Of a stretch of 64,000 bases of DNA, positions 1-64,000 are shown one piece after another. A program made the position numbers and the translations under genes. Within the stretch, counting starts at the first letter, position 1. Each line of letters opens with the position of its first letter. This DNA comes from Flavivirga jejuensis. GTDB lineage: Bacteria > Bacteroidota > Bacteroidia > Flavobacteriales > Flavobacteriaceae. The stretch spans positions 124,001-188,000 of the forward strand of contig NZ_JAUOEL010000004.1 of the NCBI RefSeq assembly GCF_030540765.1, given 5' to 3'. A model generated the notes under the pieces. It searched no databases. It saw only the letters and a list, made by a program, of their open reading frames with translations, and was not told where the DNA came from.

Positions 1-798
1 TATATACCAACCCGTTGCGTAGGTTTTATATAAAGAAGAGCTTAAACTAAAACCTCTTCCGTTGGTTTGCCCACTAACAATGGTTTTTCCGTATAACGAA
101 TCTTTTAAAATAGTGGGGCTTGAGTTTAAAACTACAACACCGCCAATAGCATCACCACCATAAGCTAAAGCTCCCGAGCCTTTTATTACAGAAATACTTC
201 CAGAAGCATTAATATCAATATTTGGAGCATGTTCTACACCCCATTCTTGATCTTGCAACCTAACACCATTTGTCATAACAATAACTCTACTACTATGCAA
301 ACCATTTATAACGGGTTTTACAATGGTACTACCTGTATTTAAGGATGATACGCCGCTAACTTTTTTTAACACATCTCCTAAGCTACCGGAACTAAACAGC
401 TCTAAATCTTTAGTTTTTAACAGCGTTTCTTGGCTTGTTTTGGATTGCTTTCCTACAAGATGACCATTTACAGTAACTTCATTAAGTTGTTCTATGTGAT
501 GCTCTAAATTTATTTTAAATTGGGTATCACCTTTAATCACAACATCCAATTCTTTGGTGTCACAACCCACATGGGATATAGTTACTGTTATTTTTCCATC
601 ACAAAGATTTTGAAACACAAAACCACCATCTAGATCTGTTGTGGTATAAATATCTAGTTCTTTAATGTGAAGGATTGCTCCAATTATATTAGAACCATCA
701 TGAAAATCATTAACTTTTCCTGACAGTTTTGATGTGCATTCTTGAGCATTAGCTAAGTTATATATAACACAAGCTATTAGCAATGCATAGTATTTCAT
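1..798 (-). CDS. TonB-dependent receptor, N-terminal part (runs off the left edge)
   Basis: The frame is open from the window edge to an ATG at 798, so only the first 266 residues are visible; the rest of the plug and the beta-barrel lie outside. A signal peptide ends at about residue 19 (NLANAQ). A carboxypeptidase-regulatory-like beta-sandwich follows (about 22-100), then the TonB receptor plug from about 115, with GDVLKKVSGVSS and the VIKGSGALAYGGDAIGG segment that is typical of plugs. Proteins of this build import ligands across the outer membrane using TonB energy; the ligand cannot be read here. It lies 36 bp downstream of a His-rich small protein on the same strand, so the two are probably co-transcribed. 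That neighbour makes a metal or metal-chelate ligand possible, which is inference only. Confidence 0.9.
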   Translation of the reverse strand, partial: MKYYALLIACVIYNLANAQECTSKLSGKVNDFHDGSNIIGAILHIKELDIYTTTDLDGGFVFQNLCDGKITVTISHVGCDTKELDVVIKGDTQFKINLEHHIEQLNEVTVNGHLVGKQSKTSQETLLKTKDLELFSSGSLGDVLKKVSGVSSLNTGSTIVKPVINGLHSSRVIVMTNGVRLQDQEWGVEHAPNIDINASGSISVIKGSGALAYGGDAIGGVVVLNSSPTILKDSLYGKTIVSGQTNGRGFSLSSSLYKTYATGWYI

Positions 799-834
799 TG
801 TTAAGATTTTTAGTTTTAAAAAATGAGCTATTTT

Positions 835-1173
835 TTAAACTAAAACGGGTGGTCCTCTTAGAGTTAAAGATAATCGCCGATGATTATAAAGATAATTGTA
901 TGTTAAAGAAGATGTTTTATGATATAATGGTATCTGAAATAGATCAGCATTAAAAGAGGTATAGACGAAATTTTTATTAAGCTGAAACTTATAAAACTCA
1001 CAATCTAAATCTATTTCGTGTAAATGTGTTGACTTTTCTCCTAAGCAAACTTCATACTCATGATCATGGTGTGAGAAAATATGATGAAATTTAACAACAG
1101 TAGGTACAAGAAAAGTAGCAACCAGTAACAAGGTTGCTATTTTGAATATAATATGTTGTTTTATTTGATTCAC
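835..1173 (-). CDS. His-rich small membrane-anchored or exported protein
   Basis: 112 residues with an N-terminal hydrophobic segment (about 9-28) followed by a histidine cluster (KFHHIFSHHDHEYEVC) and two cysteines about 20 residues apart. The start is a GTG whose first base is the last base of the upstream gene's TAG stop, so translational coupling is likely; no other in-frame ATG lies near. I do not recognise a named family. Small His-rich proteins next to TonB receptors occur in flavobacteria, and the clustered His and Cys residues suggest metal binding, but this is inference. The C-terminus is moderately hydrophobic without a clear second membrane span. The TonB receptor gene follows 36 bp downstream. 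Confidence 0.75.
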   Translation of the reverse strand: MNQIKQHIIFKIATLLLVATFLVPTVVKFHHIFSHHDHEYEVCLGEKSTHLHEIDLDCEFYKFQLNKNFVYTSFNADLFQIPLYHKTSSLTYNYLYNHRRLSLTLRGPPVLV

Positions 1174-1475
1174 TAATCTACAAAGCGCTTTAAACCTATT
1201 CTGCGAAGCATTTTCTTTTCAAAATTCCAAAAAAACTTGTATTGCCCAAAAATCCATCCAAAGAAAACCAACATAAATTGGTACATGATAAATAATAAAA
1301 GGATTCGGATGGTCCAATATCCAAAACTACCAAGTACGTCTGTAGTAATATTTAAATAGTTTAAAATAGGCTTTCCAATATAGGAAGCTGTAGACCCAGT
1401 AACAGAAAAGACAAATAAAATGACAATAATTTGCCAATTATGGTCAATACCCCAGCGTTTTTTTAATTTTTCCAC
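1173..1475 (-). CDS. DUF6787 family membrane protein
   Basis: 100 residues with two hydrophobic spans (about 15-33 and 51-76) and the pattern RWGIDHNW near the N-terminus plus GQYKFFWNFEKKMLRR near the C-terminus. Together these match the flavobacterial DUF6787 family from memory. It is predicted to sit in the inner membrane with both ends in the cytoplasm (positive-inside). Function is unknown. Its stop overlaps the GTG start of the next gene by one base, so it belongs to the same transcript as the His-rich protein and the TonB receptor. The length agrees with the family. Confidence 0.8.
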   Translation of the reverse strand: MEKLKKRWGIDHNWQIIVILFVFSVTGSTASYIGKPILNYLNITTDVLGSFGYWTIRILLLFIMYQFMLVFFGWIFGQYKFFWNFEKKMLRRIGLKRFVD

Positions 1476-1511
1476 AAATGCAATTTAAATGCAAAAGTAA
1501 ATAAAAAGACT

Positions 1512-1955
1512 TTAAATTCTAGGAACAAAACCTGCTAATCGCTGTTTATATGTTAATTGGAAATAGGTAAAGTAATTAAAAAGCTTGTAATTAACTTCGT
1601 ATCCATAGTCTATATCAGGTCTATAATCGATTTGCAATTCGTATAAATTGGGATCAAAACGTTGTGGTTGAAGCACTCTTTGATTCCATTCTATAACATA
1701 AATATAGTTTCTGGTTTCTAGATATTGTTGAGAATAGAAGCCTTCTGGTCTGGCTCTACTTAATAGCCAGGTATTAAAACCTGGTTCTATAATAATAATC
1801 TCGTATTCTAACGCGTCATTAGCAATAGTAACTGTATCATTGTCAGTTTTCGCGAGTTCTTTTTCAGATTTGTTTTTATTTGATACTATAGGTTTGGATG
1901 TATTACAATTAAAAACAAATGCGGATAGCAGTAATATGTAAATAACTTTTTTCAT
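1512..1955 (-). CDS. DUF6146 family lipoprotein
   Basis: About 147 residues. An ATG three codons upstream (1964) is possible, but the start at 1955 gives the usual MKK signal sequence, and the lipobox cysteine (FVFNC) then falls at residue 17. After a short Ser/Lys/Asn-rich linker the conserved region carries LEYEIIIIEPGFNTWL, an ARPEG turn, RNYIYVIEWN and a FDPNLYE/YGYEVNYKLFNYF block. These are the signature of the DUF6146 family in Bacteroidota. It should be an outer-membrane or periplasmic lipoprotein; its role is unknown. It precedes the DUF6787 gene by 36 bp on the same strand and may head that operon. Confidence 0.82.
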   Translation of the reverse strand: MKKVIYILLLSAFVFNCNTSKPIVSNKNKSEKELAKTDNDTVTIANDALEYEIIIIEPGFNTWLLSRARPEGFYSQQYLETRNYIYVIEWNQRVLQPQRFDPNLYELQIDYRPDIDYGYEVNYKLFNYFTYFQLTYKQRLAGFVPRI

Positions 1956-2025
1956 AGCGTTCAATGGATTTCGATTTATTCTTCAAAAGTATTATATAGC
2001 CTTGTGTTAAAAAAACAAGAATGAG

Positions 2026-2445
2026 TTAATGCCCATTATCATTGAGTGAGCTGGCATTTAAGGGGATATATTTAAATGCTAAAAAGTTTGTGGTTAGTTT
2101 TTTTATTAATAAATGTTTTTTTGTGATTTTATCCTTATAATGATATTTTATAACTAATGTTGAATCTGATGTTGTTTGCCATGTCGTATCGTAGTTCTTA
2201 TTATATATTTTAGAATTACCACATTTATTTACATAAAAACGCTTAATAGCTACTTTTCCATTAGCTTTGAATTCGTATCCTGTTTCTTTAGGCGCTAAGC
2301 TATTAACTTTTACATATAATTTCATGGTCTTATTATACTTCCAGCTCCCAATTAATTTATCTGTTAGGTTATCTGTCGGTTCATTATTAAAGGACAAAAA
2401 AGGAAAAATAATTCCAAAAAATAATATTCTTAAAATAATCTTCAT
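2026..2445 (-). CDS. Exported hypothetical protein, lipocalin-like
   Basis: 139 residues. A signal peptide covers about residues 1-20 (LRILFFGIIFPFLSF). The mature part opens with LIGSWKYN and then shows alternating polar and hydrophobic strands (YEFKANGKVAIKRFYV, DTTWQTTSDSTLVIKYHY). That pattern resembles the small lipocalin-like beta-barrel proteins common in Bacteroidota, which open with a GxW motif. I cannot assign a specific family or function. It has its own intergenic region upstream, which holds a copy of dispersed repeat A, and it is 61 bp upstream of the DUF6146 gene on the same strand. Confidence 0.7.
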   Translation of the reverse strand: MKIILRILFFGIIFPFLSFNNEPTDNLTDKLIGSWKYNKTMKLYVKVNSLAPKETGYEFKANGKVAIKRFYVNKCGNSKIYNKNYDTTWQTTSDSTLVIKYHYKDKITKKHLLIKKLTTNFLAFKYIPLNASSLNDNGH

Positions 2446-2454
2446 TCTAAAATC

Positions 2455-2590
2455 TAAAAATTTTTCGACTCTTGGGTCGGGGTTTCCTATTACATCGTTC
2501 CTTTGGCGAAGTTAGAACTGCTTTTTTTTGGGGCAATTCTGGGTGAGGAAAAAATAATAAAATTCAAGGTTTTTTATTTAATTCGCCAAA
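2455..2590. repeat. Dispersed repeat family A, copy 1 (uninterrupted)
   Basis: The block from TCGGGGTTTCC through ATCGTTCCTTTGGCGAAG to GAACTGCTTTT and GGGTGAGGAAAAA aligns with the copy at 30421-31048 and, in its middle, with 43372-43430. It is the best empty-site reference for the insertion at 30481-30871. No coding potential is visible. Confidence 0.6.
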
Positions 2591-2640
2591 CTAAATTTAC
2601 AAAAATCATACCTTAAATAGCTTTTTTTGAATGATTTTAA

Positions 2641-2673
2641 CAAAAAAGCGCCAAACACTCATGTTCGACGCTT
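2641..2673 (-). terminator. Rho-independent terminator of the DUF937 gene
   Basis: Read on the minus strand, positions 2673 to 2646 form a stem of about 12 bp (AAGCGTCGAACA pairing with TGTTTGGCGCTT, including two G-U pairs) around a TGAG loop, followed by a run of T. It lies 24 bp past the stop codon of the DUF937 gene. Confidence 0.85.
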
Positions 2674-2696
2674 GATATTTTATATGATTTATTGAC

Positions 2697-3335
2697 TTAT
2701 TTACCTCCAAAAAGCCCACCAAGTAATCCGCCAAGACCACCTTTCTTTTTGTCTCCGCCTAATACCATACCAGCAACATCATCAATAACACTTCCATCAC
2801 CATCAGCATCGAGAATAGATTCTATAAAACTTTGTTCTTGTTTAGGAGAATTGCCACCCAACAAACCACCTAAAAGGCTTTCAATACCACTTGAGTTGCT
2901 TACATTTTGTTGTTTGCTTTGTTTTCCTAAAACACCCATTAAAATTGGTGCTGCCACTTTTAATATTTGAGCTATAGATCCAGCATCCATACCAGATTTC
3001 TGACTTAAAGCATTTTCAACATGTTGTTGCTTGCCTCCTAAAACGTGACCTAGTATTTTTCCACCATCATCTAATACATTAGAATCTACGCCACCATTAA
3101 ATAAACCACCTAGGTTATCTAAAATGCTTCCGTCGTGTTTACCATTTAATGCGCTAAGTAAGCCTTCTGCTCCTTGAGGTGTGGCCGTATTACGTTTCAT
3201 TGCTTGCATTAATACAGGGATCGCCATAGTTAATACACTTCCTGTTTTACTCTCATCTTGTCCTGTTTGGCCTGCTACACCACTAATGATTGTTTTTCCT
3301 AAATCGCTGTTTAATAAGTCTAAAATTCCTGCCAT
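2697..3335 (-). CDS. DUF937 domain-containing protein
   Basis: 212 residues, no signal peptide. The first 145 residues match DUF937: LLNSDLGKTIISGVAGQTG, repeated helical units with IPVLMQAMKRNT and a second VAAPILMGVLGKQ unit. A Gly/Asp-rich tail follows with DADGDGSVIDDVAGMVLGG and GGLGGLLGGLFGGK. The segment DADGDGSVIDD resembles a calcium-binding EF-hand or dockerin loop (D-x-D-x-D-G). DUF937 proteins are cytoplasmic proteins of unknown function, some thought to form oligomers. The gene stands alone between two terminators: the serA terminator upstream and its own downstream. Confidence 0.85.
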   Translation of the reverse strand: MAGILDLLNSDLGKTIISGVAGQTGQDESKTGSVLTMAIPVLMQAMKRNTATPQGAEGLLSALNGKHDGSILDNLGGLFNGGVDSNVLDDGGKILGHVLGGKQQHVENALSQKSGMDAGSIAQILKVAAPILMGVLGKQSKQQNVSNSSGIESLLGGLLGGNSPKQEQSFIESILDADGDGSVIDDVAGMVLGGDKKKGGLGGLLGGLFGGK

Positions 3336-3389
3336 ATTGTTTTATTTTTAATTGAAAATTAGTTAGTTAAATTGATTGTTCAATGTACA

Positions 3390-3417
3390 AAAAAAGTCCT
3401 AACATATAGTTAGGACT
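3390..3417 (-). terminator. Rho-independent terminator of serA
   Basis: AGTCCTAAC (3395-3403) and GTTAGGACT (3409-3417) form a perfect 9-bp stem with a 5-nt loop. The minus strand continues into a run of seven T. It lies 34 bp after the serA stop and separates serA from the DUF937 gene. Confidence 0.92.
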
Positions 3418-3451
3418 CAAATATAACAGTATAGTCACACATTTATGTGAC

Positions 3452-4402
3452 TTATTTTAATATGCTTATAATTTGTTCTGCTAATTCTGTACCAATTCTA
3501 TCTTGGGCTTCATTTGTTGCAGCACCTGTATGAGGTGTTAACGACAATGCAGAATTCATTAATAATTGCATTTCTGGTTTAGGCTCTTTTTCAAAAACAT
3601 CTAAAGCAGCTCTTGATATTTTTCCATTAGAAATCGCTTCTACAAGGGCAACTTCATCAACCACACCACCACGAGCAGCATTAACAAGTATAGCACCATC
3701 TTTCATGATCTCTAATTCAGATTTACCAATAACGTAATCGTCTTGTGCAGGAACGTGTAATGTTAAAAAATCTGCTTGTTTTAAAACGTCTTCTTTAGAA
3801 ATTGTCTTAATATCGAAATTCAATTTTTGACCATCAAAAAAGTCTAATTCTAAATTTGCATTTTCTATAAATGGGTCAAAAGCAACAACTTTCATACCAG
3901 CACCTATAGCAACTTTTGCAGTAGCTTGACCAATACGACCAAATCCTAAAACACCTAAAGTTTTTCCTTTTAATTCGGTTCCTTTTGCATAAGCTTTCTT
4001 TAAGCCTTTAAAGTTAGAATCTCCTTCTAACGGCATTTCTCTGTTTGAGTTATGTAAAAAACGTGCCAACCCAAATAAATGACCGAATACTAATTCTGCA
4101 ACCGAGTGAGAAGAGGCTGCAGGTGTGTTAATAACACTACGTCCTTGTTCTCTTGCATATGCAACATCGATATTATCCATACCAACGCCACCACGACCAA
4201 TAATTTTTAAATTAGGACAGGCATCAATTAAGTCTTTACGTACTGTAGTGGCACTACGTACTAATAAAACAGTAATATCTTTTTCGTTGATGTAATTAAT
4301 TAGTTGTTCTTGAGCTACTGTAGTTGTGATAACCTCAAAACCACCTTTTTCTAGTGCATCAATTCCACTTTGCGAAATACCATCGTTTGCTAATACTTTC
4401 AT
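3452..4402 (-). CDS. serA: D-3-phosphoglycerate dehydrogenase (short form without ACT domain)
   Basis: 316 residues. It oxidises 3-phosphoglycerate to 3-phosphohydroxypyruvate with NAD+, the first step of serine synthesis. The D-2-hydroxyacid dehydrogenase fold is clear: GRGGVGMDNIDV at 69-80, the nucleotide loop GFGRIG at 153-158, and the catalytic residues Arg244 (NAARGGVVDE), Glu273 (FEKEPK) and His291 (LTPHTGAAT). The C-terminal ACT domain of long SerA forms is absent, so allosteric inhibition by serine through that domain is not expected. It follows serC by 134 bp on the same strand, which supports the SerA assignment over other 2-hydroxyacid dehydrogenases. Confidence 0.93.
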   Translation of the reverse strand: MKVLANDGISQSGIDALEKGGFEVITTTVAQEQLINYINEKDITVLLVRSATTVRKDLIDACPNLKIIGRGGVGMDNIDVAYAREQGRSVINTPAASSHSVAELVFGHLFGLARFLHNSNREMPLEGDSNFKGLKKAYAKGTELKGKTLGVLGFGRIGQATAKVAIGAGMKVVAFDPFIENANLELDFFDGQKLNFDIKTISKEDVLKQADFLTLHVPAQDDYVIGKSELEIMKDGAILVNAARGGVVDEVALVEAISNGKISRAALDVFEKEPKPEMQLLMNSALSLTPHTGAATNEAQDRIGTELAEQIISILK

Positions 4403-4536
4403 TCTTTAAGTTTAAAGTTGAAAAATATAAAGTTTAAAGTTATTAGAACCTGTTAGCTTTATATTTTATTAAATTTATTTTTAGAGTTCGAGTAAGCACT
4501 TAATTAAAATTGCTATTGCCTACTGGAAACTATAAT

Positions 4537-5601
4537 TTACGCTTTACTTTCTAATTCACTCATCACCTCAACCAATGCTTTTACACTATCTAAAGGGAGT
4601 GCATTGTACATAGATGCTCTATAACCACCAACACTTCTATGACCATTAACACCGCTAATACCAGCTTCTTTAAGCATAGTTTCAAAAGTATCTTTTAAAT
4701 TATCATTTACTAAGTTAAATGTGGCATTCATGTCTGAACGGTCTTCTTTCATCGCAAATCCTTTAAACAACGGATTTAAATCAATTTCAGAATACATTAA
4801 TCGTGCTTTCTTTTCGTTTTCTATTTCAATTCCAGGAATTCCACCAAGCCCTTTTAGCCACTCTAATGTTAACATAGATGTGTAAACAGCAAATACAGGA
4901 GGTGTATTAAACATACTTCCTTGTTTGATATGGATTTTATAATCCATAATTGAAGGGATTTTGCGAGATACTTTACCTAGAATATCTTCTTTTACAACAA
5001 CTAAGGTTGTTCCTGCAGGACCCATATTTTTTTGTGCTCCAGCGTAGATGATATCAAATTGTGAGAAATCTAACTGACGTGAAAATATATCGCTACTCAT
5101 ATCACATACCATTGGAATATCACATTTAGGGAATGCCTTCATTTGCGTTCCGAAAATGGTATTGTTAGAGGTACAGTGAAAATAATCGTAATCTGAAGGA
5201 ATATCGTATCCTTTTGGGATATAATTAAAGTTAGCTTCTCCAGAAGATGCTACTTCATATATATCATCTAAAAGTTTGGCTTCTTTTATTGCTTTTTGAC
5301 TCCAGGCACCTGTATTTAAATAACCAGCTCTTTTTTCTAAAAGGTTCATTGCAACCATTAAAAATTGAGAACTTGCTCCACCTTGTAAAAACAAAGCTTT
5401 ATAGCCTTTTCCCTCTAAGCCAAGTAATTCTAAAACTAATGCTCTAGCTTTTTCCATAACATCGACAAAAGCTTTACTTCTGTGAGAAATTTCTATTAAA
5501 GATAAACCACTATTATCATAGTCAACAATGGCTTCAGAAGCTTTTAATAAAACTTCTTGTGGTAAAATACTTGGTCCTGCACTAAAGTTATGTTTCTTCA
5601 T
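4537..5601 (-). CDS. serC: Phosphoserine aminotransferase
   Basis: 354 residues, a normal length for SerC. It transfers the amino group of glutamate to 3-phosphohydroxypyruvate, giving phosphoserine; the same activity can serve pyridoxal phosphate synthesis. Seen in the sequence: the N-terminal NFSAGPSILP motif, GGASSQF phosphate-binding segment (74-80), CDMSSDIFSR (167-175) and the PLP-binding lysine in AGAQKNMGPAG (Lys191). The C-terminal GHRSVGGYRASMYNALP motif binds substrate. It lies between the acyl-CoA reductase gene (76 bp upstream) and serA (134 bp downstream), all on the minus strand. No phosphoserine phosphatase gene is in the window. Confidence 0.96.
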   Translation of the reverse strand: MKKHNFSAGPSILPQEVLLKASEAIVDYDNSGLSLIEISHRSKAFVDVMEKARALVLELLGLEGKGYKALFLQGGASSQFLMVAMNLLEKRAGYLNTGAWSQKAIKEAKLLDDIYEVASSGEANFNYIPKGYDIPSDYDYFHCTSNNTIFGTQMKAFPKCDIPMVCDMSSDIFSRQLDFSQFDIIYAGAQKNMGPAGTTLVVVKEDILGKVSRKIPSIMDYKIHIKQGSMFNTPPVFAVYTSMLTLEWLKGLGGIPGIEIENEKKARLMYSEIDLNPLFKGFAMKEDRSDMNATFNLVNDNLKDTFETMLKEAGISGVNGHRSVGGYRASMYNALPLDSVKALVEVMSELESKA

Positions 5602-5677
5602 TTTTTGTAAAAAAATTTAAGATGCAAAGTTCCTAATTAATTGGGTATTATATGTTAAAAAATCAATAATTTTTTGG

Positions 5678-6736
5678 CTAAATTGCTAATAAAAATTCAA
5701 TAGAATCAATACTATCTGCATAATCCCAAAGTTGCGGTTTTTGAGTGGCGCCAAATGTGATTTCATTTTCTGTAAATCCATTAGATACAATACATTGAAT
5801 TTGGTGTTTTTCTGCATCTAATTTTTCTTTTAATTGTTTTGTAGAATTATAATATTCATAAAAAACAGTAGCAATAGGGGAGGCGTAGCTTTCATCTTCT
5901 TTTATCATTAAAAAGCCATTTTCTAGCATATCAAATTCACTCATTAAATATACAGCTTTATTGTAATCATAATTATTAGCATATTTTGCTTTGTTAATAA
6001 TTGGATGCCAATGATACACGGCTTCAAAAAAAGCATCGAAATTATAATTTTTTGGAACAAATAGTTTAGATACATTTCTACAGCCCAAACCGTAATATCT
6101 AAAAATATCTTCAGAAAGCGCTTCGAGTTCTTCTTTGGATTCTTTTCCGTTTAAAACTGCCACCGAATTTCTGTTGTTTCTTATAATGGAAGGCTTGTCT
6201 TTAAAGTAATATTCAAAATAACGCGCTGTATTATTACTACCAGTTGCAATTACGGCATCAAAACCTTCTATTTTATCTTCTGTAAAAACGATACGACCTT
6301 TAAATTCTGGTTCAATACATTCTAAATATTTTGCTAAATAGGGGAGTAAGTGTTTATCGTTTGACGACTGTTTTACCAAGACGTGATGCCCAGAAATAAG
6401 CACTGATAAAAAATCATGAAAACCTACCAAAGGTATATTTCCCGCCATAATAATAGCAATTTGTTTAGGCTTCGTAATTTTAATTTGATAAGATTCTAAC
6501 CATTTGTTTAAGTTGTCTGACGCTAAGGACTCTATCCAACCTTGAAGCGAAAACCGAATATTCTCCTGAGTAAACCAACCATTGTTTTCTTCGGCCAGTT
6601 TTAATTGATGCTTAAAACCATCAAAAAATATATCGTTGTGTTTAATATTATCTTTATTTACAATAACTTCATTAGAGAATTGGCTTAAAAAATCTCCTAA
6701 TTTTACAAAAGCGTTAATTCTTTGTTGTAAATTCAT
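5678..6736 (-). CDS. Acyl-CoA reductase (LuxC-like)
   Basis: 352 residues from the ATG at 6736. A frame extension to 6799 would need a TTG start and overlap the divergent promoter, so the ATG giving [14 protein letters not shown] is preferred. The family is the LuxC-like acyl-CoA reductases, which reduce acyl-CoA or acyl-protein thioesters to aldehydes with NADPH. Visible segments are [18 protein letters not shown] (near 114-131), [13 protein letters not shown] and a conserved cysteine in [15 protein letters not shown], which probably forms the thioester intermediate. The family is widespread in non-luminous flavobacteria, where its substrate is not settled. It is divergent from a ferredoxin gene and upstream of serC; any link to serine synthesis is unproven. 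Confidence 0.85.
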
Positions 6737-6743
6737 TCTGTAT

Positions 6744-6774
6744 TTGGTTATGAATGGTTTTGGCGTTATTTTTG
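6744..6774 (+). promoter_or_regulatory. Promoter of the ferredoxin gene (Bacteroidota type)
   Basis: TTG at 6744-6746 and TATTTTTG at 6767-6774 (consensus TAnnTTTG) are separated by 20 bp; the Bacteroidota consensus is 19. The start site would be near 6778, about 35 bp before the ATG at 6813. On the opposite strand TAAATTTG (6788-6781) could serve the acyl-CoA reductase gene, so the divergent promoters would overlap. Confidence 0.6.
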
Positions 6775-6812
6775 TGTCAGCAAATTTAAGCAAACTCAAG
6801 AGAAAAAATGCT

Positions 6813-7166
6813 ATGGCTATTATAATAACAGATGAATGTATAAATTGTGGTGCTTGCGAACCCGAGTGCCCAAATACAGCAATATATGAAGGCGCCGATG
6901 ATTGGCGTTATAAAGACGGTACTAGCTTGGAAGGTGCTGTTGTATTAACTAATGGAACCGAAGTAGATGCAGACGAGGCGCAAGAACCAGTAAGTGATGA
7001 GATTTATTACATAGTTCCAGATAAATGTACAGAATGTAAAGGGTTTCATGATGAACCACAATGTGCTGCGGTTTGCCCAGTAGACTGTTGTGTACCAGAT
7101 GAGGATATTGTAGAAACGGAAGAAGAGTTATTAGCTAAACAACGTTTTATGCATCCTGAAGGATAG
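6813..7166 (+). CDS. 2[4Fe-4S] ferredoxin
   Basis: 117 residues starting MAIIITDEC at 6813. The open frame extends further upstream, but that part overlaps the reductase gene and gives no ferredoxin homology. Cluster one is bound by C9xxC12xxC15xxxC19P. Cluster two uses [18 protein letters not shown], the spaced pattern C-x2-C-x8-C-x3-CP of the Allochromatium-type ferredoxins, followed by an acidic tail. It carries electrons in the cytoplasm. Strong conservation in flavobacteria next to the LuxC-like reductase suggests, without proving, a functional link. A hairpin terminator follows. Confidence 0.93.
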
Positions 7167-7195
7167 TTTATAATCGATCTTATAATAATAAAATG

Positions 7196-7226
7196 AATCC
7201 CAGGCTTTTGCTTGGGATTTTTTTTT
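7196..7226 (+). terminator. Rho-independent terminator of the ferredoxin gene
   Basis: ATCCCAGGC (7197-7205) pairs with GCTTGGGAT (7210-7218) around a TTTT loop, with one G-T pair, and is followed by a run of T. It lies 30 bp after the ferredoxin stop. Confidence 0.92.
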
Positions 7227-7340
7227 GAAAGAATAAAATATTTTTACGGTTGTAGATAATTTAACGCAACCACTAGCTAAAAAAGGTATCTATATAAAAG
7301 AGTTTAAGACATTTAATCATCATTTTATAGCAATCAAGAC

Positions 7341-7907
7341 ATGACTTTTTTAGAGTTTTATAATGCCGTTTTAAGCACTTCTATAGCATCCTATGAAGAA
7401 TTCCTTTTTCCTGTAAAAAAAAGGCATTTTAAAAAAGGAGAAATTATTACTGTTTATGGGCAGGTAGAGGACTCGTTATATTTTATAAACAATGGTATTG
7501 TTGAAATGACTATTAAAAGTTACATGTCTGAAAAAGTAATTGATTTCTTTTTTGAAAAAGATTTTTTTTGTGGACTTACATCCTTTTTAGATCAGCGTCC
7601 TACAGATGTTCAAATTGTAGCATTAATGGATTGCGAAGTAGAAGTTATTAGGCATAAAGACTTGATGCAAGCTTATGAGCATTCATTAGATTTAAATAAG
7701 TTTGGAAGAATTATGACCGAACATGGTTATATAAGAAAATCTAATAGAGAAAAGGCTCTTTTAACAAAAACAGCCGAAGAATGTTATGTTGAAATGTTCC
7801 AAGACAAACCAGATTATATCTTTCATATTCCGGTTAATAAAATAGCTAAATATTTAGGAATTCATCCCGAAAGTTTAAGCAGAATTAGAAAAAAAATACA
7901 TTCTTAA
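7341..7907 (+). CDS. Crp/Fnr-family cyclic-nucleotide-binding-like transcription regulator
   Basis: 188 residues. A cNMP-binding beta-barrel fills about residues 20-120 (KRHFKKGEIITVYGQVEDSL, NNGIVEM, FFCGLTSFLDQRPTDVQIVAL). The C-terminal helix-turn-helix is short but clear: IPVNKIAKYLGIHPESLSRIRKKI, the usual ending of Bacteroidota Crp/Fnr-like regulators. No Fnr-type cysteine cluster is present and the Arg/Ser residues that hold cAMP in Crp are not obvious, so the ligand is unknown. It follows the ferredoxin terminator and is monocistronic. Repeats B and C lie directly downstream. Confidence 0.85.
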   Translation: MTFLEFYNAVLSTSIASYEEFLFPVKKRHFKKGEIITVYGQVEDSLYFINNGIVEMTIKSYMSEKVIDFFFEKDFFCGLTSFLDQRPTDVQIVALMDCEVEVIRHKDLMQAYEHSLDLNKFGRIMTEHGYIRKSNREKALLTKTAEECYVEMFQDKPDYIFHIPVNKIAKYLGIHPESLSRIRKKIHS

Positions 7908-8427
7908 AGTGAATTAATTCAGCTTTTTAAAACTTTTGAAATGAACCACGCCGATTGAAAAGTTTAACAAATTCACACAAATTTAGTTTTGCCATGTTAA
8001 GTTAATTATAGAGATTCTTCGCTTCGCTACCATTGACGTTTTTTTAAATAGTTAACTTTCAATTGCTTGTCATCAGAGCAAAGCGAAGAATCTTTCATTA
8101 TTAATCTCTAAAGATTCTTCAGTCGTAAGCTTCGCTTATATCTTCAAACAAAATATATTTTGTTTTCGATAGCCTTCTGAATGACACCCCAATTACGTCA
8201 TTTCATCCGCTAGTTAAAATTTTTAACACAGACCTCGGAATTGACAAAATATTGTTTGCCTTTTTGATTTACGTAGAATTCACGTTTCAACGTACCCAAT
8301 GTTCGTTAAGGGACATAGTTTACACAAGTTAAAGATTAGACTTTACACTAAATTAGTTTTGCCATGATTATTCTTTTACATTTCGGTATTTCATGAAGAA
8401 GACTTTCAGTCTGCAAAAGCGATTTAG
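7908..8427. repeat. 520-bp gap filled by repeat B (copy 1) and repeat C fragments
   Basis: No gene. Repeat B lies at about 8008-8236: paired GATTCTTCGCTTCGCT and AGCGAAGAATCTTT arms, AGTCGTAAGCTTCGCTTATATC, then a perfect 20-bp palindrome AAACAAAATATATTTTGTTT at 8146-8165, ending in GCTAGTTAAAATTTTTAAC. That last part is found inverted at 15333-15355. Repeat C-like pieces lie at about 7937-8000 and 8330-8420 (TTTAGTTTTGCCAT, GAAGACTTTCAGTCTGC). Confidence 0.7.
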
Positions 8428-10353
8428 TTATTTCTCTGAAATTGGTGTAAAATGTAAAGCACGTAATTCCATAATATCCCCTTCAGGGATACCATCAGCA
8501 TGTATTTTAATTATCTGATTTCCTGATGAAAGATCCATGTTTCCAAGATCATGTTTAATATAACCTTTTTCGTTGGTCTTTGTATTATCTGATAGTGTTG
8601 CCCCGCCAACCTCAACAACAAACTTATTTGATTGCTTGTAAGGTTTGTATTCGGCAATGACCTTAAATTTACCAGCTTCAGAAAGATATATTGGCCATGT
8701 TATAGCTTGATCACTATTTTTCCAGCCAGAAACACCGTTATTCGTTGATTTACCGTTTCCATATTTAAATTCACCGCCAACTGCTATTCCATCGAAAGCA
8801 CGAAGTGTATTGTCTTGGCTTGTTGATATTAGACGGTGAGAATCGACATTCTTAGCATCATCCACCTCAACAACAATCACACTGCTCGCTGCATCTGGAG
8901 CTTTTGATGGGATCTCAAATTGTACGGTCATATTATCTGTACGCTTAAGTGATAGCGCAATTTGATTTTTATCAGACAAAAGCCATGCTTTATTCACTTT
9001 ACCTAAAAAACCTCCTAATTGAAGAACTCCGTTAGTAGGCCAATCAAAGACATGTAAGTAAAATGTATTTTTCTTTCTAGTAGACTCACCCCATGCTTGT
9101 ACTGGGAGTGTTGTACGAACTGTACCACGAATACTCGCTTCATTAACATCCATCCATTGGCCTATGCCTTCAAGTATATTAATATCAGCACCATCAATTA
9201 AACCATCTCCTTTAGGACCAATATTGAGAAGCATGTTACCTCCTCTTGCTACTGCTTTTACCAAAACACGAACAAGGTATTCAGGTGTTTTGTGGCTACG
9301 ATCGGACTCACTATAACCATACGATTCATTGGTAGTAGGAATGGCTTCCCAATCCCCATCTTTTGTTGGGAAATCAACTGCGCGATCGCCAGTACTCTCA
9401 TAATCACCAAAATGGTCTGGACCACCATCGTAACCTTGTACACCACGACTATTGATTACGATGCTTGGTTTGGCGGCACGGGCAGCTTCCATTATACGAA
9501 GATTCTCTTCGGGAGGTAGCTTATGTGGGGTATCAAACCATAAGAAATCGGGATCGTACTTTTTGATGAGTTCTAGAACTTGCGGTATTGATTTCTCATC
9601 AACATATTTACGAATTCGAGGAGCGATTTCTGGGTGCTCATCAAACCATTTCGTTTTTTTTGATGCAAATAAATGTTTGTCACCACCTGGATTTTTATAA
9701 TCCCAATCATTACCTGGTCCATTAGGTTCTCCCCAGTCGAAAGCATGAGAATAATAAAATCCAAAATCCAGTCCGTTTTTATCACAAGCAGCCTTTAGTT
9801 CTGCCATTGGATCACGCCCAAAGGGAGTGGCTTTTAGCATATTATAATCACTAGCATCCGAATTGTACACAGCAAAGCCATCGTGATGTTTGGCTGTGAT
9901 TATTACATATCGCATACCTGCTTTCCGAATAGTGTTTGCCCACGCATCGGCATTGAATTCAGTAGGGTTAAATTTACCAACTACATCTCGTCGATATTCC
10001 TCACAAGGTATTTTTGCCATTCGTTGTATGTGCTCTCCATAACCACGATAGGCTTTTCCTTTCCAGTTACTTCCAAGCAATGCAGAAGCATTCCAATGAA
10101 TGAAACAACCAAATCGCGCATCACGCCAGTCTTCTAAACGTTGGTCACGAGTGGTTTTAGCATCCCTCCACCATTGTAGATCAGGACTACCCGTTGCTAT
10201 ATCCATCTGTAATCGTGGCTTTGGTGGAATAATTGGCTTATGACTAGTTTGCTTATCCGTCTTTACCGTATTATTACATTGAACAAATACCAATGATATG
10301 GCAATGCAAAACACCGTTATTAAGGCTGTTTTTATATTGTTTTTCATTTGCAT
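8428..10353 (-). CDS. Alpha-L-fucosidase, GH29 lipoprotein
   Basis: 641 residues from the ATG at 10353 (another ATG six bases later is equally possible; farther upstream only a TTG exists). A signal peptide ends at a lipobox-like LVFVQC (Cys26), so it is probably an exported lipoprotein. The GH29 barrel spans about 50-400: FGCFIHWN, KHHDGFAVY (155-163) and DPDFLWFDTPHK with the expected nucleophile Asp274 after the tryptophan-phenylalanine pair, then GGNMLLNIGPKGDG. A beta-sandwich follows at about 410-495, and a carbohydrate-binding-like tail reaches the end. It releases alpha-L-fucose from fucosylated glycans or fucoidan-type oligosaccharides. No sulfatase or SusC/D pair adjoins it, so this is an isolated gene rather than a full utilisation locus. 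Confidence 0.92.
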   Translation of the reverse strand: MQMKNNIKTALITVFCIAISLVFVQCNNTVKTDKQTSHKPIIPPKPRLQMDIATGSPDLQWWRDAKTTRDQRLEDWRDARFGCFIHWNASALLGSNWKGKAYRGYGEHIQRMAKIPCEEYRRDVVGKFNPTEFNADAWANTIRKAGMRYVIITAKHHDGFAVYNSDASDYNMLKATPFGRDPMAELKAACDKNGLDFGFYYSHAFDWGEPNGPGNDWDYKNPGGDKHLFASKKTKWFDEHPEIAPRIRKYVDEKSIPQVLELIKKYDPDFLWFDTPHKLPPEENLRIMEAARAAKPSIVINSRGVQGYDGGPDHFGDYESTGDRAVDFPTKDGDWEAIPTTNESYGYSESDRSHKTPEYLVRVLVKAVARGGNMLLNIGPKGDGLIDGADINILEGIGQWMDVNEASIRGTVRTTLPVQAWGESTRKKNTFYLHVFDWPTNGVLQLGGFLGKVNKAWLLSDKNQIALSLKRTDNMTVQFEIPSKAPDAASSVIVVEVDDAKNVDSHRLISTSQDNTLRAFDGIAVGGEFKYGNGKSTNNGVSGWKNSDQAITWPIYLSEAGKFKVIAEYKPYKQSNKFVVEVGGATLSDNTKTNEKGYIKHDLGNMDLSSGNQIIKIHADGIPEGDIMELRALHFTPISEK

Positions 10354-10381
10354 AATTATAGTATTATATATACATATTAAC

Positions 10382-10413
10382 AATTGGATATAGACAATTG
10401 TCTATATCCAATT
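10382..10413. promoter_or_regulatory. 32-bp perfect palindrome upstream of the fucosidase gene
   Basis: The two 16-base halves, centred between 10397 and 10398, are exact reverse complements. The left half reads AATTGGATATAGACAA. It sits 29 bp upstream of the ATG and just downstream of a minus-strand TATATTTG (10431-10424). It is placed to act as a repressor operator or as a 5-prime-leader hairpin. Confidence 0.75.
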
Positions 10414-10423
10414 AATATATTCT

Positions 10424-10431
10424 CAAATATA
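10424..10431 (-). promoter_or_regulatory. Possible -7 element of the fucosidase promoter
   Basis: The minus strand reads TATATTTG, an exact match to TAnnTTTG. A TTG is present upstream, but at 15 bp rather than 19 bp, so the -33 element is weak. Initiation near 10420 would place the 32-bp palindrome at the start of the transcript. Confidence 0.45.
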
Positions 10432-10487
10432 ATACAAATTTATATGCAAAAATTAAAGACTAAATTTGATGCTACAAATCCGTTTTT

Positions 10488-11048
10488 TTAATCTCCTATT
10501 TCTTTACCAACCGCAAAAGGTTGCAGTTCATCGTTGATTATATTTTCTGTAACGTGATTAATATAATTACCTATGGTTTTTAATGAAATCCCTACTATGA
10601 GTTCCATAATATTCTCAGGAGAGAACCCTGCATCATAAAACTTATTTAAGTCTTCAGCATCAATATTTCCCCTTGTTTCTGTTAGTTTTTTAGTGGTGTT
10701 AATTAAAGTGTTCAGACGGTCATCTTCTAACACCCTTTTTTTTCGTACTGCATTTAAAATAGAAGAAGAAATACCATTAGCTTTTGCAGCTCGCGTATGT
10801 GCAGCAGTACAATAGTCACATTCATTAGTTATGCTTACCGCTAATAAAACAAGGTGTTGTTCGCCTCCAGAGAAGGATGTTTTAGAAAACGTATTAAATA
10901 GATTAACATAGCCTTCTAAAGCAGCTGGAGCTCCCGCCATATAACGGAATAAATTGGGTAGCATTCCGTATTTTTTTTCTCCATATTTTAGTAAATCTTT
11001 GGATGCTTCTGGAGCACTTTCAATAGTGTGCTTAATAAATTGTTTCAT
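10488..11048 (-). CDS. Carboxymuconolactone decarboxylase family (AhpD-like) protein
   Basis: 186 residues, all-helical, cytoplasmic. The AhpD-like redox motif is present as ECDYCTAAH, with Cys77, Cys80 and His84 in the CxxCxxxH pattern that gives alkylhydroperoxidase activity in the family. Members act as peroxidase partners or as decarboxylases; with the CxxC pair a peroxidase or disulfide role is more likely. The AraC-type gene lies 66 bp upstream on the same strand, so the two are probably co-transcribed, with the AraC-like protein as a likely local regulator. The divergent flavoprotein oxidase across the gap produces hydrogen peroxide if it acts like its family, which would suit a peroxidase neighbour; this is inference. 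Confidence 0.88.
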   Translation of the reverse strand: MKQFIKHTIESAPEASKDLLKYGEKKYGMLPNLFRYMAGAPAALEGYVNLFNTFSKTSFSGGEQHLVLLAVSITNECDYCTAAHTRAAKANGISSSILNAVRKKRVLEDDRLNTLINTTKKLTETRGNIDAEDLNKFYDAGFSPENIMELIVGISLKTIGNYINHVTENIINDELQPFAVGKEIGD

Positions 11049-11114
11049 TTTCTAACGATTAAAATTATCACGTAAAATTAATATTAGTAAAGAGGGGAAA
11101 CAATAGACAAAGGT

Positions 11115-11432
11115 TCACTTATTAATTTCTCTATATTTTGTAGGTGATACTCCTGTTTTGTTTTTAAAAACGCGACTAAAGTAATAAGGGTCTTGAAAAT
11201 TCATTTCGTAAGCAATTTCTTTTACGGTTTTTTCTGTATCCAATAAAAGGTGTTGACTGTGATCAATCTGTTTTTGAAGCAATATTTGACAAGGCGGTGC
11301 CAGATTAAGTTTTTTAGATAATTTACTTAAATATTTTGGTTTTATTTTCATTTGCCTTTCGTAAAAAGAAATGTTGTGTTCTTCAATGAAATGTTTATCA
11401 ACTAATGCCTTAAATTTTTCTAATAGTTCCAT
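11115..11432 (-). CDS. Stand-alone AraC-type DNA-binding domain protein
   Basis: 105 residues containing only the pre-HTH helix and the two helix-turn-helices of AraC/XylS proteins. KPKYLSKLSKKLN marks the first; VKEIAYEMNFQDPYYFSRVF and NKTGVSPTKYREI mark the second. Ordinary AraC regulators have about 270-300 residues with an N-terminal sensor. I translated the upstream DNA in frame and met a stop 18 bp before the in-frame ACG at 11450, so no sensor domain remains. It may be a genuine single-domain regulator or a fragment; intact start and reading frame favour the former. It lies 66 bp upstream of the CMD-family gene. Confidence 0.85.
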   Translation of the reverse strand: MELLEKFKALVDKHFIEEHNISFYERQMKIKPKYLSKLSKKLNLAPPCQILLQKQIDHSQHLLLDTEKTVKEIAYEMNFQDPYYFSRVFKNKTGVSPTKYREINK

Positions 11433-11832
11433 TTTTATCGAATGTTTCGTCCTAAAATAGGGCTACAGGTTAAAACTGAATTTTACGCTGTTAGTTTATA
11501 ATAGCCTATTCGGGATTTTAAAGTATAAAAATAGGTATATTATTCCTGTTATGTTTTACAAAATGGTTTAGTACATGACAAAAATTATCAAATACTTTTA
11601 TATGTCTGGTCGAGCCTTTCGGTTTCGCTCACAGACTGTGTCATCTCTTAAATTTTTTGTATTGTTTTTCTTGCATGAGAATTGTAACTTCGTTTGTAAT
11701 TAGATATAAAACATAAAAACCGTTTTATATCAAGTTGTTAGTAAGCATTAAATGTCATTACACATGACCTCATTTATTGATCCTGAAGTGCTAGAGCTTC
11801 AAGATAAATATTAACCAAACAATTAACCATAT
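11433..11832. other. 400-bp divergent intergenic region
   Basis: It separates the AraC-like/CMD pair (minus) from the flavoprotein oxidase gene (plus) and must hold both promoters. I see no exact TTG-N19-TAnnTTTG pair. A 16-codon frame (ATG at 11765, ending before the oxidase gene) is too short to support. No large palindrome was found. Confidence 0.4.
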
Positions 11833-13494
11833 ATGTCTAACACTACTAATTTTAAAAACCTAGCACCTAAAGGCTTAAGGATAATCGAGCAAACAGATAG
11901 CTTGTACCATTACGCACGGGTGATCTCCAATACGCGATTTGGATACCAACCAGTTTCGGTTGCATATTGTAAAGACGCAAGTCATGTGCAATACTGCGTT
12001 AAATTTTGCAGTCAAAATAATAAAGCTTTTAGAATACGATCGGGGGGACATCAGCATGAAGGGATGTGCTCTGGAAATGGCGTGATTATTATCGATTTGT
12101 CTGAGATGAATAAAATTGAATATATTGATAATCAACCTAACCAGGCCTGGATACCAGTTGGGAAACAATTAGATAGTGTATACACAGAACTCGAAAAAGA
12201 AAAACAAATTATTCCAGGAGGAGGTTGTCAATCTGTAAATGTTGGAGGGTTAACGCAAGGAGGAGGTTGGGGGTATTCCATTCGTAAGTTTGGAATGACC
12301 TGCGATAGTATCTTAGCGGCAGAGATCGTTTTGGCAAATGGAACCATTGAAATAGTGTCGGAAGAAAATCAGCCAGAGTTGTTTTGGGCATTAAAAGGTG
12401 GAGGAGGTGGAAATTTTGGAGTAGTAACCCGATTCAAGTTTCAATTATCTGCCTTAACTGATTATGTTACTACATTTGGATTAACATGGAAGCATCCAGA
12501 AGATGTAAAAGAGGTTATTCGGGTCTGGATGAATTTACATGCATCCACAGAGGTTGAATTAGACCCAGCGCTTTCTTCATCTTGTACTATGATACTAGCA
12601 AATCCAGATGAAAAAGACCTCGATTGTGATGGGATAAGAGAATTAGAAGAAGGTCAAAAAAGTTTTGTAGATGGTAGAATGGGAGGTCAGTTCTATGGAA
12701 CCAAAACTGATTTAATAAAACTCCTCAAAAAATGTTTTGGAGAAGACCTTATCCCTGAAGATTCAAAATTTACATTATTAAAAGAAGTGTGCTATGCTTC
12801 AAAAAAGAAAAGTTTAGCCAAGTCGGAAAAAGAAACACATGCTTCATTAGCCAGGCATCAATCGATTCTTGCTAATTTCCTAAATCCGACAAGTACACCA
12901 GAGCAAGAAATTAGGGCGACTAACGAGTGTAAACATCGAAATTATAGAGTCCTTCCAGTTGCACCTACATCAACTTGCGACCAACCACATCCGCATAAAG
13001 TTTCATCAAGCTTTCCGAAAAAATATACATGCGATGATAATTCAGAGATGACAGAACGCATTTATGATTTCCTATCTAAATGTTGCTATTATGGAGATGT
13101 AAGCAAGTACATGAGTTTCCATTGTCTGGGAGGCGCTGTAAAAAAGAACGTAGATAAAAGAGTATTTGCTTTTTCTGATAAACCTTATCTTTTGCAAATT
13201 CAAGGTTGGTGGGATGATATTAGTAATGCATTTGATAATCAATCTAGAAATGATGAATATGTTAAATGGGTAAAAGATTTTAGATTGAATATAGCTCCTT
13301 TTACAGAAGGATCATTTATTAATTTTGTAGACCAATCTCTAGTAGACCATCCAGAAACTCATGAAGGTTTATTGGAACTTTTAGAGATTTATTATGGCGA
13401 AAATAATTTGTCTCGCCTCCGTAAAATCAAGGCGGAACAAGACCCTAATGAGTTGTTTAAGTTTAAAATGAGTATTCCTCCACTTATTGAATAA
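11833..13494 (+). CDS. FAD-linked oxidase of the berberine-bridge-enzyme type
   Basis: 553 residues with a PCMH-type FAD-binding domain (about 35-210) and a C-terminal BBE segment ending LRKIKAEQDPNELFKFKMSI. The motif RSGGH (69-73) supplies the histidine for 8-alpha covalent FAD attachment. Cys132 in PGGGCQSVNVGG aligns with the second, 6-S-cysteinyl attachment point of bicovalent members, so double linkage is likely. NVGGLTQGGGWG and KGGGGGNFGVV are the usual flavin-contact glycines. There is no signal peptide. Family members oxidise alcohols, sugars or alkaloid-like compounds with oxygen, giving hydrogen peroxide; the substrate here cannot be read. The middle region (about 280-460) is longer than in typical bacterial members and rich in Lys, Cys and His. 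Confidence 0.87.
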   Translation: MSNTTNFKNLAPKGLRIIEQTDSLYHYARVISNTRFGYQPVSVAYCKDASHVQYCVKFCSQNNKAFRIRSGGHQHEGMCSGNGVIIIDLSEMNKIEYIDNQPNQAWIPVGKQLDSVYTELEKEKQIIPGGGCQSVNVGGLTQGGGWGYSIRKFGMTCDSILAAEIVLANGTIEIVSEENQPELFWALKGGGGGNFGVVTRFKFQLSALTDYVTTFGLTWKHPEDVKEVIRVWMNLHASTEVELDPALSSSCTMILANPDEKDLDCDGIRELEEGQKSFVDGRMGGQFYGTKTDLIKLLKKCFGEDLIPEDSKFTLLKEVCYASKKKSLAKSEKETHASLARHQSILANFLNPTSTPEQEIRATNECKHRNYRVLPVAPTSTCDQPHPHKVSSSFPKKYTCDDNSEMTERIYDFLSKCCYYGDVSKYMSFHCLGGAVKKNVDKRVFAFSDKPYLLQIQGWWDDISNAFDNQSRNDEYVKWVKDFRLNIAPFTEGSFINFVDQSLVDHPETHEGLLELLEIYYGENNLSRLRKIKAEQDPNELFKFKMSIPPLIE

Positions 13495-13658
13495 TGTATG
13501 ATATCAATTTATCTATATGTAACTTACATGAAACGATTACTAACAAACCTAAACGGTATTGAAGCACAATTTAAACCGTTAGTTTTATTATGAGAGCAAG
13601 TTTGCAGAATCGAAATTTCTTAATGAAAAAAACGAATATTTAATAAAAAAGAATAAAT

Positions 13659-14294
13659 ATGGCTGAATGTATAACTTGCGGAGAATACACAAAATTTAAT
13701 GGTGGACTTTGTTTTTCATGTTATAAAAAAGACGAAAAATCTAAAGAAGTATTGGTTGCAGAAAAGGAACCTGAAAAAAAAGGAAATAAAAACAAAAAAG
13801 GAGAACATAAATCGAAAGAAAACCCTTGGATTTCAGGAGTTATAAAAGGTCGAATTGCGGAGACAATTGTTGAAGAACTTTTCCGTTCACTCGGCTTTCA
13901 AGTGTTCAGTTACGGAATGGAAAACTCGATTCCAGGAATAAAAGATCTTTTAAAAGGAGTTAGGGGAGATGTTTCTAAAAATATTCGACAAATGCCTGAT
14001 TTTGTTGTATTCAAAGACAATCAAGCACATTTTATTGAAGTCAAATATCGAGCAAGTGGAGAACTAAAATTAAAGGATATTACTAAATATGGTGACTACC
14101 CTTTCGAAAACACTCTATTTGTTCTTGTTTCCAAAAAGCATATAAAGTGTATTTCATATAAAGAACTCAGTGAAGGAAAAGAAATCACTTTAACTTCTAA
14201 TAATTTTTTAAAAAAACGGAAGGAATTTGATACTGATAAAGACTTAATCATAGAATATTGTAAATATGCAGTTAAGTTTTTTGAAAACGTATAG
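13659..14294 (+). CDS. Zinc-ribbon PD-(D/E)XK nuclease-like protein
   Basis: 211 residues. A small zinc ribbon opens the protein (Cys4, Cys7, Cys18, Cys21), followed by a Lys/Glu-rich linker of about 35 residues. The nuclease-like domain spans about 58-200, with GRIAETIVEELF (Glu68), QMPDFVVF (Asp114) and HFIEVKYR (Glu127, Lys129), spaced as in PD-(D/E)XK restriction-like nucleases and resolvases. All catalytic positions appear intact. No methyltransferase, helicase or phage gene is adjacent, so a restriction or defence role is only a guess; DNA repair is equally possible. A broken short frame lies directly upstream at 13528-13666. Confidence 0.7.
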   Translation: MAECITCGEYTKFNGGLCFSCYKKDEKSKEVLVAEKEPEKKGNKNKKGEHKSKENPWISGVIKGRIAETIVEELFRSLGFQVFSYGMENSIPGIKDLLKGVRGDVSKNIRQMPDFVVFKDNQAHFIEVKYRASGELKLKDITKYGDYPFENTLFVLVSKKHIKCISYKELSEGKEITLTSNNFLKKRKEFDTDKDLIIEYCKYAVKFFENV

Positions 14295-14500
14295 AAAAAG
14301 AAAAGAATTATAATCGAAAAAAGTACTAAAACTAATACCAGTAATCGTTGCGCAAGACCCAAAAATATAGAATTTAACTAAAAAGACCTTGTTGTTCTAT
14401 GCTCATGCTATGATGTTAGTGCCAATTTGTAACTGGTACAATTAAAGAAGGATTTAATGATTTTGAATTAGAGAACTATAATTATACTCGTCTTTTGTTC

Positions 14501-15193
14501 TTATGTTTGCGCTTTTTCTTGTACCGCTTCAATAGAGAAGTCTTTTTTGTAGTCGATAAGTTTGGTTGCTTTATTTACAACAAGTTTGCTACTATCTTTA
14601 TCTAAATTGAATAACTCGCCTTTAAAATCTGAAAAATCAATAATATTGCTGGAAATAATATGTTTGGAAAGAGAGTCTAAACTGGTATTCGCTTTTTCTA
14701 AGTTTTTAGATTTTACATGAGATGCTTTTTCAATTTCAAAATCTAAACTTTTAAAATTAGCATAGTCTGTAGCTCTGTAAAAGATAGTGTACTTGTTAAG
14801 ACTACTATCGTAGTTCTCGCTAAGATTCATTGTTACTTTAGCGATAATGGAATCCACATGTGGTTTTTTGTTACTTATATAAACTTCGCTAAGTTGGTTG
14901 ATGGCTTCCTCTAGAGAAATCACATAATTTAAAGCCTTAATGTCTTTAATGCTAAGTGTTTTGTTTTGATAGCCCAGGCAAGAAATGGTAACGTTTTTAT
15001 GCTGAATATCTTCTGAGTTTAAGCTAAAGTAACCTTCTTCATTAGAAATAACACCGCTAAGTTCACCTGTTTTAATGGTCGCATAGGGTATGGGCGTATT
15101 ATTACTTTTAGAAACTAGTTTGGCTGTGATATTTTGAGCCTGGATACCAATGGTAATAAAGAAAAATGTAATAAGTAAGATCGATCTTTTCAT
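14501..15193 (-). CDS. Carboxypeptidase-regulatory-like domain protein, C-terminally shortened
   Basis: 230 residues. A signal peptide ends near residue 19 (IGIQAQ) and a CarboxypepD_reg-like beta-sandwich covers about 20-100 (KLVSKSNNTPIPYATIK, VISNEEGYFSL, VTISCLGYQNKTL). A following segment (YTIFYRATDYANF) resembles the middle part of the 429-residue protein at 34832-36121. That relative continues for about 200 more residues, whereas this frame ends at TAA after EAVQEKAQT. I read the next bases in the same frame and reach a second stop 15 codons later. The gene is therefore probably truncated by loss of its 3-prime part. Function is unknown; full-length relatives are periplasmic or outer-membrane proteins. 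Confidence 0.7.
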   Translation of the reverse strand: MKRSILLITFFFITIGIQAQNITAKLVSKSNNTPIPYATIKTGELSGVISNEEGYFSLNSEDIQHKNVTISCLGYQNKTLSIKDIKALNYVISLEEAINQLSEVYISNKKPHVDSIIAKVTMNLSENYDSSLNKYTIFYRATDYANFKSLDFEIEKASHVKSKNLEKANTSLDSLSKHIISSNIIDFSDFKGELFNLDKDSSKLVVNKATKLIDYKKDFSIEAVQEKAQT

Positions 15194-15285
15194 AATTCAT
15201 GATTACATAAGATTGACGAATACATTACAAGAATGTTACATGAGGGATCGAGGGCTTTATAAAAAGTTTAACAATAGGTATAAAA

Positions 15286-15551
15286 AAAGAGGAGGCTGTC
15301 TAAAAAGTGATGAACTTTGTCATTACAGAGACCTGTGTTAAAAATTTTAACTAGCGTATAAAATGACATAATTGGGGTGTCATTCAGGAGGTACGACTGA
15401 AGAATCTTTAGAGATTAATGATAAAGATTCTTCGCTGTGCTCTGACAAACGATTATAAATTAGGTATTTATAAAAAACGTCAATAGTAGCAAAGCGAAGC
15501 ATCTTATTTGTCTAATATTCAGAATGACACTTTTTAGACAACCTCCTCTTT
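15286..15551. mobile_element. 266-bp element with 24-bp terminal inverted repeats, containing repeat B (copy 2)
   Basis: The ends 15286-15309 and 15528-15551 are inverted repeats with one mismatch in 24 (AAAGAGGAGG[C/T]TGTCTAAAA core). No open frame of useful length is inside. The interior, about 15325-15530, is repeat B in the orientation opposite to the copy at 8008-8236, including a stretch matching 8210-8233. The right end is 17 bp after the stop of the large TonB receptor gene. This is the layout of a non-autonomous miniature transposable element. Confidence 0.7.
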
Positions 15552-15568
15552 ATTAAGGGATATAATTA

Positions 15569-18259
15569 TTATAATTTAAAATTAAGTCTTCCAAACACAT
15601 AAGTACCATCAGATCCCATTTGAACAGAATCGGCTAAACCACCTTGGTCTGTCCACCCATCAAATTGAGGGGTCGGATATTGGTTAAACAAATTGTTAGC
15701 TCCTAAGCTAAATTTAATTTTCTCGGTTAATTGATATCCCAAACTAAGATCTACAACAAGAGCTGCCTCATACACATCAGTCGCTACAGGAAAAAGAGCA
15801 TCTGCTTCTGCTTGATTTGTTGCAGGCGTATCTACCCATTGAAAATCTTGAAGGGTAACCTCACTAAACTGAGTTAAGGAAACTGTAGCATCAAACTTTT
15901 TACATGAATACCCTAAATTAAGCCCAAATTTATAATCGGGAGCTGCAGCTTCAAGGTAAGCCTGTGAGAATGGACCAAAGAAGGTAAACTCATTTAAGTT
16001 ACCGTTATTAATATTCTTAATCTCTAAATCATTAATATTACCAATCACAGCAACCTTAATATTGCTATTTTCTCCTATTTTAGTATCATAACCTAAAACA
16101 ATATCCAAACCATTGGTTCTGGTATCCACACCATTAGCAAAAAACTGAGCGGCATCTACATTTAAAGGACCCAAAATAGCTTGGTCTGTAAAATTATCGG
16201 TTAAAATAATTCTATCATCCACAGTAATAGAATAAGCATCCACAGTTGCTGTAAACCCACCTTTTTTATAAGTAAAACCAATACTGGCATTAAATGCTTT
16301 TTCTTCTTTTAATTGACCAATGCCAAATGCTTTTGTAACCGTACTATTATTTGCAGATAATAAGGAAGGCACAGATGCACCAGCAACAATATTGGTAAAG
16401 ATTAGGTTATAATACAATTGGGCTAGGGAAGGTGCTCTAAAGCCTGTAGAGACAGAGCCTCTTAATGAAAGGTCATTGTTAATTTTTAGTCTACTAGCTA
16501 GTTTTCCATTAAAAGTGCTTCCAAAATCGCTATAACTTTCATATCTAACTGCAGCAGCTAGCATAAAAGGGTCACTTACATTAAGTTCTGTATCGAAATA
16601 AATACCATAATTAGTTCTGCTTCTATCTACTTCGTTATCTGGGCTATATCCAGGGAATCCTTGTGAACTGCCTGGTAAATCATCACCGTTAGAATCGAAA
16701 GCAACCGTTTGTACACTAGGATTTGTAATAACAACCCCATTTACATCATAAAGTCCGTAAGAAGGCACTTCACCAGCAAAAATGCCAAAGTTTTCTGTTC
16801 TATATTCAAAACCAAAAGCTAAACTTAGTCCAGAAGCAACATCTTCCAGATATTTATTAAAATCTAACCCTGTTGTATTTTGAGAAAGAAAGTGTCCACC
16901 AGCATCAAAGTCGGTAGGAGAAGCATCTTGCATAGACGCATTATTACTATTTTTTATAAAATAGTGGAAGTTATTTTTTCCGTAGGTATTATTAAAATCT
17001 AAATGCCAACCATTATCCATTTCATGTCTTACACCAACCGAAACAGAAACGTCGGTAATATTAGAAGTAATTCTTGGAGTAAAACCGTTTGGATATAAAC
17101 TAGGAACGGCTCTGTTATCACCTTCAGCGAAACTATCTCTGGAAAAAGCATAGGCATTGGTATCTCTAAAATTTCTACCGCCAAAAGCATATACTTCGGT
17201 ATGATCGTTTACAGGTAAAGCAGCATTAATCATAAAATTAAAACCTTCAACTCCAGCACTACCATATCCTTTTCTCCAAGCAAAACCTGGCCTTAAAGTG
17301 TTTTTTCTTGATAAAAATTCTGTTGTAAAATTCATAAAACCACCTTGATCATTTAAGGTAACACCATAATTGGCATCTATTTTAACGGTTTCACCATCCC
17401 AGCTTTTATCATCACCATCCAATCGGTTTTTACCTTCAACATTACTAAGCGTTTCGCCAGTAGCATCTTCCCAGCCATCACCAATAGCAGTACTATAAGC
17501 ACCGTAGGTAACACCACCAGAAAAGCCATCGGTATTATCTTTTAAAACAATATTGATAACACCAGCAATAGCATCAGACCCATATTGAGCAGAAGCACCG
17601 TCTCTTAATACTTCTATTCTTTTAATGGCACTTGCAGGAATAGCATTAAGATCGGTTCCAGAATTACCACGGCCTCTGGTTCCAAAAATGTTTACCAAAG
17701 AAGATTGGTGTCTACGTTTTCCGTTTATTAAAACGAGGGTTTGGTCTGGTCCTAAACCACGTAAAGAAGCAGGTACCACATGGTCTGCTCCGTCTGATCC
17801 AGATTGTTTACTGGCATTAAAAGAGGGAGCGGCATATTGTAATATCTCATTAACTTCAACCTTACCCGTAGTAGATGCAATGTCTGCAATATCTATAACA
17901 TCTACAGGAACAGGCGTGTCTGTTGCGGTTCGTCTGGGACTCCGAGACCCCACTAAAAGCACTTGATCGAGACTAACACCTTCTTTTAAGGTAACATTAA
18001 TTATCGCCTGATTATTAACGGGAATTTCTAAAGAGTTATAGCCTATATAGCTAAAAACTATAGTTGAATTTCCATCGACAGCAATTGTGAATTTCCCATC
18101 GAAATTAGAAACAACACCATTGGTTGTTCCTTTTTCTAAAACATTCACACCCGCAATTGGTAATCCAGAAACATCAGAAACAACACCCGATACTTCTTGT
18201 TGTGCAAATGAAAAAATAATGCTAAATAAACTTAGCGTACATGTAAAAATGCTTTTCAT
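15569..18259 (-). CDS. TonB-dependent receptor with N-terminal regulatory-like domain
   Basis: 896 residues, full length. Signal peptide to about residue 19 (FSIIFSFAQQ). A CarboxypepD_reg-like domain covers about 22-95 (GVVSDVSGLPIAGVNVLEKG, GKFTIAVDG). The plug lies at about 110-240, with NGKRRHQSSLVNIFGTRGRG and IEVLRDGASAQYGSDAIAGV. The rest is a 22-strand-type barrel ending in YVFGRLNFKL, an aromatic-rich end that suits outer-membrane insertion. It takes up an unidentified ligand; no SusD-like partner adjoins it, so polysaccharide uptake by a SusC/D pair is unlikely. It is divergent from ychF across a 219-bp gap with two short inverted repeats. A miniature element lies 17 bp after its stop. 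Confidence 0.93.
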   Translation of the reverse strand: MKSIFTCTLSLFSIIFSFAQQEVSGVVSDVSGLPIAGVNVLEKGTTNGVVSNFDGKFTIAVDGNSTIVFSYIGYNSLEIPVNNQAIINVTLKEGVSLDQVLLVGSRSPRRTATDTPVPVDVIDIADIASTTGKVEVNEILQYAAPSFNASKQSGSDGADHVVPASLRGLGPDQTLVLINGKRRHQSSLVNIFGTRGRGNSGTDLNAIPASAIKRIEVLRDGASAQYGSDAIAGVINIVLKDNTDGFSGGVTYGAYSTAIGDGWEDATGETLSNVEGKNRLDGDDKSWDGETVKIDANYGVTLNDQGGFMNFTTEFLSRKNTLRPGFAWRKGYGSAGVEGFNFMINAALPVNDHTEVYAFGGRNFRDTNAYAFSRDSFAEGDNRAVPSLYPNGFTPRITSNITDVSVSVGVRHEMDNGWHLDFNNTYGKNNFHYFIKNSNNASMQDASPTDFDAGGHFLSQNTTGLDFNKYLEDVASGLSLAFGFEYRTENFGIFAGEVPSYGLYDVNGVVITNPSVQTVAFDSNGDDLPGSSQGFPGYSPDNEVDRSRTNYGIYFDTELNVSDPFMLAAAVRYESYSDFGSTFNGKLASRLKINNDLSLRGSVSTGFRAPSLAQLYYNLIFTNIVAGASVPSLLSANNSTVTKAFGIGQLKEEKAFNASIGFTYKKGGFTATVDAYSITVDDRIILTDNFTDQAILGPLNVDAAQFFANGVDTRTNGLDIVLGYDTKIGENSNIKVAVIGNINDLEIKNINNGNLNEFTFFGPFSQAYLEAAAPDYKFGLNLGYSCKKFDATVSLTQFSEVTLQDFQWVDTPATNQAEADALFPVATDVYEAALVVDLSLGYQLTEKIKFSLGANNLFNQYPTPQFDGWTDQGGLADSVQMGSDGTYVFGRLNFKL

Positions 18260-18420
18260 AATTTATTATTTATTAGAATTAGTTATAGTAAATATACTAT
18301 AATAATGCTGTTGTTATAAATAATTACTTACAATAAGAGGGGTGAAACCACCTTATTAATAGCTTTTTCCTTTATAATCATTGAATTATATAAAAATTAT
18401 AAAATACTATTAATATAGTA

Positions 18421-18428
18421 TATCTTTG
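18421..18428 (+). promoter_or_regulatory. -7 element upstream of ychF
   Basis: TATCTTTG is an exact TAnnTTTG match, about 50 bp before the ychF ATG at 18479. No TTG lies 19 bp upstream, so the -33 element is weak or absent. An inverted repeat (ATACTAT/ATAGTAT, 18404-18421) overlaps its first base. Confidence 0.5.
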
Positions 18429-18478
18429 CACTCGCTAAAATAAGTTCTCGTATTTGCGGGAATGAAAACAAATTTTTA

Positions 18479-19573
18479 ATGAAAGCAGGAATTGTAGGAT
18501 TACCAAACGTAGGAAAATCAACTTTATTTAATTGTTTATCTAATGCGAAGGCACAAAGTGCCAACTTTCCTTTTTGTACTATAGAGCCTAATATTGGTGT
18601 GGTAAATGTACCAGATCCAAGATTAGAAAAATTAGAAGAATTGGTTACTCCAGAACGTGTACAACCTGCAACTGTTGAGATTGTGGATATTGCAGGCTTG
18701 GTTAAAGGAGCTAGTAAAGGAGAAGGTTTAGGAAATCAGTTTTTAGCAAATATTAGAGAAACAGACGCAATTCTGCATGTGCTACGTTGTTTTGATAATG
18801 ATAATATTGTACATGTAGATGGCAATGTAAATCCTATAAGAGATAAGGAAACTATCGATATGGAACTGCAACTTAAAGATTTAGAAACGGTCGATAAGAA
18901 GCTTGATAAGGTAAAGCGTGCCGCAAAAACAGGAAATAAAGAAGCTCAAAAGGAAGAGGCTATATTATTAGTAATAAAGGCTGGTTTAGAAGCAGGAACA
19001 TCGGTTCGTGCTTTAGAATTTAGCGAAGATGATTATATCGATTTTGTAAAGCCATCACAATTTATTACCGATAAGCCAGTGATGTATGTTTGTAATGTTG
19101 ATGAAGGTGCAGCCGTTTCTGGTAATGCTTATGTTGACCAGGTAAAAGAGGCTGTTAAAGATGAAAAAGCTGAGGTTTTAGTCTTGGCAGTTGGTACAGA
19201 AGCTGATATTAATGAATTGGATGATTATGAAGAGCGTCAAATGTTTTTACAAGATATTGGGTTAGAAGAACCTGGGGCTGCTAAATTAATTCGTTCTGCT
19301 TATAAGTTATTAAACCAACAAACCTATTTTACTGCGGGTGTAAAAGAAGTTCGCGCCTGGACTATTGACGTAGGAGCTACTGCACCACAGGCAGCAGGTG
19401 TTATACATACCGATTTCGAAAAAGGCTTTATTCGTGCTGAGGTTATTGGTTATGAAGACTATGTGTCTTTTGGAAGTGAAGCCAAAGTAAAAGAGGCAGG
19501 GAAAATGCGTGTAGAAGGTAAAAACTATGTTGTTAAAGATGGAGATGTGATGCATTTCTTGTTTAACGTATAG
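18479..19573 (+). CDS. ychF: Redox-regulated ATPase YchF (Obg family)
   Basis: 364 residues, the usual length. P-loop GLPNVGKST near residue 7, a G3 region [19 protein letters not shown], and NVDE in place of the GTP-specific NKxD, the known basis for ATP preference in YchF. A helical hairpin domain and a C-terminal TGS domain (about 280-362, [32 protein letters not shown]) complete the protein. YchF is a cytoplasmic, ribosome-associated ATPase linked to stress responses and translation. It stands alone, with its own -7 element upstream. Confidence 0.96.
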
Positions 19574-19653
19574 TTTTGTTAGGAGTTAGAAATTATTTTT
19601 GAACATAGACTAAGTCACAGACTAGTCATTTTTTACAGGAACGTATCTTATAA

Positions 19654-19800
19654 CTTCTAAAAATTTTTGACACGAACCAACCTGCCAGCTGGCAGGTTTC
19701 ACTAATTCACAGGAATTCAGTTTTACCATATTTCACAAAGCAGACTTTTCAGTCTGTCAAAACGAAGCTATGGACTTCCTGTTCAGGGCGGTTTAGTTTA
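19654..19800. repeat. Dispersed repeat family C, copy 1
   Basis: This block holds CTTCTAAAAATTTTTGACAC, a 20-bp perfect palindrome at 19679-19698 (AACCTGCCAGCTGGCAGGTT), GAATTCAGTTTTACCATATTTCAC and a GACTTTTCAGTCTGTCAAAACG hairpin, and ends in GGTTTAGTT. It aligns along its length with 36324-36470 and, without the palindrome, with 29122-29229. It is non-coding. Confidence 0.75.
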
Positions 19801-19807
19801 AGGTTGA

Positions 19808-19880
19808 AGTGTAGCTTTTTAAGGAGGTATCTTTTTTTTATGAGATGTCTCGTCACTCATGCTTCGCTCTGTCGACATGA
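19808..19880. repeat. Repeat B-like copy 7 (inverted)
   Basis: GATGTCTCGTCACTCATGCTTCGCTCT and the neighbouring AGCTTTTTAAGGAGG segment are the inverse of the copies at 62700-62820 and 50718-50829. With copy C1 it fills nearly the whole 349-bp gap between ychF and the transglutaminase-like gene. Confidence 0.6.
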
Positions 19881-19922
19881 CAAATAGCTGTTTATTAGTG
19901 GTGTAGGTGTTGTTTGCCTATT

Positions 19923-21209
19923 TTAGTTTTCCAATATCAATTTAAATTCATCAAAAGAAGTGTTTCCAGTTTTTATTGAAAAAGACTGTTCAACATTATT
20001 TTTGGAGTGACTAACGGTTACTTTGTAATCGCTATTTCTTTTTAACTTTAATTTTAAAAACTTATTCATGTCATCAGTAGCACTGGGCGAATAACCAAAA
20101 TTAATTCTTTTATCTTCCATAAAAACATCAACACGACAATCTAATCTCGAATCGCTTTTAGTCAGGTCTTTATCTTTAAATATTATAAAACCAGCTATTA
20201 ATTCATCGTCCGCAAGTTTACTATTTTCCAGAGAGTTTTCATATAAATCTATATATCGTTGCGTTACGTTAACACCATAGATATAAGGTTTTTTATTTAT
20301 ATCATTTTTTTCTTTATAGCGTTTATGCCTTTTTCTTAGTTTAGGAGGTAAACTGCTACTATCCATTTTTTTTATCAAATGCTTAAAAGCTTTTCCAGCG
20401 TAATAGTATTGATTTGTCGGTTTGTATGAAACAGCATAAATCCAATGTATCGGGTTATTAGGATCTGCTTTTCCAGCATTTGCTAAAAACCAAGCTTTAT
20501 TAAGGTCTTCGGGGTAATACTCTATAAATTTCCATTCATTATCTATAAAGACTTCAGACCATGTATGATTGCCTTTCATATTAGTCCACATGGGCGTTCC
20601 AGCTAGTCTTGACGGAATTCCTACAGAGCGGAAAGCATCTGTTAAAATAATTGACAAACCTGTACAAGTAGCCATATTTTCTGCCATCGCCTCTTTGGGA
20701 CTGGAATCTACTATAGAACGTTTCACATTATATGAAACATTAACCTCGTTTTTAATTGGTTTTGCAATCGCTAAAATGGCATCTTTTAAATTGGTTTTAC
20801 CTTCTACGTACTTTGAAAAGCGTTCGTAAAAATCTTTTCGCCATGGGTCTCGTGTTTCAGCAACATTTGTATAAGGGAGCACTTCGTTAAAAAAAATAGA
20901 ATCTGGTAGCGCTTTGCACCAGGGGTATTTTTCTCTTGTTTTATAAGCATATTCTGCATTTTCTAAAAGAAATGAAGCAGATAGCGTTGTTAAATCTCTT
21001 TCTGGCATATAGCTAATAAGAAATGCGACGCCTTCTTTTTGGTTTTTAGGAGCATCGGTTAATACTTTTAAAATTTCAGGCGCATTTGTATTTGCTTTTA
21101 CAAGCGCAGTGTCTAAAAGGGCATGGTAGATCTCTGGAATATCCTGGTATTTTGATTGACACCCTGTAACGATATAGAAAGAGATAAAAAGGAACAATAG
21201 GTTTTTCAT
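19923..21209 (-). CDS. Transglutaminase-like (cysteine protease fold) lipoprotein
   Basis: 428 residues. Lipobox IVTGC with Cys17. The transglutaminase core lies at about 150-240: MATCTGLS (Cys182), GNHTWSEVF (His215) and EYYPED for the acidic third residue (Asp235), so the catalytic triad appears intact. Before it is a helical region with many aromatic residues. After it is a basic stretch (KLRKRHKRYKEKN) and a C-terminal beta-sandwich of about 100 residues. Such proteins may cleave or cross-link peptides or act as non-catalytic binding domains; the substrate is unknown. It is monocistronic, and its promoter lies in the 291-bp gap before the DMT permease gene. Confidence 0.85.
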   Translation of the reverse strand: MKNLLFLFISFYIVTGCQSKYQDIPEIYHALLDTALVKANTNAPEILKVLTDAPKNQKEGVAFLISYMPERDLTTLSASFLLENAEYAYKTREKYPWCKALPDSIFFNEVLPYTNVAETRDPWRKDFYERFSKYVEGKTNLKDAILAIAKPIKNEVNVSYNVKRSIVDSSPKEAMAENMATCTGLSIILTDAFRSVGIPSRLAGTPMWTNMKGNHTWSEVFIDNEWKFIEYYPEDLNKAWFLANAGKADPNNPIHWIYAVSYKPTNQYYYAGKAFKHLIKKMDSSSLPPKLRKRHKRYKEKNDINKKPYIYGVNVTQRYIDLYENSLENSKLADDELIAGFIIFKDKDLTKSDSRLDCRVDVFMEDKRINFGYSPSATDDMNKFLKLKLKRNSDYKVTVSHSKNNVEQSFSIKTGNTSFDEFKLILEN

Positions 21210-21325
21210 TTGTTTATATATTTATTGAGGTACATTTAAACCACTTTTTTATAATATTTAGGAAGTCTTAATAGAGATGTAAAATAAGAGTTCAGATGTC
21301 GCAATATATAAAAAACGCTTAGTAC

Positions 21326-21457
21326 ATGATAAAAATTAATGATATAAATGATATATCAGATGTTCCAAAAACAAAACTTAAACAGTTTCTTATAAAAAAC
21401 GTAATAATTGAAGGTTTGATTGCATTAAGATGTATGCTGGACATCGTATTATTTTAG
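21326..21457 (+). CDS. Doubtful 43-residue open frame
   Basis: ATG at 21326 opens a 43-residue frame (MIKINDINDISDVPKTK, later LIALRCMLDIVLF) in the gap between the transglutaminase-like gene and the DMT permease. It has a charged N-terminal half and a hydrophobic end. There is no recognisable family and no clear promoter. It could be a real small protein, an upstream leader peptide or chance. Confidence 0.2.
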   Translation: MIKINDINDISDVPKTKLKQFLIKNVIIEGLIALRCMLDIVLF

Positions 21458-21500
21458 TAAGACAAAAACGAATTAAATCTACGCCTTATATATTCGTTTT

Positions 21501-22412
21501 ATGAAACAAACAACAAAAACATTTATATACGGAATAGCATTAGGAATTCTGGGGATTGTTCTATTTTCCTCAAAAGCTGTCATGGTAAAACTAGCGTATC
21601 AATATAAAGTGCATGCAATTAGTATCTTACTACTTAGAATGCTGTTTTCTTTACCTTTTTATATTATTATTGCCTATTTGTATCGGAACCAAAATACGGG
21701 TACTACTGTAAAAAATAAAGATTATGCTTGGATTGTTTTTTTCGGATTTGTTGGGTATTATCTGGCGAGTTATTTCGACTTTGTTGGGCTTACTTATATT
21801 AAAGCAAGTTTAGAACGTATTATTTTATTTTTGTATCCAACTGTTGTTATTCTTTTAAACAGATTCTTTTTAAAACAACCCATAACAAAAATTCAAATGG
21901 GAGCCATTGCTTTAACTTATTTAGGTATTGTTATTGCTTTTTGGCATGAGGTTGCTATGTCTGGAAATGATACTTATATAGGAGGCTTTTTTATTTTACT
22001 AAGTGCTATAACATACGCATCCTATTTGGTAGGTAGTGGCTGGCTAATTCCAAAATTTGGAGTTATGAAATTTACAGCCTATGCCATGATTATTTCATGT
22101 GTTTGCGTATTTGTACATTATAGTATTATGAGTCATGACGACCTGTTTGGTTTTTCATGGGAAGTTTATGTTCTTGGATTTTTAATTGCTGTTTTTGCGA
22201 CAGTGATTCCGTCCTTTTTAGTATCGGCTTCTATAAAAATGATCAGTTCGTCGAATTTTGCAATTGTAGCAGGTGTCGGACCCATTTCGACTATTATTTT
22301 GGCCTCTGTGTTCTTAAGTGAAAAGCTAACGATATTACAATTTTTTGGAGCACTGGTAGTTATAGCAGGCATTATGTTAGTGTCTTTAAACAAGCCAAAA
22401 GTAAAAGAATAG
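21501..22412 (+). CDS. EamA/DMT-family permease
   Basis: 303 residues with about ten hydrophobic spans in two five-span halves, as in the EamA (drug/metabolite transporter) family. The first half opens YGIALGILGIVLFSSKAVMV and includes RMLFSLPFYIIIAYLY. The second starts near 153 (GNDTYIGGFFILLSAITYAS) and ends with GALVVIAGIMLVSLN. Members export amino acids, nucleosides or other metabolites across the inner membrane; the substrate cannot be inferred. It stands 110 bp before parE on the same strand with no clear terminator between. Confidence 0.9.
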   Translation: MKQTTKTFIYGIALGILGIVLFSSKAVMVKLAYQYKVHAISILLLRMLFSLPFYIIIAYLYRNQNTGTTVKNKDYAWIVFFGFVGYYLASYFDFVGLTYIKASLERIILFLYPTVVILLNRFFLKQPITKIQMGAIALTYLGIVIAFWHEVAMSGNDTYIGGFFILLSAITYASYLVGSGWLIPKFGVMKFTAYAMIISCVCVFVHYSIMSHDDLFGFSWEVYVLGFLIAVFATVIPSFLVSASIKMISSSNFAIVAGVGPISTIILASVFLSEKLTILQFFGALVVIAGIMLVSLNKPKVKE

Positions 22413-22522
22413 GTTCTCAACAAAAACAATTTTATATTGTTAATTACTTTGTGTAGCTGAGGTTTCATTTTTTGCAACGTTGTCTTATATTAGCATTCTA
22501 TCATAACATTTTGCTCAATTCT

Positions 22523-24379
22523 ATGGCCAAACAATCCAATTATACCGAAGATAATATACGCTCACTCGACTGGAAAGAACATATTCGTATGCGACCAGGA
22601 ATGTATATTGGTAAGCTCGGAGATGGGTCGTCTCCAGATGATGGTGTATACATCTTATTAAAAGAAGTTTTAGATAATTCCATTGATGAGTATGTCATGG
22701 GAGCAGGAAAAACCATCGAAATAGCCATCCAGGGAACTAAGATCACTGTCCGTGATTACGGACGTGGAATTCCTTTAGGAAAAGTAGTTGATGTGGTTTC
22801 TAAAATGAATACTGGTGGAAAGTATGATTCTAAAGCATTCAAAAAATCTGTAGGATTGAATGGTGTTGGTACCAAAGCAGTAAATGCGTTATCCTCATTT
22901 TTTAGAGTAGAATCTACGCGTGATAATAAATCTGCTTCTGCAGAATTTGAGAAAGGTAACTTGATCAATCAAGATTTATTAGAGACTTCGAGAAGAAAAG
23001 GAACGAAGGTCTCTTTTATTCCAGATGAACTCATTTTTAAAAACTATAAATATAGGAACGAGTACATCGTTAAGATGTTAAAAAACTATGTGTATTTAAA
23101 CCCAGGATTAACCATCGTTTTTAATGGTGAAAAATACTATAGTGAAAATGGATTAAAAGATTTATTAAGTGAAAATATTAATGAGTCAGATAGACTTTAT
23201 CCTATTATTCATTTACGAGGCGATGATATTGAAGTCGCGTTAACACATAGTAAAACACAGTATAGTGAAGAATACCATTCGTTTGTAAATGGACAAAATA
23301 CTACGCAAGGAGGAACGCATTTAAATGCCTATAGAGAATCGTTGGTAAAGACCGTACGTGAGTTTTATGGTAAGAATTATGATGCCTCCGATGTTAGAAA
23401 ATCGGTTGTAAGTGCTATAGCGATTAAGGTTATGGAACCTGTTTTTGAAAGTCAGACCAAAACAAAATTAGGCTCAACCGATATGGGAGGTGACCTGCCA
23501 ACGGTTAGAACGTATATAAATGATTTTGTAAAAACGAATTTAGATAATTTCCTGCATAAAAATCAAGATGTTGCAGAAGCTATTCAACGTAAAATATTAC
23601 AGGCAGAAAGAGAACGTAAGGAACTTTCAGGTATTCGGAAATTAGCAAAAGATCGTGCTAAAAAGGCAAGTTTACATAATAAGAAATTACGTGATTGCAG
23701 GGTTCATTTTGGTGATGCTAAAAATGCACGTAATTTAGAAACTACCCTTTTTATAACCGAGGGAGATTCGGCATCAGGTAGTATTACAAAATCTCGTGAT
23801 GTTAATACTCAGGCCGTTTTTAGTTTAAAAGGAAAACCGCTGAACAGTTATGGATTAAGCAAGAAAATTGTTTATGAGAACGAAGAATTCAATCTGTTAC
23901 AAGCAGCATTGAATATAGAGGAGTCTCTGGAAGATTTACGATACAATAATGTAGTGATCGCAACAGATGCCGATGTGGATGGGATGCATATTCGTTTATT
24001 ATTGATTACATTCTTTCTTCAATTTTTTCCAGAAGTAATAAAAGAAGGGCATTTGTATATCTTACAAACCCCATTATTTCGAGTAAGAAATAAAAAAGAG
24101 ACCATTTATTGTTATTCAGAGGAAGAACGCCGTAGTGCTATTGAAAAATTAAAACCAAAACCAGAAATAACTCGATTTAAAGGATTGGGTGAGATCTCAC
24201 CAGATGAATTTAGACATTTTATTGGTGACGATATCCGATTAGATCCTATTATGTTAGATGATAATATGTCTATAGAAGAGCTATTATCCTTCTATATGGG
24301 TAAGAATACACCAACCAGACAAGAGTTTATTATTGATAATCTAAAGGTTGAGTTAGATATCATTGAAGAAACAAATTAA
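22523..24379 (+). CDS. parE: DNA topoisomerase IV subunit B
   Basis: 618 residues from the ATG at 22523 ([10 protein letters not shown]). A longer frame begins at 22472, but those 17 residues are not part of the family. The GHKL ATPase domain carries [20 protein letters not shown] and [14 protein letters not shown]. The transducer domain holds QTKTKLGS, and the Toprim domain has EGDSASGS and DADVDGMH. The subunit hydrolyses ATP and drives strand passage when decatenating daughter chromosomes. Assignment to ParE rather than GyrB rests on pairing with a downstream parC-like gene in the same transcript and on the short length. The next gene starts two bases after its stop. Confidence 0.93.
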
Positions 24380-24381
24380 TT

Positions 24382-24561
24382 ATGAATAAAGCACGATCTG
24401 CGATTACTATAATATCGGTTATTTTATTGATCGCATGGCTTTTTAAAATAGATTATAACGATCTAAGTTATAAAAATAATAGCACAGCTTATCTTGGCAT
24501 TTTGATAATGATACTATTGATCATTTTTGGTGTCAAACAAATAGCAAAAAATAAGAAATAA
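24382..24561 (+). CDS. Small two-span membrane protein between parE and parC
   Basis: 59 residues starting two bases after the parE stop and ending 29 bp before parC. Two hydrophobic spans are clear (about 7-21 and 37-51), joined by a polar segment (FKIDYNDLSYKNNSTAY) and ending in a basic tail (KQIAKNKK). It has no known function. Tight spacing and an intact frame between the two topoisomerase genes indicate a real, translationally coupled gene rather than chance. Confidence 0.7.
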   Translation: MNKARSAITIISVILLIAWLFKIDYNDLSYKNNSTAYLGILIMILLIIFGVKQIAKNKK

Positions 24562-24590
24562 AATTCTCCTACTTAGAACTGATATAAAAA

Positions 24591-27251
24591 ATGACCGAAG
24601 ACGAAGACCAAAACGATGATTTAATTAACGAACAAGATGAGCCTCAAGAGACCATTACCCGAATTACGGGGATGTATAAAGATTGGTTTCTGGATTATGC
24701 ATCTTATGTTATTTTAGAACGCGCCGTACCAGCTATTGAAGATGGTTTTAAACCAGTACAACGTCGTATTATGCATTCTATGAAAGATCTGGATGATGGA
24801 CGTTACAATAAAGTAGCAAATATTGTTGGTCATACGATGCAATATCACCCACATGGTGATGCAAGTATAGCTGATGCGATGGTACAAATCGGACAGAAAG
24901 ATTTATTAATAGATACTCAAGGGAACTGGGGAAATATACTAACAGGAGATCGCGCAGCAGCATCACGTTATATAGAGGCTCGTATCTCTAAATTTGGGTT
25001 AGATGTGGTATTTAATCCAAAGATTACCGAATGGCAGGCTAGCTATGATGGGAGACGTAAGGAGCCTATTAACTTACCTGTAATGTTTCCTTTGCTATTA
25101 GCACAAGGGGGAGAAGGTATTGCAGTAGGGTTGTCAACAAAAATATTACCGCATAATTTTATAGAACTTATAGATGCCTCCATCAAGCATTTACAAGGAA
25201 AAGGTTTTACCATATTACCAGATTTCCCAACTGCGGGAATCGCCGACTTTTCTAATTATAATGATGGATTACGAGGTGGTAAAGCACGTGTACGTGCTAA
25301 GATTTCACAGTTGGATAAAAATACGCTTGTTATCTCAGAGATTCCATTTGGAACCACCACATCGTCGCTTATAGAATCTATTTTAAAAGCGAATGAAAAA
25401 GGAAAGATAAAGGTTAAAAAGATAGAGGATAATACTGCAGCAGAGGTAGAGATTTTAGTGCATTTACCTGCAGGATTATCACCAGATAAAACGATTGATG
25501 CCTTGTATGCATTTACTAGTTGCGAATCGTCTATTTCGCCTTTAGGCTGTGTTATTGAAGATAACAAACCTTTATTTATTGGTGTTTCAGAAATGTTACG
25601 TCGCTCTACAGATAATACGGTGCAGCTTCTTAAAGATGAGCTTGAAATTAAACTAGGGGAGTTTGAAGAACAGTGGCACTTTGCAAGTTTAGAGCGTATT
25701 TTTATTGAAAATAGAATATATCGGGAAATTGAGGAAGAAGAAACCTGGGAAGGTGTTATAAAAGCTATTGATAAAGGGTTACAGCCGCATATAAAACACT
25801 TAAAACGCGCTGTTACAGAAGACGATATCGTTAGACTAACAGAAATTCGAATTAAACGGATTTCAAAATTTGATATTGATAAAGCGCAACAAAAAATAGA
25901 GGCTTTAGAAGAGCAAATAGCCGAAATAAAACATCATTTAGCGAACCTTATTGATTATGCAATCGCATATTTTAAAAGGTTGAAGAAGGATTATGGCAAA
26001 GGAAGAGAACGTAAAACAGAGATCCGTATTTTTGATGATGTCGATGCTACCAAAGTAGTGATAAGAAACACGAAACTTTATGTAAATAGAGAAGAAGGTT
26101 TTATTGGAACATCGCTCCGTCGTGACGAATATGTGGGAGATTGTAGTGATATAGATGATATCATTGTATTTACCAAAGAAGGTAAAATGATGATTACCAA
26201 GGTAGGAACAAAAACATTTATTGGGAAAGACATTATACATGTTGCTGTCTTTAAAAAGAAGGATAAGCGTACTATTTATAACTTAATTTATCGTGATGGT
26301 AAAAGTGGTCCTTCATATATAAAAAGGTTCGCCGTTACTGGTGTGACAAGAGATAAGGATTATGATCTAACTAAAGGAAATAAAGGGTCTACGCTGCTTT
26401 ATTTTTCTGCAAACCAGAATGGTGAAGCCGAGGTTATCACAATATTGTTACGACAAGCTGGAAGCATTAAAAAATTAAAATGGGATATTGACTTTGCCGA
26501 TATACTCATAAAAGGTAGAGTTTCTAAAGGAAATCTGGTTACTAAATATTCAATAAAACGAGTTGAATTAAAAGAGAAAGGTGTGTCTACATTAAAACCA
26601 CGTAAAATATGGTTTGATGATGCTGTGCAACGTTTAAATGTTGATGGTAGAGGTGAGTTGATTGGAGAATTTAGAGGCGAAGATAAATTGCTTATTATCA
26701 ACCAATCTGGGATAGTAAAAACGGTTACGCCAGAAGTTACCATGCATTTTGATAATGATATGATCATTATGGAAAAATGGGTACCTAAAAAACCAATATC
26801 TGCTATTTACTTTAATGGTGAAAAAAAGATCTATTATGTCAAACGTTTTTTAATTGAAAATGAAGGTCGGGATGAATCATTTATATCAGACCATCCTAAT
26901 TCGAAACTAGAAATCGTCTCTACAGATTGGAAACCGATTGCAGAAGTCGTATTTGTTAAAGAACGCGGAAAAGATAGAAAAGACAATTTAGAAATAAACC
27001 TTGAAGAATTTATTTCTATTAAAGGGATAGCTGCTTTAGGAAATCAGTTAACAAAAGATAGAGTAAATCAAGTTAATTTGTTGGATCCAATACCTTACGA
27101 GGCTCCAGAAGAAGTACATGCAGAGGATATAGAGGTTATTGATGAAACGGAAGTTTCTGCTGATACTCCCGAGAATGATACTCCAAATTCAGATAATATT
27201 AAATTATCCCAAGAGGATTCTGATGAAGATGGACAAAAAAGCTTGTTTTAA
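24591..27251 (+). CDS. parC: DNA topoisomerase IV subunit A
   Basis: 886 residues. The breakage-reunion domain starts near 30, with VQRRIMHSM, HPHGD and GNWGN, and has the catalytic tyrosine Tyr127 in AASRYIEAR, which attacks the DNA backbone. A coiled segment (about 415-460, KAQQKIEALEEQIAEIKHHL) precedes the C-terminal beta-pinwheel. That pinwheel has VGTKTFIGKDI and other degenerate repeats but no perfect GyrA box, supporting ParC rather than GyrA. An acidic, low-complexity tail of about 50 residues ends in GQKSLF. It forms the A2B2 enzyme with ParE from the gene upstream. Confidence 0.93.
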   Translation: MTEDEDQNDDLINEQDEPQETITRITGMYKDWFLDYASYVILERAVPAIEDGFKPVQRRIMHSMKDLDDGRYNKVANIVGHTMQYHPHGDASIADAMVQIGQKDLLIDTQGNWGNILTGDRAAASRYIEARISKFGLDVVFNPKITEWQASYDGRRKEPINLPVMFPLLLAQGGEGIAVGLSTKILPHNFIELIDASIKHLQGKGFTILPDFPTAGIADFSNYNDGLRGGKARVRAKISQLDKNTLVISEIPFGTTTSSLIESILKANEKGKIKVKKIEDNTAAEVEILVHLPAGLSPDKTIDALYAFTSCESSISPLGCVIEDNKPLFIGVSEMLRRSTDNTVQLLKDELEIKLGEFEEQWHFASLERIFIENRIYREIEEEETWEGVIKAIDKGLQPHIKHLKRAVTEDDIVRLTEIRIKRISKFDIDKAQQKIEALEEQIAEIKHHLANLIDYAIAYFKRLKKDYGKGRERKTEIRIFDDVDATKVVIRNTKLYVNREEGFIGTSLRRDEYVGDCSDIDDIIVFTKEGKMMITKVGTKTFIGKDIIHVAVFKKKDKRTIYNLIYRDGKSGPSYIKRFAVTGVTRDKDYDLTKGNKGSTLLYFSANQNGEAEVITILLRQAGSIKKLKWDIDFADILIKGRVSKGNLVTKYSIKRVELKEKGVSTLKPRKIWFDDAVQRLNVDGRGELIGEFRGEDKLLIINQSGIVKTVTPEVTMHFDNDMIIMEKWVPKKPISAIYFNGEKKIYYVKRFLIENEGRDESFISDHPNSKLEIVSTDWKPIAEVVFVKERGKDRKDNLEINLEEFISIKGIAALGNQLTKDRVNQVNLLDPIPYEAPEEVHAEDIEVIDETEVSADTPENDTPNSDNIKLSQEDSDEDGQKSLF

Positions 27252-27924
27252 ATATTGAACTTATCTTGATTTTGTATATTTCCTGAAACGGCAGATCTAT
27301 ATCATTAAGGCTGAAATGTCAGTCTGAATAGCGGAGGAAATGACGTAATTGGAATGTCATTCAGAAGGAGGTACGACTGAAGAATCTTTAGAAATTAATG
27401 ATAAAGATTCTTCGACTCCGACAATTGTCGGAATGCTCTGAATGACAAGTAATTGAAAGTTAGTTGTTTATAAAACACGTCAATGGTAGTTACTTCGACT
27501 GCGCTCTTTACATTGTATTTGAAAGACACGAATTGCACGAATTTACACAAATTGAGTTTCTAGTACTTAAGATTTCCATGCTTAACATAAACACGAATCA
27601 GACTTTCAGTTTGTCTTAACCTTATACAAGTTTGTTATTCGTAATTAAAAACCAACAAACCGAAAAGAATTAATTTAGAAATTCTATCTTTATAGTCTGT
27701 TACACTAAGTCAAACATATTATCTGAGTCTTTCTCAAAAAAGACAATCTCGATAAAAACGAGTCATTGATGCATGGAAATCTTTTGATTACTAATGCACA
27801 GATAGTTATATCCATTTATTTTATCAAACCTTAAACAAAAACAGTTGATTATCAAATCGATTGGCTTATCACTTTGTAATGTATTGAACATTTCAAAATG
27901 TGATGATCATACAATGAATTTAAA
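27252..27924. repeat. 673-bp gap with repeat B (copy 3) and a diverged repeat C
   Basis: There is no gene. Repeat B lies at about 27331-27509 in the same orientation as the copy at 15325-15530 (TGTCATTCAGAAGGAGG, ACGACTGAAGAATCTTTAG). A diverged repeat C lies at about 27523-27622 (CACGAATTTACACAAATT, CAGACTTTCAGTTTGTC). The rest (27623-27924) is AT-rich and must hold the methyltransferase promoter; I see no exact consensus there. Confidence 0.65.
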
Positions 27925-28764
27925 ATGAAAAGTAAACAGTTAATAAGTAGAAATATAGAAGTATTTTATAATAAAGCATCCGAAGAAACCCGACTTGAAA
28001 AAGGAATGGGCGTATTTGAATTTGAAAGAATTAAATCACTCATTGAAAAATATATCCCCGCAACATCTTCAAAAATAATTGATATAGGTGGCGGAACAGG
28101 AAAGTATTCGGAATGGCTTGCTAAAAAAGGACATCAGGTCTATTTAGTAGAACCTGTTTCTAAACATATAAGAATCGCAGAAAATAGAACTAATAAATTA
28201 AAGAATAAGTTCTCTGTTCAATTAGGTGAATCCCGAAAGTTAGAATTTCCAAATAATTTTGCCGACCTAATAATTCTACACGGACCTCTTTATCATCTTC
28301 AAAAAAAAGAAGATAGAGATTTAAGTATTAAAGAAGCCAAACGTGTTCTTAAAAATGATGGAATTATTTTGGGTTTTGCTATTAATTATACAGCATCCAC
28401 TTTGGTTGGTCTCTTAAATGGTTTAATTCATAAAAAAACCTTTTTTGAAATGTGTAAGGACGAATTAACAACTGGAATACACAATCCGCCAAGTAATTTC
28501 CCTTGGCTATTAGCAGAAGGATATTATCACAAACCAGAACAATTGAAAGAGGAGTTTATAAATCAAGAATTAACCTATCTCAATACTTATGCTGTTGAAG
28601 GAATGGCTTGGTTAGATAAAGATTATTTTTCCAATATGTTAAACGATACAAAGAAAGAAACATTAATAGAACTCACAAAAGTCACAGAAAACGACAGCTA
28701 TCTTTTACCTTTTAGCCCGCATATGATGATCGCAGTAAAAAAACAAAACAGGTATGGAAAATAA
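27925..28764 (+). CDS. Class I SAM-dependent methyltransferase
   Basis: 279 residues. Motif I is IIDIGGGTGKYSEWLAKKG (about 52-70). Motif II ends with YLVEP, motif III lies around FADLIILHGPLYHL, and a post-core AKRVLKNDGIILGF follows, matching the UbiE/Methyltransf_25 type. Family members methylate small molecules; the substrate is unknown. It is cytoplasmic with no signal. The next gene overlaps its last 11 bases, so the two are translationally coupled. A strong hairpin terminator follows that gene. Confidence 0.88.
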   Translation: MKSKQLISRNIEVFYNKASEETRLEKGMGVFEFERIKSLIEKYIPATSSKIIDIGGGTGKYSEWLAKKGHQVYLVEPVSKHIRIAENRTNKLKNKFSVQLGESRKLEFPNNFADLIILHGPLYHLQKKEDRDLSIKEAKRVLKNDGIILGFAINYTASTLVGLLNGLIHKKTFFEMCKDELTTGIHNPPSNFPWLLAEGYYHKPEQLKEEFINQELTYLNTYAVEGMAWLDKDYFSNMLNDTKKETLIELTKVTENDSYLLPFSPHMMIAVKKQNRYGK

Positions 28765-28966
28765 AAATAAATATTTTAAAGCTTTGATTGCGAATAATGG
28801 TCAGTTGAATGAAATAGACCTTGGAGAAAAAATGGGTATTAGTGAGGATGAAACAAGGAAAATAATTGTTCAACTTCTATCTGAATATAAAATTGAAAAT
28901 GTAGAAAATAGAGCTTGTAATTATAGCCTTATAAAAACCACAAAGAGGAAAAATAAAAAGAGGTAA
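28754..28966 (+). CDS. Small winged-helix-like protein coupled to the methyltransferase
   Basis: 70 residues overlapping the methyltransferase gene by 11 bp. It has a helix-turn-helix-like pattern (NEIDLGEKMGISEDETRKIIVQLLSEYKIE) followed by a short strand pair and a very basic tail (KTTKRKNKKR). This looks like a compact winged helix that could bind nucleic acid. I do not recognise a named family. The overlap with the methyltransferase gene and the shared terminator indicate one transcript. Confidence 0.7.
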   Translation: MENKNKYFKALIANNGQLNEIDLGEKMGISEDETRKIIVQLLSEYKIENVENRACNYSLIKTTKRKNKKR

Positions 28967-29023
28967 TATATGTATAAAGCATAGGTTTTTTGTACTAAAC
29001 CTAGCTGTGAGTTCATTAAAATG

Positions 29024-29074
29024 AAACCTCTTAACTTATTCTAGCAAATAGAATAAGTTAAGAGGTTTTTTATT
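29024..29074. terminator. Very strong hairpin terminator
   Basis: 29024-29043 and 29049-29068 are exact 20-base inverted repeats (AAACCTCTTAACTTATTCTA and its complement) around a 5-nt GCAAA loop, followed by TTTTATTT on the plus strand. It ends the methyltransferase operon 57 bp after the last stop and may also block transcription from the opposite side. Confidence 0.93.
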
Positions 29075-29087
29075 TATCTAAAGTTTA

Positions 29088-29229
29088 TTGGTTTTAACTG
29101 TACTTTAGTGGATTTCGTTTTTAGTTTCTAAAAATTTTTGACATGATTTTCACGAATTTACAGGAATTCAGTTTTACCATATTTCATAAAGCAGGCTTTC
29201 AGTCTGCCAAAACTAACCTATGGACTTTC
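29088..29229. repeat. Dispersed repeat family C, copy 2
   Basis: ATTGGTTTTAA, GATTTCGTTTTTAGTTTCTA, AAAATTTTTGACA, GAATTCAGTTTTACCATATT and the CAGGCTTTCAGTCTGCCAAAAC hairpin match 36276-36470 in order. The AACCTGCC palindrome present in copies 1 and 3 is missing here, replaced by GATTTTCACGAA. Confidence 0.75.
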
Positions 29230-29247
29230 AACTTATGGTTTTGTTTA

Positions 29248-30363
29248 CTATTCTATTACCGAATTGGTTACATCAATTGGTGTATCAGAATGCATAGAAA
29301 TGCTAGGATAAACAGGATACCAGGACCCACCAATGTTATTTTGTATTGTAGAATTATCAATAACGATATTTCCAGAATGATCATTACTAACAAACATAAT
29401 GGATGAACCAAAGGCGTTTACTTCATTTTCTTCAATACGTGTTCCAAGTAGCGTTAAAGTCATGGTATTGCCATCATTATAAATAGCACCACCACTACCA
29501 CCACCAGGGGTACCAGACTCTGCTGGGTTCCCACCATTTCCTATGGCTCTATTATGCGAAAAAAAGCTGTTTATAATCGTCCAGGATACACCAATACTAC
29601 TTATGCCACCACCGTTAGATCCTACATTGCCATAGCCTTCGGCACCTCCAAAAGTAGTATTCACAACATAGACAGGTTGGTTGTTATATTGACTAAAAAC
29701 CCGAATAGCACCGCCAACATCTGGTCCAGTACTTTTGCAATGATTATTAAAAAAGCGTGAGTTTACCACTTTAAATCGTCCACCGCGAACCCATATAGCC
29801 CCACCGCCATCGTATTCGGTTTCAGCCGTTGAGTTCCCATCTGCAAAAGTGATATTTTGTACTGTGAGTTTTGGATGGTCTTGGTTTTGACAATGATTTG
29901 TTGTCCATACTTGATCGGGATCACAAGTATTCATATATAAAATACGTGAGCTCCCGCCACCGCTTAAAGTAATTAATCCACCTCCATCTATAATAACAAC
30001 AGGATTCGCATCATTAATTACTTTTGCTGGTTTGTCCATAACAATAGTATATGGGTCTGGCCCACAATTAAATACTATTTTTCCGCCCTGAGCTACTGCG
30101 TCTACAACAGCTTCACAGGTACAACTTTCTGGTGTGCCGTCTCCTATAACAATATCAGGATTTGTAACGTCTTCTAAGCTGGCTTCGACTGGAATTGCTG
30201 AATTCCCATCAGGATTTCCAGCAGCAGGACCATTTTCGGGGGCTTCTAGAGGGTTGTGCGTGGAAGCTAAAACGTCATCATTCTGTTTAGAACAATTAGT
30301 AAAAGTAAAAACAAGAGTTATAATAAATAGACTCTTGATGATTTTGCAGGTTAAGTTTTTCAT
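29248..30363 (-). CDS. Right-handed beta-helix lipoprotein
   Basis: 371 residues. Lipobox FTNC (Cys24) follows a hydrophobic signal. After a low-complexity, Pro/Asn-rich linker there is a segment with CTCEAVVDAVAQGGKIVF, then repeated beta-helix rungs rich in Gly, Asn and Asp: KLTVQNITFADGNS, FKVVNSRFFNNH, WTIINSFFSHNRAIGNGG and GNIVIDNSTIQNN. This is the pectate-lyase-like or parallel beta-helix fold found in adhesins and polysaccharide-active proteins. No catalytic motif of a known lyase family is visible. It should be exposed on the cell envelope. It is monocistronic. Confidence 0.82.
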   Translation of the reverse strand: MKNLTCKIIKSLFIITLVFTFTNCSKQNDDVLASTHNPLEAPENGPAAGNPDGNSAIPVEASLEDVTNPDIVIGDGTPESCTCEAVVDAVAQGGKIVFNCGPDPYTIVMDKPAKVINDANPVVIIDGGGLITLSGGGSSRILYMNTCDPDQVWTTNHCQNQDHPKLTVQNITFADGNSTAETEYDGGGAIWVRGGRFKVVNSRFFNNHCKSTGPDVGGAIRVFSQYNNQPVYVVNTTFGGAEGYGNVGSNGGGISSIGVSWTIINSFFSHNRAIGNGGNPAESGTPGGGSGGAIYNDGNTMTLTLLGTRIEENEVNAFGSSIMFVSNDHSGNIVIDNSTIQNNIGGSWYPVYPSISMHSDTPIDVTNSVIE

Positions 30364-30420
30364 CTATAATATGTGTTAAAAAGATATATACGTTAATAAG
30401 ATTGTTTTTAGATTATGTTT

Positions 30421-31048
30421 AATCTAAAGAATCCCTCGAGGCTCTGCGTCGGGGTTTCCGATGTCACCTCTCTTTTGGAGCTACGGTGTACCCACAAATA
30501 TTGGAGTAGGAAAGCTATTTATAAATTTTTAAAGGCTCAAAAATAATCGTTAATAACAGACCATAGGGCAAGCCCAGACCCTTCGTAAGAATAAAGAACA
30601 AAATTTCGAAACCCAGGAGCATAGCCTTGGATGCTGTGATGGGGCGACGCGAAATTTTGTTCTTGGTTCTTCTTAAGTGCAGCGCGAGAAGAAATTCCTT
30701 CGAAGGGGTGTCTTTTCTCCTGCTTGCCGTCTTTTAGGCAGGTTTGTTACTTTTCTTTGGACGAGCAAAGAAATCGAAGATTCATGAACTCCTATTTATC
30801 AAATAAGATTTGTGAACTAAAAGTAAATAATAAAATAGAAACCTTCTTTAAAAGATGTGGGTACACCGTAGCTCTTTTGGAGAAGTCATAACTGCCTTTT
30901 TTGGCAGTTCTGGGAGAGGAAAAATACAGAATTTTGGTTTTTGACCTTTTTAGGTCAAAACCTTGTGGGAAACTTGATTAGGTATGAAACCAGCGAAATA
31001 CCTCTATAGCTCTGCAGAGGATAGTTGGTTTCAAGAAATTCTTTATTT
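30421..31048. repeat. Dispersed repeat family A, copy 2, split by a mobile element
   Basis: The left part (30421-30480: GGCTCTGCGTCGGGGTTTCC, ATGTCACCTCTC) and right part (30872-31048: AGTCATAACTGCC, GAATTTTGGTTTTTGACC, GAAACCAGCGAAATACC, TTTCAAGAAATTCTTTATTT) form one family A copy separated by the element at 30481-30871. The right part shares a stretch of about 38 identical bases with the copy at 51340-51597. Confidence 0.75.
30481..30871. mobile_element. 391-bp non-autonomous element with 16-bp terminal inverted repeats
   Basis: The ends CTACGGTGTACCCACA (30481-30496) and TGTGGGTACACCGTAG (30856-30871) are perfect inverted repeats. The flanks 30470-30480 and 30872-30882 are both CTCTTTTGGAG, an 11-bp direct repeat of target-duplication type. 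An internal 15-bp perfect inverted repeat (AAGAACAAAATTTCG at 30594-30608 and its complement at 30650-30664) could form a hairpin. No transposase is encoded inside. The insert splits a repeat A copy. Confidence 0.85.
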
Positions 31049-31353
31049 AGTCAAAATTGTAAGTTGAAACCATTCCGATTTTTAATAGAATCTATGTTTA
31101 ATATTTTGCAGTTAAAAAAATTAGATTTTAATACTATTATTATATTAGAATTGAGTGAGGGTTTTATGTTTTTTATATAAGTTCTTGCTTACGTGTGTAA
31201 GCAGAAAAATCTATTTAAGTGTTTAATTTCATGTGGTTTATGTCAGAATTTTGAAGCAGAAAATATTTTTAACAGACTAAATATGCATATTGAAGTATTT
31301 ATTTGTTTTATAGTAAGTTACAATTTATTTTGGTCGCGTTTTAACCATTTACT

Positions 31354-31851
31354 ATGCCAAAGAATTACTTGTTTTTTATTGTTTTTGTATGTGTTTTTCA
31401 TTTAAGCAATGCGCAAATGTTAAGGAAGGAAACTTTGGCAATTCAAGGGTCTTCACATGTCGTTTACGCTAATAATAAAAGCTATTATATTATTGAAAGC
31501 ATTGGACAAGCTAGTATTATTAATACTTTTAATGCTAACGATTATTCTTTAAGACAGGGGTACCTACAACCTGTTTCTGCTTCTATTATTGCTAGCGATT
31601 TTAATACAGATTTTAAAGCAGTTATTTTTCCAAATCCATTTCCTTCAGAGGTTCAAATTAAATTTAAAGAACCTGTTATAGATATATTACAAGTTACAGT
31701 TAGAGATGTTTTAGGTAGAATTGTTTTAAATAAAGAATATAGCCCAATGCCATCTATTGTTTTGGACTTAAACCATTTAAATACAGGTAGCTATTTGGTT
31801 CACATTAGGATGCGATCTAAATTGTTAAAAGCAAAAATTATTAAACGTTAA
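31354..31851 (+). CDS. Secreted protein with type IX sorting domain
   Basis: 165 residues. Signal peptide to about residue 20 (VFHLSNAQ). A short region with HVVYANNKSYYIIESIGQAS and YSLRQGYLQP follows, typical of the linker before sorting domains. A type A T9SS C-terminal domain then begins near 88 (VIFPNPFPSEVQIKF, VTVRDVLGRIV) and ends KAKIIKR. Such proteins cross the outer membrane through the gliding/PorSS machinery. The core is too small for a known enzyme, so it may be an adaptor or a surface anchor for its operon partners. The next gene starts two bases after its stop. Confidence 0.85.
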   Translation: MPKNYLFFIVFVCVFHLSNAQMLRKETLAIQGSSHVVYANNKSYYIIESIGQASIINTFNANDYSLRQGYLQPVSASIIASDFNTDFKAVIFPNPFPSEVQIKFKEPVIDILQVTVRDVLGRIVLNKEYSPMPSIVLDLNHLNTGSYLVHIRMRSKLLKAKIIKR

Positions 31852-31852
31852 T

Positions 31853-32503
31853 ATGAAGAGACCATTACTAATTAGCCTCATTTTAATATTAATATCAAGT
31901 ATTTCAGGCTTTAGTCAGCAATTGTACATGGAATATGGAACTACCATTTCATCTTTTGACTATAAAAATTCGCAAGGAGAACCTTTAGATAATATTTTAT
32001 CACAATCTAAAACCTACATAGGTATGGGGTATAGAGACAATATTAATAGTGCTAAAACCCTGTTTTTGTCTTTAGGTGCATCGTATTCTGGCTATGGTAC
32101 TATAGGAAGCGACAATAGGTTAGATAATTATTTTGAATGGGATGTTGGTTATTTGGGAGTTCATGCAGATTTAGATACCTATTTATTTCAATTACGGGAT
32201 TTCTCATTCTACTTAAAGGGAACTATAGCTACAGAATTCTTAATTAGAGGCAATCAAACTATAAATAACCAAGTATACAATTTAGTTGGTGAGGATGAAT
32301 TTAATAACACTATTTTTTTTGTAAAAGGAAGTTTTGGGATGCAATATCCTATTTCTAATAATACAGCCATTTTTGCAAATTATACTTACGGAAAAACAGT
32401 CTTGCTTAATAGCGGAATTAACGCAGAAAAATTAAACTTAAATACTCACCAATTTGGAATTGGTTTTATTGTAAATCTACCAAACTGTGATTGCGATTTT
32501 TAA
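31853..32503 (+). CDS. Outer-membrane beta-barrel protein of the surface-protein operon
   Basis: 216 residues with a signal peptide to about 22 (SSISGFSQQ). The rest alternates hydrophobic and polar residues with many aromatic ends (LFLSLGASYSGYGTIGS, FSFYLKGTIATEF, FANYTYGKTVLL) and closes FGIGFIVNLPNCDCDF, consistent with a small outer-membrane barrel. There is no named family I can be sure of. It starts one base after the T9SS protein's stop and ends 12 bp before the large surface protein gene, so all three form one operon. Confidence 0.8.
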   Translation: MKRPLLISLILILISSISGFSQQLYMEYGTTISSFDYKNSQGEPLDNILSQSKTYIGMGYRDNINSAKTLFLSLGASYSGYGTIGSDNRLDNYFEWDVGYLGVHADLDTYLFQLRDFSFYLKGTIATEFLIRGNQTINNQVYNLVGEDEFNNTIFFVKGSFGMQYPISNNTAIFANYTYGKTVLLNSGINAEKLNLNTHQFGIGFIVNLPNCDCDF

Positions 32504-32515
32504 ATAGATGAACTT

Positions 32516-34492
32516 ATGAAAAAAATATTTTTAACTCTTTTAGTCACTTTTTTTTATTTTTTAAGCTTTTCTCAAACAGATGGAATTACTTATCAAGCAG
32601 TAATAATTGATAATAGCCCTCAAGAAATTCCGGGCGTTAATATACCATCTAATAATTTACCAAATACAGATTTGCAAGTTAGGTTTACTATAGTTGATGC
32701 TGCTGGTGGTTCAGAATATCAAGAAACACATAACACAACAACCGATCCCTATGGTATGATTAATTTGCTTATAGGAAAAGGGACTCCAGTAATAGGAGCA
32801 TTTGATCAAGTGTATTGGGATAATTCAAAGTTTTTAAGAGTAGAAATAGATTTGAATACAGGAGATGGTATGGTAGAGTTTAGCTATCAGGAGCTAACTT
32901 ATATACCATATGTGAGACACCGTGAAATTATTGCAACTTCTACATTAGATGTCGATGGAGCAACTAATTTAAATAACAATTTAACCGTAAATAACCAAAG
33001 TCCAACCTATTTAACGGGCGACTTAACAGTAGATGGTTTGGTAGCTTTTGATGGTCCCCTGGAAGTTGGTGGCGATACCCAATTGTATGCAGATTTAACG
33101 GTTGATGGGATCACTAATTTAAATAATAATTTATTTGTCAATAATGGGGCAACAACCAATCTTTCTGGTGATATAACGGTACAAGGTATAGGGACGTTTC
33201 AAGATGGTAATTTTCAAAATATTACAGTTGCCCAAAGTTCTAATTTAAATACATTAACAACATCGGGAGTAAGTAATTTAAACGGACAAGTAACTATAGA
33301 TGCTTCTCTTAGTGGCGGACAATCTAGCAATAATGCGTATCCATTAATTGTAAGAGGTAGTGACCAAGGTGTCGTTATTCAAGTAAACGGCGGTAGAAAT
33401 ACGGGTAAAAACTTTGTGACTTTTAGAGATGCTTCTGGCATTCATGGAGCTATAGAGGGGCAAACATTAAGTGAGTTGCATGGTAGTTTTAGATATATTT
33501 GGGATGAAGCTATGGCAGGATTAGAACAGGCGTTTACCTTAGCAGAACAAATAGCTTGTGGTTCACAGTTAGATTTGGCCGAATCTGGAGTTATGCTAGT
33601 AAATAATTTTGTTTTAGGAGCAAAATGGATAGAATTAACAGTAGCAGCAGAAAATAATGTTGGGGTGTCTTACGAATCTGGAGGCGCCGATTATGCAGAA
33701 TGGTTAGAAAAAGAAAATCATTCCGAAACGTTTACTAAAGGAGATATAGTAGGAGTGAAAGGAGGTAAGATTAGTAAAAATATAAATGGCGCCCACCATA
33801 TTATGGTTATTTCTACTAATCCTATAGTATTAGGAAATATGGTTAAAGGGAATGAAAACAATTTTGAAAAAGTGGCTTTTTTGGGTCAAGTCCCCGTTCG
33901 TGTTGTTGGGAAAGTTGCTATAGGTGATTATATTTTACCATCAGGAAGTCATGATGGTACAGGTATTGCCGTATCGCCAAATAATATGAATATTGATGAT
34001 TACCAATCTATTTTAGGTGTAGCTTGGGAAGCTTCAAGAAATGAGACATTTGGCTATATAAATGTAGCTATTGGAATAAATACTAACGATATAGCTTTGA
34101 AAGTATTACAACAAGAAAAAGAAATTGAAGAAATAAAGCATCAATTAAATCTTGTTTTAAAAAAGCTAAATGGAGAATCTGTTGATACAGATAATAAAGG
34201 ATTAGTGGCTACGCAAGCAAAATCACCTACTAAATCAATGGATTCTATTAAATTAACAGATGTAGAGCTTGAGGAATGGGTTTCTAAATATGGCTACATT
34301 TTTGAAATTTCTATGAATCAATTAAAAGAGAATTTTAAAAATAGAAATGTTAATTTAAAGTTGTTTCCAGAAGTTGAAGCTATTGTAAATAATCCCATAG
34401 AAACGATTAAGAAAATGAATTCTGGAGCGTATTTACCAGCTTTATGGAAATCATTTGAGAAAAGGTATCCTAATGCACTTAAAAAACGGTAA
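32516..34492 (+). CDS. Large surface protein: beta-repeats plus peptidase G2/IMC-like domain
   Basis: 658 residues. Signal peptide to about 20 (FLSFSQ). An N-terminal domain (about 22-135, GITYQAVIIDNSPQEIPG, LQVRFTIVDAAGGSEYQE) is common in flavobacterial surface proteins. Four to five beta-rungs of about 30 residues follow at 140-265 (TLDVDGATNLNNNLTVNN, ADLTVDGITNLNNNLFVNN, GDITVQGIGTF). At about 275-520 lies a region with GGADYAEWLE (389-398), GDIVGV and LGVAWEASRNETFGYINVAIG. This resembles the peptidase G2 or intramolecular chaperone domain of phage tail fibres. A coiled coil (about 525-555) and a charged tail end the protein. It has no T9SS domain itself; the first gene of the operon does. 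Confidence 0.75.
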   Translation: MKKIFLTLLVTFFYFLSFSQTDGITYQAVIIDNSPQEIPGVNIPSNNLPNTDLQVRFTIVDAAGGSEYQETHNTTTDPYGMINLLIGKGTPVIGAFDQVYWDNSKFLRVEIDLNTGDGMVEFSYQELTYIPYVRHREIIATSTLDVDGATNLNNNLTVNNQSPTYLTGDLTVDGLVAFDGPLEVGGDTQLYADLTVDGITNLNNNLFVNNGATTNLSGDITVQGIGTFQDGNFQNITVAQSSNLNTLTTSGVSNLNGQVTIDASLSGGQSSNNAYPLIVRGSDQGVVIQVNGGRNTGKNFVTFRDASGIHGAIEGQTLSELHGSFRYIWDEAMAGLEQAFTLAEQIACGSQLDLAESGVMLVNNFVLGAKWIELTVAAENNVGVSYESGGADYAEWLEKENHSETFTKGDIVGVKGGKISKNINGAHHIMVISTNPIVLGNMVKGNENNFEKVAFLGQVPVRVVGKVAIGDYILPSGSHDGTGIAVSPNNMNIDDYQSILGVAWEASRNETFGYINVAIGINTNDIALKVLQQEKEIEEIKHQLNLVLKKLNGESVDTDNKGLVATQAKSPTKSMDSIKLTDVELEEWVSKYGYIFEISMNQLKENFKNRNVNLKLFPEVEAIVNNPIETIKKMNSGAYLPALWKSFEKRYPNALKKR

Positions 34493-34727
34493 TGTCATTC
34501 AGAACGAAGTGAAGAATCTCTAAAATATAGCGTTAAAATTTAAGAGATTCTTCAGTCCTAAGCTTCGCTTATATCTTCAAACAAAATATATTTTGTTTTC
34601 GATAGCCTACCATTGACATGTTCTATAAATAGCTAACTTCCAATTGTTTGTCATTCAGAGCGCAGCGAAGAATCTTTATTATTAATCTCTAAAGATTCTT
34701 CAGTCGTACCTCCTTCTGAATGACACT
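34492..34727. repeat. Repeat family B, copy 4 (double copy)
   Basis: It starts at the stop of the surface-protein gene. Two arms, GTCATTCAGAACGAAGTGAAG and CATTCAGAGCGCAGCGAAG, are each followed by AGATTCTTCAGTC, and the 20-bp palindrome AAACAAAATATATTTTGTTT lies at 34579-34598. It is the largest copy in the window and can fold into long hairpins, so it may double as a terminator. It fills most of the 339-bp gap. Confidence 0.75.
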
Positions 34728-34831
34728 AACCCTCTGACTAGCCTTTGCAAACAATAGGACGAGATGGGAACTCCTTTTTGTTCAAAGGCTGTCATAGCAT
34801 TTTTCATTAAGAACAAATTGAAGACTCTTAT

Positions 34832-36121
34832 TTATACTTTGTTTGCTTCCTTGTTTTTTTTAGCTTTTTTTAAGAGTTGTTTTTGTATTTTCTTTATAGC
34901 AGATTCTATAGATTTTTCTGGTTCTATAATATTATACACCCCCCAGAATTTAGGATCGGTAAAACCAGAAGTCGCATCAACTAAGATTGTTGTTGGACGC
35001 ATCATTTTATTTCTGGGTTTTTCAATATCTGCATCTTTAATACGCCAATCTGTAATAGCCATTTCACTATTAAGAGTATAGATATTGTTGAATAGTTTTC
35101 TTTTCCAATTCACTTTAAAGGTTAATGAAATATTACTATATGCATACTGCCATTTGCCATTTTTAGTTCTGTAATTTACCCTATAACTAGCTTCGGTTGG
35201 GTATACCTGTGCTGCTCCAGGTTTTTTACGTACATACATTTCGCTGGTTAGTTTTTTATTTTCAACATTTAAACTGTAAACAGCATTTGTAAGTGCCAAC
35301 GTTTTTGACTCAATATAAAGTTTACCATAATATAATGGGGTGAGAACATTTGGTTTTTGTTTAAAATGAATAACATAAATTAAGTTTTCATTTATTTGAG
35401 TTGATTTACCAAAAGTGAAATCGTAAAGCGGAATATCTTCTTTAGTAAAAATATATTCTGGGTACTTTATAATATCTGTGTACAAATTACTAAAGGGACC
35501 TCCTTGTAATTTAAGAGCAAGGGTATCAAGCTTGGCATAATTTGTTTTTTTTCTAGACTTAATGAGTTCTATAGCATCTCTTTTATTGCTACTATATGGG
35601 CGTTTATGTATTTTTACAATAGCTTCAGATAGCGATGCATTATTTTTTCTTTTTTTAATAGTTTCTCTATAAAAACCCGTCATTAACGTATTGTCATTAT
35701 TGTATAACAAACTTTTGTTTTTAAGTGTTGCTTCTAAAAGTGCTTTGGCGTCTTTGTATGTATCAATTTCAACAACATTTAACTCAGTAATTGCTGGTGT
35801 TAATGTTACTTTTATTTTATTTTTTATGGTTGAAATTTTAATTTCTTTCTTTTCATAACCCAAGTGAGAAATAATTAACGTACCATCTAATAAATCTTGA
35901 GGTATTTTTAAAAGAAATTCACCATCTGTATTAGTAACAGTGCTGATATTAGAATTAGTAATAACGATGTCTGAAAAAACTAAAATGTCATTAGTATTTT
36001 GGTCAACAACGGTGCCTTTAATCTCTTTTCCGAGCTGATTATCTTGTGCGTTTATAGTGAACACGCTAAAAATAAAAAGAGTGGCTAAAGTTCTTAATGT
36101 TAGTAGGGGAAAATTTTTCAT
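34832..36121 (-). CDS. Carboxypeptidase-regulatory-like domain protein of unknown function
   Basis: 429 residues. Signal peptide to about 25 (FSVFTINAQ). A CarboxypepD_reg-like beta-sandwich covers about 32-115 (IKGTVVDQNTNDILVFSDIV, TDGEFLLKIP, LIISHLGYEKKEIK), ending in VTLTPAITELNVVEI. The rest contains LMTGFYRETIKKRKNNASL, FKQKPNVLTPLYYGKLYIES and a very basic tail (KKIQKQLLKKAKKNKEANK). The build resembles flavobacterial periplasmic proteins of the regulatory-domain plus DUF5686-like type, but I cannot name the C-terminal domain with confidence. It is a longer relative of the shortened gene at 14501-15193. Confidence 0.78.
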   Translation of the reverse strand: MKNFPLLTLRTLATLFIFSVFTINAQDNQLGKEIKGTVVDQNTNDILVFSDIVITNSNISTVTNTDGEFLLKIPQDLLDGTLIISHLGYEKKEIKISTIKNKIKVTLTPAITELNVVEIDTYKDAKALLEATLKNKSLLYNNDNTLMTGFYRETIKKRKNNASLSEAIVKIHKRPYSSNKRDAIELIKSRKKTNYAKLDTLALKLQGGPFSNLYTDIIKYPEYIFTKEDIPLYDFTFGKSTQINENLIYVIHFKQKPNVLTPLYYGKLYIESKTLALTNAVYSLNVENKKLTSEMYVRKKPGAAQVYPTEASYRVNYRTKNGKWQYAYSNISLTFKVNWKRKLFNNIYTLNSEMAITDWRIKDADIEKPRNKMMRPTTILVDATSGFTDPKFWGVYNIIEPEKSIESAIKKIQKQLLKKAKKNKEANKV

Positions 36122-36275
36122 GATTTTATAATTTATACTGAAAGATACAAAAAAAGCATGAATAATTGTTATCTATTTGATCTTAAGTGTTTTGTAGTCG
36201 GTATAAATTAAGAAAAGTATATTTCTTTTCACGTCATATTTTGTTCATAAATTCCCTACAAAGCGTTCTTTTTTA

Positions 36276-36470
36276 TTGGTTTTAAATGGAGTTAAAACTA
36301 TGTGTTTTAGTGTATTTCGTTTTCAGTTTCTAAAAACTTTTGACACGAACCAGCCTGCCGGCTGGCAGGTTTCACGAATTCACACGAATTCAGTTTTACC
36401 ATATTTCACGAAGCAGACTTTCAGTCTGCCAAAACGAACCTATGGACTGGAAGTCCAGGAGTGGTTTAGT
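36276..36470. repeat. Dispersed repeat family C, copy 3
   Basis: ATTGGTTTTAA, GTATTTCGTTTTCAGTTTCT, the imperfect palindrome CCTGCCGGCTGGCAGG, CACGAATTCAGTTTTACC and GACTTTCAGTCTGCC follow the order seen at 19654-19800 and 29088-29229. The 111-residue open frame over this block is not conserved coding sequence. The rest of the gap (36471-36653) shows nothing further. Confidence 0.75.
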
Positions 36471-36653
36471 TCAATTTTGTACCTATTTAGTTTAGATATA
36501 ATGACCAAACTGTTTATGTCTGTTTGCAGTCGAAAACTCATCATTCTAACAAATAAAGAGGTTTCAACTGCGCTTCAGACATCTAAATTTAATGTGTTGA
36601 TTTTTATTTAGATATGTTTATTATTAAATCGAAATCAGGTTGTTTAATGTTTT

Positions 36654-38453
36654 TCAGATATTATTATCATCGGTGAGTGTTTTCATAAAAGCGATAATAG
36701 CTTGTATTTCTGCTTCAGACAACTGTAAATTATCAAAAGGCAGGGTTTGATATTTATTTTCAATACCTAAACCTGTACCTCCTCCTTTGTTATAAAACTC
36801 CATGACTTCTTCCAAAGTGTTATAAACACCATTATGCATGTATGGGGCTGTTTTTGCTATGTTTCTAACGGTTGGAGTTTTAAAAAAATGTTTGCGCTCT
36901 TCTGTTTTAAACAAGTTATAGCGTCCTAAATCTGGAGAAATTTTTGGATTAATTGTGTCTGTTGTTGCAGGTACTCCTATAAATTCTAATTCTGTATCAT
37001 TAAAATAAGGAGGCACTGTTCCGTTAAAAACAGGCGCAAAATGACACGTTGCACATAAAGCTTTTCCTGTAAATAGATTAAACCCTAGTTTTTCTTGAGC
37101 AGTTAAAGTATTTTCTTCGCCTCTTATGTTTCTATCAAACTTAGAGTTGAACGTATTTAAAGTTCGTATATATGATGAAATTGCATGACGGATATTAAAA
37201 TCTACTCTTTTATTACTGTATAGGGTAGTTATTTTCTCTTTATACTTTTCGTTTTTCATCAATCGGTTTATAATAGAATCCATGGAGATATTAAACTCAT
37301 TGTGATTTTTTACTACGCCTAATATTTGTCCCTCCAAACTTCCTGCTCTTCCATCCATAAAAAATGCTTTTTGATAAGCACTGTAGGTAACGGTAGGTGT
37401 GTTTCTTGTTTGGCGATTATCAAAGGTTTTTCTTCCATCGGTGAACGCTAAATCTTTAACATGGCATGTGGCACAAGCCATAGAATAGTCTTTAGAAAGT
37501 GATTTGTCATTAAATAACTCTTTACCTAAAGCTCTTTTCTTTTGTATCTGTGTGGTATCACTTAAATGATCTGTAAAGTAATCTTGATTTATAGTTTCTT
37601 TAGAAAAAAGAGATGTCAGGTCATTAGACAATGCCATTTCAAAAGGGAACTTAACATTCCAATCCTTTTGGATGTTTACTAATGTTTCCAATTGGGGATG
37701 AATATGATTTTTTATAAATTCAAACCTATCAAAAGCATCAAAATCGTATTGTAAATCTTTTTGTGCTTTTTTTACTAATGTAATGAATGTATTTAATAAT
37801 TCTTTTGATGTGAAGTTGGCTTCATTAAATTGTAAAATATCAATAATTGTTTGATATGTATAACTACTTTCTAATAAAGATTGATTTAAAACAGGAGAAT
37901 CGAAACCAGTAATACCAGTAGTTCCAATTCTAACCAATTGATCTCTAAGCAGCCAAATTATATGATAATTTTTTAAATTAAGTAAAGGATTTTTTTTAAT
38001 CAATTTTAATCGATCTCTTGTTACATGAAGTGCATGATTTAATGCCATTGTATCTAAATTTTCATCATATAGTGCTTCCTCGATTACTTGAAACCCTATG
38101 GGATTTATTACTTTTACATCATTGATATCTTCTTTGATTATTGGAATGTTAGGTGCATTTAAAGATTTGTAGTTACCCTTATTAGAATATGCTAAAATGG
38201 GCTCTAATAGTTTAAAGTTTTTTCTAGCTAAAACGTAATACTTCTTTTGTTCTGTTATTGATTTTCCATCTATACTATCTAAGTTATTGATGGTATTTGT
38301 TAAATAATTGATATACAAATTTTCAATCTTTTTTGCAGAATTATTGATTGATTTGTATTTGTTTTTATCTTCTTTTTTATTGCAAGCTACTAATAAAAGC
38401 AAAAGACATACATAAATGCATGTCTTAGCTTGACCTATTATTTTATGAGTCAT
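36654..38453 (-). CDS. Di-haem cytochrome c peroxidase with N-terminal imelysin-like domain
   Basis: 599 residues. Lipobox LLVAC (Cys24), so it is a periplasmic or envelope lipoprotein. Residues about 35-285 are helical, with NPIGFQVIEEALY (117-129), close to the GxHxxE motif of imelysin-like (M75) proteins but with Gln in place of the His. The C-terminal half is a MauG/CcpA-type peroxidase: haem one at C327xxC330H331, haem two at C467xxC470H471, NTPTVTYSAYQKAFFMDGR and TPTVRNIAKTAPYMHNGVY. Such proteins reduce hydrogen peroxide or perform MauG-like oxidations with electrons from cytochromes. It starts three bases after the PhoX-like gene's stop in the same operon. Confidence 0.88.
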   Translation of the reverse strand: MTHKIIGQAKTCIYVCLLLLLVACNKKEDKNKYKSINNSAKKIENLYINYLTNTINNLDSIDGKSITEQKKYYVLARKNFKLLEPILAYSNKGNYKSLNAPNIPIIKEDINDVKVINPIGFQVIEEALYDENLDTMALNHALHVTRDRLKLIKKNPLLNLKNYHIIWLLRDQLVRIGTTGITGFDSPVLNQSLLESSYTYQTIIDILQFNEANFTSKELLNTFITLVKKAQKDLQYDFDAFDRFEFIKNHIHPQLETLVNIQKDWNVKFPFEMALSNDLTSLFSKETINQDYFTDHLSDTTQIQKKRALGKELFNDKSLSKDYSMACATCHVKDLAFTDGRKTFDNRQTRNTPTVTYSAYQKAFFMDGRAGSLEGQILGVVKNHNEFNISMDSIINRLMKNEKYKEKITTLYSNKRVDFNIRHAISSYIRTLNTFNSKFDRNIRGEENTLTAQEKLGFNLFTGKALCATCHFAPVFNGTVPPYFNDTELEFIGVPATTDTINPKISPDLGRYNLFKTEERKHFFKTPTVRNIAKTAPYMHNGVYNTLEEVMEFYNKGGGTGLGIENKYQTLPFDNLQLSEAEIQAIIAFMKTLTDDNNI

Positions 38454-38456
38454 TTT

Positions 38457-39983
38457 CTATCTGTCTAATCCTGTAATTAAGTGTAAAATTGAGCCTTCAT
38501 CTCTATATGCTTCAGTGATTGCCAAAGGATCTGTAAATGAAGTTCCATCTGCTGGATTCCAATTGTGATTTTGTGTCATAGCCAAAAATGTGTTTTTTCC
38601 ATTGTTTACAATATCTGTAATATCAATCATTCCTGTAATTTCCCATCTATTGGCAGCAAAACCATATCCTTTCGTTTCTGCAGTTATTTGATCACATTCG
38701 GCAACTACTTTTAACTCTCCTGAATTTAAGTTATACTGGTATAATCTTGCATAATGTGCTTTATTACCAGTTCCTGCGATGGCAGGATCTTCTTGGATGT
38801 ATGCATAGTTTTCGGTAACCAAAATATTATCTGGCGAGAGGAATTCTTCAGCAGTTCCTCCAACAATATCACCGTCTAATACACAAGTAATTTTTGCAGC
38901 ACCAGTTGGATCTGTATCATTTAAAGTTACTTTATAAATGCGACCAGAAATGGTGCCTTTACCGTGTAAATCTGGTTTGTCACGACCAGTAACAGCAAAA
39001 TAAATTTCTCTATTATTGGCAGCAGAACCTCTTCTCCAGTCAATATCTTCTAAACGAGAGAATCCCATTAATCCTTTTGCTTTACATTCTGCATCTAAAG
39101 CATTAATTTCTGTTTCTTCTAACTCAACAAACTCAGCATCATATTCAGTTCCTTCTGCCATGTCAACTTCATAAGTTATACCTGCTGTAGTTACTTTTAA
39201 GCCGTATAACTTACCTCCATTTAAGTCCCCTTTATCACCTACATACATGCCTAATTGCCCAGAAGGAATATCATCTTCACCTTGATCGTCTCCTATAAAA
39301 ACAACTGTTTTATCAGCATAAGCATCTTGGTGGATTGCTACTGCATTTTCTGTAGTCCATTGTCCCATAGTTGGTAGCATTTCAGCTATATCAGCGTTAG
39401 CAGCATCTTTATATGGATCTGTTACAAAAACGCCTTGTGAAGAACCACCCCATTCGCCTCCAGAAAGGTATAATGGACCAAATCCGTGCTCTTCTGGAGT
39501 AATCATAGAACCAGAACATTGAGCAGTAGACGCCGTAGCTGTTGCATTTAAAATATACTCTCCGTAAACGGGTCTTAAATGTTTATTTAATGTAATTCTT
39601 GCGATTGAAAAGTCTGCTTCAATATTATTAATTAGTGTAAAAGTTCCATCGTCTTCTGCTAATAAACCAGCCCCATCTGCCATAGAACCGTAAACAAAAT
39701 CTGGTGAATTAGGGATAACATCTTCAGAAGATAGAATTGGAGTAATTTTTAAGTTAGAAAATTCACTCGTTACTTTTAAAAAGTTTGGTGTTTTAGATGC
39801 TATTAAATAAACAGAAGCGTCTTGGCCATCTTCACCATCTTCTCCATTTTCTCCGTCAATGCCATCTTCACCGTTAGCACCGTTAGCGCCATCTTTTCCA
39901 TCCTCAATGTCACAGCTTATTACTGTTAAACAGGGAGTCGTTAAAACTAGTAGTAATAAAAAAAGTTTAAGTAATTTTTTCAT
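38457..39983 (-). CDS. PhoX-like (DUF839) lipoprotein with collagen-like N-terminus
   Basis: 508 residues. Lipobox VISC (Cys24). Residues 29-55 are nine uninterrupted Gly-X-Y triplets (GKDGANGANGEDGIDG at the start), acidic and collagen-like. The rest matches the PhoX/DUF839 beta-propeller, with GPLYLSGGEWGG, GFSRLEDIDWRRG (near 322-334), LSPDNILVTENYAYIQED (near 396-413) and the C-terminal GSILHLI. PhoX enzymes are calcium/iron phosphomonoesterases; the ExD and PDN-type ligands look present, but activity is not proven. It is the first gene of an operon with the di-haem peroxidase, and a Pho-box-like repeat lies about 100 bp upstream. Confidence 0.85.
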   Translation of the reverse strand: MKKLLKLFLLLLVLTTPCLTVISCDIEDGKDGANGANGEDGIDGENGEDGEDGQDASVYLIASKTPNFLKVTSEFSNLKITPILSSEDVIPNSPDFVYGSMADGAGLLAEDDGTFTLINNIEADFSIARITLNKHLRPVYGEYILNATATASTAQCSGSMITPEEHGFGPLYLSGGEWGGSSQGVFVTDPYKDAANADIAEMLPTMGQWTTENAVAIHQDAYADKTVVFIGDDQGEDDIPSGQLGMYVGDKGDLNGGKLYGLKVTTAGITYEVDMAEGTEYDAEFVELEETEINALDAECKAKGLMGFSRLEDIDWRRGSAANNREIYFAVTGRDKPDLHGKGTISGRIYKVTLNDTDPTGAAKITCVLDGDIVGGTAEEFLSPDNILVTENYAYIQEDPAIAGTGNKAHYARLYQYNLNSGELKVVAECDQITAETKGYGFAANRWEITGMIDITDIVNNGKNTFLAMTQNHNWNPADGTSFTDPLAITEAYRDEGSILHLITGLDR

Positions 39984-40289
39984 AATCTAAAATTATAATT
40001 TTTGTGGTTATTATTAGTTCTCAAAACTATTACTAGACCGTGTAAAACTTGTTAAGGGATTAATGTTGTTTTATTAATTTAGAGTTACAATAATGTTAAC
40101 AAGGTTAAAAAAGTATTAATAGAATTGGGCTAATATTATCAACTAATTAAATAAGGTTTTTTGTAATGCTTTTTTAAATTAAAAGGACTAATGCAATAAC
40201 TAGGATTAAGTATAAACTCTTAACGAATTTTTTAGATTTCCGAAATTGAATATCTGTATCTTTACACATCTAATCTTTCAATATTATTT
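39984..40289. other. 306-bp divergent promoter region
   Basis: It lies between the PhoX-like/peroxidase operon (minus) and bshC (plus). The minus strand has TAGTTTTG (TAnnTTTG) about 45 bp before the PhoX-like start. The plus strand has TATCTTTA at 40257-40264, one mismatch from consensus, before bshC. The Pho-box-like repeats lie between. Confidence 0.4.
40084..40107 (-). promoter_or_regulatory. Possible Pho-box-like direct repeats upstream of the PhoX-like gene
   Basis: On the minus strand TAAC recurs three times (plus-strand GTTA at 40084, 40095 and 40104) with spacings of 11 and 9 bp, the best pair being TGTTAAC-ATTA-TTGTAAC. A PhoB box is a pair of 7-bp direct repeats 11 bp apart, so the layout fits, but the sequence match is weak and AT-rich DNA gives such repeats by chance. 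Confidence 0.3.
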
Positions 40290-41882
40290 ATGTCATCAGA
40301 CGGTATCTTATTTAAAAAAACAGGCTACTTTTCATCGCTAATTTGTGATTATCTGGAAGAGAAACCAGAGTTAAAAGCGTTTTATCATCACTTCCCTAAG
40401 CTTGAAAATTTTGAAAATCAGATAAAAGAAAAAAGGGTGTCTTTTAAAGCGCATTCCAGAACTGTTTTAGTAAATAGTCTAAAACAACAATATAAGGATA
40501 TTGAGGCATCAGATTTGACGCAGCAAAATATTGATAGCTTACAACAAGAGAATACATTTACGATTACTACAGGACATCAACTTAATTTATTTACAGGTCC
40601 CTTATACTTTTTATATAAAATAGTATCTGCTATTAACCTTTCAAAAGAATTAAAAGAAACACATCCAGAATCTAATTTTGTACCAGTTTATTGGATGGCG
40701 ACAGAGGATCATGATTTTGATGAAATCAATTATTTTAATTTTAAAGGCAAGAAGGTACAGTGGAACAGAGATTCTCTAGGTGCTGTAGGGGAATTATCGG
40801 TAGAAGGTTTAGAGGACGTATTTAATTTATATTCAAAAGAATTAGGAGCTAGTAAAAATGCAGATTACTTAAGGCATTTATTTCGTAATGCGTATTTAAA
40901 TCATACTAATTTAGCAGATGCCACACGCTATCTTGCTAATGAGTTATTTAAAGATTATGGTTTAGTGATAATTGATGCTAACGATTCTGATTTAAAAAAA
41001 CAATTTGCTCCTTATGTGGAAGATGAATTGTTGAGCCAAAAATCTTTTAAGTCAGTTTCTGAAACAAACAAAAGTCTTTCTAAAAATTATAGTATTCAGG
41101 TAAATCCAAGAGCGATTAATGTATTTTATATAAAAGCAAACTTACGGGAACGGATTGTTTTTGAAGATGATGTATTTAAGGTAAACAATACCGATATCTC
41201 ATGGAGCAAAGATGAGTTGTTAAAACATCTTTATGAGATGCCAGAAAGATTCTCACCAAATGTGATTATGCGCCCTTTATATCAAGAAGTCATATTACCC
41301 AATCTATGTTATATTGGCGGTGGTGGCGAATTAGCTTATTGGTTTCAGTTAAAACAATTCTTTAACACTGTTAATGTACCATTTCCAATATTACTATTAC
41401 GTAATTCAGTTTTAATTAAGACAGAACAACAGGCTGATAAATTAAAAAAGCTGAATATTTCTAATGAAGACATCTTTTTAAAAAGAGATGCGTTTATCAA
41501 TAAAAAAGTGAGAGAGATATCAAATATTGATATTGATTTTTCAGATCAAAAAGCACATTTAGAAGCCCAATTTAAAGGTTTATTTAAGTTGGCTGAACAA
41601 ACAGATAAGTCTTTTTTGGGAACAGTAAAAGCTCAAGAAGTAAAACAATTAAAAGGCTTAGAAAAATTAGAAAAAAGATTACTTAAGGCTCAAAAAAAAG
41701 TGTTAGCAGATCAGGTTTCAAGAATTACCGAATTGCAAGAACAATTGTTTCCTAATAAAAGTTTACAAGAACGGAATGCTAATTTCTCTGAGATTTATTT
41801 GGAATATGGAGAAGCGCTAATTCCTAAACTTGTTGAAAATTTAGAGCCGTTAAAAAAAGATTTTATCATATTAATCTTATAA
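40290..41882 (+). CDS. bshC: Bacillithiol biosynthesis cysteine-adding enzyme BshC
   Basis: 530 residues, normal for the family. It joins cysteine to glucosaminyl-malate, the last step of bacillithiol synthesis. Hallmarks are TTGHQLNLFTGPLYFLYKI in the first quarter, FVPVYWMATEDHDFDEINY, FSPNVIMRPLYQEVILPNL and GGGGELAYWFQL. A long coiled coil near the C-terminus (about 440-500, AQEVKQLKGLEKLEKRLL) is also typical. It is cytoplasmic. bshA and bshB are not in the window, so the pathway genes are dispersed. The PLP decarboxylase gene follows 80 bp downstream. Confidence 0.95.
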   Translation: MSSDGILFKKTGYFSSLICDYLEEKPELKAFYHHFPKLENFENQIKEKRVSFKAHSRTVLVNSLKQQYKDIEASDLTQQNIDSLQQENTFTITTGHQLNLFTGPLYFLYKIVSAINLSKELKETHPESNFVPVYWMATEDHDFDEINYFNFKGKKVQWNRDSLGAVGELSVEGLEDVFNLYSKELGASKNADYLRHLFRNAYLNHTNLADATRYLANELFKDYGLVIIDANDSDLKKQFAPYVEDELLSQKSFKSVSETNKSLSKNYSIQVNPRAINVFYIKANLRERIVFEDDVFKVNNTDISWSKDELLKHLYEMPERFSPNVIMRPLYQEVILPNLCYIGGGGELAYWFQLKQFFNTVNVPFPILLLRNSVLIKTEQQADKLKKLNISNEDIFLKRDAFINKKVREISNIDIDFSDQKAHLEAQFKGLFKLAEQTDKSFLGTVKAQEVKQLKGLEKLEKRLLKAQKKVLADQVSRITELQEQLFPNKSLQERNANFSEIYLEYGEALIPKLVENLEPLKKDFIILIL

Positions 41883-41962
41883 GAGGTCTTTTATAAGGTT
41901 TACAATATATTTTAAAACAGATACTCATAAAAGACAAGTTATTAATATTAAATATCTAATTA

Positions 41963-43333
41963 ATGCATAAAATTGATATAGAATTAGTTGAAATGACTAT
42001 GGACGTCATGAAATATGCCATCGATAGGCTTTCTTCAACCCAAAGTAAGATTGGAAAACCTAAAAGTGAAGCCAAACTTAAAGAGCTAATAGGGGAAACC
42101 GTTACAGGAAAAGGTGTGGGAGGTGAATACGCTTTTAATTTGTGGAAAAAACATTTAATGAAGGCAACTGTACCAGTAGACCATCCAAGGAATTTAGCTT
42201 TTGTACCTGCATCTCCAACCAGAGCATCCATCATGTTTGATTTAGTAACATCTGCTTCTAGTATACATGGAGCCTATTGGATGGAAGGTGCTGGTGGTAT
42301 TTTCTGCGAGAATGAAGCTATGCGATGGATTGTGTCATTAACAGGATTACCAGAAGGGGCATTTGGTGTGTTTACAAGTGGTGGTACGGCAGCAAATCTT
42401 TCGGCCATGGTAACTGCTCGGGAACATTGGAGAAAGAATGATGCTTTTAAAAGAGAAAAAGGACTTATAATTACTTCAATAGGGGCACATTCTTCCATTA
42501 AAGCCATGGCTAAGGTGATTGATGTGGACGTTTTATTAGTAGATACAGAGGATCGATTACGAGGAGAAGAATTACAGAATGCTATTAAAAATTTAACAGA
42601 AAGTGAACGTAAACGCTTATTTTCTGTGGTAGCTACAGGAGGTACTACCAATGCTGGTATTATTGATGATTTAAAGGGTATTGCCGCTATTTGCGAAAAA
42701 GAAAATTTATGGTTTCATATAGATGCTGCTTATGGAGGCGGTGCATTAGCAGCCGATTCTGTAAGGCATTTATTTAATGGTATTGAAAAAGCAGATAGCA
42801 TCACCATCGATCCACATAAATGGATGTTTTCACCTTACGATTGTGGCGCTGTTATTTATAAGAATCCAGAACTGGCTAAACAGGCGCATTCACAAGAAGG
42901 GTCGTATCTCGATATTTTTAAAGATGAAGGGTCTCAAGGTTTTAACCCAACAGATTACCAAATACAATTAACACGTCGTGTAAGAGGGTTGCCTTTATGG
43001 TTTTCATTAGCAACTCATGGAACAGATCGCTATAAAGAAGCAGTAGAGCGCGGTTTAGAATTAGCTCAAATAGCAGGAAAACTGATAACCGAAGATCCTA
43101 ATGTAGAACTTGTTAGAGAACCAAGCCTGTCTTGTGTGTTATATAGAAGAATAGGATGGCAACCAGAAGATTATACTAATTGGACTTACGAAAACCACCG
43201 TAAAGGGTTTGCATTAGTGACACCAACAAAATGGAAAAATGGAGATACTTTTGAGACGGTGTCTCGTTTTTGTTTTATAAACCCCGATACTACAGAACAA
43301 GATATAAAACTCATTTTAGATTCTATGGTGTAA
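41963..43333 (+). CDS. PLP-dependent group II decarboxylase
   Basis: 456 residues, a typical length. PLP-binding lysine Lys286 in DPHKWMFSPYDCGAV, aspartate Asp254 in WFHIDAAYGG, and His176 in GAHSSIKA that stacks on the cofactor ring. The family includes aromatic-L-amino-acid, glutamate, aspartate and 2,4-diaminobutyrate decarboxylases; the sequence alone does not settle the substrate. SGGTAANLSAMV and PTRASIMFDLVTSAS are family segments. It is cytoplasmic. It lies downstream of bshC and may share its transcript (80-bp gap). Repeat A follows its stop. Confidence 0.9.
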   Translation: MHKIDIELVEMTMDVMKYAIDRLSSTQSKIGKPKSEAKLKELIGETVTGKGVGGEYAFNLWKKHLMKATVPVDHPRNLAFVPASPTRASIMFDLVTSASSIHGAYWMEGAGGIFCENEAMRWIVSLTGLPEGAFGVFTSGGTAANLSAMVTAREHWRKNDAFKREKGLIITSIGAHSSIKAMAKVIDVDVLLVDTEDRLRGEELQNAIKNLTESERKRLFSVVATGGTTNAGIIDDLKGIAAICEKENLWFHIDAAYGGGALAADSVRHLFNGIEKADSITIDPHKWMFSPYDCGAVIYKNPELAKQAHSQEGSYLDIFKDEGSQGFNPTDYQIQLTRRVRGLPLWFSLATHGTDRYKEAVERGLELAQIAGKLITEDPNVELVREPSLSCVLYRRIGWQPEDYTNWTYENHRKGFALVTPTKWKNGDTFETVSRFCFINPDTTEQDIKLILDSMV

Positions 43334-43339
43334 AATGGA

Positions 43340-43520
43340 TAGTCGGCTCTTGACTATTTTTAATTATATCGTTCCTTTAGAGCCACCAGAACTGCTTTTT
43401 TGCTGTTCTGAGTGAGGCAAAACCTGTGCGCAACATGATTGGGTATGAAACTGGCGAAACATCCCTATAGTCTGTTTGCCAGCAAAGGTGGAGCTAATTA
43501 GTTTCAAGAATTTTTTATTC
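43340..43520. repeat. Dispersed repeat family A, copy 3
   Basis: TATCGTTCCTTTAGAGCC, ACTGCTTTTTTGCTGTTCTG, GTGAGGCAAAACC, GGGTATGAAACTGGCGAAAC and TTTCAAGAATTTTTTATTC match the order of the copy at 30421-31048. It starts just after the PLP decarboxylase gene and ends close to the guaA promoter. Confidence 0.65.
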
Positions 43521-43545
43521 GTTGTAAAAAATTATAATTTAAAAG

Positions 43546-43575
43546 TTGCAAAAAAATAGCAAATGATTACTTTTG
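43546..43575 (+). promoter_or_regulatory. guaA promoter, exact Bacteroidota consensus
   Basis: TTG (43546-43548), exactly 19 bp, then TACTTTTG (43568-43575) matches TTG-N19-TAnnTTTG. The guaA ATG at 43579 is only three bases past the -7 element, so the predicted start site falls on or next to the start codon and the transcript would be leaderless. Confidence 0.8.
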
Positions 43576-43578
43576 CGC

Positions 43579-45117
43579 ATGCAACATGACAAGGTACTAA
43601 TTTTAGACTTCGGATCGCAATACACACAACTTATTGCCCGTCGAGTTAGGGAACTCAACATTTACTCCGAAATACACCCATTCAATAAAATTCCAACAGA
43701 TATAGATGCGTATAAAGCAGTTATACTTTCTGGTAGCCCATTCTCTGTAAGAGGCGAAGAGGCATTACACCTAGATCTATCTCAAATACGTGGAAAAAAA
43801 CCACTTTTAGGAGTCTGTTATGGCGCGCAATATCTAGCACATTTTTCGGGTGGAGGCGAAGTAGCGCCTTCAAATACCAGAGAATATGGTCGTGCCAATT
43901 TATCATTCATAAAAACAGAAGACCCTTTTTTCGAACATGTTAGTGAAGGTAGTCAGGTTTGGATGAGCCATAGTGATACCATTAAAAAATTACCTACTGG
44001 TAGTGTTTTAATAGCTAGCACACATGATGTTGAAAACGCAGCATATAGAATTGAAGGCGAGTTAACGTATGCCATTCAATTTCATCCTGAAGTGTATCAT
44101 TCAACAGATGGGAAACAAATATTAGAAAACTTTTTAGTCAATATTGCTGGACTTCACCAGGATTGGACACCAGATTCTTTTGTAGAAGAAACTGTTGAAG
44201 CGATTCAAGAAAAAGTAGGAAACGATAAAGTGGTACTAGGTCTTTCTGGAGGTGTAGATTCTACTGTAGCAGCAGTGTTGCTTAACAAAGCTATTGGCAA
44301 AAATCTGTATTGCATATTTGTAAATAACGGTTTGCTTCGTAAAAATGAATTTCAAAGTGTTTTAGATCAATACGAAGGTATGGGACTTAACGTAAAAGGA
44401 GTTGATGCTTCGCAACGTTTTCTAGATGCCTTGGCAGGGATAGAAGACCCAGAGAAAAAACGTAAAGCCATAGGAAATGCCTTTATTGAAGTTTTTGATG
44501 ATGAAGCTCATAAACTAGAAGACGTAAAGTGGTTAGCACAGGGTACTATTTATCCAGATGTTATTGAAAGTGTTTCTGCAACTGGAGGTCCATCTGCGAC
44601 TATAAAAAGTCATCACAATGTGGGAGGCTTACCAGATTTTATGAAACTTAACATAGTAGAACCGTTACGAGCTATTTTTAAAGATGAAGTGAGACGTGTA
44701 GGAGCTACGTTAGGAATCGATCCAGAACTTTTAGGACGTCATCCATTTCCTGGACCAGGACTAGGGATTCGTATTTTGGGAGATATAACTGCAGAGAAAG
44801 TGCGCATTTTACAAGAGGTTGATGCTATTTTTATAAATGGTTTAAAAGAATGGAACCTATACGATAACGTTTGGCAAGCAGGAGCTATGCTACTTCCTGT
44901 TAATAGCGTAGGTGTTATGGGAGATGAACGTACATACGAAAAATGTGTGGCGCTTAGAGCTGTAGAAAGTACCGATGGTATGACAGCCGATTGGGTAAAT
45001 TTACCGTATGAATTTCTGCAAAAAACATCAAACGATATAATAAACAAAGTAAAAGGCGTTAATAGAGTAGTTTACGATATTAGTTCTAAACCACCTGCAA
45101 CTATTGAGTGGGAATAA
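43579..45117 (+). CDS. guaA: GMP synthase (glutamine-hydrolysing)
   Basis: 512 residues from the ATG at 43579 ([17 protein letters not shown]); the TTG six bases upstream lies inside the promoter. The N-terminal class I amidotransferase domain has Cys80 in LLGVCYGAQ and the His/Glu pair in FHPEVYHS. The ATP-pyrophosphatase loop is [15 protein letters not shown], and the C-terminal dimerisation domain has [13 protein letters not shown] and [10 protein letters not shown]. The enzyme turns XMP into GMP using glutamine and ATP. It has its own consensus promoter. The LysM gene follows 291 bp downstream. Confidence 0.97.
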
Positions 45118-45408
45118 TAATTATAATGCCTTTTTGTACTGTTTTGTATCATATTAAAAACAGGTTACGATAAGGCAAAATAATATTATTAAGTTGCATG
45201 ATATAATATTTATAAACTATATTTAATTTTTGAAATCATCTTATTTATTACAAATAGTCGTATATAAATAAGTGGTTTTAAAACAGTATCAGGTTATTGG
45301 CTGTATCTTTTTTTGGCATACTATATGTATCATAAAGTAAAAAGTTGCTTGCCTTGAATGAAATCGCGGGATTGCTCCCATAAACGCAATTTAAAAACAG
45401 ATTACTAC

Positions 45409-47340
45409 ATGAATAAATTTTTTTCCGTTTTATGCTTAATACTATTATTTGGTTTTAATACAGTTGAAGCCCAAAATTATAGTCCACATAAAGTTAAGGA
45501 AGGAGAAACCATCGAGAGTATTGCCAAAAAATACTTAGTAACTCCTTCAGATATTTATAGCTTAAATCCTGATGCTAAAAAGGAGCTAAGAATTAACTCT
45601 GTTTTAATTATTCCAAAATCTAAACTTCCCGAGCCTAAAATAACTATTGTTAAAGAATTAGAGGGTTTTAAAAAACACAGAACCAAAAAAAAAGAAACCC
45701 TTTTTGGTCTAGCAAAACGCTATGAAATCACAGTGGAAGATCTTAAGAAGTATAATAAGTTTTTATATGAAAATCCGCTACGAAAAGGAGATAAACTTCA
45801 AATACCAATATTTAAAATTACAGAAGTTGAGGAACCAAATGGACTTACTAAAACGTATACTGTACTTCCTAAAGAAGGAAAATGGCGTATTGCTTATAAA
45901 TTTGGCATTACAGTAAAAGAACTTGAAGAACTTAATCCTGAGATGGGAGCCGTTTTACAAGAAGGCGCTATTTTAAATGTACCAAATATAGAAGATGACG
46001 AAGAAAAGGAAGTAGACGAAAAGTATAGTTATTATAAAGTATTACCAAAAGAAGGATTTTATAGACTAAAGATTAAATTAGAATTAGAACAGGCAGAACT
46101 GGAAGCTTTGAATCCCATTTTAAAAGAGGGCGGATTAAAAGCGGGCATGGTACTAAAAATACCATACTCTGATTTAGCTGATGAGGTTACAGAATTTAAT
46201 GTTGAAAGTGTTAACCTTACAGATAGTATTGTCGATTTTAATACAAAGCATCTTGTTGTTATGCTGCCTTTTAGATTAAATCGCGTAGATTTTGATTCTA
46301 TCCCAGACATAAAGAAAAGTATTGAAAAAGATCCATATTTAAATGCTTCGCTAGATTTTCATTCTGGAGTCTTAATGGCAATAGATTCTTTAAAAACATT
46401 AGGGATTTCACTTAAAGTAGATGTATATGATACTAAAAATGAATTAAGTGAAGTAAAAGATATTATTGATGAAAATGATTTTGAAAATGTTGATGCCGTT
46501 ATTGGGCCGTTAATAGTTAAAAACTTTGAAGAAGCTGCTTCAGAATTAAGAAAATATAATACACCAGTTGTAGCGCCTATAGGAACAAAATTAAAGTTAT
46601 ACGAAAACGTATTTCAGTCTAGACCGTCTAATAATTTATTAAAAAAGAAGATAGTAAACTTTGTAAAAACAGATACGCTAGCAACTAATATTATAATTAT
46701 TTCGGATACTGAAAATGAAACAGTATCAAAAGACCTTAAGAAAGAGTTTTTTCATGCGAGGCAAATACGTTCTAGAAAGGATAAAGAGGGTGTAGACAAG
46801 TATTTTGTGAGTAAAGAAGACATTCAAGATGAATTAAAACCAGGAAAAAACATTGTGTTTTTAGAAACGCAAGACGGTGGATTTGCTTCTAATGTAACAA
46901 GTATTTTAGCATCATTAATTCAAAAAGAAAACAAGGAAGAAGAAAAAGAAGCTATAGAAATTATGTTAGTTACTACTAATATTAATTCTGCTTTTGAAGG
47001 TGATGAAATAAATAATACCCATTTATCAAAATTGCAATTTCATTTTACGACAATCTCAAAAACGTATAATGAAAATGATAATAATGCCTTTGTAAAAAAG
47101 TATAATAAAATTTACAATGTTACGCCTAACAACAGAGCAGTAAAAGGTTTCGATTTAACTATGGATGTTGTATTGCGTTTAGTATCATCAGAAGATTTAT
47201 ACATGTCTGCTGATAAAGCACTACTTACCGAGTATGTAGAAAACAAATTTGCTTACAAGCAGAAGCTTTTTGGTGGTTATTATAACAATACAGTGTATTT
47301 AGTAAAGTATGATGATTTAACTATTGTTGAGGTTAAGTAA
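45409..47340 (+). CDS. LysM-repeat protein with periplasmic-binding-like domain
   Basis: 643 residues from the ATG at 45409, which gives a clean signal peptide (SVLCLILLFGFNTVEAQ); the 17 residues upstream do not. Two clear LysM units (HKVKEGETIESIAKKYLVTP at about 26-45 and KHRTKKKETLFGLAKRYEIT) and two weaker ones follow up to about 260. From about 285 there is a type 1 periplasmic-binding-like domain (VDFNTKHLVVMLPFRL, FENVDAVIGPLIVKNFEEAA, NTPVVAPIG). LysM units bind peptidoglycan or related glycans, so the protein probably sits in the periplasm on the wall. The two-domain build is common next to guaA in flavobacteria; its role is not known. Confidence 0.87.
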   Translation: MNKFFSVLCLILLFGFNTVEAQNYSPHKVKEGETIESIAKKYLVTPSDIYSLNPDAKKELRINSVLIIPKSKLPEPKITIVKELEGFKKHRTKKKETLFGLAKRYEITVEDLKKYNKFLYENPLRKGDKLQIPIFKITEVEEPNGLTKTYTVLPKEGKWRIAYKFGITVKELEELNPEMGAVLQEGAILNVPNIEDDEEKEVDEKYSYYKVLPKEGFYRLKIKLELEQAELEALNPILKEGGLKAGMVLKIPYSDLADEVTEFNVESVNLTDSIVDFNTKHLVVMLPFRLNRVDFDSIPDIKKSIEKDPYLNASLDFHSGVLMAIDSLKTLGISLKVDVYDTKNELSEVKDIIDENDFENVDAVIGPLIVKNFEEAASELRKYNTPVVAPIGTKLKLYENVFQSRPSNNLLKKKIVNFVKTDTLATNIIIISDTENETVSKDLKKEFFHARQIRSRKDKEGVDKYFVSKEDIQDELKPGKNIVFLETQDGGFASNVTSILASLIQKENKEEEKEAIEIMLVTTNINSAFEGDEINNTHLSKLQFHFTTISKTYNENDNNAFVKKYNKIYNVTPNNRAVKGFDLTMDVVLRLVSSEDLYMSADKALLTEYVENKFAYKQKLFGGYYNNTVYLVKYDDLTIVEVK

Positions 47341-47476
47341 TAAACTTTATAACCATTCGTTTTTATATCAAATGTACATGTCTATTGTTAAGGAAGTACA
47401 GCTGTGAGAATCTGTAGGTTGATTAAATGGTAAACACTACGGAGTTACAGCAACGAATTTAATTTTACTAAGCCCT

Positions 47477-48016
47477 GTGATTAGAGTTTTATTTATTTTA
47501 TGTTGTTTTCTTTGTATCCAACAAGACGAATCTGCCATGTCTTGGAACGAATCTTATAAGTTATCTTGGAAAGATTTTAAAGATGTACCCGATAAGGATG
47601 TTAGTGCGGTAGCTATAACGGCATCGGGTATCACATTCGGCTTTTCGGTAAGTAAAGAAGACGATCGGGTTGTAGGCTATACATCTCAAGTACATGCCCA
47701 TTTTTATCCAGAAAAATCTTGGTATAAAAAAGAACAAGCAGATGCCCATGTTTTAGGGCACGAACAATTACATTTTGATATTACCGAATTACATGCCCGT
47801 AAGTTTAGGCAACGAATAGAACAGATAAAAGTGTCTAACAATGTGAGAAGTCAATTAAAAAAGCTGCACAATGCTATTAATAAAGAACTTTCACAGATGC
47901 AAAATAGATACGATTCGGAAACCAATTATTCCAGAAATGTTGATGGTCAAGCAACATGGAAAGTATATATTGCAGATGAATTAAAGAAACTATCTAAATA
48001 CAAATCGATAGATTAA
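47477..48016 (+). CDS. DUF922 putative zinc protease
   Basis: 179 residues with a GTG start; the first later ATG would remove the hydrophobic N-terminus that acts as signal or anchor (about 2-15). The zinc motif HEQLH (95-99) is followed by DITELHARKF, where Glu104 or His106 could be the third ligand. WNESYKLSWKDFKDVPDKD and a VDGQATWKVYIADEL segment complete the DUF922 pattern. The catalytic motif is intact, so a peptidase role is likely, but the substrate is unknown. The DUF3820 gene begins four bases past its stop, so the two are co-transcribed. Confidence 0.85.
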   Translation: MIRVLFILCCFLCIQQDESAMSWNESYKLSWKDFKDVPDKDVSAVAITASGITFGFSVSKEDDRVVGYTSQVHAHFYPEKSWYKKEQADAHVLGHEQLHFDITELHARKFRQRIEQIKVSNNVRSQLKKLHNAINKELSQMQNRYDSETNYSRNVDGQATWKVYIADELKKLSKYKSID

Positions 48017-48020
48017 ATAC

Positions 48021-48251
48021 ATGCTTCCAGACAAACAATTTCTTATAGATTTGGCACATACTAAAATGCCTTTTGGTAAATACAAAGACCGTTATTTAAT
48101 TGATTTACCAGAATATTATGTGGTTTGGTATCATAATAAAGGATTTCCCAAAGGAAAACTAGGGGATATGCTTACTCAAGTTTATGAGCTGAAATTAAAC
48201 GGATTAGAGGATTTAATTCGGAATATAAAGAAACAATATCCTAAGCGATAG
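48021..48251 (+). CDS. DUF3820 family protein
   Basis: 76 residues with the DUF3820 pattern MPFGKYKDRYLIDLPEYYV and WYHNKGFPKGKLGDML. It is cytoplasmic with no signal or membrane span. The family is related to small quorum-sensing-like and nuclease-associated domains, but its function is unknown. It sits four bases after the DUF922 gene. Confidence 0.9.
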   Translation: MLPDKQFLIDLAHTKMPFGKYKDRYLIDLPEYYVVWYHNKGFPKGKLGDMLTQVYELKLNGLEDLIRNIKKQYPKR

Positions 48252-48311
48252 TGTTTCTTTAATTTTCTTAACATGTTATAATCGCTACATATAAAAGTTT
48301 GTAAGAATCTC

Positions 48312-50612
48312 TTATCTTCTTCTTCTTTTTGTCATTTCATTATCAGTAATATAGCCGTCTTTATTTACATCTCGTCTTTCAAAATTTTCTTTTAATTTCC
48401 CTTTAGCTTCAGATTTTGAGATCTTTCCATCATTATTAACATCCATTTTTTTCAGCATGTTTGCGAATGAAGGCGGTCCATTTAAATTAGGATTTTGATT
48501 AGGTTTTTGCTCGGTTTGTTGATTTGATTGCTGATTTGATTGTTGTATCGTATCAACCTTTACAGGAGCGTTTATAGTTCTAACGGCTCTAACAAAATTA
48601 TAAACATACCTAACATCACCTTGAGGTCCAAAGAATTGAGGGTAATTGTTAATGTTTCCACTTTTGTGATCACTTCTTTGACATCCAGCGCCATGTACAT
48701 CCATTAATCTTCCATGCATTTTCCCTTGTCCTTCGCCAAATGCAACATAAACAGCACTTGCATACGGATTTACACCATCTAAATGTGTTGTACTTGACCA
48801 AAAAAATGGATATTGCCCTGCGTTTCCTTCTGGATCATTAATTTCTGTTGTTTCAAAAATAGAATTTATAGCAGGAGAGTTTGTTGTTTGTGGAGATCTT
48901 GAGTAATCTACGATACTCTGAAGCTCTTTGGCATTAGGCAAACGCCAATCGGAATACGTGGCAAGTTCAAGATTTTCGGCATAGGCTAAAGATGCTTCCC
49001 AATCTCGACTGTTACCATCATCAGATTTTTGCCACATTAAACCAGTTGCTAAATCACTAACAGTACCATCTCCGTTGTCAATAAAATTATTTTTTCCATA
49101 GTCAACATTACCACGTACCATACGGAAGTACATTTTATTTTCATTACGTGTTCTAGGGTTGTATTTTGGATATCCTTTGATTCGCCCATCTACAAAATTA
49201 ACACCAAAAACAGTTTCATTACGATTCATTGTTTGTCCTACGTATTCTGTTGAAGACCATGTCTGCACATCAATCTCGCGTTCACCAATATCAGTATTGC
49301 CTAGTGGTTGAGTAAAGTAGTCTGTATCGATAAACATATCGATAGCGGTTGCACCTTTAACTTTACCAGTAAATAATATGATGGAATAAAGTTCTTTTAC
49401 AGATGGAACTCGCCAGTCTGAATAGCCCCCTAAATTCGATTTTTTCGCTTTTTGAAATGCCTCTTCAAAAGTCATTTTGGATCCCATATCTTTCTCCCAC
49501 ATCAATCCTGTTACATGGTCTGTTATAGTGCCATCACCATTGTCTGTATATGAAGGAGCATTACCATTGTAATTAGCATCCTGCCCATAAAACGTTTCGC
49601 CTACCGATGGTTTAGAAATATGGTCTGTATTAGAATAATAATCTTTTATGCCCGTGTCAACAATCGGGTATGTATAATTCAAATTTTCTTCTGTAAATGA
49701 AACTTTTTTAAGAGGAATAGTCATCAAATCTTCAGCATAAATAACGGTTCCCGTAAAATTTATTCGCAATTTATCTGTTGTGGCTTTTTCATCTATATCT
49801 GTATGAACGAAGTGTGTTAAAACTAAATTTTTAACATGGGCTTCTTTCGCCATGCGTGAGCTTTCATCTAAGTTAGTATGCGCACGTTCTTTCTTGTGTG
49901 TGTTTTTCCGATTCTTATTCTTATTTTCATTTTGTTTTTTTTGTGAACCCAATCCAATGGCTCCGCCAGAATCTATAATTAAGTAATCTGCATTTTTAGC
50001 CAAAATTGGTAAACTTTCAGAATAGACTAAATCACCAGAAATTACAATAGATTTTCCTCCCGCATCAAAACGGTAAGCGAGCGTGTAAATGGAATGATTT
50101 ACTTTTGTACAACTCACTTTAATATCACCAATAGTAAATGTCTCACCACCTATTAAGTTTTTAGTACTATAATTGGTTTTAACATCTTGTAATGTTCTAC
50201 CACTCTTTTTCATGCGATATTCAATATCTTCTTTGTATAAATCTAAGGTATTAGAAACAAAACTTGAAGTAGGATTTGGACCAGCAACGACAAAAGGATT
50301 ACCTCCTAATAAACAGTGGATGAATATAGGTGTAAACTCTTCATTATGATCTAAATGATGATGGGTAAACAATAACCCATCTAACTGTTTAGTCTTAATT
50401 TTTTCTTTGTTAAGGTTTGCTTGAGTACCATTACCCATATCTACTAATATTTCTGTGTTTTTATAACTAATTAGTACCGAAGGTCCCGAACGCTCAGGGT
50501 TATACTTAGGCGATCCTGAACCAATAATAGTTGCGCTTAGATCTTCTGAACCTTTTTGAGAAAAAGATTGGAAACTAAGAATGATTAGTAATAAAGTTAG
50601 GTGTAATTTCAT
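48312..50612 (-). CDS. Metallo-beta-lactamase-fold / DUF1566 x2 / EF-hand fusion protein
   Basis: 766 residues. Signal peptide to about 19 (LSFQSFSQ). An MBL domain of ribonuclease Z/arylsulfatase-like type covers about 24-300. Its metal ligands are all visible: THHHLDH (His84, His86, Asp88, His89), His173, Asp194 in SGD and His267 in THFVH. A Lys/Asn/Glu-rich insert (about 225-247) interrupts it. Two DUF1566 units follow (about 355-502 and 510-680), each with DNGDGT, GLMW and YSDWR[VL]P. After a Gln/Asn-rich linker a pair of EF-hand loops (DVNNDGKISKSE at 724-735 and DVNKDGYITDNE at 748-759) and a basic end close the protein. An exported metal-dependent hydrolase that may bind calcium is likely; the substrate is unknown. 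Confidence 0.85.
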   Translation of the reverse strand: MKLHLTLLLIILSFQSFSQKGSEDLSATIIGSGSPKYNPERSGPSVLISYKNTEILVDMGNGTQANLNKEKIKTKQLDGLLFTHHHLDHNEEFTPIFIHCLLGGNPFVVAGPNPTSSFVSNTLDLYKEDIEYRMKKSGRTLQDVKTNYSTKNLIGGETFTIGDIKVSCTKVNHSIYTLAYRFDAGGKSIVISGDLVYSESLPILAKNADYLIIDSGGAIGLGSQKKQNENKNKNRKNTHKKERAHTNLDESSRMAKEAHVKNLVLTHFVHTDIDEKATTDKLRINFTGTVIYAEDLMTIPLKKVSFTEENLNYTYPIVDTGIKDYYSNTDHISKPSVGETFYGQDANYNGNAPSYTDNGDGTITDHVTGLMWEKDMGSKMTFEEAFQKAKKSNLGGYSDWRVPSVKELYSIILFTGKVKGATAIDMFIDTDYFTQPLGNTDIGEREIDVQTWSSTEYVGQTMNRNETVFGVNFVDGRIKGYPKYNPRTRNENKMYFRMVRGNVDYGKNNFIDNGDGTVSDLATGLMWQKSDDGNSRDWEASLAYAENLELATYSDWRLPNAKELQSIVDYSRSPQTTNSPAINSIFETTEINDPEGNAGQYPFFWSSTTHLDGVNPYASAVYVAFGEGQGKMHGRLMDVHGAGCQRSDHKSGNINNYPQFFGPQGDVRYVYNFVRAVRTINAPVKVDTIQQSNQQSNQQTEQKPNQNPNLNGPPSFANMLKKMDVNNDGKISKSEAKGKLKENFERRDVNKDGYITDNEMTKRRRR

Positions 50613-51587
50613 TTTTGATTGTTTCTTTATTTGATTGTTTTTTTTATAGAAAGTTTAATGTGTTAGATATAAAAATCTATGTATTATTATTTATAAGCAG
50701 TGTTTTTGTGTATACTGAGTGAAGGATGAGTGACGAGACACCTCATAAAGATGAGATGCCTCCTCAAAAGCTACGCTTCATACCTTCAAATAAAATATAT
50801 TTTGTTTTCGATAGTCTTCGGAATGACACAATTTTATTATTTATATAACAAATTATTCATTATCAATATTCAATATATCGAACTCCTCTACATAAACAAG
50901 TGCTCTTAGTATATGAGTGTTGCATAAGTTATACGCACATTTTAGTCCGCAACTCGTATGCGTAATGCTATATTAATTTCGAATTTTAGTAATAACTGCG
51001 TTATGAGTTGTTTATCGGTCAAACCTCTTGTTTGTTTTTCATAAGGTCTGAAATTAAATCATAATGAGGTAAGTAAGTTAATGGAAATAATAATTTATTG
51101 TTTAAACAATTGCTTAAAAAGTTATTAATATAAAAACAGCTGGGGGTGTTTGATCAAAAATATTAAGAAGTTGTATCCAAAAAAAGATCATATTTTAGAT
51201 ATGGTTATTTTGTTTTGAAACCTGCTGAATGAAATTTTCTAAAAAATTTCTTAGAAAAATACTTCAGAAGTATTTATCCTTAATTGGCTTTATAGCCTCC
51301 TATTTGAGATAATTATTCTGAAGTATTAGTCTCTAATCGAAAAGAATTCCCTTTGGCTTTGCCTCAAGCTGGAAAAGTTAGGGTTTCTGTTGAAATTGCC
51401 ATTCCCTTGAAATCGGAAATCTAAATACAGAATTTTGGTTTTTGACCTTTTTAGGTCAAAATAAAACCAGCGAAATAAGGCTATGGCTACTGCCTCAAGC
51501 CCAATGTTATTAAGTTAAGGAAATTTGTTCTGTTTTGTCACATTGAGCTGTCAGCAAAGGCAAGGAAAGTTGGTTACAAGAAATTCT
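50613..51587. repeat. 975-bp gap with repeat B (copy 5) and repeat A (copy 4)
   Basis: There is no gene. Repeat B-like copy at about 50718-50829 (GATGAGTGACGAGACACC, CTACGCTTCATACC, near-palindrome AAATAAAATATATTTTGTTT at 50788-50807). Repeat A copy 4 at about 51340-51597 (GAATTTTGGTTTTTGACC, AAAACCAGCGAAATA, TGGTTACAAGAAATTC) overlaps the stop codon of the small Cys-rich gene. Between them (50830-51339) I see only AT-rich DNA with an AGAAAAATACTTCAGAAGTATTT hairpin-like stretch near 51250-51280. Confidence 0.65.
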
Positions 51588-51821
51588 TTATTTGCACTCA
51601 CATTCTTCTGGTGTACAAGCATATGTACCATCATCGCATAGTACGACAGGATCATCATTATCGCAATCTCCAATTGCATGACCATAGTCATCATAGAAAC
51701 CTGTTGTAATACAATCGTCAAAATCAGTTACTTCACTTTTTACCGACCGAAAGCTGTTCATGATAAAGATAACGAGGCAAAGACCTAAACCTGTTGCAAT
51801 TAACTTAAATTTGTTTGTCAT
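51588..51821 (-). CDS. Small exported or membrane-anchored Cys-rich acidic peptide
   Basis: 77 residues. An N-terminal signal or anchor (ATGLGLCLVIFIMNSF, about 9-24) is followed by a 50-residue acidic mature part with six cysteines (DDC, GDC, VLC, YAC, EEC, CEC) and many Asp/Glu. The size, anchor and cysteine-rich end recall the NVEALA-type small exported proteins of Bacteroidota, but the NVEALA motif is absent, so I do not assign it. Three disulfides or metal binding are possible. A pair of 10-bp palindromes lies just upstream, which suggests tight regulation. Confidence 0.7.
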   Translation of the reverse strand: MTNKFKLIATGLGLCLVIFIMNSFRSVKSEVTDFDDCITTGFYDDYGHAIGDCDNDDPVVLCDDGTYACTPEECECK

Positions 51822-51841
51822 AATAATTTGGTTTTAATTAA

Positions 51842-51864
51842 TGGTTAACCAAATTGGTTAACCA
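51842..51864. promoter_or_regulatory. Tandem 10-bp palindromes upstream of the small Cys-rich gene
   Basis: TGGTTAACCA, itself a perfect palindrome, occurs at 51842-51851 and again at 51855-51864 with a 3-bp spacer. The centres are 13 bp apart, slightly more than one helical turn. They lie 20-43 bp before the ATG (51821) on the minus strand, just after a TATATTTA that could be the -7 element, where a repressor would bind. Confidence 0.65.
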
Positions 51865-53913
<2,049 letters not shown>

Positions 53914-54014
53914 ATTTGGATAGCTTATTGATTAACTGTTTGTTGTTCTTTAAATTATAGAATAGTAAAGTAATTTTAAAATAAAAGATAATCTACCAAC
54001 CGATAATATATTAA

Positions 54015-55913
54015 ATGGAAGAAAAAAAATTAGATATTAATTCGATTATAGGGTTCTTACTTATTTTCGGAATATTAATGTACATGCTTTGGCAAAATCA
54101 GCCAACGCCCGAGGAATTAGAAGCTCAAGAAAAAGCAAAACAAGAGCAGGTTGAAGCAGAGAAAAAAGCTTCAGAGCAAAATCAAACCAAAGTAACAACT
54201 GCAGAAGATTATATACCTGGAGCGGTTACAGATTCTCTTCAATTAGTCAATCTAAAAAATAAATTGGGAGCATTTGCCTATGCTGCTACTTTGCCTGGTG
54301 ATCAAGAAATACTTGTAGAAAGTGATTTGTTGGCATTAAAATTTAATAGAAAAGGGGGGTATCTTTCTGAAGTAAAATTAAAAGAATTTGTAGATTTTAA
54401 TGATACACCTATTTATTTAATAAAAGATAATAATGCTTCTTTTAATATTAATTTAGGAACAACAAATAACCGTATTTTTAATACGAAAGACTTACCATTC
54501 GAACCTACAGTAACTAAAAATGGAGATAACACCATCGTTTCAATGAAACTAAAGGTATCTGAAACTAAGTTTTTAGAATATCGTTACGAGTTAAAAGATG
54601 GTGATTATATGATAGACTTCACGATCCGTTCACAAGGATTAAGTGATGTTATAAATAGTTCGCAGGCAGTTAATTTAGATTGGAATCTTAAAACCTACCG
54701 TCATGCAAAAAGCATTTCTTATGAAAATAGATATACAGAGGTGGTTTTTGAATATGAAGATGGTAAAGATGACTATTTGGGGCAGCAAGAACAAACAGAT
54801 GATACTGCAGAAGATGTTAGTTATGTAGCATTTAAACAACACTTTTTTACATCTATTTTATTAGCAGACGCTCCATTTAAAACAGCCTCTTTTGAGTCTA
54901 GAAATCTAGTTCAAGATGAAGAAGTAGACACTGTTTACACCAAAGCGTTTGTTGCTAAGCTACCTTTGGAGCTAGCTGGTGGAGAGATTAATAAAACAAT
55001 GGATTGGTATTACGGTCCCAGTGATTTTAAGATCTTAAATGCGTACGATAGAAATTTAGATGAAGTTGTACCACTTGGTTGGGGCATTTTCGGATGGATT
55101 AATAAGTTTCTTTTTATTCCTTTATTTGCTTTCTTAGGAGGCTTTTTGCCTTATGGGATCGCTATTATTGTGATGACAATCTTAATCAAATTAGTGATGT
55201 CTTTTGTTCAGTACAAGCAATTTTTATCGCAAGCAAAGATGAAGATTCTAAAGCCAGAATTAGACGCTATTCGTGCAAAACACAAGGATAACAAAATGAA
55301 AGCGCAACAAGAAACTATGGCGCTGCAAACCAAAGCAGGAGCAAGCCCTATGGCGGGTTGTTTACCAGCTTTAATACAATTACCCGTGTTTTATGCGTTG
55401 TTTCAATTCTTTCCATCTGCGTTCGATTTAAGACAGAAGAGTTTCCTATGGGTAAAAGATTTATCATCTTATGATACCATAGCAGAATTACCATTCTCAA
55501 TTCCTTTTTATGGCGATCACGTCAGTTTATTTCCAATATTAGCATCTGTTGCTATTTTCTTTTACATGCGTTTAACAACGGGGCAACAAGTGTCTGCACA
55601 ACCAACTCAGGAAGGGATGCCAGATATGGGGAAAATGATGAAATACATGATGTATTTTTCACCAATAATGATGTTGTTTTTCTTTAATAATTATGCATCT
55701 GGATTAAGTTTATATTACTTTATTTCTAACTTAATTAGTATTGGAATCATTTTAGTTATTAAGAATTATATTCTTGATGAAGATAAGATTCATGCGCAAA
55801 TGCAAGAGAAAAAAAAGAAGCCTAAAAAAGAGAGTCGTTTTCAGAAAAAAATGGCAGATATGATGGAGCAGGCAGAAAAGCAGAAACAAATGCAGCAAAA
55901 AAAGCGTAAATAA
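54015..55913 (+). CDS. yidC: Membrane protein insertase YidC
   Basis: 632 residues. An N-terminal span (IIGFLLIFGILMYMLW, about 9-24) is followed by a charged coil and a large periplasmic beta-sandwich domain (about 75-330, KFNRKGGYLSEVKLKEFVDF, YYGPSDFKILNAYD). The five-span insertase core starts near 360 (WGIFGWINKFLFIPLFAFLG) and includes the conserved KMLKPE-like motif KMKILKPELDAIRAKH and GCLPALIQLPVFYALFQFF. A very basic C-terminal tail (EKKKKPKKESRFQKKM) binds ribosomes. It inserts membrane proteins with or without SecYEG. It lies 101 bp after pyrG. Confidence 0.96.
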   Translation: MEEKKLDINSIIGFLLIFGILMYMLWQNQPTPEELEAQEKAKQEQVEAEKKASEQNQTKVTTAEDYIPGAVTDSLQLVNLKNKLGAFAYAATLPGDQEILVESDLLALKFNRKGGYLSEVKLKEFVDFNDTPIYLIKDNNASFNINLGTTNNRIFNTKDLPFEPTVTKNGDNTIVSMKLKVSETKFLEYRYELKDGDYMIDFTIRSQGLSDVINSSQAVNLDWNLKTYRHAKSISYENRYTEVVFEYEDGKDDYLGQQEQTDDTAEDVSYVAFKQHFFTSILLADAPFKTASFESRNLVQDEEVDTVYTKAFVAKLPLELAGGEINKTMDWYYGPSDFKILNAYDRNLDEVVPLGWGIFGWINKFLFIPLFAFLGGFLPYGIAIIVMTILIKLVMSFVQYKQFLSQAKMKILKPELDAIRAKHKDNKMKAQQETMALQTKAGASPMAGCLPALIQLPVFYALFQFFPSAFDLRQKSFLWVKDLSSYDTIAELPFSIPFYGDHVSLFPILASVAIFFYMRLTTGQQVSAQPTQEGMPDMGKMMKYMMYFSPIMMLFFFNNYASGLSLYYFISNLISIGIILVIKNYILDEDKIHAQMQEKKKKPKKESRFQKKMADMMEQAEKQKQMQQKKRK

Positions 55914-55917
55914 TATA

Positions 55918-56079
55918 AGAGTCTGTTTAAGATTTTGTGATTAGAATTTTTATAGGCTATTTTTAATGCAGTATAAGGCGAAATTTTTAAACATAGCACA
56001 GTTACGGTTCAAAATTTTAACGAAATAATGCGTAAAAAGAGACATAAAAAAATAATTGACGAAATTTTAAACAGACTCT
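55918..56079. mobile_element. 162-bp element with terminal inverted repeats after yidC
   Basis: AGAGTCTGTTTAA (55918-55930) and TTAAACAGACTCT (56067-56079) are a perfect 13-bp inverted pair, with further partial pairing inwards. An internal imperfect fold-back exists: GCAGTATAAGGCGAAATTTT against AAAATTTTAACGAAATAATGC. No frame inside. It begins five bases after the yidC stop, ahead of a strong terminator-like hairpin at 56157. This is a miniature-element layout, without a visible target duplication. Confidence 0.6.
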
Positions 56080-56156
56080 AAAATGAATTCCCTTGTATTA
56101 TTTGGGGAAGAAGACTTTCACTGAATAATATTGGAAGATTCGAAAGATAAAATTAA

Positions 56157-56209
56157 AGCTGCCAACAGTGAAGCATATATTGCTCACTAGTAAATGGCGG
56201 CTTTTTTTT
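56157..56209 (+). terminator. Nested hairpin with long T run, probable yidC terminator
   Basis: The outer stem AGCTGCCA (56157-56164) pairs with TGGCGGCT (56095+100 region, 56195-56202) with one G-U pair. Inside it AGTGAAGCA pairs with TGCTCACT around a short loop with one bulge. Eight T follow (56202-56209). It lies 244 bp after yidC, the miniature element being between. It could also be a small structured RNA. Confidence 0.7.
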
Positions 56210-56284
56210 GTTATATACAATTTGAAAATACTTTTTTCGTTGTTAACTAATATTATACTTATAAGTATAATAATTAATCAAAAA

Positions 56285-56380
56285 TAATTTCTCCAGGCTC
56301 TGCCTCGAGGCTGCCTGCCGACAAAGGCAGGATTTTCGTTAAAATTGTTATTCCCGTGAAAAAGGGAATCTAAATACAAA
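56285..56380. repeat. Dispersed repeat family A, copy 5 (short)
   Basis: GGCTCTGCCTCGAGGC, TTAAAATTGTTATTCCCGTG and GGGAATCTAAATACA resemble the left part of the copy at 30421-30480 and the middle of that at 51340-51597 (ATTGCCATTCCCTTGAAATC, AATCTAAATACAGAA). It lies directly before the YwqK-like gene. Confidence 0.5.
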
Positions 56381-56388
56381 AGATGTAT

Positions 56389-57096
56389 ATGAAATATTTA
56401 AATGTAATAATAGGTTTGTTTTTATTGGTTACTTCAATAATTTCAGCTCAAACCATAAATCAATTTGATGCTAATGAAAAGCGCCATGGTATATGGCGAA
56501 AAAACTTTGAAGGCACAAAAATACTTAGGTATGAAGGGACGTTTTCTCATGGTAAAGAAATAGGGCTATTTAAGTTTTATAAAAATATAAGAAATAAGGC
56601 AGTACTTACTGCCAGTAGGGAATTTAACGAGAATAATAACATTGCAGAGGTTAAGTTTTATACATCCAGAGGGAAGCTTTTAAGTGAAGGACAAATGGAT
56701 GGTAAAACATACGTTGGTACCTGGAAATATTATCAAAAAAATTCAGATAAGCTTTTAACTATAGAGCATTATAATAATGATGGGAAATTAGTAGGTGAGC
56801 GTTTTGTGTATTATCCAAATGGAGAAATAGCAGAAAAGCAAAACTATATTGATGGCAAGCTAGATGGAGAATCATTTTGGTATTCAGAAAACAAAGTTGT
56901 GCTTAAGGCCTTTATATATGAAAACGGAGAGTTACATGGCGTTTCTAAATATTATAGTGTTACAGGCGATCTAATAATTGAAGGGCCATATAAAAGAGGT
57001 AAGAAAGATGGTATTTGGAAATATTATGAAAACGGGAAATTAATTAAAGAAAAAGATTTTACTTATAAGAGTAAGTATATAAAGAATAAAAAATAA
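56389..57096 (+). CDS. Exported YwqK-like MORN-repeat protein
   Basis: 235 residues from the ATG at 56389; an ATG two codons earlier is also possible. Signal peptide to about 20 (LLVTSIISAQ). Then MORN-like repeats of 20-25 residues with the G-x-W-x-Y-Y-x-x-G-K theme: GTWKYYQKNSDKL, GERFVYYPNGEIAE, DGESFWYSENKVV and DGIWKYYENGKLIKEK. Databases often label such proteins as YwqK-family antitoxin, but no toxin gene adjoins and a signal peptide is present, so I prefer a neutral name. It probably acts in the periplasm or on the cell surface. A shared terminator follows. Confidence 0.78.
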   Translation: MKYLNVIIGLFLLVTSIISAQTINQFDANEKRHGIWRKNFEGTKILRYEGTFSHGKEIGLFKFYKNIRNKAVLTASREFNENNNIAEVKFYTSRGKLLSEGQMDGKTYVGTWKYYQKNSDKLLTIEHYNNDGKLVGERFVYYPNGEIAEKQNYIDGKLDGESFWYSENKVVLKAFIYENGELHGVSKYYSVTGDLIIEGPYKRGKKDGIWKYYENGKLIKEKDFTYKSKYIKNKK

Positions 57097-57117
57097 GGAT
57101 GATCATTGATCATTGAT

Positions 57118-57155
57118 AAAAAAGGCTCCTTTTAATTAAGGAGCCTTCTTTTTTA
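57118..57155. terminator. Bidirectional terminator between convergent genes
   Basis: AAGGCTCCTT (57122-57131) pairs perfectly with AAGGAGCCTT (57138-57147) around a 6-nt loop. The plus strand continues CTTTTTTTT and the minus strand continues in a T run, so it can end both the YwqK-like gene and the fasciclin gene. Confidence 0.93.
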
Positions 57156-57193
57156 TAGACAATTTAACGATTGCCTACAATCTACAAACTAAA

Positions 57194-58576
57194 TTAATTC
57201 ATTAAATTTGGAATAGCCACCTTATCAATTACATGTATAACACCGTTTCCAGCTTGTACATCTACTGTAACAATTCCAATATCTGAAACACCAGAACCAT
57301 CTGTTAAATCTGCTATATTAGTGTTAGTACTTGGTAAAGTAATTGTAAGATTATCTCCTTCTAAACTAGGGGCTACGGTATCTCCAGGATTATTTAAATC
57401 TCCAGAAGCAACATTCATACCTCCAATAACATGATGTAAGAGCACCTGTGTTAATACAGATTCTTCTGGGACAGTAATAGCTGCAAAAGCATCATTTGTT
57501 GGAGCAAATACGGTAAATGGAGCAGGGTCTGTTCCATTTGCAGTAGAAAGCGTTGCAACAAAATCTGTGGATGGCGTTAATGTTGTTAAGGCAGTTGCTA
57601 GTGTAGAAAAATTAGGATCGGCAACAGCAAAAGTAACTACAGTTGGGATATCTATTACGGCATCAACGGCATGTATAACACCATTTGATGCAATAATGTC
57701 TGGAATTACAACAGTAGAGATGCCGTTAAGTGTTACACCATTATCTGTGTTTATATACAAACTTAAATTATTTGTAGTTGCCCCAAAAGTTGCAGCCGTT
57801 TTTACATAACTATTTGCTAAGCCAGATGCAGTAGCGGTAACTTCTGTAACAACGTGATTTGATAGTATATCATTTAATGCATTCCCCGCTGGATTAGTAA
57901 ATGCGGTAAAACCATCGTTTGTTGGTGCAAATACTGTGAAATCACCAGGTGTAGATAATAAATCTGTAAAAGTTGTATTTCCATCTGTCGTTAAAGCGCT
58001 AACCAAGTTTGTTAAATTAGGATTTGCAACAGCGTGATCCACAATATTTGGTAAACCTATTACAGCATCAACAATATGGATAACACCATTTATTGCTTCA
58101 ATATCTGGAGTATCAACATTAGAAATACCATTAAAAGTGACACCACTCGAAGTATCAAAGTAAATACTCATTTTATTATCTCCAGCTCCAGTAGCTTCTG
58201 TTGATGCGTATCCAGAACCAGCAGCAATAAGGTCTGTAGACATTAGAGTAGCGTCATAAATAACATGGTTTAATAATATTTGTTTTAAAATATCTGTTGG
58301 CACATCTGCTAAACTTGCAAAGTTATTTGCAGATAAGAATGCCGTAAAAGCAGCATTGTTTGGTGCAAGAACAGTAAATGGTCCAGATCCACTAAGCACA
58401 TTAACTAAATCACCATCAGCAGCTTGTAAAGCAGCAACTAAATTAGATAGATCCGATGTAATCAATGCTGATTCTACAATGTTTAAAGATTCTAATTCGG
58501 GGGTCGTGTTGTCATCATCATTACTACATGATAAAATGGTAGCAAATGATAAGAAAATAAGAGCTAGTTTTTTCAT
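57194..58576 (-). CDS. Triple fasciclin-domain lipoprotein
   Basis: 460 residues from the ATG at 58576, which gives a signal and lipobox ATILSC (Cys17); the longer frame upstream adds 18 residues with no signal. Three fasciclin (FAS1) domains follow in tandem (about 30-160, 170-295 and 305-455). Each carries FTVLAPNNAAF or FTVFAPTND and a VIHIVDAVI- or VIHVIDKV-type strand. FAS1 domains mediate adhesion. After lipidation it should sit on the outer membrane. It is monocistronic, ended by the shared terminator at 57118. Confidence 0.94.
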   Translation of the reverse strand: MKKLALIFLSFATILSCSNDDDNTTPELESLNIVESALITSDLSNLVAALQAADGDLVNVLSGSGPFTVLAPNNAAFTAFLSANNFASLADVPTDILKQILLNHVIYDATLMSTDLIAAGSGYASTEATGAGDNKMSIYFDTSSGVTFNGISNVDTPDIEAINGVIHIVDAVIGLPNIVDHAVANPNLTNLVSALTTDGNTTFTDLLSTPGDFTVFAPTNDGFTAFTNPAGNALNDILSNHVVTEVTATASGLANSYVKTAATFGATTNNLSLYINTDNGVTLNGISTVVIPDIIASNGVIHAVDAVIDIPTVVTFAVADPNFSTLATALTTLTPSTDFVATLSTANGTDPAPFTVFAPTNDAFAAITVPEESVLTQVLLHHVIGGMNVASGDLNNPGDTVAPSLEGDNLTITLPSTNTNIADLTDGSGVSDIGIVTVDVQAGNGVIHVIDKVAIPNLMN

Positions 58577-58733
58577 AAAATTTAGTTTTATTGTTTTTCT
58601 GTTTAACAAAAGTACAAAATAATTAAACAAAACTCCAAGTTTTGTTTAATATTTTTTAGTAAAACATAAACAAAAATAATTTATGAATGATTTCTGAATC
58701 AGTATTTTAGTTATCATTTTCTTTAAATATGCG

Positions 58734-58741
58734 TATCTTTG
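58734..58741 (+). promoter_or_regulatory. -7 element of mnmA
   Basis: TATCTTTG is an exact TAnnTTTG match, 18 bp before the ATG at 58760. No clean TTG 19 bp upstream. The predicted leader is about 14 nt. Confidence 0.5.
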
Positions 58742-58759
58742 CAGCCTAATTTATGTAAA

Positions 58760-59947
58760 ATGAAAAGAGTCATTATTGGGCTTTCTGGAGGTGTAGATTC
58801 TAGTGTTGCCGCCTATTTGTTAAAGGAGCAGGGCTACGAAGTTATTGGCTTGTTTATGAAAAACTGGCATGATGATTCTGTGACTATATCTAATGAATGT
58901 CCTTGGTTAGATGATAGTAATGATGCTATGCTTGTTGCTGAAAAATTGGGAATACCATTTCAAACAGTCGATTTAAGTGAGCAGTACAAAGAGCGTATCG
59001 TAGATTACATGTTTCATGAATATGAAAAGGGTAGAACACCCAACCCAGATGTGCTTTGTAATAGAGAAATAAAGTTTGATGTCTTCATGAAGATCGCTTT
59101 AGAGCTTGGAGCAGATTATGTTGCTACAGGACATTATTGTAGAAAAGGCACCATTCAAAAAGAAGGCAAAGAAATATATCAGTTACTTGCAGGAATCGAT
59201 AATAATAAAGATCAGTCTTATTTTTTATGTCAGTTATCTCAAGATCAATTAGCAAAATCTTTATTTCCTATTGGGGAATTAACGAAGCCTGAGGTACGTG
59301 AAATAGCAACGTCATTAGATTTAGTAACAGCCGAAAAGAAAGATTCTCAAGGATTATGCTTTATTGGTAAAGTAAAATTACCAGATTTTCTTCAGCAACA
59401 GCTAAAACCAAAAGAAGGTGTTATTGTAGAAATACCTAAAGAACAGGAGGTTTTTAATCATGTTAAGACCGAATTTAATTCAGATGAAGAGAAATTAAAA
59501 TATCTATCTCGTAAGATTGATTATAAAGTTGATTATGGGAAAATAGTAGGTAAACACCAAGGAGCTCACTATTTCACGAAAGGACAACGTAAAGGGCTTG
59601 CAGTTGGTGGCACTTTAGAACCTTTGTTTGTTATTGATACCGATGTTGATGAAAATGTTATTTATACAGGACAAGGAAAAGCGCATCCGGGCTTATTCAA
59701 AAAAGCATTGTTTGTAACAAATGAAGAATTGCATTGGGTTCGTGAAGATTTAGAACTAGATATCGATGAGACTATGGAGGTTATGGCTAGAATTAGATAT
59801 AGACAATCCCTAGAAAAAGCGGTATTACATAGAGTTGAAAGTGGTTTATATGTCGAGTTTGAAGCATTTCAATCTGCGATCACCGAAGGACAATTTGTAG
59901 CTTGGTATTTAGGTGATGAATTAGTAGGTTCGGGAGTTATTTCTTAA
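58760..59947 (+). CDS. mnmA: tRNA 2-thiouridylase MnmA
   Basis: 395 residues from the ATG at 58760 ([21 protein letters not shown] begins here); the TTG upstream overlaps the -7 element. P-loop SGGVDSS near 9-15. Catalytic cysteines are Cys100 in [10 protein letters not shown] and Cys200 in [13 protein letters not shown] and [10 protein letters not shown] are family segments. It adds the sulfur at position 2 of the wobble uridine in tRNA-Lys, Glu and Gln. It is cytoplasmic. The subtilase gene follows 25 bp downstream, so the two share a transcript, although they are functionally unrelated. Confidence 0.96.
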
Positions 59948-59972
59948 CTTACGTGAGATTAATCGCGTCGCC

Positions 59973-61592
59973 ATGAAAAAATACCTACTACTTCCAATGT
60001 TTTTTTGTTATTTATTGAATGTGTTTGCCCAACAAGATGCTTGGGTGTATTTAAAAGATAAACAGAATGTTACAAGCTCAATTGCAAACCCTATTTCTAT
60101 ACTAACTCAAAAAGCCATTGATAGAAAAAATGCACATAATGTTTTAATTGATGCCAGAGATGTTCCTGTTAATGAGAGTTATATTTCTCAACTTAAAGGC
60201 GCCATAGGGATATCGGTTATGGCAAAATCTAAATGGCTTAACGCAGTGCATGTTAGGGGAAGCGAAACCGATATTAATAATTTATCTACCACATACTCTT
60301 TTATAGATTCTATAGACTTTGCCGATAAAAGTTTAAACACGCTTAAATTTACGAAACAAAAAAGTAAATCTAAATTAGAAAATGTTTTTACTGTATTTGA
60401 ATATGGTGATGCAGCCAACCAAATAGAAATGATTCATGGAGATGAATTGCATTTGGCAGATTACACAGGAACAGGAATAACAGTTGCTGTTATAGACGCT
60501 GGTTTCCCTAATGTAAATACCATGTCATCATTTCAAAGATTAAGAGATGCTGGAAATATTTTAGATGATTACGATTTTGTTAATAGAGATGACGATGTAT
60601 ATACCAATGCAACAAGTAGTCACGGTACTTGGGTATTAAGTACCATGGCAGGATATATTGAAGGGGACTATGTAGGAACCGCTCCAGACGCCTCCTATTA
60701 TTTATTTGTTACCGAAGATGCATTAAGTGAAAATCCTGTAGAAGAAAGTTATTGGGTAGAAGCAGCAGAACGTGCAGATAGCTTAGGGGTTGATGTTATA
60801 AATACCTCTTTAGGGTATACCACTTATGATAATGCTAATTATAGCTATACAACAGCAGATATGGATGGCGATACTGCTTTTATTACCAGAGGAGCTAATA
60901 TTGCTTTTGAGAAGGGGATGTTATTGGTGAACTCTGCTGGAAACTCGGGGAATAAAAGTTGGGGAATTGTAGGAGCACCTGCAGATGCTGCTGGTGTTTT
61001 TAGTATTGGTGCCGTTCAGGCAAATGGAACCTATGCAGCGTTTAGCTCAAAAGGAAATAGTACACAACCTACTCAAAAACCAGATGTTGTAGCGCAAGGT
61101 CAAGCGAGTTATGTTATTGGGACTAATGATGTAATAGGAACAGTTAACGGAACTTCTTTTAGTTCACCTATTATGGCAGGAGGTATGGTGTGTTTATGGC
61201 AGGCATTACCCAATAAAACAAATGCAGAAATTATGCAGTTAGTTCGAGAATCTGCTTCACAATATAGTTCCCCCGATTATTTTTTAGGTTATGGGATTCC
61301 TAATTTACAAACAGCGCTTAATACTGCTTTAAGTTTAGGAAACAATGCTGATATAAGTCAAGATTTGAAACTATTTCCTAATCCAACAAAAGACATCGTT
61401 TATTTTAGTTTTCCTTTAGACCAAAGTGAGTTATCTGTCGTTATTTTTAATGCTTTAGGAAAACAAATACTTGAATCTACAATTGCAAATACGAGTAATC
61501 AAATAGACTTATCTTCGTTTTCAAAAGGGGTCTATGTTGTTAGAATACAATCTGAAAACGTATCAAAAAAAATAAAACTTATAATATATTAA
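59973..61592 (+). CDS. Secreted S8 (subtilisin-type) peptidase with type IX sorting domain
   Basis: 539 residues. Signal peptide to about 19 (FCYLLNVFAQQ). A propeptide region (about 20-140) precedes the S8 domain: Asp175 in VAVIDAGFP, His217 in SSHGTWVLS, Asn324 in SAGNSG and Ser395 in NGTSFSSP, so the catalytic set is intact. A type A T9SS C-terminal domain closes the protein from about 463 (LKLFPNPTKDIVYFSF, GVYVVRIQSENVSKKIKLIIY). It should reach the cell surface or medium. It follows mnmA by 25 bp, and the next gene starts on the base after its stop. Confidence 0.93.
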   Translation: MKKYLLLPMFFCYLLNVFAQQDAWVYLKDKQNVTSSIANPISILTQKAIDRKNAHNVLIDARDVPVNESYISQLKGAIGISVMAKSKWLNAVHVRGSETDINNLSTTYSFIDSIDFADKSLNTLKFTKQKSKSKLENVFTVFEYGDAANQIEMIHGDELHLADYTGTGITVAVIDAGFPNVNTMSSFQRLRDAGNILDDYDFVNRDDDVYTNATSSHGTWVLSTMAGYIEGDYVGTAPDASYYLFVTEDALSENPVEESYWVEAAERADSLGVDVINTSLGYTTYDNANYSYTTADMDGDTAFITRGANIAFEKGMLLVNSAGNSGNKSWGIVGAPADAAGVFSIGAVQANGTYAAFSSKGNSTQPTQKPDVVAQGQASYVIGTNDVIGTVNGTSFSSPIMAGGMVCLWQALPNKTNAEIMQLVRESASQYSSPDYFLGYGIPNLQTALNTALSLGNNADISQDLKLFPNPTKDIVYFSFPLDQSELSVVIFNALGKQILESTIANTSNQIDLSSFSKGVYVVRIQSENVSKKIKLIIY

Positions 61593-62537
61593 ATGACTCA
61601 TAATAGAATTACCAAACTATTTAATATTAAACACCCTATTGTACAAGCAGGTATGATCTGGAATAGTGGTTGGCGACTCGCATCGGCAGCAAGTAATTCG
61701 GGCATTTTAGGTTTAATAGGAGCTGGGTCTATGTACCCAGATGTTTTAAGAGAACATATTCAAAAATGTAAAAAAGCGACTAATAAACCTTTTGGTGTTA
61801 ATGTGCCTATGCTGTATCCTAATGTTGAGGAGATCATGAACATTCTAGTGGAAGAAGGTGTTAAGATTGTATTTACTTCTGCGGGAAACCCTAAAACATG
61901 GACGCCTTGGTTAAAAGAAAAAGGCATCACAGTAGTGCATGTTGTTAGTAGTGTAAAGTTTGCTTTAAAAGCTCAAGAAGCTGGTGTGGATGCTATTGTT
62001 GCAGAAGGTTTTGAAGCTGGAGGACATAACGGTAGGGATGAAACTACCACGTTAACACTTATACCAATGACTAAAGAGCAAATACATATTCCGTTAATTG
62101 CAGCTGGTGGTATAGCTACAGGAAAAGCCATGTTAGCAACCATGATCTTGGGTGCAGACGGTGTACAAATAGGCAGTCGGTTTGTGGCTAGTACAGAAAG
62201 TTCTGCGCATGAAGCATTTAAAAAAGTTGTTGTTGACGCTAAAGAAGGGGATACGCAATTAACATTAAAGGAATTGGCGCCAGTACGTTTAATAAAGAAT
62301 AAATTTTATAACGACGTACAAGCTTTATACAAAAATGGACCAACCGTTGAAGCTCTTAAAACTTTATTAGGACGTGCCAGAGCAAAAAAAGGCATGTTTG
62401 AAGGCGACTTGGATGAAGGTGAATTGGAAATTGGACAAATTGCAGGATTGATTCATGATATTAAACCAGTATCAACGATTGTTGAAGATATCATACAAGA
62501 ATTTGAAGAGGCTAAAACCCTTATGGATTCATTATAA
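61593..62537 (+). CDS. Nitronate monooxygenase-like FMN oxidoreductase
   Basis: 314 residues, TIM barrel with FMN-binding segments: HPIVQAGM near the N-terminus, GVNVPML, FEAGGHNGRD with His145 as the likely base, AAGGIATGKAM and GADGVQIGSRFVA. The family includes nitronate monooxygenases and the related enoyl-ACP reductase FabK; the sequence alone does not decide. It is cytoplasmic. It abuts the subtilase gene with no gap (its ATG is the base after the stop), so the two are co-transcribed. Confidence 0.88.
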   Translation: MTHNRITKLFNIKHPIVQAGMIWNSGWRLASAASNSGILGLIGAGSMYPDVLREHIQKCKKATNKPFGVNVPMLYPNVEEIMNILVEEGVKIVFTSAGNPKTWTPWLKEKGITVVHVVSSVKFALKAQEAGVDAIVAEGFEAGGHNGRDETTTLTLIPMTKEQIHIPLIAAGGIATGKAMLATMILGADGVQIGSRFVASTESSAHEAFKKVVVDAKEGDTQLTLKELAPVRLIKNKFYNDVQALYKNGPTVEALKTLLGRARAKKGMFEGDLDEGELEIGQIAGLIHDIKPVSTIVEDIIQEFEEAKTLMDSL

Positions 62538-63199
62538 AGGGTTTAAGTTTAAATAACAGATCTAACGTATTTAATCTTTCTTTAGGTTCCTCAAATTTAC
62601 AATTTGGACTTTCTTATTATTTCTAAACCTGAATTCGACGTAAATTAAAAAAGGTAAATAATATTTATATTATTGATAAACAATGTTTTATCATGTATAA
62701 AGAGCGAAGCATGAGTGACGAGACATCTCATAAACATGAGATTCCTCCTCAAAAGCTACGCTTTATACCTTCAAACAAAATATATTTTGTTTTCGATAGC
62801 GTTCGGAATGAGATAATCATATTATTTATACACGCAAATTGCTTATTATCAGCGCTTAATATGTCGAGCTGACGTTTCTAAAGAAGTTTTAAAAAAAATA
62901 CTTAAAAACAAAAAAGAGGAATTTAAAAATTCCTCCTTTGTAATGTGTTGAAACTAATAACTATTATAATTTTATCCCTTTAAAACGAAAAGCTAAAATG
63001 TTTCCACCAGTGCTATTTATTATTTAGTTTAAATTAAGGAGTTGCGAATGTATAAAAAACCTCTAATAAATAGTTTTAAACTTGTACAGATTTGTAAAGA
63101 GTTATCAACAATTGCTTAACATTTGTTAATTTCTAATAAAAACTAAAAGAAGATTACAAAATTGATAAAAAAATAGGGGCTAAAGATTACATTTGCTTC
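62538..63199. repeat. 662-bp gap with repeat B (copy 6) and the MATE promoter
   Basis: Repeat B-like copy at about 62700-62820 (GAGCGAAGCATGAGTGACGA, CTACGCTTTATACC, palindrome AAACAAAATATATTTTGTTT at 62773-62792, GCGTTCGGAATGA). An AT-rich 8-bp hairpin (GAGGAATT/AATTCCTC) lies at 62917-62936; its T run is on the minus strand, where no gene exists. Past 62950 I see only AT-rich DNA up to the -7 element at 63188. Confidence 0.65.
63188..63195 (+). promoter_or_regulatory. -7 element of the MATE transporter gene
   Basis: TACATTTG is an exact TAnnTTTG match that ends four bases before the ATG at 63200, predicting initiation on or next to the start codon. The nearest upstream TTG is 23 bp away, so the -33 element is off-spacing. 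Confidence 0.5.
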
Positions 63200-64000
63200 A
63201 TGCAATTAAAAGACTATACCAAAGAGTTTAAATACAATTGGAAGTTAGCTTCCCCAGTGATGCTTGGTATGTTGGGACATACATTTGTTAGCTTTGTAGA
63301 CAACGTTATGGTAGGACAATTGGGAACTGCCGAACTTGCAGCTGTGTCTTTAGGCAATAGCTTTATGTTTATTGCTATGTCTTTAGGTATTGGTTTTTCT
63401 ACAGCCATCACACCTTTAATAGCAGAGTATGATGCCGCAAAAGATTTTATAAAAGGAAAATCATCCTTTAAACATGGTTTATTTTTGTGTACTGTTTTAG
63501 GCGTATTACTATTTTTAATGGTGTTTTTTGCAAAACCACTTATGTATTTAATGAAACAACCTGTAGAGGTTGTTGAGTTAGCAATTCCGTACTTAGATTT
63601 AGTTGCTTTTTCTTTAATCCCTTTAATTATTTTTCAAGGCTTTAAACAGTTTAGTGATGGACTGTCTATGACTAAATACCCTATGTATTCAACTTTATTA
63701 GGGAATATTATAAATATAGTTTTAAACTATTTATTAATTTTTGGAAAGTTTGGGTTTCCAGAACTAGGTATTGTAGGGGCGGCTTATGGCACGCTGGCGT
63801 CTCGTATTATTATGGTTTGGTATTTATGGTTTTTACTTAAAGGAAATGAGAAATCGAAAGCATTTGTAACACATATTAAGTTTTTTGTTTTAGATAAATT
63901 AATGCTTAAAAAAATCATCAATTTAGGTGCTCCAAGTGCTATGCAAATGTTCTTTGAAGTCGCTATTTTTACTGCTGCTATATGGTTAAGTGGTTTGTTG
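63200..64000 (+). CDS. MATE-family efflux transporter (runs off the right edge)
   Basis: 267 residues visible from the ATG at 63200; the C-terminal half lies outside the window. The N-terminus NWKLASPVMLGMLGHTFVSF, then VDNVMVGQLGTAELAAVSLG, is the standard MATE opening. About seven membrane spans are visible, including FLCTVLGVLLFLMVFFA and IVGAAYGTLASRIIMVWYL. MATE proteins export cationic drugs or metabolites using sodium or proton gradients. The start is supported by family homology and by the -7 element four bases upstream. Confidence 0.92.
   Translation, partial: MQLKDYTKEFKYNWKLASPVMLGMLGHTFVSFVDNVMVGQLGTAELAAVSLGNSFMFIAMSLGIGFSTAITPLIAEYDAAKDFIKGKSSFKHGLFLCTVLGVLLFLMVFFAKPLMYLMKQPVEVVELAIPYLDLVAFSLIPLIIFQGFKQFSDGLSMTKYPMYSTLLGNIINIVLNYLLIFGKFGFPELGIVGAAYGTLASRIIMVWYLWFLLKGNEKSKAFVTHIKFFVLDKLMLKKIINLGAPSAMQMFFEVAIFTAAIWLSGLL

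Follow-up and report, generated by a model that had tools for sequence, protein, structure and literature searches.

The window analysed here is a stretch of 64,000 nucleotides from the Flavivirga jejuensis genome (G000:C28:124001-188000; own genome G000, 6.0 Mb). By our own reading of its sequence, two divergent genes border a site at which a short transposon, a MITE, is nested in a copy of another repeat and itself encloses a structured repeat, for which we use our own name, R element. The features of the site are the following:

30421-30480 and 30883 to about 31050 (outer limits approximate), plus strand: host repeat A, split by the MITE; its joined flanks align elsewhere, and it is absent at the syntenic sites L021 and L022
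30470-30480, plus strand: target-site duplication, left copy CTCTTTTGGAG, from the sequence
30481-30871, plus strand: MITE of 391 bp without transposase, from other copies and from ends in common with an intact IS4-family element
30481-30496, plus strand: left terminal inverted repeat CTACGGTGTACCCACA, from the sequence
30577-30712, plus strand: R element, a three-way junction, from model R2 (100.1 bits) and covariation
30718-30742, plus strand: degenerate palindrome CCTGCC...GGCAGG, situated after the junction and before the tail hairpin, from the sequence
30752-30773, plus strand: R tail hairpin TTTCTTTG-GACGAG-CAAAGAAA, shorter than in most other copies
30856-30871, minus strand: right terminal inverted repeat, the exact complement of CTACGGTGTACCCACA, from the sequence
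30872-30882, plus strand: target-site duplication, right copy CTCTTTTGGAG, from the sequence

The two ends of the MITE match exactly (16/16; the chance of this at two given ends is 4^-16) and so do the copies of the flanking duplication (11/11 bp), which confirms the 391-bp element with perfect 16-bp terminal inverted repeats and an 11-bp duplication that the initial annotation had delimited. Its statement that no transposase is encoded is borne out by the longest stop-free stretch in the 391 bp, which at 77 codons leaves no room for one. The internal hairpin described there does exist, with arms at 30587-30608 and 30650-30671 (22 nt, 91%), and belongs to a larger fold. Owing to GAG and CTC in the flanks, the window sequence alone would also permit 19-bp ends with a 5-bp duplication. 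This delimitation is ruled out by the other copies, in which the outer flanks vary (CAG, TAG, AGC) and the element end nevertheless stays constant at CTACGG or a near match.

In the own genome, 36 stretches match the 391 bp in whole or in part. End matches with at most three mismatches number 39, compared with 23 for a reversed control, and 30 of the 39 have 0-2 mismatches. Within the genus, MITE matches occur in 11 of 12 genomes; the best match in G005 is weak (E 5e-4), so the MITE core itself is evident in 10 of the 12. A search of plasmids returned no match for the MITE. Duplications were surveyed at 63 loci from the own genome and the genus, elements with more than five mismatches over both ends being uncounted. 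Among the 17 both-ended elements, seven have perfect duplications of 9-11 bp and two have duplications with one mismatch, while eight, including the intact IS described below, are without a well-matching duplication. Thus the further copies with the same 16-bp ends, several with duplications of their own, that had been predicted from the window are present. AG terminates 40 of 53 distinct outer flanks, and the consensus of the target flanks resembles the palindrome CTGCCGGCAG; these flanks also resemble the palindrome at 30718-30742 inside the MITE. Since members of the IS4 family, like this MITE group, make duplications of about 10 bp (PMC2266710, in its available portion), the 11-bp duplication, at first thought longer than usual, is ordinary.

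A full-length relative with a transposase had likewise been predicted, and is found on contig C2 of the same genome (G000:C2:6728-8074, equivalent to L072:2729-4075). This intact partner IS is 1347 bp long with both 16-bp ends exact. Its ORF encodes 436 aa that score 263.9 bits with the NCBIfam IS4-family model NF033590 (cutoff 160) and show resemblance to the Tn5 transposase among solved structures (E 3e-23). The Y(2)R(3)E(6)K motif is present as YGARWYIEQLFRILK from residue 290, and by our own reading the DDE residues are D91, D199 and E297. The partner is like the Tn5/IS50-like elements of the IS4 family in its DDE and YREK motifs and in having one ORF, whereas the window's element differs from that family in having no transposase; the D199-E297 spacing of 97 lies slightly below the 100-150 given in the available portion of PMC2266710. 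The flanks of the only complete IS copy disagree (2 of 7 bases match as a duplication), which suggests rearrangement between IS copies. A second copy is truncated by the end of contig C28. Because the complete copy has no matching duplication and the second is cut by its contig, transposition of the partner itself is unseen. Both IS copies adjoin the palindrome within a broken MITE core, so that this palindrome either served as a target or was the site of one insertion that was copied later. On the left, the flank of the intact IS is the MITE-core palindrome; on the right, the IS adjoins an ORF that by eye resembles a conjugation coupling protein.

Short, without a transposase, flanked by a duplication, dispersed in copies and sharing its ends with the partner, the stretch 30481-30871 is a MITE, a point we regard as settled. 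It is an ordinary member of its kind; what is new is a MITE loaded with a structured repeat of this type.

Several relatives of these elements were observed in passing. A second IS4-like transposase gene, broken by one stop and of 40-42% identity, lies at G000:C31:370459-371811 (L095, L096). Another MITE subfamily, about 318 bp long, combines the same ends with a different interior (L073:776-1094, L074:787-1104 and L076:1156 onwards); L073 (319 bp) and L074 (318 bp) show no match to the MITE core, and L074 has a perfect 10-bp duplication. At L116:1377-1975 (G004:C156) a MITE adjoins another at its palindrome, in what looks like a self-nested insertion. In the congeneric genome G007 (contigs C15, C16, C17 and C26) the right arm of the MITE (query 291-341) has grown into tandem units of about 48 bp.

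When the MITE is removed, the joined flanks with one copy of the duplication align at 77% with window positions 2451-2553, in agreement with the uninterrupted copy that the initial annotation had placed near 2490. Further pieces of repeat A occur in the window at 43418-43474, 51423-51461 and 51563-51593. One scan identified two named species with a syntenic locus, Flavivirga aquimarina (L021) and F. rizhaonensis (L022). In the former, homology extends to window position 30423 and is found again from 31130, with 29 bases in place of 706 window bases, so that neither the MITE nor repeat A is present there; in the latter the corresponding stretch is also short (<100 bases). The proposed comparison of orthologous sites thus yields two that are free of the element, and host repeat A is missing from both as well. 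These sites fit nesting, yet no site at this locus carries repeat A only, and the empty form is a 77% paralogue. The initial picture of one mobile element inside another repeat holds, in that the MITE does lie in repeat A; repeat A itself, pieces of which are dispersed and which is absent at the syntenic sites, is at most a candidate mobile element.

The middle of the MITE has a conserved fold. Of the core matches, those that aligned over fewer than 140 bases or duplicated another sequence were set aside, and 35 remained; L004 and L108 were dropped before core alignment (33 copies), and L004, L108 and L116_6292 before a fold. The 33 aligned genus cores fold into a three-way junction in which 15 of 40 pairs have changed on both sides, with a covariation of 0.200 (shuffled, 0.111; slid versions, 0.073 at most). 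They have in common a long apical loop that short copies do not possess; this fits one origin of the genus cores, though some are without ends today. Both-side changes rise to 32 of 40 pairs in a model-fitted alignment, which by its making favours the fold. A MAFFT alignment of R copies from 59 genomes (one copy per genome, without those that have an additional palindrome behind the junction) was folded anew and gives 25 pairs, 20 of them changed on both sides, with 94.8% pairing versus 75.8% in shuffles. A palindrome similar to that at 30718-30742 occupies the same place in some R copies of G561, G596 and G598.

The distribution of this fold extends well beyond the MITE. A first fold model detects R in 19 of 149 genomes of the family, and a second, built from the matches of the first, in 103 of the 397 family genomes scanned, spread over 82 of 237 genera, and in 11 of the 12 genus genomes; R copies are here the best of score-ranked lists, with at most nine candidates per genome scored in the 397-genome scan. 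A phylum-wide spread is rejected: a phylum sample of 345 genomes yielded R, under strict filters, in four, and each of these belongs to the window's family. None of 148 R copies read outside the genus has a MITE end (at most three mismatches) within 600 bases, and 10 of the 33 genus cores have no recognisable end (at most four mismatches) within 400 bases, which means either that the core can move without these ends or that the ends have decayed. By eye, several of the nine R copies of G596 are alike in the element alone and have unrelated flanks, which makes R a repeat unit of its own. It has no visible terminal inverted repeats.

No Rfam 15 family covers R at 30577-30712; on the window, Rfam gives two weak matches at 30868-30975 and three weak ones elsewhere. 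On 20 R loci it gives eight matches at E<=5. Two of these are above cutoff and lie off R (Flavo-1 in L129, DUF805b in L126); of the six below cutoff, the one at L141 1483-1550 (25.5 bits against a cutoff of 75) overlaps R, and those in L133 and L128 reach an edge of it. R is thus ruled out as a known RNA in that no Rfam match lies over it at its cutoff, and one open-access literature library contained no description of it. A search with one R copy (L122) found no match in plasmids or phages. Two candidate movers were discarded. ORFs for GIY-YIG nucleases lie within 1.4 kb of just 4 of 156 R copies, and none of 28 Y1-transposase loci holds R at E<=0.01, which removes Y1/RAYT; a Y1 match is moreover absent in 4 of 12 genomes searched (G561, G540, G111 and G513), each with several R copies.

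The gene neighbourhood of R was described for 156 distinct copies among the best-scoring matches, from 60 genomes (54 outside the genus), with a crude ORF caller and with ORFs of fewer than 100 codons not counted as neighbours. Tryptophan (trp) biosynthesis genes lie within 1.5 kb of 17 of the 156 copies (14 genomes, 10 genera; tblastn), kynurenine genes near 4, phenylacetate genes near 5 and ZnuA near 5. The corresponding counts for 70 copies of a control repeat, Flavo-1, are 1, 0, 0 and 2. Fisher's test gives p 0.015 for the trp association of R versus Flavo-1, a value that overstates the significance because related genomes were treated as independent, and five of the 14 genomes belong to one genus, that of the window. 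The association was first recognised by eye from translations, and 10 plus 7 example proteins were checked by HMM; one of the ten, L200:322-1416, read as ACMSD, has no NCBIfam match. By eye, R occupies the trpE/G, trpG/D, trpD/C and trpB/A junctions in different genomes, with example genes borne out by HMM.

Its presence at such sites is erratic. In the trpB/trpA gap, five of the 12 genus genomes have R, and the other seven have a GIY-YIG ORF or what is left of one. By eye, the KMO/RidA junction of the same genomes has an intact R in one, R-like remnants in two, a gap of a few bases in five and other short inserts in four. This looks like the pattern of an insertable and erodible element, and is compatible with the presence or absence of a role. 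The small GIY-YIG nuclease ORF at trpB/trpA (PF01541, sequence read by eye; L264, L266, L268-L270, L272 and L274) is flanked by TTTCCG..CGGAAA-like palindromes and is shortened or broken in G000 and G008.

The simplest view of R is that of a structured repeat, selfish or tolerated, which the MITE captured. That it has no host role, its frequency near trp genes reflecting permissive landing sites, is a reading we consider probable: R comes and goes at both junctions just described, Flavo-1 is about equally frequent near ZnuA (2/70, versus 5/156 for R), and the gene downstream of R shows no bias in direction (82 of 150 co-directional, p 0.29). Less easily accommodated are the strict conservation of the fold, the adjacency to trp genes, which Flavo-1 does not match, and the orientation of the upstream gene, which is co-directional with R in 107 of 149 cases (p 1e-7; 46 of 56 with one copy per genome). 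Orientation, fold and trp bias leave room for a role.

A sense bias on both sides of R is ruled out, as it is confined to the upstream gene; such a bias would fit mRNA 3' ends as well as an intercistronic position. R could be an RNA element that serves operon mRNAs in regulation, in processing or at their 3' ends and that was spread in part by transposons, a possibility to which we give limited credence. It would account for the covariation in the 59-copy alignment, which was not fitted to the model, for the sense position of R behind the upstream gene, for its repeated presence within a single trp operon, at more than one junction, in G581, G659 and G685, and for the next ORF starting within about 50 bases of the nominal R end in 24 of the 63 copies flanked by co-directional genes. 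It is opposed by the lack of direction bias downstream and by the erratic presence between close species, nor is there a single ligand that would suit sites as different as trp, phenylacetate and zinc uptake, besides many unrelated ones. More speculatively, and in our estimate unlikely, R might represent an unrecognised class of mobile intercistronic RNA elements that lie in sense in operons, often those of tryptophan or aromatic-compound metabolism, act on mRNA ends, processing or translation, and were picked up by an IS4-type MITE for extra dispersal.

Whatever R does, the 391 bp are very probably a non-autonomous transposon for which a Tn5-like transposase of the IS4 family acts in trans, with a captured R element as cargo in the middle. 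A transposase like that encoded on contig C2 would bind the CTACGGTGTACCCACA ends, excise the MITE and join it to target strands about 11 bp apart, with a preference for short palindromes, and the duplication would arise by gap repair. The target here would have been the hairpin of a repeat A copy between the two divergent genes. R, as a structured intergenic repeat of the family, would have come between IS ends and then multiplied with the MITE. We infer the binding and the cut-and-paste in trans, as well as the capture, its time and any present activity, from comparison of sequences.

Two alternatives bear on this scheme. L001 and L003, two MITEs in repeat A on the window's contig, might represent one insertion that was copied together with its host repeat, in which case not all copies would stem from independent transpositions; some 33 kb separate them, both use the same repeat A hairpin, and they are 97% alike over their first 293 bases. 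This is improbable, because their duplications differ (CTCTTTTGGAG versus CTCCTTTGTAG), their repeat A flanks, 72-79% alike over the main aligned stretches, are more diverged than the MITEs, and the perfect duplications at other copies are of other sequence. That the three-way junction instead serves the transposon itself, for instance in transposase loading, and is no captured passenger would suit its maintenance by compensatory changes among the genus cores (15/40 pairs, 0.200 versus 0.111 shuffled) but is very improbable, since the same ends occur without the junction in the partner IS and the elements of about 318 bp, and the fold occurs without MITE ends in all 148 copies read outside the genus and 10 of 33 within it.

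The MITE and its presumed cargo can be compared with known systems. The BrickBuilt MITE of Porphyromonas gingivalis (PMC4596501, in its available portion) is likewise non-autonomous and intergenic with ends like those of a resident IS; one copy is nested with another MITE, as the window's MITE is in a repeat, and it has internal tandem units, as do some G007 relatives of the window's MITE. It differs in that its duplications are irregular and its ends similar to those of IS5-type elements, and the available portion of that source makes no mention of a family-wide conserved fold such as the window's MITE carries.

REP/RAYT and IS200/IS605-derived palindromic elements are hairpin-bearing units without terminal inverted repeats. 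R is like them in this respect, but REP/RAYT differs from R in the absence of R from all 28 Y1-transposase loci. The locus provides an IS4-type MITE and partner pair with readable duplications, and the MITE illustrates one route by which an R-type element reaches new places. It also led to a strongly covarying structured repeat that about one in three of the genera sampled in the family contains, that has no match in Rfam 15 and that lies repeatedly inside trp operons, where regulation versus tolerated selfish DNA is a testable question. Another comparison is with the Flavo-1 RNA (RF01705), also a structured intergenic repeat of Flavobacteriaceae, whose role is given as unclear in the available portion of PMC9723704. 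The two are separate stretches, Flavo-1 lying at 1288-1361 and R at 1501-1622 in L129. A Flavo-1 copy is also located near the trp genes of the own genome (G000:C1:983619-983691, L290).
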